Below, one piece after another: positions 1 through 31,024 of a DNA stretch of 31,024 bases. Location: NCBI GenBank assembly GCA_002917775.1, contig KZ627146.1:44104-75127 (forward strand), written 5' to 3'. Below the pieces are notes generated by a model that was given only the letters and a program-made list of their open reading frames with translations, ran no database searches and was not told the DNA's origin. Position numbers and translations under genes: made by a program. Position 1 is the first letter of the stretch; each line of letters starts with the position of its first letter. Source of the stretch: Glaciozyma antarctica PI12. Taxonomy: Eukaryota; Basidiomycota; Microbotryomycetes; Kriegeriales; Camptobasidiaceae.

Positions 1-320
1 AAGGGTACTTTTATGTAGACCATTATCAGAGATGGACTACAGGCTATTACGAAGACATTTGATTCACAATGTAATGAAGTCCTAGGGTCCCTGGGGAATA
101 ACAGGCAGCCGGGGACAAGGGTATGTAGTTTATGTGGACCATAGTATTTATAAAAAGAGGGACTACAGGGTATTACGTAGGCATTGGATTTGATTTACCA
201 TGTAATGAAGTAGGTGGAAATATTATATCATCATGGTTTATATGAGCTTTAATTGGGTAGGCATGACTCGAACATGCGGTAGCGATAGCTAACTTATTTA
301 CAGTAAGTCTCCTTAACCAA
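1..320. repeat. Left arm of large inverted repeat
   Basis: The reverse complement of this segment matches 27884-28202 almost base for base. Differences I could see are one substitution plus run-length changes: a run of five versus four T/A, a run of four versus three C/G, and one versus two A near the outer end. The arm starts at the first base of the window, so its true outer end is unknown. It contains the 3' three quarters of a tRNA-Tyr gene. Confidence 0.93.
253..320 (-). pseudogene. tRNA-Tyr fragment lacking its 5' end
   Basis: From the D-loop to the discriminator base this is the same as the tRNA-Tyr at 27847-27951: anticodon GTA in loop CTGTAAA, long variable arm, T-arm with TTCGAGT, and 3' acceptor strand CTACCCA. 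The repeat arm ends inside the D-arm, and the sequence that follows on this strand does not supply the 5' acceptor strand TGGGTAG or a D-stem. It is therefore a truncated copy made by the inverted duplication. Confidence 0.85.
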
Positions 321-797
321 CATCCCCCTTGTTGCCCCCTGCGGAGCCCGGTAAGCAATATAAATAAGGGGGGCTATTCTAATTCCGAGGTAAGGCTCCT
401 TAACTGAACTAATACTTATAAGAGATTGACTGCAGGTTATTATTAATAGCATATATAAGTAACCTATCATGGCCACACTAGGTAGTTCTTGCTAACCTTC
501 TATTAGTCACGTCCTTACGAAACTTGAAGTTATTTAATGACCTAATAGTTAAGAAGGGCCTGACTGAACGCTCATTCATCTGAGAAGTGCCTTACTCTAG
601 GTGAGTGATTCATTATTATACACTTCATATTATTGTCCATACCTTGTCTATTAGAGATTGAGTATGGACACTCAATACCACACGTAGGCGTTTGACCTAC
701 TCTCATTAAATTGAGATCAGCAAATTATAATGACTGTTAGAGTCCTATCTAGGACAAGGCATCCCAGTTAATGATCTGCTGAGCATATAATACTACC
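321..797. other. Leader region upstream of cob
   Basis: I find no gene here. It contains one forward TATAAGAG motif at 417-424 and short direct and inverted repeats. Short open frames on the minus strand at 173-476 show no recognisable protein and overlap the tRNA fragment. Confidence 0.6.
417..430 (+). promoter_or_regulatory. Candidate promoter motif upstream of cob
   Basis: TATAAGAGATTGAC, the same extended form as the motif next to the rnl 5' end at 12685-12698 (minus strand). It is 370 bases before the cob start codon and points towards it. The function is inferred from similarity to yeast ATATAAGTA and from the layout; it is not proven. Confidence 0.45.
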
Positions 798-3700
798 ATG
801 CGATTACTTAAAACTCACCCTATTTTAGGGCTTATTAATAGCTACATGGTTGATTCACCTCAACCTGCTAGTATTTCTTACATGTGAAACTTTGGTTCAT
901 TACTAGGTGCTTGTCTAGTAATCCAAATTATTACAGGTATTACTTTAGCGATGCATTATACCCCAAACATTGACTTAGCTTTTGTTAGTGTAGAGCATAA
1001 TTTCATTGATGTGTTCTTTAAACTTCATTGTATGCCGAAATCCCGCCACAGCGATGTATTATCTATTGCTGCCAGTTAATATACTACTCCTAGAGTTATA
1101 ATGTATATACATATGAGGTAATCGGCAGGTAAGTAACCTCAGAGACTACGATTGAAGCTGCTACCTTACGCAAGATAGCAGATGATATAGTCCAGGGAGT
1201 TATATGACCTAATCTTTTTCAACCTTCCGAATGAACAAGGCTATAACATCCCTGATTATGCGAGATGTACACTATGGATGATTAATCCGTTACCTACACG
1301 CTAACGTTGCTTCATTCTTCTTCATCTTCGTTTACTTACACATCGGACGTGGTCTATACTACGGATCATACCGTTCACCACGTGTACTACTATGATCTAT
1401 CGGAGTTATCTATTTTAGTTTCTTATGATGGCTATTATATGTGGCCAAATTGGTCTAATCGATTTCTCTTTTTCTATTGGCTAGCTCTGACCCATCAGCA
1501 ATAGCTATGTCTTCAGTGCTACCCTTCTCTAAAGCTCGTACTTGAGCAACTAAACGAATCCGGGCCCCACAGTAAAGAAGTACTGGATATCATTATTTGT
1601 GGGATGCTGGGTGACTGGTGGTCTAACTTAGTACCCTCTAACAACCCTAGCCCTCGGTTCGAAATAGAACAAGCTATGTCTAATTCGATGTATATAAAAT
1701 TCCTAGCTTACACATTATTTCGATTAGGTTATGTCGTATCTACTACTCTTAAGCTTGTAACCAAGTCTGAAGGACTCGTGGATCGACGATCGGACCAGAC
1801 TACTGATCGGAAAAACTGACGGCTTACTACTTTCACGTTTCATAGCTTACTATGAATTCACGAAGGGTTCTATCCTCAAGGAACTAAAATTCGTTCCTGT
1901 CTGAGTTACAGACTATATATCTCCACTGGGGTTTAGCTCACTGGATTATGCAGGATGGCTCACGGCAAACCGGCCAAGGAGTGAACCTTGCTACTAATAG
2001 CTTCACCTATTCGGATTGCCTTATTTTTAGCTAACTTTCTAACTACTAAATATGGCCTTTTAACCTCAGTTGTTAAGACAGGGGGTTGAAGGTCAGTGAC
2101 GTATTGCCATATGGAAGGAATCTATGCCTTTACTACGTTCACTTGTGGGGTTCTCACATGCACCCATCTATGATGTATAAAATAAATTAATCCCCCTTAG
2201 AGAGGGATGTCCCCCCCGGGAGGGGGGACGAAAGAGGTAAGAAAAAGATACAATTAGTATCAAAGTCTTACCGAATGTTACTACACGGCTAATCCGTAAG
2301 CTGTATGATACTGGAAACTTTATGATATAGCTTCCCGATCGACGAAGGAGTAGTAACAGCGTAGATATGCAATCTGTAAGGAGAAATATCTAGTTAAACG
2401 GTAATATGTCCTGACAGGGATATAAAGTAAACAGATAGATAGTTTACTTGGCTACAAAAAGTGAAAACGGTTAAAGGGGGAAGTGTCATCCTCCAGACCG
2501 TCGGTTGTTTACACGATCGCTACAGACTGGGTCACTTTTGGGTGTCTGAAATGATGCTTAATGTACAGTCGGCTTGGTTCTATGCTCTAATCTGAGTATA
2601 CACAAGGCCCTAAATGATATTTGTTAGAAATCACAGGTCCATGGATACAGTGAGGGGATTAACAAATAGATAGGGTACAGGGTTATATTTGATGGACATT
2701 GTTGTTCCGCCCGTCCCCGTGCTCAGGGCGGACTAAAATCGTAGCAACACGCAACTATAGCAAAACCAAAAGAACTGCTTTCCTTGGATACGTTCTTCCA
2801 TACGGTTTTTAGGCCCACATACACCTTATGTGAAATATCACTATATGCTGGAACAGCGCTAAACCCTGCTTCGTACTAGTCCACTAGACTTTACATGCCA
2901 CTAGTCCGCCCTTTGGGGCGGACGAAGGGGGTTATAAAGGACAAGTCATAATCTTAGTAGGTGCGCTCAATCAGCAGGATATCCTCAGAGAATATACGTG
3001 ATACACTTATGCTTTATAAGTGAAGATTTTATTCCACTGCTTATCCATAGCAAATGATATGGATCCAGATATTAATAGACATGTTCATTACAAGCGTCGT
3101 ATTATTCAGTATATGTTTAGTACAACTTAAATCATACATAAGTCCTAAGTACCTTGAGTTTCCTCTTCTCTATACTAAGAAAGGACAACCACGGAAACAG
3201 GCAAATCGTCGACGAAGCCCTATTACACCACTTTAGGTAGGATGCCCCAGATTATCATTGATATGCTGGTGGGGTTCTTTATTGGGAGATGCTTTTGGGA
3301 GCATACCAACTGGTGGAGTAAACCCAGTGTTCGAGATCAAACAGTTAACTATTCATTCAGAGTACTTACGATTCCGTACTATTGCCAACGCCGCGTTAAT
3401 GGCTATCTTTGAGGCTTCTATTCACCTACTTTAGGTCCGGCCCCGGGGGGGGGCGGACGAGGGGGGTAAAAGATTACCTATTAATCTCTCGGATCTTCTT
3501 ACACCTCGTGCTTTAGCCTTCTGAATCATGGATGACGGAGGTGCACACGGGTCTGGTAAGACTCTACATTGTAATAACTTCACGGAAGTGGAGGTTGATT
3601 ATTTTTGATTAAGCTTCTTCTTACGAAGTTTTGGTTTAGTTGCCAACAAGTGAGATAAAGGTGATCGTCATATCATTTATATTACTGCAGGGTCTATGCC

Positions 3701-5130
3701 CACATTTCGGCGTCTAGTCACAGCGCATGTTCACACATCGTTCCATTATAAACTAGGCGCTATTAAAGGATAAGCGGCGCAAATGTCATTATGGGGGAGC
3801 CACTGTTATTACTAACTTACTATCTGCAATCCCCTTGAATTGGACAAGACTTCGTACAATTTGTCTGTACACCTTGGACAACCAAAAATGTTCCTATATG
3901 CGGGGGAACTACTTAACACCCTTTACTATTATATAGTTATAACTCGGGCTTTCAGGTATCATCCGCAAGTCTAATGACTTCAACGAGTTTACGGGACACT
4001 ATACTCTGTTTTATAATAGATTTAGATGATGAACTCTTAACCCTCCCCCTGCTTTACTATAAGTTATAATAAACGTACGGGGGGGGGGGGGCCACAAGGA
4101 GGTGGTTTCAGTGTTAATAACGCAACTCTTAACCGATTCTTCTCATTACACTACCTATTACCTTTCATCTTAGCTGCCTTAGCTGCAATGCACCTATTAG
4201 CACTACACGAGAACGGTTCAAGTAACCCTCTAGGTGTTAGCGGTAACACAGATCGATTACCATTCCATCCATACTTCGTATTCAAAGATCTTGTAACTGT
4301 ATTTGTATTCTTACTTACATTATCAGTAATTGTATTCTACGCTCCTAATCTATTAGGGCACAGTGACAACTACATCCCTGCAAACCCAATGCAGACTCCA
4401 CCATCGATCGTGCCTGAGTGATACTTACTCCCTTACTACGCAATTCTTCGATCTATTCCTAACAAATTATTAGGAGTTCTGGCTATGTTTAGTTCTCTAT
4501 TAATTCTATTAGCAATGCCTATCGTTGACACTTCACGTGTACGTGGTTCACAATTCCGACCGTTAATGCGATGAGCCTTCTGGTTATTCGTAGCTAACTT
4601 CTTCGTATTAATGTTCATTGGAAGCCAACACGTTGAGGAGCCATTCATCACGGTATACACCACATGCCCCATCTGTTTATAGCCGATGCGAATAGGGTGA
4701 ATTGCAAGAACAAACTTCCCAAGCCCGGGGGAGTCAATTTGCAGCGAAGTCTACTGCGGTGCCATTATTGATTTAATGAAGCGGTAGAAACGTTCAACGA
4801 CTAAAAGGTGAAGCCGCGCCGGCAAAAATTCCTTACACGAGCGCCCTACATCCTGTCTAAAGATCTGTATCAGTCCATCACAGAGGACAAAGGGTATCTT
4901 TAACATGTTGATGACATAGTCTGAACCTAGTAGTGATACTAGGAAGTTAGAATTAATTGTTCTAACGATAACAATATTGAGGTGCTGTATCAACTGCATT
5001 CTATTTCTCATGGTTCTTAGTGATCGTGCCAGTTATCGGTATTATAGAGAATACTCTACTAGATATCGCTACTGAGCCTAAATCATCTAGTTCTTTTTTA
5101 ACTAATCCCCCTTTCTACGTCTACTACTAG
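798..5130 (+). CDS. cob: Cytochrome b, six exons
   Basis: Apocytochrome b of respiratory complex III, a multi-pass inner-membrane protein that binds two b-type haems. Proposed exons: 798-998, 1255-1433, 2774-2805, 3779-3867, 4100-4654, 4980-5085 and onward. Landmarks are [62 protein letters not shown] and PSIVPEW. The start ATG gives MRLLKTHP, as usual in fungi. UGA is read as Trp several times. The third exon is only about 32 nt. Homopolymer excesses break the frame at 1413-1416, 1419-1421, 3793-3797 and 3831-3834. After DIATEPKS the printed frame runs on through SSSSF to a TAG at 5128-5130. If the T run at 5094-5099 is one too long, the gene ends in TAA just before a C-core motif. Confidence 0.95.
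999..1254 (+). other. cob intron 1, small group I intron
   Basis: It separates the cob residues EH and IMRDV and is about 256 nt, with no ORF. It contains the core pair seen across this genome: ATCGGCAGG followed by CCTCAGAGACTAC near 1120-1150, and the P7-like GATATAGTCC near 1184. Confidence 0.8.
1590..2185 (+). pseudogene. LAGLIDADG homing endonuclease in cob intron 2, frame broken
   Basis: A single-domain LAGLIDADG_2-type endonuclease. Visible in order: the first motif region [21 protein letters not shown], then [23 protein letters not shown] and the typical end HPSMMYKIN with a stop at about 2185. These proteins cut an intronless cob allele to spread their intron. The parts lie in different frames, and at least one break coincides with a G run near 2150, like the breaks in essential genes. 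It may therefore be intact in reality. A C-core motif follows the stop at 2187. Confidence 0.75.
2187..2198 (+). terminator. C-core-like 3' end motif
   Basis: TAATCCCCCTTA directly after the stop of the intron 2 endonuclease. Same motif as after the host genes; a 3' processing role is inferred. Confidence 0.4.
2209..2229. repeat. GC-rich palindrome
   Basis: A perfect C7/G6-type hairpin followed by GACGAAAGAGG. It resembles the other GC clusters in the cob introns, which share the tail GGAC-GA-G-rich. Confidence 0.7.
2706..2732. repeat. GC-rich palindrome
   Basis: Hairpin with arms TCCGCCC and GGGCGGA in cob intron 2. It shares its arms with the copies at 2903 and 3435. Confidence 0.7.
2903..2924. 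repeat. GC-rich palindrome
   Basis: Arms AGTCCGCCC and GGGCGGAC in the peripheral part of cob intron 3, followed by GAAGGGGG. Confidence 0.7.
3030..3778 (+). pseudogene. LAGLIDADG homing endonuclease in cob intron 3, interrupted
   Basis: LAGLIDADG_2 signatures are [27 protein letters not shown], then [26 protein letters not shown] and a terminal SFHYKLG. The N-terminal and C-terminal parts are separated by a GC-rich palindrome (3435-3458) that does not belong to the family, so a GC cluster appears to have inserted into the gene. Frame breaks in homopolymers are also present. Function is as for other intron-encoded endonucleases. Confidence 0.7.
3435..3458. repeat. GC-rich palindrome inside an endonuclease gene
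   Basis: GTCCGG and matching GGCGGAC arms around a C/G run, followed by GAGGGGGG. It sits between the two halves of the cob intron 3 endonuclease. Confidence 0.7.
3868..4099 (+). other. cob intron 4, ORF-less
   Basis: About 232 nt between DFVQFV-W and GGFSVNNAT, ending in a 13-nt G run (4080-4091 region). The Trp codon TGA is split by the insertion. Confidence 0.75.
4655..4979 (+). other. cob intron 5, group I
   Basis: About 325 nt between EEPFIT and GAVSTAFYF. It carries ACGTTCAACGACTAAAAGG (about 4790) and ATGACATAGTCTGAAC (about 4910), the P3 and P7 strands of a group I core shared with the two rnl introns at 7589 and 8815. Confidence 0.8.
5104..5115 (+). terminator. C-core-like motif after the first cob 3' end
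   Basis: AATCCCCCTTTC, 19 bases beyond the EPKS codons. In every other gene this motif follows a stop codon. Confidence 0.4.
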
Positions 5131-5218
5131 TGGAAAGGGTGTTCGAGGTTATTCTACTTCTACTTCTACTTCCCAGTCCCTATCAGGGACAACGACGATT
5201 GGGAATGTAGATATTTCT

Positions 5219-6506
5219 ATGACTGAGGCAGATGCGAAAGCTATGCTTCTTGATTCTATTGACAACTTCGATTCATCTGCACTTTTAGGTACTTCAGAGG
5301 AGTTCCAACAAGTAGCCAATGGTCTTTTCCAGGCTGAAGGGTCAATTACTGCTCGTTTACGAGGATCAGCGGTTAAACCTTTACTATCACTAGGTCAGGC
5401 TCTTAGTCCGGAGAGTTTATTATTCTTTACACGCCTATGGTTTGCTGTAGGTAAAGCAGGTACACTACATCTAGTGCTATCTGATAACGGTCGTTGAATA
5501 GTTCGACTAAACTCAGAGAGTTGAACTGACATTCTAGGAGTATTCACTCAATATTTCTCGTATGTATATGGAGAGAAGTCCATGGGCTTAATTAAAACTA
5601 TCGGCAATTAATAGCCCTTCGGTTCTTAGATGATACCGCTTACCAAAATAGAAGTGGTTAAATTAGTATATTCATTGACTACTAACTCCTCTAAACGTAA
5701 ATTAACCATATCTCAGTATATGGCGTCTATAGGATTAGTTTATGATGGTAAGCCCGCTCCTAATAGTGGGTTTACAGATAACTTTAGTATACCTAGTTTA
5801 TTATTCCTACTAGGTTTATTACTAGGTGATGGGTCTATCTCCTTGCGTATTCGACACGTTGCCTCTCGTAAAGGTTCCATATGATTAATACCGGCATTAC
5901 GACTAGCTCAACTAGACTCTCTAATGAATCGGCTATTTCTTTACGATGTTCCGTGCTGGTCTAACCTCATTAGGAGTTACATCGGGGATACAGTCCTGCG
6001 ACCTCAAATAGGTCGGGGTATGGCCGAACTGTATACTGAAGGGATAGTGAACGTACTTACTATTCTATTACCATTACTATACCAACACCAACACTTTATG
6101 TATTGGAAGTTTCATCGCTTCGAGTTATTACGGCGGTTAGCCCTTATCATTCATAGCGGCTTACATAATACGCATATTGGTATTATAGCTGCTCTTAACT
6201 TAATATATTCTTACCCTAGTGATCGTGACTATACACTGGAGCACTGGATTGAACTAGCTAACGCATATTACGCACAGTATGACGCTAGTTTAGTATCGGG
6301 TCATGCTAACATAGCGCCATGATCAGGTAAATCTGGTGAGGTCGTAGCCTGTAAAGGTTTTGGTTTTCAAACTAAGCTGAAGGACGGACCTAAGAACAAA
6401 TCATTCGCCTTCAAGAAATACGGAGGGGTCCGATCAAGCTTTATTACTAGCATTGTATTATCGTAACGAGTGTCTACAATCTATCCTTAACGAACTTAAG
6501 TACTAG
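5219..6506 (+). CDS. LAGLIDADG endonuclease following a duplicated cob 3' end
   Basis: A two-domain LAGLIDADG protein. Domain 1 is FQQVANGLFQAEGSITARLRG with SPESLLFFTRLWF; domain 2 is VVKLVYSLTTNSSKRKLT, PSLLFLLGLLLGDGSISLRI and SGHANIAPWSG. It ends near YRNECLQSILNELKY with TAG at 6504-6506. It matches from memory the endonuclease family found at the 3' ends of atp6 and cob in Allomyces and Rhizophagus, where the element also brings a new C-terminus for the host gene. If a C run at 5107-5111 is one too long, its frame opens directly from cob, so it could be translated as a fusion. Frame breaks lie near 5610-5660 and 6424-6428. ATG 5219 is the first methionine of the open frame; the true start is unsure. 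Confidence 0.8.
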
Positions 6507-6592
6507 GTTGTCTTTGCATCTTTATACCCTGTAGTCATCTACAGACCACCATCAGAATTCTTACAGTCTTTACTGTAAGTGTGTCGTCCACT

Positions 6593-6697
6593 GCTGTATC
6601 AACTGCCTTCTACTTCTCATGGTTCCTTGTGATTGTACCAGTTATTGGTATCCTAGAGAATACTCTACTAGATATCGCTACTGAGCCTAAATCATAA
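6593..6697 (+). pseudogene. Displaced original 3' end of cob
   Basis: This encodes [19 protein letters not shown] followed by [15 protein letters not shown] and TAA, the same 35 residues as cob exon 6 (4984-5085) apart from I to L. The DNA differs at about a dozen mostly silent sites in the first two thirds and is identical over the last 38 bases. No start codon or splice acceptor is evident, so it is probably an orphan left when the endonuclease element inserted. Its perfect TAA plus C-core ending suggests that this copy is the native one. Confidence 0.85.
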
Positions 6698-7033
6698 TTT
6701 ATAATCCCCCTTTCATCTACATAGATATAAGAGACTTACTGTATAATGTAATACAACATTAGTCTGCATAGATATAAGAGACTTACTGTATAATGGAACA
6801 TAATATCACATCACATCACATCACATCACGCCTACTACTTTGTCTCGCCCCCCTTTACTAACAGGACACAGTGCTAAGGATATGCTTGTTATACTCTTAA
6901 CCTTACGCAAATACAATATGTATTCCTAAAACGGTTCAACAAGATGACCCACTATGGCGTGTAAAAAGATATGCTTGTTATACTCTTATAGGTTATACAA
7001 TGTTTGGTTGTAACTCTCTTATAGTTACCCCAA
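6698..7033. repeat. Intergenic region with short repeats
   Basis: No gene seen. It holds two copies of a 28-nt unit containing TATAAGAGACTTACTG (6726 and 6773), a (TCACA)n microsatellite at 6806-6830, and two copies of GATATGCTTGTTATACTCTTA (about 6876 and 6969). The second of these pairs with an inverted copy at 12722-12747 on the other side of rnl. Confidence 0.8.
6702..6713 (+). terminator. C-core-like 3' end motif
   Basis: TAATCCCCCTTT five bases after the TAA of the displaced cob end. Confidence 0.45.
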
Positions 7034-7107
7034 TCGGAGAATTGGGAATCGAACCCAAACGTTCTTCAACCCAAAATGAAGCGCCCCGGCCATTAGGCTT
7101 TCCTCCG
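7034..7107 (-). tRNA. trnP: tRNA-Pro(UGG)
   Basis: Acceptor stem CGGAGGA/TTCTCCG pairs fully, the discriminator is A, and the T-arm is GGG-TTCGATT-CCC. The anticodon stem CTTCA/TGAAG is perfect but the printed loop has eight bases (TTTTGGGT). One T fewer gives the normal seven-base loop with anticodon TGG. The extra base is in an A/T run at 7073-7076. Confidence 0.88.
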
Positions 7108-7710
7108 TATATGCATATTGCCATACTTATAGTTTATGAGCTACAGCATGACATCCTCCTGCTAGAGGAGGGGGGGAGGCAATGTGGTATCATCAAGTCT
7201 AGCGACTCATTAGTATCACTCAGCTAGCACGCCTTACAGCGCTTACACATGTGACCTATCGAGGACGTGATCTGCATCCTGTCGCTTTATAGCTTCTAAA
7301 GAACAGCTTCGATCTTATATGCTTTCAGATCTTATCCTTAACGCATGTAGCTACTCTGCGGTACCATTGTCAACCTCACGATTGCAAAACAATAGCAGAT
7401 ACACCAGAGATGCGCACCTAATGGTCCTTTCGTACTAACTAGATGTTCTTCTTATTCTATATGTCCCACCAGAAGATAGGGACCATACTGACTCACGTCG
7501 TATTGAACCCAACTCACGTACCACTTTAATCGACGAACAGTCGAACCCCTTCCCCAGCTTGTACACCAGGAGGATGTGATGAGTCGACCAATTATAATAC
7601 ATCCTATAGAGGGCATGTATTGTTTGTTATCCATGGCTTGTTTTTAATTGCCATGTTCTCCATTTTTACAAAGGAGTTCAGACTATGTGTTCAACTCAAT
7701 AGGAAGAAGA

Positions 7711-7722
7711 AAAGGGGGATTA
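7711..7722 (-). terminator. C-core-like 3' end motif
   Basis: AATCCCCCTTT on the minus strand a few bases after the stop of the intron endonuclease. Confidence 0.4.
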
Positions 7723-7727
7723 TTAAC

Positions 7728-8438
7728 TTACTTGGAATGAGGGAGTACAGGTACTTTGTACTTGAAGTACGGTAGCATGTGCGCTACTATAAGGTTATGT
7801 AATACCTCCGCGTTTTCACGAGGGATAAATATAACCCAATACTTCTCTTTATGTGATATCACCCGGCTGTTAAGGCCGAATTTAGAGTTAAGCTCATTAC
7901 TTAACATCGTGTTCTCTACTTCAGTAAAACAATTGCGAGTGTATTATCATGCTTTGGTGATCATTCTGCAATGACCCGTCTGACATAATTCAATACGCAA
8001 GTCCAATACCTGAAATATGATCAAGAATAATCCCAGGCCGAATGGTTTTTAACACCATCAACATAGAATAACCCTCAAATCTGAGTGAATGAAGGGTGCG
8101 ATAAAGTCTTGAACCAATAACTCTTAATAAGACCCCTTTCGGGGGGCCTTTCTCAGGAGAGTATGCTTGCGGGGCTCACTGCGAAACAATACTCCTTGAA
8201 TAAATCAAAGAGATGATACACAAGATCCTTCTGCTTGTAACCCCTGTTCAATTTTCATGTGCACTTCATTGCTTGTCCAAGCCAGACCTGCGTCTGACAG
8301 TACCATGGCTATAGCTATCTCCATTAATAAGGGTGGTAGCAACGGAAGTGATTTCCGGATGTTCTGCCAGTGTGTTGAATTGTGATGGAACCCGTCACGA
8401 AAGTTCCGTATAGCGTATTTAATCATTGTTATTGTCAT
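7728..8438 (-). pseudogene. LAGLIDADG homing endonuclease in rnl intron, frame broken
   Basis: LAGLIDADG_2-type endonuclease. Visible in order: LPPLLMEIAIAMVLSDAGL, MKIEQG, LAYWIMSDGSLQNDHQ, then NELNSKFGLNSRVISHKEK and a final HMLPYFKYKVP near the stop. The frame changes at a G run (8241-8244), an A run near the GV-KT codons and a T run near LF-TE, each explained by one extra base. A GC-rich hairpin (about 8132-8150) lies in the middle. It would cut intronless rnl. Confidence 0.8.
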
Positions 8439-8814
8439 AGTATTTAATTTTAAAAGTGGGTCTCTATACTTTACTATACTTTAACTATTACTTCTTCTAC
8501 TTCTTCGTTCTCTAATTGCAACATTGAGTTGATGGGCGCTCGTGTCAGGAATATTATCGACATGATTCACCTGTTAGTCGTTGAACGTTCTTACTCCCAG
8601 TACACGGCTTACTAATAGCTAACCAATAATCTATTAAATAAGTCGCACACATGCCAAAGTAAGCTCCGCTGCAAGTTAAGCCAGTTGTTAATTAGCTCTT
8701 TCGTGCAATTCACCCATTGTATTCCATATACTATCACTAGTATAGGCGACATCTTTTTCTATCGAGGTGGCAAACAGCGCTTACGATATGAACTCTCGCG
8801 CGCTACTTACCCTG

Positions 8815-9113
8815 TTCAATTCTATTATCGAAGGGTCTATTTAAAGATCTTATTCAGTCTCTCACGAAAACTGTTTAGACTATGTCATCAATACCTTATT
8901 ATATGTATTGCCGGGGCGCTCTTGTGAAGGTTATTGCTAGTACAGCTCACTTCTTAGTCGTTGAACGTTCCTACCACGACATCGTTAGATGGTACTGTGA
9001 TAGACTTCGCTGCAAATTGACTCTTGACTGGCAAGAGTGTTTCTTGCAATTCACTCGGTTACTCCAGACTTGTTTATTTACTCTGCTACTTGAGCATCTG
9101 GATAGGGACAAAT
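8815..9113 (-). other. rnl intron at the GGGATAA/CAGG site, group I
   Basis: About 300 nt, no ORF. Exon join GGGATAA-CAGGGTAAG corresponds to the well-used site near E. coli 2449. The core contains ACGTTCAACGACTAAGAAG and GATGACATAGTC. The two rnl introns are thus separated by an exon of only about 54 nt. Confidence 0.85.
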
Positions 9114-9629
9114 TTATCCCTAGCGTAGCTTATCCGTTGAACGATAGCCGTACCATAACGTACTATCGGTTCACTATGCCCTACTTACGTACCTGATTGA
9201 CCTGTCGGTCTTTCAGTCTAGCACACTTTCGCCATTATGCTGTTGTAGACCTTACATGGTCTCTTAGTCCCCCGTCTAAGCTATGTGTACCTATTGGACC
9301 CCCTCCGATGGTATTTTGGAGGGTACCGTCCCAGTAAAACTACCCATCAGACACGTTCCCTCACATTGAGGTTAGTGCGTCTACGATTTGTTGAGGTCTC
9401 TCACTTACGTTATATCAACTACCTCATGCCTGTGACAAATGATAGACTAACACAATGCCTGACTATAGTAAAGCTGCATAGGGTCTTCCCGTCTAACTGG
9501 TGGTAAACCGCATCTGCACGGTTAATTCAATTTCACCGGACTCAAATTTAAGACAGCGAGGGCATCAGTGTTCCATTCATGCAGGACCGTAATTAGCGGC
9601 CAAGGAATTTCGTTCTACCTAAAGGTTAA

Positions 9630-9779
9630 GCTTTGGACTTATTCCTTCAGGCTGGACTATATCATAGCAAATGTCTACATTGATAAGACAAATACTTTCT
9701 ACGTGTAGTCTCTGAGGTATTCAACATACCTACATATTCTATTCTTACATCCAAGCATAGCCGGGATTGTTATCAATAC
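9630..9779 (-). other. Small rnl intron near E. coli position 1920
   Basis: About 150-175 nt between GCGGCC-AGTATTACTGG and ACCTTTAGGTAGAACG. It contains CCTCAGAGACTACACGTAG and CTATGATATAGTCCAGCC. Very short for group I; ORF-less. Confidence 0.7.
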
Positions 9780-9849
9780 TGTGTATCCAGTAATACTGGC
9801 CGCAATGATAAAGTAGTCCATGTATACAGTAGAATTCAATCGAGCCATC

Positions 9850-10884
9850 TTAGGAGGCTTGATAGGGCAACAATATTACCTTAGGCAAAGCTCCGTTATA
9901 AAGGAGCTGGACTATATCATCGTCTCTCATTTAGAATGAAGACGCGCAGCGTTTAGTCTCTGAGGGCCTGTTTAGTTATATTAAAAAGCGTTATACAGGC
10001 TTGCGGGCCCCTTTCTTCAATGATTTCTAGTACTTCTTCAAGGGTTCGTTTACGTCACTTACCCTTTCCCTGCACTGTATACGCTAAACGGACCATTTTA
10101 ATTAGCCCTTCTTTGGTTTTCATGCTCCCCCCTTTTCTAACATCACACAAATAGCATGAAACATTTCAAACTCAGGTATTTTACAACCGAAAGCTAAAAC
10201 ATAGTTGTAATAGAATGGGAAAACATGTTTAAACATGTTCTTGTACCCACTAATGGCGTACACCCATATATGAGGTGAGCCACTCTTAGGATGTGGCTTT
10301 CCAATGCCAAACATAGTTGAAAAAGACTGTAAAAATAGACAGACCGTTTTCATGTTGAGTTAACGTTAAAAAACAAGGCTGTAATTGTATTCCGAAAGGT
10401 GTCTTAGGGTTTACTACAACTGAAATAGATACGCAACCCTCCCCTTCTACGAAACCACCTAATCAATATAGGTAGTTTACGTTAGAGACATCTTTAATAT
10501 TGCTTATTATAGTTCCCTGCAGGTTACTAATAGTAGTATTACTATTGATATTTGTTTGTGTTGTTTTTTTCATATTGTTATAAAAATTTTGTTACTCTAT
10601 CCACCTTTTGTCGATACGATCAACGAAAGGAAAGACTACCCCCTTCTAAACTGTACTATGCAGTTACATAATAGTTGTGCAGAATGTGTAGGAGCTAAGA
10701 GTCATAAACAACTAGTAATCAGCCGAAACTTATTACTAGAAGTAGGTAAAAACCACGAGTAAATTTTTAAACTTCTAGCATCATCTAGCTTAATAACTAG
10801 ATGTAGAATAAGACTATATTATATACACTTTATCTTTAAAGTTTCCTGCATATAGCTGTCGTTTTTTTAAGGTACCCTTTTTGG
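9850..10884 (-). other. rnl intron carrying a LAGLIDADG_1 gene
   Basis: The catalytic core strands CCTCAGAGACTAAACG and GATGATATAGTCCAGC lie at the 3' side (about 9900-9965), with an endonuclease region upstream. Boundaries are approximate. Confidence 0.7.
9950..10530 (-). pseudogene. LAGLIDADG_1 homing endonuclease in rnl intron, frame broken
   Basis: Family signatures are YLYWLGGFVEGEGCVSISV, LTLTQHENGLSI, SGYKNMFKHVFPFYYNYV and the C-terminal MKTKEGLIKMV followed by RKRTLEEVLEIIEER. This is the classical LAGLIDADG_1 layout with GGFVEGEG as the catalytic helix. It lies in at least three frames, with breaks at T and G runs. The C-terminus reads into the intron core. Likely a homing endonuclease with specificity for the rnl site. 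Confidence 0.8.
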
Positions 10885-12684
10885 GGTATAATCCTTATAG
10901 TTAAGACCGTCATTGATCAGTACTTCAAACCCCCGATTACTTGCGATTAACAAATAACCAGTAGCTATATCTCCTGACATCGGACAGGAATCACAACCTA
11001 TACGACCACTGTTAGTGTTAGCAGGCTGCTGTGTTTTAGGTAAACAGTTGCACCCTCCAATTCTGTGTCACCCCCTGTATTTTAATACAAAGGTATCTCT
11101 TCTTGTCGAACGTACGAGATCAGTTTGCCGAGTTCCTTAAATTTGATTAGTCCGTCACCTTAGTATACTCTACCCGAGAACCTGTGTCGGTTTAAGGTAC
11201 GGTAGCTTGATTGCATTGTTTTTCTTTGGACTCAAAGAGCCGTTCTGCAATATAATCATCGAGATGTCGCTTTGGCTAATCCCTTAGATACCGCTTTAAC
11301 CTGAGGAAGTCTAACTTGCCCTCAGAAACCTTTCTCTTACGGTGTGAATGATTCAACATTCATTTATGTTACTCATGCCAGCATCCTCACTCCAGTTACC
11401 TCCAAACAATAAAATACTGCTCTTCATCAGTACTGGACGCTCTGCTACCTACTAGTTTCTTCATCGTACTATAAATAATACGGAGATACTATACAATGGT
11501 ATTAGTGTATTGATTAAGACCCGGTACATCTTCGGCGCAGAATACCTAGACCATTGAGCTGTTACGCTTTCTTTAAATAATGGACGCTTCCAATCCCATA
11601 TCGTGGCTGTATCAGGTACTCTACTTCCTTAATTTCACTTGTCAATAGCTTTGGGACTTTAACACATTGTTTGGGCTGTTTCCCTCTCGTCGCGAGACCT
11701 TATCACCTTACGACTCACTGCTGGCTAAGACATATGATCATTCCGAGGTTAACTGACCTAGATAGGACTTTCACATCCCCCTACGTCGGCCTGACTTTCG
11801 TTCAAACAATGTCAATCAGTGCTGTACCTACCATATGCTAGTCGCCAACGCTGCACTGCAATGCATTTCGCAGAGAACCAGCTATCACGCCGTTAGATTA
11901 GCATTTCACTCCTAACCACAAGTCATCAGAGCACTATGCAACGTACATCTGTTCGGGCCTATATCCCTGCTCATGGCTAGATCACGGCGTTTCGGGTCTA
12001 ATACTACTGACTTAACCCCATCCGTTTATACAGATAGTCGCTTTCGCTAGGGCTATTCACCTTGCCAGTAACATTAAGTTGCTGACCCATTATGCAAAAG
12101 GTACGACATCAGAAGTTAATCCTCTGTCTGCTTATAGGACTACTAGTTCAGGCTCTATTTCACCAGTCATCGACTTTCTTATCATTTTTCCCTTCACGGT
12201 ACTCTTCACTATCGCTGAATGTATCATACTTAGCCTTGGAGGATCGGTTCCCCCCTTACTTCGGGCAGGTTTTAATGCCCGCCCTACTCACTAATCTAGA
12301 CACATAAATGTGCTAAATTGCTAGACGTGATTAATGGTTCATCCACAGGACTGTTACCTTCTATGGTATGTAAATTACATGCTACCCTTTTCCAGAGTAT
12401 TAGATGATACGTATTAATCACTAGGCTATCCTGCGTTCGCTCGCCGCTACTGACAGGGTCTCGGTTGATTTCCTTTCCTAGGCTTACTACGATGTTTCGG
12501 TTCAGCCCGTAGTATAATATAATGGTTTCCCTTAAGATCGCACTAGTCTTTAGTTACTAATGCCTTTAGTGTTTCCACTTCTTTTCTGATACACTCGCTA
12601 AACATCCCTAATAGTCCCTTTAGTCACTTGATGATATATTCCACATTGCTATCGATTCTTATCAAGGATATGTGTGAATATGTA

Positions 12685-12698
12685 GTCAATCTCTTATA
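12685..12698 (-). promoter_or_regulatory. Candidate rnl promoter
   Basis: TATAAGAGATTGAC on the minus strand, directly upstream of the first rRNA-like sequence, and head-to-head with forward copies at 12725 and 12792. Confidence 0.55.
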
Positions 12699-12724
12699 AA
12701 TTGTGCATGTACTTAACTCCTATC

Positions 12725-12740
12725 TATAAGAGTATGACAA
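12725..12740 (+). promoter_or_regulatory. Candidate promoter for the nad6/tRNA strand
   Basis: TATAAGAGTATGACAA, 27 bases from the divergent rnl motif. A second forward copy, TATAAGAGATAC, is at 12792-12803, just before tRNA-Asn. Confidence 0.5.
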
Positions 12741-12812
12741 GCATATCTTTAACAAAAGCAGAGACAAAGGAGTCGAACTGCATCCATACTCTATAAGAGA
12801 TACTATAAAACG

Positions 12813-12884
12813 TACTCTAGGGCTATACGGTGCAGCGAAGAACTGTTAATTCTTAGATCGCTGGTTCGACTCCAGTTGGGGACT
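12813..12884 (+). tRNA. trnN: tRNA-Asn(GUU) with mismatched 5' end
   Basis: Anticodon stem AAGAA/TTCTT with loop CTGTTAA; T-arm GCTGG-TTCGACT-CCAGT. With the D-stem GCT/AGC fixed, acceptor positions 3-7 pair with 66-70 but 1-72 is T-C and 2-71 is A-A. The encoded 5' end therefore could not form a complete stem, as in tRNAs repaired by 5' editing in some chytrid fungi. The ends are less certain than for other tRNAs here. Confidence 0.75.
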
Positions 12885-13237
12885 TCTAACCTGCTTTTCT
12901 CTCATTTTTGAGAGAAAAGAACCATATTTAATAGATGACGTATTTCTACGCCCTACATAGGCTGATACTCTACTAATCTTACGTTCAACACTGCTTTGTT
13001 TGGAACAATACTCTTTATATATTGAGGATAACTGGTTCAATACCAGAAAGTAGTTTCTCGTGGTTTAACCTACTTTTAGTTAATTCATTGACTAGAGGTT
13101 TATGACTCTCTGCCCCCTACACATTCTGTACTATCTGCAGTTTAGAGGGGGGTAGTCTTCCCTTTGTCTCTTTTTAAAAAGGGGGACACACATCTTAATT
13201 GGTGTAAAGGTGGATAGAGTATTTCTATATATATACT
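12885..13237. other. Spacer between tRNA-Asn and nad6
   Basis: No gene seen. It contains C- and G-rich inverted segments (about 13113-13190). Confidence 0.6.
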
Positions 13238-13883
13238 ATGAATAACGTACTACTAGATCTATTAGCTTTAGGTGCCATCTTATCAGGTATTATGGTTATC
13301 ACAGCTAAGAACCCGGTTATATCGGTACTATTCCTAATTGCTGTGTTCATCAATGTAGCAGGATACTTAGTTTTATTAGGTGTTGCCTACTTAGGACTGG
13401 TTTACCTAATTGTTTATGTTGGTGCTATCGCTATCTTATTCCTATTCGTTATCATGATGCTTAACTTACGATTAGTTGAGCTAGTGGATACAGGACAGGA
13501 GTATACTAAGAACTTACCTATGGGTGCTTTCTTAGGTTCACTATTCTTCTTCGAGCTATTATCAATCTTACCAGTGAGCTATCACGACGGTGGTTCATTA
13601 CACGTACCTTTAAGTATCTTTAACTGGTTAAATACTACTCTACTGGGTATATCTAATACAGGTACTGGTTCACTTGACTCAGGTAACGTACATGCTGCAT
13701 TCAACCCCTGTTGTATCAGACAGCACTATGACAGCCTTTACTCAAATTGAGAGTATTGGTCAAGGTCTATACACATACGCATCACTATGGTTAGTGCTTG
13801 CTAGTGTTATCTTCCTATTAGCTATGGTGGGACCTATCGTACTATGTATGAGTCCTGCACCAGCTCCGGCTGAGGCCAAATAG
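13238..13883 (+). CDS. nad6: NADH dehydrogenase subunit 6
   Basis: Membrane subunit of complex I. The frame from ATG 13238 gives MNNVLLDLLALGAILSG, NPVISVLFLI, then the conserved core YLVLLGVAYLGLVYLIVYVG followed by AIAILFLFVIMMLN. The C-terminus ASLWLVLASVIFLLAMVGP to TAG at 13881-13883 lies in the +1 frame. The change occurs at a C run (13705-13708); one C fewer restores one frame. Expected length about 214 residues. Intron-free. A C-core motif follows the stop immediately, and a tRNA cluster follows on the same strand. Confidence 0.95.
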
Positions 13884-13887
13884 TTTA

Positions 13888-13899
13888 TCATCCCCCTTT
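13888..13899 (+). terminator. C-core-like 3' end motif
   Basis: ATCATCCCCCTTT-type signal five bases after the nad6 stop. Confidence 0.45.
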
Positions 13900-13939
13900 A
13901 TAATTCTTTTCTAAAAGGAACTAAAGGAGAGGTAGTAAT

Positions 13940-14010
13940 GGGTACTTAGCTCAACGATAGAGCAGTCAATTCCTAATTAATGTATGGAAGTTCGATTCTT
14001 CTAGTATCCA
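13940..14010 (+). tRNA. trnR: tRNA-Arg(CCU)
   Basis: Acceptor GGGTACT/AGTATCC fully paired, discriminator A; D-stem GCTC/GAGC; loop TTCCTAA gives anticodon CCT; T-arm GGAAG-TTCGATT-CTTCT. One C-A mismatch at 29-41. Confidence 0.88.
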
Positions 14011-14023
14011 TATTATTATAACA

Positions 14024-14094
14024 GGACGTTTGGCTTAGTGGCTGAGCAATCAACTTCTAACTGATATACGGGAGTTCGATTCTTCTAACGTCCG
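14024..14094 (+). tRNA. trnR: tRNA-Arg(UCU)
   Basis: Acceptor GGACGTT/AACGTCC; loop CTTCTAA with anticodon TCT; discriminator G. A31-C39 mismatch closes the anticodon loop. Confidence 0.88.
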
Positions 14095-14129
14095 ATACAA
14101 AGGGTACTAAAATATTTAAAAGACATAGT

Positions 14130-14204
14130 GGGCTGAGGCGGTAGTATGGTACTACACACGGATTGCAAATCTGTTGATTTAGGGTTCGATTCCCTCTTAG
14201 CCCT
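14130..14204 (+). tRNA. trnC: tRNA-Cys(GCA)
   Basis: Acceptor GGGCTGA/TTAGCCC; anticodon stem ACGGA/TCTGT with loop TTGCAAA; T-arm with TTCGATT. Confidence 0.92.
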
Positions 14205-14245
14205 ACCATTATTGAATATAAGAGTATCACTACACTAAGTAAATT

Positions 14246-14316
14246 AGGGGCATAGTTCAATGGTAGAATAGCGAACTTCAAATTCGTATATGCATGTTCG
14301 ATTCGTGCTGTCCTTG
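14246..14316 (+). tRNA. trnW: tRNA-Trp(UCA), reads UGA and UGG
   Basis: Acceptor AGGGGCA/TGTCCTT, discriminator G; loop CTTCAAA gives anticodon TCA. This is the tRNA expected for the UGA = Trp code used by the genes here. Confidence 0.93.
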
Positions 14317-14354
14317 TTACTCCATTCTATAGATATGTAGTAAAGTTTTAGACC

Positions 14355-14427
14355 AGGAATGTAGTGTCAATGGTAGCATGCAGATCTCCAAAGTCTCGTG
14401 GAGCCTGTTCGAGTCAGGCCATTCCTG
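14355..14427 (+). tRNA. trnW: Second tRNA-Trp, anticodon CCA
   Basis: Acceptor AGGAATG/CATTCCT, discriminator G; loop CTCCAAA gives anticodon CCA; T-arm GCCTG-TTCGAGT-CAGGC. C27-C43 does not pair. The 5' half resembles tRNA-Trp(UCA) 40 bases upstream, suggesting a duplicate that reads only UGG. Confidence 0.82.
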
Positions 14428-14468
14428 TAGGTCTTTGTAGATATAATAAGTCAGTCTCTTTTAATTTA

Positions 14469-14551
14469 TACGAGTAATGGGAATTGAACCCATACGACAT
14501 AACGTCATGGTTGCTTAAGAACCACCTGTCTACCAATTCCAGCATACTCGC
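14469..14551 (-). tRNA. trnL: tRNA-Leu(UAA)
   Basis: Long variable arm; acceptor GCGAGTA/TACTCGT; anticodon stem TGGTT/AACCA with loop CTTAAGC; T-arm GGG-TTCAATT-CCC. The only minus-strand tRNA in this cluster. Confidence 0.93.
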
Positions 14552-14671
14552 TTATGTGACTCCTTCATTTGTCCGCCTCTGGAAACATTAGGAGTCTATA
14601 TCTTATAAAGAGGATCTAGAAAAGGTTTACTATAAGAGATCCGTAACAGACCCTACTCGATAGAATCTATA

Positions 14672-14745
14672 GGGATCTTAGCATAATCGGTTAATGCCAA
14701 CTACTCATGATGGTTCCAATAGGCGTTCGAGTCGCCTAGATCCTA
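14672..14745 (+). tRNA. tRNA with CAU anticodon (Met or lysidine-Ile)
   Basis: Acceptor GGGATCT/AGATCCT paired throughout, discriminator A; stem AACTA/TGGTT with loop CTCATGA; T-arm AGGCG-TTCGAGT-CGCCT. Sequence alone does not decide between elongator Met and Ile(CAU modified). Confidence 0.88.
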
Positions 14746-14781
14746 AACCAGATAGGAAGAGCTAAAAGTTTACAAATTAAA

Positions 14782-14866
14782 GGATAAATGACAGAGTGGT
14801 CGAATGTGCCATACTTGAAATATGGTGTGCTATCCAGTACCATAGGTTCGAATCCTATTTTATCCG
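14782..14866 (+). tRNA. trnS: tRNA-Ser(UGA)
   Basis: Class II tRNA; acceptor GGATAAA/TTTATCC, discriminator G; loop CTTGAAA; T-arm ATAGG-TTCGAAT-CCTAT. Confidence 0.93.
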
Positions 14867-14988
14867 ATCCTTGGTTCAACAACCGAGGACATACAGAAAG
14901 CCTTGTAGCTTTATCCAAGCTATCGACGACTTACTCTTGACTTCTAGTTGAGACTCGTCGGTGTCTGACTCATAATATTATAATTAAC

Positions 14989-17476
14989 ATGCAACTATCA
15001 CGAGCACAATTCCAGGGACATCCGTTAAACAAGAGCGGCATAGTAAGTCATTCTTGGCTCCTTCACTATGAAATATAAGACTCTATGCTGGGAAGACTTG
15101 TTAAATTGTAGTACACTTCATGGTGTCATAATCTATAATATCAGTCTATCAGCAGGAATATATTCCTCAACGATCATACGTCTTACTCCTATCTAGAAGT
15201 GTTTGTAGAATAGGAGATGAAATGATCTTTACAGGCAGTTCTTTAGCTGCTTGCTAAGTCCACTTAGTTACTCCATCACCATGGCCGTTACTAACTTCAT
15301 TTTGCGCTATTAACTTTTAACTATCTCTTCAGCAATGTACTTCAATGGATTTGCTAACGGAGGTACTCTTGTTGCTTTAGGATTCGTAGCCTTAATCAGT
15401 GCTATGATCTTATGGTTCCGAGACGTTGTAGCCGAGGGTACATTATTAGGTAACCACACATTTGCTGTACAAAAAGGTACTTAACCTTGGTGTAGCACTT
15501 TTCATTGTTAGTGAGATCTTCTTCTTCGTTTCAATCTTCTGGGCCTTAATTATTTGAAGTGGGCCCATAAAACATAGCTATATGCTGGGATCGTAGTTGA
15601 CTTAGTTTCAACAACCAGGTACTATCTTTAGTAATAATCCTGTATTCTAACCAGCAGCTACTATTAGTAGCTCAACGACTGTACGCTATGATACTTCACT
15701 TGTCCTTTTATTTTCCCTGTAAACAGGGGAAAGGGGCGGGACACATTACACGAAGTATATTACACAGCCTTATCTATCTAACCCTTTTCGTTAGATACAT
15801 GACTTCCACTCAGCCTTAGCACCTACAGTAGAGTTAGGAGTATCTTGACCTCCTCAAGGTATTGACCCACTTAACCCCTTCCTTTTTTAAGGGGTTTTTT
15901 AAAATTTAAGCTATATGCTGAAAAGACTAGAGAAAACCAGTACCTAAATACAGAGTCCCCGTCGGGGGGGCGAGAAGGGTTACAATCTGATTAACATAGC
16001 CAATCAGCAGAGACATTCTTAACGACTACACGCTTAACAATAATTGTATTATTGATAATATAGTCTTTTCTACTAAAATGTAGAGAAAGTTTATTCATAC
16101 ATGTGCCTGTTTTATAGTAGTAGGTCAACAAGAACTAATTAACCCAAATCCGTATGGCGGAGGCGGAGTGTATAACAATGACCATATTAAACTTGTGATG
16201 TGCTCTCATACTAAAAATGGCCATAATAGGTCTAATTATAGGTGGTGGTGCTAATCTTAGCGTAGTAAAGGGTTCACTAGAGTGCCCTAGCTTTCGTGCA
16301 TACGCACCGCTAGCTGATAAAGCTTGAATGGATTACTTGTTTACTATGTTTGGTTTTATGTGTAACCAGGCTATCACTTCTACTACTTCCACGGGTTTAC
16401 TTAAATCGGGTGTTAAAGCTTCTTACCCTCAATTATTATTACATACTATGCAATTAGTTGGATTAGATGATCTTTATAACTTATTGTACTCTAAGGGAGT
16501 TAAAATCATTCCAACTGATATCGCTGACTGGTTTGACGTAGTCGCATTAAGCTATTTTGGTTATGGCAGCGGCTAGTCCCCCATGTAAGTGGGCTAGTGC
16601 TTAATATGGGTAAATTTACGTTTACTGAGCGTAATTTATTCCGTCTTATGCTGTTTAACAACTTTGGACTGATTACTACTATACAGTCCCGTGGGCGTGT
16701 TTACATTAAGGCTAAAGACAAGGTCATCTTACGTGCTCTTGTTCTTCCTTATTTACACTCTTCCCGTTTAAAAACTCTTTGATAAACCTCTCACATTTAA
16801 TTAGAGAAAGTTCGAGATTCCCCTTACTTAACACTATCCTATTACTTTCATCAGGTGCTAGTGTGACATACGCACACCACTCACTGATCGAAGGTAACCG
16901 ACGAGGTACACTACTAGGAATTATTATTACTGTAGTGTTAGCTGTAATCTTCACAGCACTTCAAGGATTCGAGTACTACGAGGCTCCCTTTACAATCGCC
17001 GATGGAGCATACGGTTCAACATTCTTCTTTGCAACTGGATTCCATGGAATACACGTTATGATTGGAACAGCCTTTATTGCTGTTAGTTTCTTCCGTATCT
17101 TATCATACCACTTAACAGATCACCACCACTTAGGTTTCGAAGCATCCATTTTATACTGACAAACAAACTAAAAACAAATGTCGTGTAGCGGCGTAAGTCG
17201 CTATATCACCACTTCACTAAATGCCGGGGACGCGCATAATAACATAAAGGTAGTAATATAATACTCATAATCCTTTATGACAATGTGCTATCGGCAGGAC
17301 ATAACATCCTCAGAGACTACATGTGAAGCGCCTTCCTACTTCTCCACCTCTAAAGAGGGGAAAAGGTAGGATGGCTGAAGATATAGTCCAGGGTCTACAT
17401 AGAACTGTAGGCTCTGATTTCGTAGATGTAGTATGACTATTCTTGTACGTATCTATTTACTGATGGGGGTTCATAA
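14989..17476 (+). CDS. cox3: Cytochrome c oxidase subunit III, five exons
   Basis: Seven-helix core subunit of complex IV. Proposed exons: 14989-15027, 15261-15547, 15803-15878, 16811-17161, 17418-17476. Start ATG gives [12 protein letters not shown]. Landmarks: [116 protein letters not shown]. Homopolymer excesses break the frame at 15300-15303, 15315-15318, 15471-15475, 16820-16823 and 17465-17469. With the last corrected the gene ends WWGS-TAA at 17474-17476. A C-core motif follows at 17499. Confidence 0.95.
15028..15260 (+). other. cox3 intron 1, small group I
   Basis: About 233 nt, no ORF. Core: TATGCTGGGAAGAC, ATCAGCAGGAATA and CCTCAACGATCATACG (15085-15180). Confidence 0.82.
15548..15802 (+). 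other. cox3 intron 2, small group I
   Basis: About 255 nt between SIFWA and FHSALAP. Core: CTATATGCTGGGATCG, ACCAGCAG, CTCAACGACTGTACG. A GC-rich stem lies near 15716-15740. Confidence 0.8.
15879..16810 (+). other. cox3 intron 3 with endonuclease gene
   Basis: Between DPLNP and FEIPLLN. Core: CTATATGCTGAAAAGAC, ATCAGCAGAGACA, CTTAACGACTACACG (15910-16035), then the endonuclease region. Confidence 0.82.
16150..16783 (+). pseudogene. LAGLIDADG homing endonuclease in cox3 intron 3, frame broken
   Basis: Three in-order segments: [13 protein letters not shown] with [38 protein letters not shown] (the part before the second catalytic motif, which the printed frame leaves at a T run near 16555); and [17 protein letters not shown] to [14 protein letters not shown] with TGA/TAA at about 16780. 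Typical LAGLIDADG_2 spacing. The motif region is atypical (VMAAAS where WIMDDG is usual), so it may be inactive even without the frame breaks. Confidence 0.72.
17162..17417 (+). other. cox3 intron 4, small group I
   Basis: About 256 nt between ILYW-H and FVDVVW, splitting the His codon. Core: ATCGGCAGGACAT, CCTCAGAGACTACATG, GAAGATATAGTCCAGGG. Confidence 0.83.
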
Positions 17477-17498
17477 TCACTTGAACTTCAATTTTACA

Positions 17499-17509
17499 AT
17501 TCCCCTTTC
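17499..17509 (+). terminator. C-core-like motif after cox3
   Basis: AATTCCCCTTT, 22 bases after the cox3 stop. Confidence 0.4.
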
Positions 17510-17670
17510 AATGAGGTGCGTATAACTTCACTACTTCACTTTATGTCGGAGAGGAATGACACAGGTTGGGCTTATGTTATAAGAGACTGACGCTAATTGA
17601 TGGTCAATGTTCATAGAAAAAAGGGTTGTCATACTCTTATAGGAATACTGTTCGTCAGACTCTTATAACG

Positions 17671-17682
17671 TAAGGGGGATTG
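17671..17682 (-). terminator. C-core-like motif after rps3
   Basis: AATCCCCCTTA on the minus strand, about 16 bases after the rps3 stop. Facing cox3 and rps3 3' ends each have their own motif, with three TATAAGAG copies (17578, 17634, 17660) between. Confidence 0.45.
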
Positions 17683-17697
17683 TAAATGGCATAAAGA

Positions 17698-18440
17698 TTA
17701 ACGACTCTGTTGGCTGATTCAGACTTTCATCGTGAATGCTCCTAACTTGTTCTTAGCTGTATGCTGGCTGTAGTCAACTGTACCGTAAGGGCCTTTAGCT
17801 GATGAACCAAGCCGTCCCAGCTTGAACCGTTTGTCGTGGTGAAGATCGCTGTGTAGTCAGTCGTCCTGAAAGTTTTGATCTTAACACCAGTAATATGTGA
17901 TGCAGGAACTACTGAACTATCATCAACTGATCCCTCAGATACTACTGTAGGTAGACTACCTTTTTAGCATATCTAAGATACGGTTGAATGAGTACTTACC
18001 TCCATTGGCAGTTAAGTACTGTGCAAAGATTGAACTGTCTAGTGCTGAGTGGTTAAGACGTATTAGTCGTAACTCAACGGTTCCGGTCCCAACATCGTGT
18101 AAGAGCATCTCCTAGTGCAGTAATACTGTTATTAGAAATACTCTCAGTAGGTGCGTAGTAGAAAATCTGTACTATAACCTTATCGGGGGCTTACAGTAAA
18201 GACTGGCTTACCTACTAATGATTGGTACTTAGCGAAGAATGACTGAATAATAGCTATGGCCTGTCGTTGCATAGACATAATATTAGTTCGGTTTGACTTG
18301 TTAGAAAAGGTATGTTGTTGTCATTTAGTTATAAATTGATTGGTCGTTATTCTACCTCTTCCCAAACTAATAGCCTCTATAAATAGATCTATTAGAATAA
18401 GAGCGGCGCTAGAGTCTATCTTAAATTTAACACTAACACA
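17698..18440 (-). CDS. rps3: Mitochondrial ribosomal protein S3
   Basis: uS3 family protein of the small ribosomal subunit. Landmarks: QRQAIAIIQSFFAKYQSL, GKPVFTVSPDKV, APTESISNNSITALGDAL, GTVELRLIRLNHSALDSSI, then SGRLTTQRSSPRQTVQ and the C-terminal YSQHTAKNKLGAFTMKVWI. Stop TAA at 17698-17700. It is a free-standing gene, not inside an rnl intron as in many ascomycetes. The frame breaks at G/C runs, clearest at 18185-18189, and near the DR-TVEL and QAG codons. The start is uncertain: the frame is open to 18440, and the first ATG in frame (18278) would give a short protein. Confidence 0.85.
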
Positions 18441-18547
18441 CTAATAATAATGTACTAGGATAGAATGTAGACTAGGCTGTATGTAAGATGTATCCTCAGG
18501 CAAGAGCTGAGACTAGTACACCGAAGTTGATTTAGTATTATGGACTA

Positions 18548-18620
18548 GGCCGATAACAGGATTTGAACCTGTGTTTTATCCACATGAGGGATACGTTCTA
18601 ACCGCCTGAACTATATTGGC
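18548..18620 (-). tRNA. trnM: tRNA-Met(CAU)
   Basis: Anticodon stem TATCC/GGATA with loop CTCATGT; T-arm ACAGG-TTCAAAT-CCTGT; D-stem GTTC/GAAC. Acceptor GCCAATA/TATCGGC has an A-C mismatch at 4-69. The discriminator would be C. It could be the initiator, but 1-72 is a G-C pair. Confidence 0.85.
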
Positions 18621-19093
18621 TATAAAGATAGCCTTCCATATTTCAACTCCTTCGTCCTTGTTAGAAAGGCCCTGAGAAAGGCTACGGGGGACAACAGGGT
18701 ATATTAATGATATGTAATGTAAGGGGGGTTAGTTGTAAGCCTAATTCTGTATTAGCTTCACAATCTAAGACTGTGAGTATAATAGGGCTGATAAAATTAC
18801 AACGTGTTCTATGATTACCTATAAAGGTATGGTGTGCATAGGTTATAAGTGCGATACTATAGACTACTGGACTCTATAATATATTATTTCTTTAACTATA
18901 CCACAACTCTAGTTGTTTGATATGCAATGTTCACCTAGGACTTTCCTGGAGTCATATCATTTAGACCCTCAGCCCGATAACCCTATCTTATACTACCCCC
19001 ACTTTGCTTTCTAGGTACTAAGTTGTATCAAGTAATGTGTATAAAAAATACACCTTTACTCAGTATGAGGTTATTGTCTCTATGACAGTTATG
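18621..19093. other. Spacer between tRNA-His and tRNA-Met
   Basis: No gene found. It has a GGGGGG run at 18722 resembling a minus-strand C-core motif, and AT-rich sequence. Confidence 0.6.
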
Positions 19094-19166
19094 GGTCAAC
19101 TCCCCAGAATCGAACTGGGATCATTAGATCCACAAACTAATGTTCTACCGTTGAACTAAGCCAACC
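19094..19166 (-). tRNA. trnH: tRNA-His(GUG)
   Basis: Eight-base acceptor GGTTGGCT/AGTTGACC includes the genome-encoded G-1 typical of tRNA-His. Loop TTGTGGA has anticodon GTG, with T31-T39 unpaired. The printed T-stem 3' strand has one G too many (run at 19102-19105); without it the T-arm CCCAG-TTCGATT-CTGGG is regular. Confidence 0.88.
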
Positions 19167-19293
19167 CTGTAAGTCATATACTATCCTTATGGCTTTAAAT
19201 TTTTATGTACCTTACTAAAAGAATATGACCTTATGCTTTATGTTGGTATTATACTCGTAATACTCTTATAGTTAAGGTAAATATGAGGGTCAT

Positions 19294-19420
19294 AGTCGAG
19301 AATCATTTACAATGATCCTAGTTAAGATAACTAAAGGTTGGTCTTAGTCGAGAATCATTTACAATGATCCTAATTAATACTACTAAGGGTAACAGTCGAG
19401 AATCATTTACAACGACCATA
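19294..19420. repeat. Three tandem hairpin repeats
   Basis: AGTCGAGAATCATT starts three times (19294, 19346, 19394). In each copy a GAATCATT stem pairs with AATGATCC or a near match around the loop TAC. The 48-52-nt units end in TAGTTAA or TAATTAA. They follow the nad5 C-core motif on nad5's strand, so they would be in its 3' trailer. Confidence 0.85.
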
Positions 19421-19431
19421 GTTAAATATAA

Positions 19432-19444
19432 AAGGGGATTATAA
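19432..19444 (-). terminator. C-core-like motif after nad5
   Basis: TAATCCCCTTTT on the minus strand, directly after the nad5 TAA. Confidence 0.45.
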
Positions 19445-22400
19445 TTATGAAGTTGTACGTTTAGAGCTTAGGTCGGCACCTGCGATGAATAGTAAACTAG
19501 CACCGTAGATTAAGATAAGACGTAGATCACCAATGTTATCTAGTGAGAATCCTGATAGGATAGGTACGAATAATATTAGTGTGATTGAAATTAAAACCAA
19601 TCATGATGTATAGAGCATATTGAGTTACGACTCCAGTGTCTAGTTGTGCTATCTGACGACTTCCACCGTATACTGAATTTGTTAGTCCAAATGGTCCTAA
19701 CAGTTCAATGGCTCCTCGATCTAACACCTTAGCTGTTACTAATCCCAAGTCTAATAGCTTGTTAATAACGTAGTGGTTGATTACTGCGTCAAAGAATCAT
19801 TTAGCGTTGAAGAAAGTGTAGATTCGTTTACCTAGATCGCTAAGAGCTAAGTCAACTGTGAAGCTAGCTAACCGGTGGTACATTAATAGCGCTAAGGCTG
19901 CACCTCCGATTGTTCCTATCGCTGGCAATAGTTTGTAGAATGTTGGAATAGAGAACTCTGCCTCAACTAATGTAATATGAGATGGATGTACAAACAGTGA
20001 TGTGGCAAGCATATCACTACCCATACCTACGAAGCTATCTTTAGCAATGTACCCGAAGAAGATAGACATTAAGGCTAAGATCACTAAAGGAACTGCTATA
20101 ATTAACGGTTGCTCATGTGTGTGCTCGTAGTCACCTTTAGGTGCATTAGGAGTTGTTAAGAAGGTCATACTGATCAGTCGGAATGAATAGAACGCAGTGA
20201 TCATGGCGGTTAATGTACCTAACCAATAAACAATATGTCCACTCATAGTGTACTGTGCGTAACCTGATTCTAGGATTAGATCCTTAGAGTAGACTGCCAT
20301 AAATTAAATATGGCAGGACTATTTCATCCCTAAGTGATTACCTTAAGGTTACACGTATAGTCTCTGGGGGAATATTATTCCTACTAGTTAGTTTAAATGA
20401 GATACTATATTACCTAAAGCTAGGTTGTATCAGTTATAACAGTTCTAGTATACAGTGTAATTTATTTAGTGACAGGACTCAATCTAATCCTGTCATGAAT
20501 GGGATCGCCATTAGACTTAGAGATCCAATTAAGATAATAGTGTAAGTGAATGGAAGTAGGTTGATTAAAACCACCAAGTCGACGCATGTCTTGTTGGTCT
20601 GCCATTGAGTGTAATACTCCACCTGCAGCAAGGAATAGTACCGCTTTGAAGACTATTAGGCTATATATGCCTAGTAAGATCATGTCACACATTTATCGTT
20701 GTCATTTAAATATAAGAGACTAACAAATGCCTTAACGTATGATCGTTGAGGTTTACCCTGCTAGTTATAATAAAGTACCTACATTGTAACCTAATAAAGG
20801 TAGTATTGCCTATTAAATAGTCCTAGCATATAGTTAAGTTTTTAGTACGCGCTAATCTTTGACGCGTGGTTCACTAGGTGGAATAGAGCTACTGAGTACT
20901 GAGAAATACCTACTGCCATGAATAGGTAACCCATTTGTGAACAAGTTGAGTAAGCAATAACACGTTTAATGTCATTCTGTAATAAACCTGTAGTAGCTGC
21001 GAAGAATGCTGTAAGCCGCCCCCAACCCCATGTAATTACAACAAGTGTAGTAGGAGCAAACTCAAGTAGTGGTGAAGATCGGAGTAGTAAGTAAACACCG
21101 GCAGTTACAAGTGTGGCTGCGTGAATTAGTGCTGAAACGGGAGTTGGCCAAAGGAGAAATATATATCTCCCTCGGACTGTATATTGTTATGTCGAATTAA
21201 CTACATAACTAACTAGTGCAGTCTCTTGGGCGGGGGATGATCGCTGCTGATTTATTCACATAGGTCATTGTAACTCCGAAGGAGTAGGCTATAAACGAAT
21301 GCTCTCAGCATATAAAGTTATTTAAGGAAGGCCTAAACAGGACCTAGCTTGTATAAATAAACAGGGTGCATATGAGGTAGAACCAGCTCACGAAGTAATG
21401 CAAGGCTATATCGCGATACACGTATTCGATAAGTGTTGTTACCTTTGTTACGTACTTTAAGAGTAGCCTTAATACCTAGTCCTGCCAATAGCTTGATTAG
21501 AAATAGACACTCTGTTTTAGTATAACACTCCGTACAGAAGAATATTGTCTTCCCATCATTTTCCCAATATCCATCATCCATCAGTCAATAGGCTATAAAG
21601 GCACCTGTAAATCCCTCAGCTAAATAGGCAGGTACAATCTTAACGAATATGCCTAACTCAGGATTTCAGACATATCATAACGTATGAAGAGCTGTGAATA
21701 AGGGTAATGATCGAGTGGCGAAGTAGTACTGTGAAACTACTTTTTACCTGCATGTTGTGGTAAAGTAGGATTAGGTCAGCCAGTCAAACCGGTTGAACTA
21801 AATTGACCATAAACAGTGTCAAATAAATGCTGTAGATAGTCTTTAACCTGAGCGGCCATTGTCATCTCGTAACGAGCGTTACCAGAAGTCTTTCCGTCAC
21901 GTTTAAAGTTAGGGTATCGTATACAACCATCTGATAACATGTTAGCACTTATAACCTCTAAAGTATGATGAGGTAGTTTAGTCAGAACAAGTGGAATAGC
22001 GGCAATATGGTATATGTCTTCTGTCCCTGTCAAGATAGTGGATATAATAATGATGATTATACAAGCGAGTATTGATAATAATTTACCTTCCATTGCATCT
22101 GGCAGCCAAGTATGTAGACCTAATTGGGCTGATTTACCCATAGCCGCTAGTAAGAATAGTAATCCTATAATAGTTAGAACTGTCTCGTTCATGTAAGGTG
22201 ATAAACTGTATACAGTAGCGTAATCTAGGTTACCAAAAAATTCAGAATACTCCGAAGAAGGCAACACTAAGGAACATATCACCTACACGGTTAACTACCA
22301 TAGCTTTAATAGCTGATTTGTTAGCTTGGATCCGAGTGAATCAGAAGTTAATTAGTAAGTATGATGATACACCAATTCCTTCCCACGTATTTCCCCCTTG

Positions 22401-23760
22401 ACTGGGAGTTCTTATAGCCCTACTTTATACATCATACAAGGAAGTAAGTAAGGCACGACAAGTTTACGAACCTTGTCCATTTCACGGGCAGCAATATAAA
22501 GCCGACATTTACTGTCAGTTCGCCGCTGAGGGTGACAAACTATACCATACTTAGAATATAGCATATCACACAAGAATTGAACCTGTGGTTTAGTGAAATT
22601 ATCAGTACAGAGTTTAAGTACCCCCTTGTGCGTAGGTACCATCATCCATAATTCAGTAAGCAAAGCTTACTGCTGTAAACAAGTCACCATAATGACCTGG
22701 AATAACCTTAACACCACTTCCGAATGCTGGTGAATAATACAGCTCCCGGAACATGTTAAGAAATGGAAAACGAAGAGTCTTAAACATAAGACTCACGTAA
22801 ACATTACCTGTACGTTTGTCAGGTAATCGAGTAGCAGTGTACACCGCTTGGTTAAATTAAAGAACCGAATATAAAGAAGAGATGATGTGCGTAGTCTTGG
22901 TGCACAGTACTTTGGTCAAAATTTAAGTCGCGTATTGTGTGACTCCTTAGCTCGCTCTGCGTGTAAATCACCAAGGATAAGGCCGTGTAAAGCTTCTGCC
23001 TGGAAATTAGTTAATTGAATAGATGACTTGTACGCTTTAGAAGTTTTAATTACCATAGCGTATGCCAGCGCAGTAATGATTGAGAAGGATACAACAAATG
23101 AACTTAAAAATTGTGCTCTCACAATTAGTCAAGGGGGAAAGGACTATATATTACACTCGTTCCTTTAAACATCTCGAGGGTGTTAGGGTAGAGTGGTGAA
23201 CACGTGTAGTCTCTGAGGATATTATTCCTGCTGATTTGTTTATAGACATTCTAGATTATCACGCAGTTATTACGTACTAGAACCCATTCAAACTCTTTCA
23301 GCATTGAGTGTTCTTTAACGTAGGCTGAGAGCTGTGTACAAAAACCCACGAATAGAATTAAGTAGTTATCTCCAGCTACAAGAATTAGCATGAAGAATGT
23401 GAACATAGATAAGTATGAGAAGAAACGTTGGTTATGAGGATCTGTAGCCATGTAACTGATTGAGTATACATGAACCATTGATGAAACTACCAGAACAGGT
23501 AATAGCATCGATACTGTAAGGCTATCGAACATGAACGCCCAGTCAACAGACATCATACCTGAGTCAATCCAACTAGATAGGTGAATAGATACAGGTGAAC
23601 CTGATAGTGCAACTTCGTAGAATGCAACTATAGAAAGTAGTGCTGCAGCAATCATACAGGCACATGTGATTAATTGTGCACCAGTAACTCCAAGTTTACG
23701 ACCTAGTAAACCGGATGTGATAGCACCAAGTAGTGGTAAGGCTAGCATTGATAAGTACAT
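19445..23760 (-). CDS. nad5: NADH dehydrogenase subunit 5, five exons
   Basis: Antiporter-like proton-pumping subunit of complex I. Proposed exons on the minus strand: 23760-23344, 22385-22085, 21147-20864, 20655-20487, 20293-19445. Landmarks: [158 protein letters not shown] and [19 protein letters not shown] (W encoded by TGA). Frame excesses are at 22235-22240, 20567-20570 and 19593-19596. TAA is at 19445-19447. It starts three bases after the nad4L stop, the usual fungal nad4L-nad5 pairing. Confidence 0.95.
20294..20486 (-). other. nad5 intron 4, about 190 nt group I
   Basis: ORF-less, between PFMTG and YSKDL. Core strands CTAGTAGGAATAATATTC, CCAGAGACTATACGTG, GATGAAATAGTCCTGCC. Confidence 0.75.
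20656..20863 (-). other. nad5 intron 3, about 208 nt group I
   Basis: ORF-less, between LFHLVNHA and FKAVLFL. Core strands CTATATGCTAGGACT, CTAGCAGGGT, CCTCAACGATCATACG. An antisense TATAAGAG lies at 20711. Confidence 0.78.
21148..22084 (-). other. nad5 intron 2 with endonuclease gene
   Basis: Between WLPDAMEG and PTPVSAL. Core strands AAATCAGCAGCGATC and CCCAAGAGACTGCACTAG near 21220-21255. Confidence 0.8.
21333..22040 (-). pseudogene. LAGLIDADG homing endonuclease in nad5 intron 2
   Basis: Segments in order: [39 protein letters not shown], then [36 protein letters not shown] and the end [18 protein letters not shown]. The DDGYW motif is a good catalytic match. The N-terminal part is in frame with nad5 exon 2, so it may be translated from the unspliced message. 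At least one frame change between the halves. Confidence 0.78.
22386..23343 (-). other. nad5 intron 1 with endonuclease gene
   Basis: Between NYLILFVG and WEGIGV. Core strands AAATCAGCAGGAATA and CCTCAGAGACTACACGTG near 23200-23240. Confidence 0.82.
22412..23090 (-). pseudogene. LAGLIDADG homing endonuclease in nad5 intron 1, frame broken
   Basis: First motif [20 protein letters not shown] followed by RLKF and [13 protein letters not shown]; second half [20 protein letters not shown] with WIMDDG in the next frame, then [20 protein letters not shown] and [15 protein letters not shown] with TAA at about 22412. Breaks coincide with a T run in KF-DQS and a G run in the stretch after DDG, each one base too long. 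Otherwise a complete LAGLIDADG_2 protein. Confidence 0.82.
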
Positions 23761-23763
23761 ATA

Positions 23764-24029
23764 TTAACGTAGACTGATTGAACCACGGAGACGGTAAAAC
23801 GCAACTAAAATACCAAGACCAATAGCTGACTCTGCACCAGCTATGGCAATGATGTAGATGCTGTAAGTTTGACCTACAATATCATCGAAGCTGAATGAGC
23901 TAACGATAACTAATAGAGTCACGGCTAGTAACATCATCTCAATACTGATTAGCATAAGAATAATTGTTTTTTCCGATTAAGCACGAAGCCTAATATACCT
24001 ACAAGGAATAACACTAATGATAATGTCAT
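23764..24029 (-). CDS. nad4L: NADH dehydrogenase subunit 4L
   Basis: Small membrane subunit of complex I. MTLSLVLFLVGILGFVLNRK starts at ATG 24029; the conserved MLISIEMMLLAVTLL and AGAESAIGLGILVAFYRLRG follow in another frame. The switch is at a T/A run of six (23967-23972), where two bases fewer (or one more) join NRK to IILMLIS. Length would be about 88 residues, normal for the family. TAA at 23764-23766; nad5 begins immediately after. Confidence 0.92.
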
Positions 24030-24039
24030 GCATCTTGTT

Positions 24040-24345
24040 GTAGTTCCTATTGGTATCCTTTATAATATAAGATTGTGGGATCAGGGATCCTTGTAGTACT
24101 ACAATACTTTTCCTAGCTAATTGTTGAGGATGATAAAGTAAGCACTAAGAGTATGAACGAAGGCAACTTGGACCTTTAAAAGTCTTCACCCCCCAAGTCA
24201 AGACAAGGAGGTGTTCTAGTCAGACTACTAGAAATGTATTAGATGGGCGCTATCGGATATGATCTGATAGGCCGGGATAAGAACTATAGGAATTGAACCC
24301 ATGACTGATATTATCAGTTGTCCTACATTTCTTTTGAAGACTTTC
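24040..24345. repeat. Diverged direct repeat, copy A
   Basis: Shares ordered blocks with 26750-27175: TTGTGGGA, TCCTTGTAGTA, ATGAACGAAGG, GACCTTTAA, GTCTTCACC, CAGACTACTAGAA, GGGCGCT and AGGCCGGGATAAG. It ends in a minus-strand T-arm-like hairpin (GGG-TTCAATT-CCT) flanked by ATAAGAA/TTCTTAT that could be a degenerate tRNA. No protein seen. Confidence 0.75.
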
Positions 24346-24365
24346 TTATAACATGAATTATACAA

Positions 24366-24392
24366 CGAGAACAACGGGACTCGAACCCTGGG
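24366..24392 (-). pseudogene. Partial tRNA, T-arm and 3' acceptor only
   Basis: CAGGG-TTCGAGT-CCCGT followed by TGTTCTCG, the same 3' end as tRNA-Asp at 24545. I cannot find a matching 5' half; the upstream sequence is a GC-rich hairpin. Confidence 0.5.
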
Positions 24393-24544
24393 AATAGGGT
24401 GGGGAGAAAGTTAGGCATGGGTACCAAATCCCCATTGGGGATTCTTCTTAAACCCTCCTAGGAAACTAAACGATACGGAATAAAGTACACTAGGGTTTAT
24501 ATAATAGCTTTTTATAAAATCTATACTCTCTAAAATGGACTAAA

Positions 24545-24617
24545 CGAGAACAGTGGAACTCGAATCCACATCTTACTCAATGACACTGAGGAGTTCTACC
24601 AATTAAACTATGTTCAC
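24545..24617 (-). tRNA. trnD: tRNA-Asp(GUC)
   Basis: Acceptor GTGAACA/TGTTCTC with T-T at 2-71; D-stem GTTT/GAAC; loop GTGTCAT, anticodon GTC; T-arm GTGGA-TTCGAGT-TCCAC; discriminator G. C27-T43 is also unpaired. Confidence 0.88.
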
Positions 24618-24655
24618 TATGTCTTATCTAATACTATAGACTATCTTAATGAATC

Positions 24656-24669
24656 GTTAGTCTCTTATA
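24656..24669 (-). promoter_or_regulatory. Candidate promoter upstream of tRNA-Asp/nad4L/nad5
   Basis: TATAAGAGACTAAC on the minus strand, 39 bases before the tRNA-Asp 5' end. Confidence 0.4.
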
Positions 24670-24723
24670 TATACGCCTGTATAGAAGGGGATTATAAAGA
24701 TAATCCTGAAGAGACGTGTCTCT

Positions 24724-24736
24724 AAAGGGGGATTAT
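24724..24736 (-). terminator. C-core-like motif after the unknown gene
   Basis: TATAATCCCCCTTT on the minus strand overlaps the TAA stop of the unrecognised gene, exactly as at cob. Confidence 0.45.
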
Positions 24737-26585
24737 AAATTAGATGAAAGACATGATAGTTGCTGAGTATTCAGCGCTGTCTCTGCACCATCTACAACAA
24801 CTGCACTACGGAAAAAGAGTGATAAATTCCTTTTGCCCCGAATGTAACGTACTCCAGCTCGAGATGTGCTACCTCGTCGCATATTAGACTGGATAGTTTT
24901 ACCGGAGACACCGGGTACCTGGTACGCATTGCTATAATAAGTAGCAGAACCTGTTGCCATGATAACGGCAAATAAAGGTACTTTGAAACCTCGGATATCT
25001 CGTCCCTGTTCAGGGTGACGAGCTCAATAGAATGAACCTTGTTCAGTATCAGTTCCACCAGGTCGAACCATGTTAATGTAACTGTTAATTCGTGTGTTAA
25101 GATAATGTGCCTGCTGTCCTGGTGTCAAACAAGCAAGTCCAGTGGGACCCGACACTGGGTTAAGGTCTAACCAGAGATCACGCATACTATCATATACGCG
25201 ACTAGGGTCTACCGCAAGCGTATCAAGCTTTATGGCATAAACCTTATGAGGCGTTAGGTCTGTTAAATTAATACCGTTTAGAACTAATGGCATATACTTG
25301 TCTCGGTTATGTAACTGTTCGTATAGCGGACTAGTACGCAAAGCTTCACCGTCCTCCCCGTAGAAGGCCCCCGAACTTTCGTGCCATCAATAGTAAAATC
25401 GGCACCTAGATGTCAATTAAGGTACTTACGTACTGAAGTACTGCTAAGCCCTATCTTTGCTCCTAAAGAACTATGTGAGTCACCTTCGGCTAATTGAGTA
25501 AACCCGTCCATACTTCAAGCACCTAAGCTTCGGTGTGAATCTGAGGATCGAGGTATTAGCATATTCTTTGTCCTGAAAGTTAAAAGTTGAAGAATGAAAT
25601 GTCACGTGTCGTAGGGTTTAGAGCAGGTGAATATACCTTATGAACGGCATCTTCTAAGATCCGTATTGGTCACTGGTTAAAGGCCATGAGAATTGTACTA
25701 CCTCCTACACTTAATGGAGCGTTAACAGGATGTAAAGACTCGAAATTGGCTCGAACATTAGGCAGGCAAATAAGTGGTGAATATATAGCAGAACTTGACC
25801 CCACCATGCCCGCGAAACCATACATGCATGTACTGGCTCCCACTACGGAATCCACGCATGTGGTTTGTTAAACGAGAACGAAAACCCTATTGTTGACCCT
25901 GTACCGGATTCGGGAAATGATGTGTGGTGAAAGGAATAGACACCAGAATACATACCCTCAGGAAATGGAGTCAGACCTAGCGGCAATCGGTAGGATACTG
26001 TTGGGACTAATGTACTAGAACCCATAACGACATTGTAACTGTATTGAGAATGACTTCAATCTGATAAGTAGTCGTGGATAAGATTATCTCCCGCAAAACT
26101 TGAACTACCCTTTAAAGGTAATACGTTAAGCATAGAGATTAGTTGGATCGAGGCCTTTTGACCTTGGTCTGTTAAAACTAGGGGGTAGTCCCATCGGGTT
26201 CTGACTCGCAAGGTTAGATAAACACTTGTTAAGAAGTAATCCTCCTACTGAAGTGTCCTTAACTACACAGTCAAAGGAAGGATGAAGCAATATCTTGTTG
26301 GTCTGTATTTCTTCGGCATGTACCTCTAGGTAAAACAGAATAAACAAGTAAGGAGATACTGTCACATATTAAAGTGAACACAGTACTACTTGATGGATTG
26401 TCTATGAAATGTGGGATTAGCATGTCCCTACAAAATGTCGTGGGTAGCCAGTCTAAGAACGGTAATAAGCTAAGTACCACGACGTAAAGAATTCGGCATG
26501 ATATCAGCGTGTATACAATGTATGTTGATAGAACCAACCCCAAGTAACGGATTAGAACTAGATATGCTGTCCAGACTGTAAACAA
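24733..26585 (-). CDS. Large unrecognised protein-coding region
   Basis: About 1.85 kb of minus-strand coding sequence, expected to encode roughly 600 residues, that I cannot assign. The N-terminus (MFTVWTAYLVLIRYLGLV, then LYVVVLSLLPFLDWL) is strongly hydrophobic, with about two membrane segments. The middle is rich in Ser, Gly, Pro and aromatic residues (VPTVSYRLPLGLTPFPEG, FPESGTGSTIGFSFSF). The C-terminal 200 residues (LRTSPLYEQLHNRDKYM, YAIKLDTLAVDPSRVYDSM, INMVRPGGTDTEQGSFYW) are more polar and end basic (MRRGSTSRAGVRYIRGKRN). The frame changes several times; one clear case is a T run in FNF-NFQD. The TAA lies in a C-core motif, as for real genes here. It sits between the two direct repeats. 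Confidence 0.6.
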
Positions 26586-26749
26586 TAGATATTATTAGTA
26601 AAACCAGAATACCTATAAAAAGCGTATTTAAGTGTTAGTAAGAAAGTCTCAACTAACTCTAATCACGCTATATCTACAATCAATGATCAAATGACGTCTA
26701 CGATCTGAATGAAATCAGATAAGATTAATGATAAGCTCATAGTATGTAA

Positions 26750-27175
26750 TTATTTGTCCTTTTGGGGATCCTTGGTAATATAATGTTGTGGGAGACGAGA
26801 TATCCAATGAAGTCATCTCTCGTATCCTTGTAGTAATACACTCCTCAATACATCACCTACATTAGACTAATTACATTACTTCTCTAGACCAAAAAACTAC
26901 AGAATACACTGATGAAGGATTAAGACAGTACTTTATAGTTTCATAAAGTAATATATTATAGAGGATAAGTGTGTAAATACTAAGACCATGAACGAAGGTA
27001 ACTAAGACCTTTAATGTCTTCACCTACTGATAAGGTAGATCATCTAGCCAGACTACTAGAATAAAATTTAGATGGGGCGCTGCTCAATGAATTGAATAGG
27101 CCGGGATAAGACTAAAGGATTCGAACCCCAAATCAAGATACCATAAGCCTTTATAAAATTTTCTCATCTTATATA
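26750..27175. repeat. Diverged direct repeat, copy B
   Basis: Second copy of the 24040-24345 block, with the same order of conserved pieces and the same tRNA-like end (ATAAGAT ... GGGG-TTCGAAT-CC ... GTCTTAT). No coding sequence seen in 26586-27629 apart from the repeat, two TATAAGAGATAGACGACC copies and a tRNA-Asp fragment. Confidence 0.75.
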
Positions 27176-27220
27176 TTCCTTTTTGTTCACGACATATAAA
27201 TACCTCGCCCAAGACTGAAC

Positions 27221-27278
27221 TATAAGAGATAGACGACCATTGAAACAAAAGGATGGACTATAAGAGATAGACGACCAT
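27221..27278 (+). repeat. Two direct copies of a promoter-like unit
   Basis: GACTATAAGAGATAGACGAC-type units start at about 27219 and 27257, pointing towards tRNA-Ala, -Phe and -Tyr. Confidence 0.6.
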
Positions 27279-27422
27279 TGAACACCTATCTGGTAAATAT
27301 ATAATATAATTATGTCCTGTCTAATCTCACATGTATAAATACCTATTATACCGCATAAATGGCACTATTAAAGCTACCTCTATTAGTAAACCCTATTGTG
27401 CCCTATCATCTTCCCGCAGCTG

Positions 27423-27466
27423 CTTCAATGACACTGAAGTTATTTTACCAATTAAACTATGTTCAC
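27423..27466 (-). pseudogene. tRNA-Asp 5' fragment
   Basis: GTGAACA, D-arm and a perfect anticodon arm CTTCA-GTGTCAT-TGAAG match tRNA-Asp at 24545-24617, but no T-arm or 3' acceptor strand follows. It extends the duplication that flanks the unrecognised gene. Confidence 0.78.
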
Positions 27467-27629
27467 TCTGTTACGCATAAGATAACGTCTTACCTAATAC
27501 CTATTACTAACAGGCGTTATCTCAATCTCTTATAGTTATACCTCTTCAGTGGACTACTTATAAGTATAGAGGTATAATATCACTTAACCAATGCAATACA
27601 ATTAATAGGTTCTTTAAATAAAAAACAAA

Positions 27630-27701
27630 GGGGACGATAGTATAGTGGCATTACGCTGTGTTTGCATCATTGCGATGCTGGTTCGATTCCAGCTGTCTCC
27701 A
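27630..27701 (+). tRNA. trnA: tRNA-Ala(UGC)
   Basis: Acceptor GGGGACG/TGTCTCC, discriminator A; stem CTGTG/CATTG (T-T at 28-42) with loop TTTGCAT; T-arm GCTGG-TTCGATT-CCAGC. Confidence 0.88.
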
Positions 27702-27734
27702 AATAGGGTTTCTTATTATATTATTCTTATTATG

Positions 27735-27808
27735 GCCAAAGTAGCATAGTTGGTAATGCACTTGATTGAAGATCTCGTTAGTGATCGGTTCAAATCCGTC
27801 CTTTGGCA
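27735..27808 (+). tRNA. trnF: tRNA-Phe(GAA)
   Basis: Acceptor GCCAAAG/CTTTGGC, discriminator A; D-stem GCAT/ATGC; loop TTGAAGA. The anticodon stem CTTGA/TCTCG has two mismatches and the T-stem has weak outer pairs, so structure is poorer than in its neighbours. Confidence 0.78.
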
Positions 27809-27846
27809 GATTTATTTAATAACAATAAGACTAATCATGAGTACAA

Positions 27847-27951
27847 TGGGTAGTTTTCCTAGTTGGTTAAGGAGACTTACTAGTTGGTTAAGGAGACTTA
27901 CTGTAAATAAGTTAGCTATCGCTACCGCATGTTCGAGTCATGCCTACCCAA
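27847..27951 (+). tRNA. trnY: tRNA-Tyr(GUA) with internal 21-bp duplication
   Basis: Acceptor TGGGTAG/CTACCCA, discriminator A; loop CTGTAAA; long variable arm; T-arm GCATG-TTCGAGT-CATGC. A perfect 21-bp tandem duplication (27860-27880 and 27881-27901) repeats the D-loop, the 3' D-stem and the 5' anticodon stem. Without it the gene is 84 nt, normal for class II tRNA-Tyr. As printed, it is 105 nt and needs either misfolding tolerance or processing. Confidence 0.82.
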
Positions 27952-28202
27952 TTAAAGCTCATATAAACCATGATGATATAATATTTCCACCTACTTCATT
28001 ACATGGTAAATCAAATCCAATGCCTACGTAATACCCTGTAGTCCCTCTTTTATAAATACTATGGTCCACATAAACTACATACCCTTGTCCCGGCTGCCTG
28101 TTACTCCCCAGGGACCCTAGGACTTCATTACATTGTGAATCAAATGTCTTCGTAATAGCCTGTAGTCCATCTCTGATAATGGTCTACATAAAAGTAACCC
28201 TT
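27884..28202. repeat. Right arm of large inverted repeat
   Basis: Matches the reverse complement of 1-320. It starts inside the second 21-bp unit of tRNA-Tyr and ends beside AACCCTT. Confidence 0.93.
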
Positions 28203-28862
28203 CGTCAGGTACATACCCCCTTGTCCCTCCGGGACTATTTCTTTGACTATATCTATAAGAGCATGAGTTTAGTAACTTATGATAGCTATGGCGTGTTAAA
28301 AGGATTTCTAGTCAGTCTCTTATAATTTAACACATCAATAGGTCAATAAATATAAGAGTAGCTTAACTCAGACTACATAATAGACCATCATGCATGCATA
28401 GCGTGTTCTCTTAACATCTAACAAGGTGTTAAGACTAAATGATTAAGACTTAGGTCCCCGACCAAGCCTGCGATAGTGGTGAACGTCTCTAAGTGGCAAT
28501 TGCACAACCCGAACTATGACCCTTGACGGAACTTTGTTGTATACCGAGGTGATCTAGACCGCATCGCATTATGAAGAATGAGTTATGTAAACCGACTGGA
28601 AGCAGTCTAAGTCTTCAGTATCATTTTGATAGTTGTCAATGGTATGGTAGGGGCAGATACTTGGTAGTGGCCCATAGTCAAGGGGGCGAGAAGCGGTTCG
28701 TGTCGTTATAAGAGACTAACAAGTAATAGTCTATCTGGGTCAGATGATCATGTCAGTCTCTTATAGGTCCGTAAATCAAAACTAAAAGAAACCCGCTTGG
28801 CCTTTCCCCCCAGCATAGCTGGGGGTAAGCAGAATGTAGTACCTTAATCAGACTGTTACAAG
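28203..28862. other. Non-coding region with promoter-like motifs
   Basis: No protein, tRNA or rRNA recognised. TATAAGAG copies lie at 28254, 28351 and 28707 (+) and 28317 and 28758 (-). The block CAAAACTAAAAGAAACCCGC (28776) recurs in altered form at about 29566. A structured non-coding RNA is possible. Confidence 0.5.
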
Positions 28863-28875
28863 CAAAAGGGGATTA
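28863..28875 (-). terminator. C-core-like motif after the GIY-YIG gene
   Basis: TAATCCCCTTTT on the minus strand, overlapping the endonuclease stop. Confidence 0.4.
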
Positions 28876-29270
28876 TGATGTAATAGCTAAACTATGAGTA
28901 TAGTAATAACTACTATTGAGGTCACTAACTGATAGAACGCTTCGCAGATCGAATAGAATTGTATAGTTGTGCCTCAGGGGAACCGATCGATGTACTGTTG
29001 CTCGAGGTCGCGTAAGTACAGTTTTCTTGCCTAAATAGCCCAGCTCCGAAGGGAACTTTACTACTTCAAAGACGTATACGGTAAACCACTCCAACCCCGT
29101 GTTTCACAATAGCCTCTTGTAGCGCTATGTTAGATCGGTCTCCCTTGACTAGGTGTTTGTAGAATCGGTCACTGGGTAACAAAAAGTACTACCAATGTAG
29201 ATCTTATCCGTAGCACGGCATCGTATTCCATAGATGATCGGCTGACCTTTAAACCCGATAAACAAAGTTT
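28873..29270 (-). pseudogene. GIY-YIG homing endonuclease, frame broken
   Basis: GIY-YIG nuclease domain. IIYGIRCRATDKIYIGST carries the two namesake strands; RFYKHLVKGDRSNIALQEAI carries the catalytic Arg and the SNxxLQ signature; WFTVYVFEVVKFPSELGYL and the EQQYIDRFP-like segment before RHNYT carry the catalytic Glu. The pieces lie in three frames, one change being at a T run after YIGST. I recognise no exons of a host gene on either side, so it may be free-standing or lie in an intron whose exons have degenerated. Confidence 0.75.
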
Positions 29271-29859
29271 GCTAACGATCAAAGGCAGATGAACATTCCG
29301 GTAATAAGCAATGTGTGCTGGCACCCCTAATGAAGGAGTTTACAGCTTGTAGCATGATTCATTATTTGGATTACCCTCGTCACACCGTACAGCGCCTAAT
29401 GGTTAGGTGCAAGGCAGACGGAAGGTCTAGGATTGTAGCAGAGGCATAGCATCGTCGGGCTATACATGCCGTTCTTATACTTTAGTCTAAAGGATAGATT
29501 GTCATTCTCTTATAAGTTATGGTCCAATGTATAATATAAGAGACTAACGAGATGACCTACCCAAATCGAACTAAAAAGTAAACCGCTTGGCGGGAAAAAT
29601 ATATAAAAAGGCAGAATTAAAGACAAATCAGTATAACTGATTATGGTGTATTTAATAGCATGGGATATAGTGTGCTATACTAGTTTAATGAAAGCTCCCC
29701 TTCGACGTTGCTATACGCAAGTCTCATTCCGCTTCGCTCCCATCTCCTCAAATAAAGCATGCGTAAGACTTTGAGGCAGATCTATATGTAGTAATCTATA
29801 TAGTAATTTATACTTTGTCCTGATATAATATATTTAAGAGATTGTATATGGCTCTGTTT

Positions 29860-29887
29860 ACCCCCCCCGACCTCGGGAGGGGGGGGT
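29860..29887. repeat. GC-rich palindrome
   Basis: Eight C and eight G form the arms around GACCTCGG. The largest GC hairpin in the window. Confidence 0.75.
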
Positions 29888-30707
29888 CGGTAGGCGGGAA
29901 AATATATATAGAAAGGCAAAAATTAGAACTATTCTATTTATTTAAGCTGTTTAGGGTACTGTTAATAGTATCTAAAACAGCTTAGTATTAGTCCCAGGGG
30001 GAGGCGTAGCTCCCTCAGCCTTGCTAACGCAAGTCATCAGTCGCTAGCTCCCTCAGACGTAAGGCCTTTAATTATATATTAATCCAAGTATAAGTCTTTT
30101 TAATATTAATGGGTTTTTAATATAGGCTTATGCTAGCTCACTCCGTATTGCTTGCGCAATACAAATCTCGCTACGCTCCCTCCTTCGTCAGGCTATAATA
30201 CTATTTAGCCTAGAGTTTGACTTGAGTCTATATATAGATAACAAAGATCCACACTCAGATGAGCTTGTGCCCCGAAAGATGGGAATGGATCTGCGTCGTG
30301 CTATGACTCGTCGCCTCATAATAAATACCTACATGAGGCTATTAACATGACTATAAAATGATTTATATAGTTCTTCTCATCACAAAACCAATTAAACCCT
30401 AATCCCCTTAAGATGGGCTACATCTATAATGCTTTAGGCTGAATACATATACTATTACATCCTACAGACTATTAATAATCTATAGCCTTAACTTTTAGTT
30501 TTCCATATACCTTAAGCCCCTTGTATAGAGCTCTTACACTCGCATGCTCCTGATACCTATTACTGACGTAAAAGGATACACTCGCATGCACAAACACCTA
30601 TCTGAACGAAAACTTATAAGAGTATGACAATAACAATATATCTATATAGGTATACACCCTATCATCCGAAAACTTATAAGAGTATGACAATATATATTAT
30701 TACACGA

Positions 30708-30829
30708 TTTTTATATAAGAGAGAGAGAAGTTATATGGACATAAGAGAGAAGATAGTTTTATATAAGAGAGAGAGAAGTTATAGGAACTAGATAGTTTTA
30801 TATAAGAGAGAGAGAAGTTATAGGAACTA
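30708..30829. repeat. Three tandem repeats of about 39 bp
   Basis: Units GATAGTTTTATATAAGAGAG... ending AGGAACTA begin at 30752 and 30791, with a degenerate first unit from 30708. Each contains TATAAGAG. Confidence 0.85.
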
Positions 30830-31024
30830 GCCGGTTCAGTTTAATATACAGTTAAGGCAGAACGTGGGGGGATAAGGGTTAATCTCTTTTTAGAGTCCCT
30901 CCGGGAGGTGTTGTCACCTGAAAAGGTACCCTGGACAAAGGGATAATAGACTTAACACCCGATACGTTATAAGGCGTTTATAGATACTACTATTTCATAC
31001 TAGTACGGTGCAATATCAAATGCA

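What the first reader, a model, noticed from the sequence alone, without database searches (positions are those of the whole stretch)
4980..6697. cob has two 3' ends separated by a homing endonuclease gene
Exon 6 (4984-5085) and 6593-6697 encode nearly the same last 35 residues, with about a dozen mostly silent differences and a 38-base identical end. Between them lies a LAGLIDADG gene of the type known to replace the C-terminus of atp6 or cob in Allomyces and Rhizophagus. The likely reading is that a mobile element brought a foreign cob tail and left the native tail orphaned downstream. The stop plus C-core layout at 6695-6713 marks the downstream copy as native.
Basis: partly seen in the sequence, partly recalled or inferred. 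Interest (0 to 1): 0.75.

Follow-up and report, generated by a model that had tools for sequence, protein, structure and literature searches.

The report
Mitochondrial cob gene with swapped tail
In the mitochondrial DNA of a fungus, a selfish DNA-cutting gene appears to have given the respiratory gene cob a second-hand 3' end and left the old end stranded downstream, an arrangement already known from other fungi.

Summary
The duplicated cob tail is real. Window 4984-5086 and 6593-6695 differ at 9 of 103 positions, 8 of them silently, all within the first 61 bases. Between them lies an open frame with two LAGLIDADG-like motifs, broken by three in-frame stops. A complete group I intron (4655-4979), too short for an endonuclease gene, joins exon 5 to the upstream copy exactly in register. 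The 7 stop-free splice sites tested for the downstream copy all add residues. That copy starts 3-4 bases past the intron site and is followed by this mtDNA's dispersed repeats.

Best reading: a homing-endonuclease element carried in the upstream tail, probably with the intron, and orphaned the native tail. Glomus cox2 has the same order, so cob is a new member of a known kind. No usable related cob was reachable, so the decisive tree is missing. The endonuclease call rests on motifs; profile searches were weak or negative.

Outside the window, rns of the same mtDNA has the same layout: a 3' end duplicated at about 87% identity around a decayed LAGLIDADG_2 gene. My paper searches listed no rRNA case.

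The parts
4188..4654 (+).
   Evidence: Pfam Cytochrom_B_C 1.3e-37; colinear with solved cytochrome b chains
4655..4979 (+). Group I intron, 325 bases, too short to hold an endonuclease gene; exon ends in U, intron ends in G
   Evidence: Rfam Intron_gpI 70.7 bits, cut-off 50, match 4563-4943; boundaries from the cob frame and recalled group I rules
4980..5130 (+). Upstream tail (exon 6): cob C-terminus to PKS at 5085, then a 14-residue read-on to a TAG at 5128-5130; probable imported tail
   Evidence: join is gap-free in the 5 cytochrome b alignments shown
5105..5113 (+). ATCCCCCTT motif (C-core) after the upstream tail, inside its read-on frame
5102..5608 (+). First half of the putative LAGLIDADG gene; motif ANGLFQAEGS
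5609..5629 (+). Seven codons with three in-frame stops (TAA TAG ... TAG) that split the gene
5630..6466 (+). Second half of the putative LAGLIDADG gene; motif LLGLLLGDGS
   Evidence: Pfam LAGLIDADG_3 E 0.033 for the read-through, under cut-off; motif test
6467..6592 (+). Spacer with no significant similarity to exon 5 or the intron
   Evidence: best blastn E 0.42
6593..6697 (+). Downstream (orphan) tail with TAA stop; lacks the first 3-4 bases of exon 6; probable native tail
6704..6712 (+). ATCCCCCTT motif after the orphan tail
6729..6786 (+). Two dispersed repeats of this mtDNA (AAGAGACTTAC at 6729 and 6776) after the orphan tail; none inside the element

Best explanation
This is a homing-endonuclease 'tail-swap' element in cob. 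An endonuclease cut an intron-free cob at or next to the later intron site. Repair copied in a block from a relative's mtDNA: group I intron, that relative's cob tail, and the endonuclease gene behind it. The recipient's own tail was left downstream as an unused orphan missing the 3-4 bases at the cut. Cob now works by splicing exon 5 to the imported tail. The endonuclease gene has since been broken by in-frame stops and is probably inactive. Shown: the two tails, the intron, the broken frame, the almost silent divergence, the exact join. Inferred: that the frame is an endonuclease, direction, donor, cleavage site, joint arrival of the intron, and that the orphan is unused.
For: 8 of 9 differences silent. 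Complete intron ending just before the upstream tail, with U and G at its borders. Gap-free join in the 5 cytochrome b alignments shown, of 44 sequences matched. Orphan begins 3-4 bases past the intron site, about the size of the overhang LAGLIDADG enzymes leave (overhang size recalled). The repeat AAGAGAYTKAC (20 in 58 kb) is absent from the element and present just after the orphan. Same layout in rns of the same mtDNA with a clear LAGLIDADG_2 remnant, 2.1e-14. Glomus sp. cox2 has group I intron, inserted C-terminus, mORF, native C-terminus in that order, with the native end absent from the mRNA (PMC3630166 section 18 part 1 of 2).
Against: No usable related cob sequence was reachable, so neither tail is shown to be foreign. 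Codon usage leans only weakly to the downstream tail as native. The last 42 bases of the tails are identical (P 0.007 if differences were even), which needs later conversion or a mosaic junction. The upstream frame runs past its C-core, whereas the orphan has the tidier stop-then-C-core end. The endonuclease is poorly recognised: one Pfam match under its cut-off, no match of either half alone, none by LAGLIDADG_1 or _2, no NCBIfam family. Both structure models were useless (pLDDT 36 and 34).
Confidence: 0.74

Rival explanations
1. The upstream tail is native. An endonuclease gene landed just behind it and brought, or copied, a second partial tail downstream. (The Phlebia radiata authors prefer transposition of an endonuclease to a site past the stop codon for atp6.)
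For: The upstream copy is the one attached to the gene and has its own C-core. The Phlebia view: PMC4019555 section 23.
Against: It does not explain why the downstream copy starts within 4 bases of the intron site, or why a non-coding copy would differ almost only at silent sites.
Confidence: 0.13
2. The whole stretch from 4655 to about 6580 is one long intron, alternatively or normally spliced to the downstream tail; the upstream copy is an exon-like passenger inside it (as Tremella nad4-i2, shown by cDNA to be a real intron).
For: The downstream tail has the tidier stop-and-C-core end; Tremella fuciformis has introns with a copy of the next exon at their 5' end (PMC7315562 section 8).
Against: The intron core is already complete before 4980. 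Of 9 in-frame G-ending sites within 130 bases, 2 meet a stop and 7 add residues, the nearest turning V-G-A into V-VSST-A. The upstream join needs no gap.
Confidence: 0.09
3. Assembly artefact: two cob alleles or a nuclear copy joined in one contig. The mtDNA sits at the end of a scaffold that continues into DNA of about 60% G+C across N gaps.
For: The scaffold joins mtDNA to apparently nuclear DNA through runs of N.
Against: No N inside the element; no further copy of the tail listed in the assembly; the same layout recurs at rns.
Confidence: 0.04

Closest known systems
Glomus sp. DAOM-229456 cox2 gene hybrid (PMC3630166; section 18 part 1 of 2 and passages read)
   Same: Same order: group I intron [684-922], inserted C-terminus [923-1018], LAGLIDADG mORF, native C-terminus; intron directly before the inserted tail
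   Different: There the tails were placed by relatives and expression was tested. Here the gene is cob, the endonuclease frame is broken by stops, and the tails are 91% identical (the paper gives 63.5% between its two atp6 tails)
Allomyces macrogynus atp6 hybrid (original paper not seen; as cited in PMC3630166 and PMC4019555)
   Same: Foreign tail, endonuclease ORF, displaced native tail
Phlebia radiata cox2 and atp6 alternative 3' ends (PMC4019555; section 23 and passages read)
   Same: Basidiomycete; cox2 C-terminus duplicated around a 2.5 kb stretch with endonuclease domains
   Different: cox2 and atp6, not cob; for atp6 its authors favour endonuclease transposition past the stop codon
Tremella fuciformis introns with host-gene duplication, including cob-i2 (PMC7315562; section 8 and passages read)
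   Same: Basidiomycete cob carrying a copy of the following exon
   Different: cob-i2 there was reported to be part of the cDNA; only nad4-i2 of the six behaved as a true intron

Membership tests
Tail-swap (mORF) gene hybrid | 3' end of the host gene present twice, on either side of an ORF | tested here: met
   103 bases, 9 differences, about 1.5 kb apart, no third copy listed
Tail-swap (mORF) gene hybrid | Upstream tail continues the gene in frame | tested here: met
   spliced product aligns gap-free in the 5 cytochrome b alignments shown
Tail-swap (mORF) gene hybrid | ORF between the tails is a homing endonuclease | tested here: inconclusive
   Two motifs; Pfam 14.9 bits, cut-off 22.5; halves alone 0 families; no LAGLIDADG_1 or _2 match there; no NCBIfam match; PDB best E 0.7, an rRNA-intron endonuclease
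Tail-swap (mORF) gene hybrid | Downstream tail, not the upstream one, groups with close relatives | not testable with these tools
   No related fungal mtDNA recognised; viral contigs and genome contigs gave nothing usable
Tail-swap (mORF) gene hybrid | Upstream tail in the mRNA, native tail absent | not testable with these tools
   No RNA data
Group I intron | Complete catalytic core, U before the 5' site, G at the intron end | tested here: met
   Rfam 70.7 bits over model 1-253; borders T4654 and G4979; border rules recalled
LAGLIDADG homing endonuclease | One or two LAGLIDADG motifs in an open frame | tested here: inconclusive
   Two motifs 164 residues apart, 0 of 200,000 shuffles had two; frame interrupted by three stops; profile score under the cut-off
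Long intron with passenger exon copy | A 3' splice site that joins exon 5 to the downstream copy in register | tested here: not met
   9 G-ending in-frame sites within 130 bases; 7 stop-free, all adding residues

The most novel reading that the evidence does not exclude
The mobile unit is composite: a group I intron without its own endonuclease gene, a host-gene tail, and an endonuclease gene outside the intron that cuts the intron's insertion site, so one cut moves intron and tail together. The same kind of element has also swapped the 3' end of the small-subunit rRNA in this mtDNA, so the tail swap is not limited to protein genes and the mitochondrial ribosome here carries a hybrid rRNA.
Probability: 0.35. 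Interest if true: 0.65.

Novelty: new member of a known kind. Interest (0 to 1): 0.42.

Why it matters
It adds cob of a Rhodotorula-like fungus (inferred) to the mitochondrial genes whose 3' end was probably replaced by a selfish element; such genes can mislead trees built on them. With the rns case, one mtDNA holds two such layouts, one of them on a ribosomal RNA. If the endonuclease does cut the intron site, this is a natural example of an endonuclease gene moving an intron from outside it, which bears on how mobile group I introns are assembled.

Tried and rejected
C-core as a mark of the native tail: rejected, since ATCCCCCTT occurs at 12 places in 58 kb of mtDNA (0.29 expected from base composition), after both cob tails and both rns tails.

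Codon usage as a mark of the foreign tail: ATA looked promising because PMC3633354 (passages read) reports it unused in R. taiwanensis core genes, but here it occurs 25 times in 2313 core codons; the summed preference for the downstream tail (ln ratio 2.6 over 8 codons) is weak.

Structure prediction: two AlphaFold jobs without alignment gave pLDDT 36 and 34 and were not used for a fold search. Relatives: the second half of the endonuclease frame has no relative in viral contigs or genome contigs (patterns reach close relatives only), and the whole frame matches only itself in its own assembly. The first half alone matched annexin chains in the PDB at E 0.87, chance. The cob query drew 28 viral-contig loci at 44-51% identity, which I judged too distant to place a 34-codon tail and did not tree; the tail pattern drew none.

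Covariation between the two rns tails: 0 compensatory, 3 one-sided, 44 unchanged of 47 predicted pairs; uninformative. Copies of cob or rns ends elsewhere in the assembly that might show the element-free state: none listed. Wasted: protein 1 was given in the wrong frame.

Papers: 8 searches answered. Passages of PMC4894602 report partial duplicates of nad2 and nad3 in Chrysoporthe and Cryphonectria, some with a GIY-YIG domain; PMC4392146 was read whole and not used. For other listed papers only listings were seen. One search returned 0 papers.

Full report
Source. The window is fungal mitochondrial DNA (39.6% G+C). It lies at G000:C1:44104-75127 of a 19.98 Mb assembly in 18 contigs. C1 is 1.05 Mb: bases 1-27078 and the window are mtDNA, separated and followed by runs of N, and the sampled stretches beyond about 77 kb have roughly 60% G+C outside their N runs. 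Size and composition resemble Rhodotorula (R. mucilaginosa RIT389: 19.6 Mb at 60.28%, mtDNA at 40.43%; PMC5691792, passages read). That is a resemblance; I did not identify the species.

Observation. Window 4984-5086 and 6593-6695 are the same cob 3' end. Of 103 positions 9 differ, 8 of the 9 silently (two in one Leu codon), the ninth Ile to Leu. If changes were neutral single steps, 8 or more silent of 9 would have P between 1.4e-4 and 8.6e-4, depending on the transition bias assumed. So most differences arose while both copies coded for protein, as expected of two cob genes in different lineages rather than of a local duplicate that drifted. All 9 lie in the first 61 positions (P 0.0069; 0.0053 counting only silent-capable sites). 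Later gene conversion of the distal end, or a mosaic junction, would explain that; I cannot choose. The upstream frame runs 14 codons past PKS to a TAG at 5128-5130; the alignments with solved chains end before this read-on.

Splicing anatomy. Rfam finds one complete group I core at 4563-4943 (70.7 bits, cut-off 50). At E up to 5 the only other match between 4400 and 7000 is an unrelated family at E 0.19, 21.6 bits against a cut-off of 47. The cob frame and the group I rules (U before the 5' site, G at the intron end; recalled) place the intron at 4655-4979. The two bases before the final G (UU) could pair with the AA after P7, the usual P9.0 contact (my reading; rule recalled). Joining exon 5 to 4980 gives ...[15 protein letters not shown]..., which is gap-free in the 5 cytochrome b alignments I displayed, of 44 sequences matched. 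For the downstream copy, 9 in-frame sites after a G exist within 130 bases; 2 run into a stop and the other 7 add residues, the nearest turning V-G-A into V-VSST-A.

The gene between. Frame 2 is open from 5102 to 6463 except for three stops in a seven-codon stretch, 5609-5629. It holds two LAGLIDADG-like motifs, ANGLFQAEGS and LLGLLLGDGS, at residues 33 and 197 of the stretch starting at 5219; 30 of 200,000 shuffles had at least one such motif and none had two. The pattern was written with these motifs in view, so the figure flatters. Profiles are weak: Pfam LAGLIDADG_3 at 14.9 bits against 22.5 for the read-through, no family for either half alone, no NCBIfam family, and in the PDB a weak match to an rRNA-intron endonuclease (3e54, E 0.7). 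Searching the whole assembly, LAGLIDADG_1 gave 3 matches and LAGLIDADG_2 14, none of them here. Its codons fit core-gene usage better in its own frame than in the other two (-4.10 against -4.19 and -4.39 per codon). Probably a decayed endonuclease gene of another LAGLIDADG subtype, but not proven.

Boundaries. The orphan copy matches exon 6 from the T before GCTGTATC; the preceding AGG does not match. It therefore starts 3-4 bases after the intron site. The spacer before it shows no significant similarity to exon 5 or the intron (best E 0.42), so it does not look like the end of a second, native copy of the intron. The repeat AAGAGAYTKAC occurs 20 times in the 58 kb of mtDNA read, at 6729 and 6776 just after the orphan, and not inside the element.

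A second case outside the window. The 3' end of rns (small-subunit rRNA; C1:11521-12937, minus strand) occurs again about 1.05 kb downstream (C1:10269-10472): 87-88% identical in two searches; my alignment of the cores has 21 substitutions and 4 gap columns in 188. Between them, on the same strand, lie ORF fragments in different frames; one matches LAGLIDADG_2 at 2.1e-14. The dispersed repeat again appears only beyond the far copy (10256, 10201, 10131). The upstream copy completes a full-length SSU match (model 1-1533). Taken alone, the upstream tail scores 25 bits and the far copy 10 against the SSU model, both under the cut-off of 50; the stretches given differed in length, so this is a rough comparison. 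So the same layout sits on a protein gene and on an rRNA gene in one mtDNA. My paper searches that named rns or ribosomal RNA showed no such rRNA case in the listings and passages I saw; I did not read most of the listed papers.

Mechanism. The order intron, imported tail, endonuclease, native tail matches Glomus sp. cox2, where the hybrid is transcribed and the native cox2 end is not in the mRNA (PMC3630166, section 18 part 1 of 2). I infer a cut at or beside the intron site of an intron-free cob, repair from a relative carrying intron, tail and endonuclease gene, and loss of the few bases at the cut. An endonuclease gene outside an intron that serves the intron's mobility is a known theme in phages ('collaborative homing'; listings only, and recall). 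The joint arrival of the intron is the least certain step: the evidence is the 3-4 base coincidence and the Glomus parallel.

What would change my mind. A relative's cob tail matching the upstream copy, or reads joining exon 5 to the orphan. Neither could be tested here.

Noticed in passing
L003:269-472 and L003:1507-1705 (G000:C1:10269-11705, minus strand), outside the window: The 3' end of rns is duplicated at about 87% identity around fragments of a LAGLIDADG_2 gene, the same layout as cob.
   Followed up: yes
window 322+, 2190+, 5105+, 6704+, 13890+, 24733-, 17680-, 7720-; C1 7787+, 11515-, 10277-, 5635-: ATCCCCCTT, often preceded by TTATA, occurs 12 times in 58 kb against 0.29 expected from base composition; four of the sites directly follow the cob and rns tails: a candidate RNA 3'-end signal.
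   Followed up: partly
window 1-321 and 27883-28202: Near-perfect inverted repeat (98.8% over 322 bases), one arm beside the N gap.
   Followed up: no
window 30355-31024, C1:26410-27078, C1:1-355: Repeat shared by three mtDNA edges, 97-98% identical: the mtDNA pieces are probably broken at a repeat.
   Followed up: no
window 4697-4846 (+) and 8914-9054 (-): The cob intron core is 73% identical to the group I intron match at 8855-9125, probably in rnl, so the two introns are probably related.
   Followed up: no
whole mtDNA: LAGLIDADG_2 (PF03161) gives 14 matches in the assembly at E up to 1 (some are pieces of one gene), all in the mtDNA part of C1.
   Followed up: no
G000:C1: The scaffold joins mtDNA to DNA of about 60% G+C through N gaps, probably a scaffolding error rather than a nuclear insertion.
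   Followed up: partly
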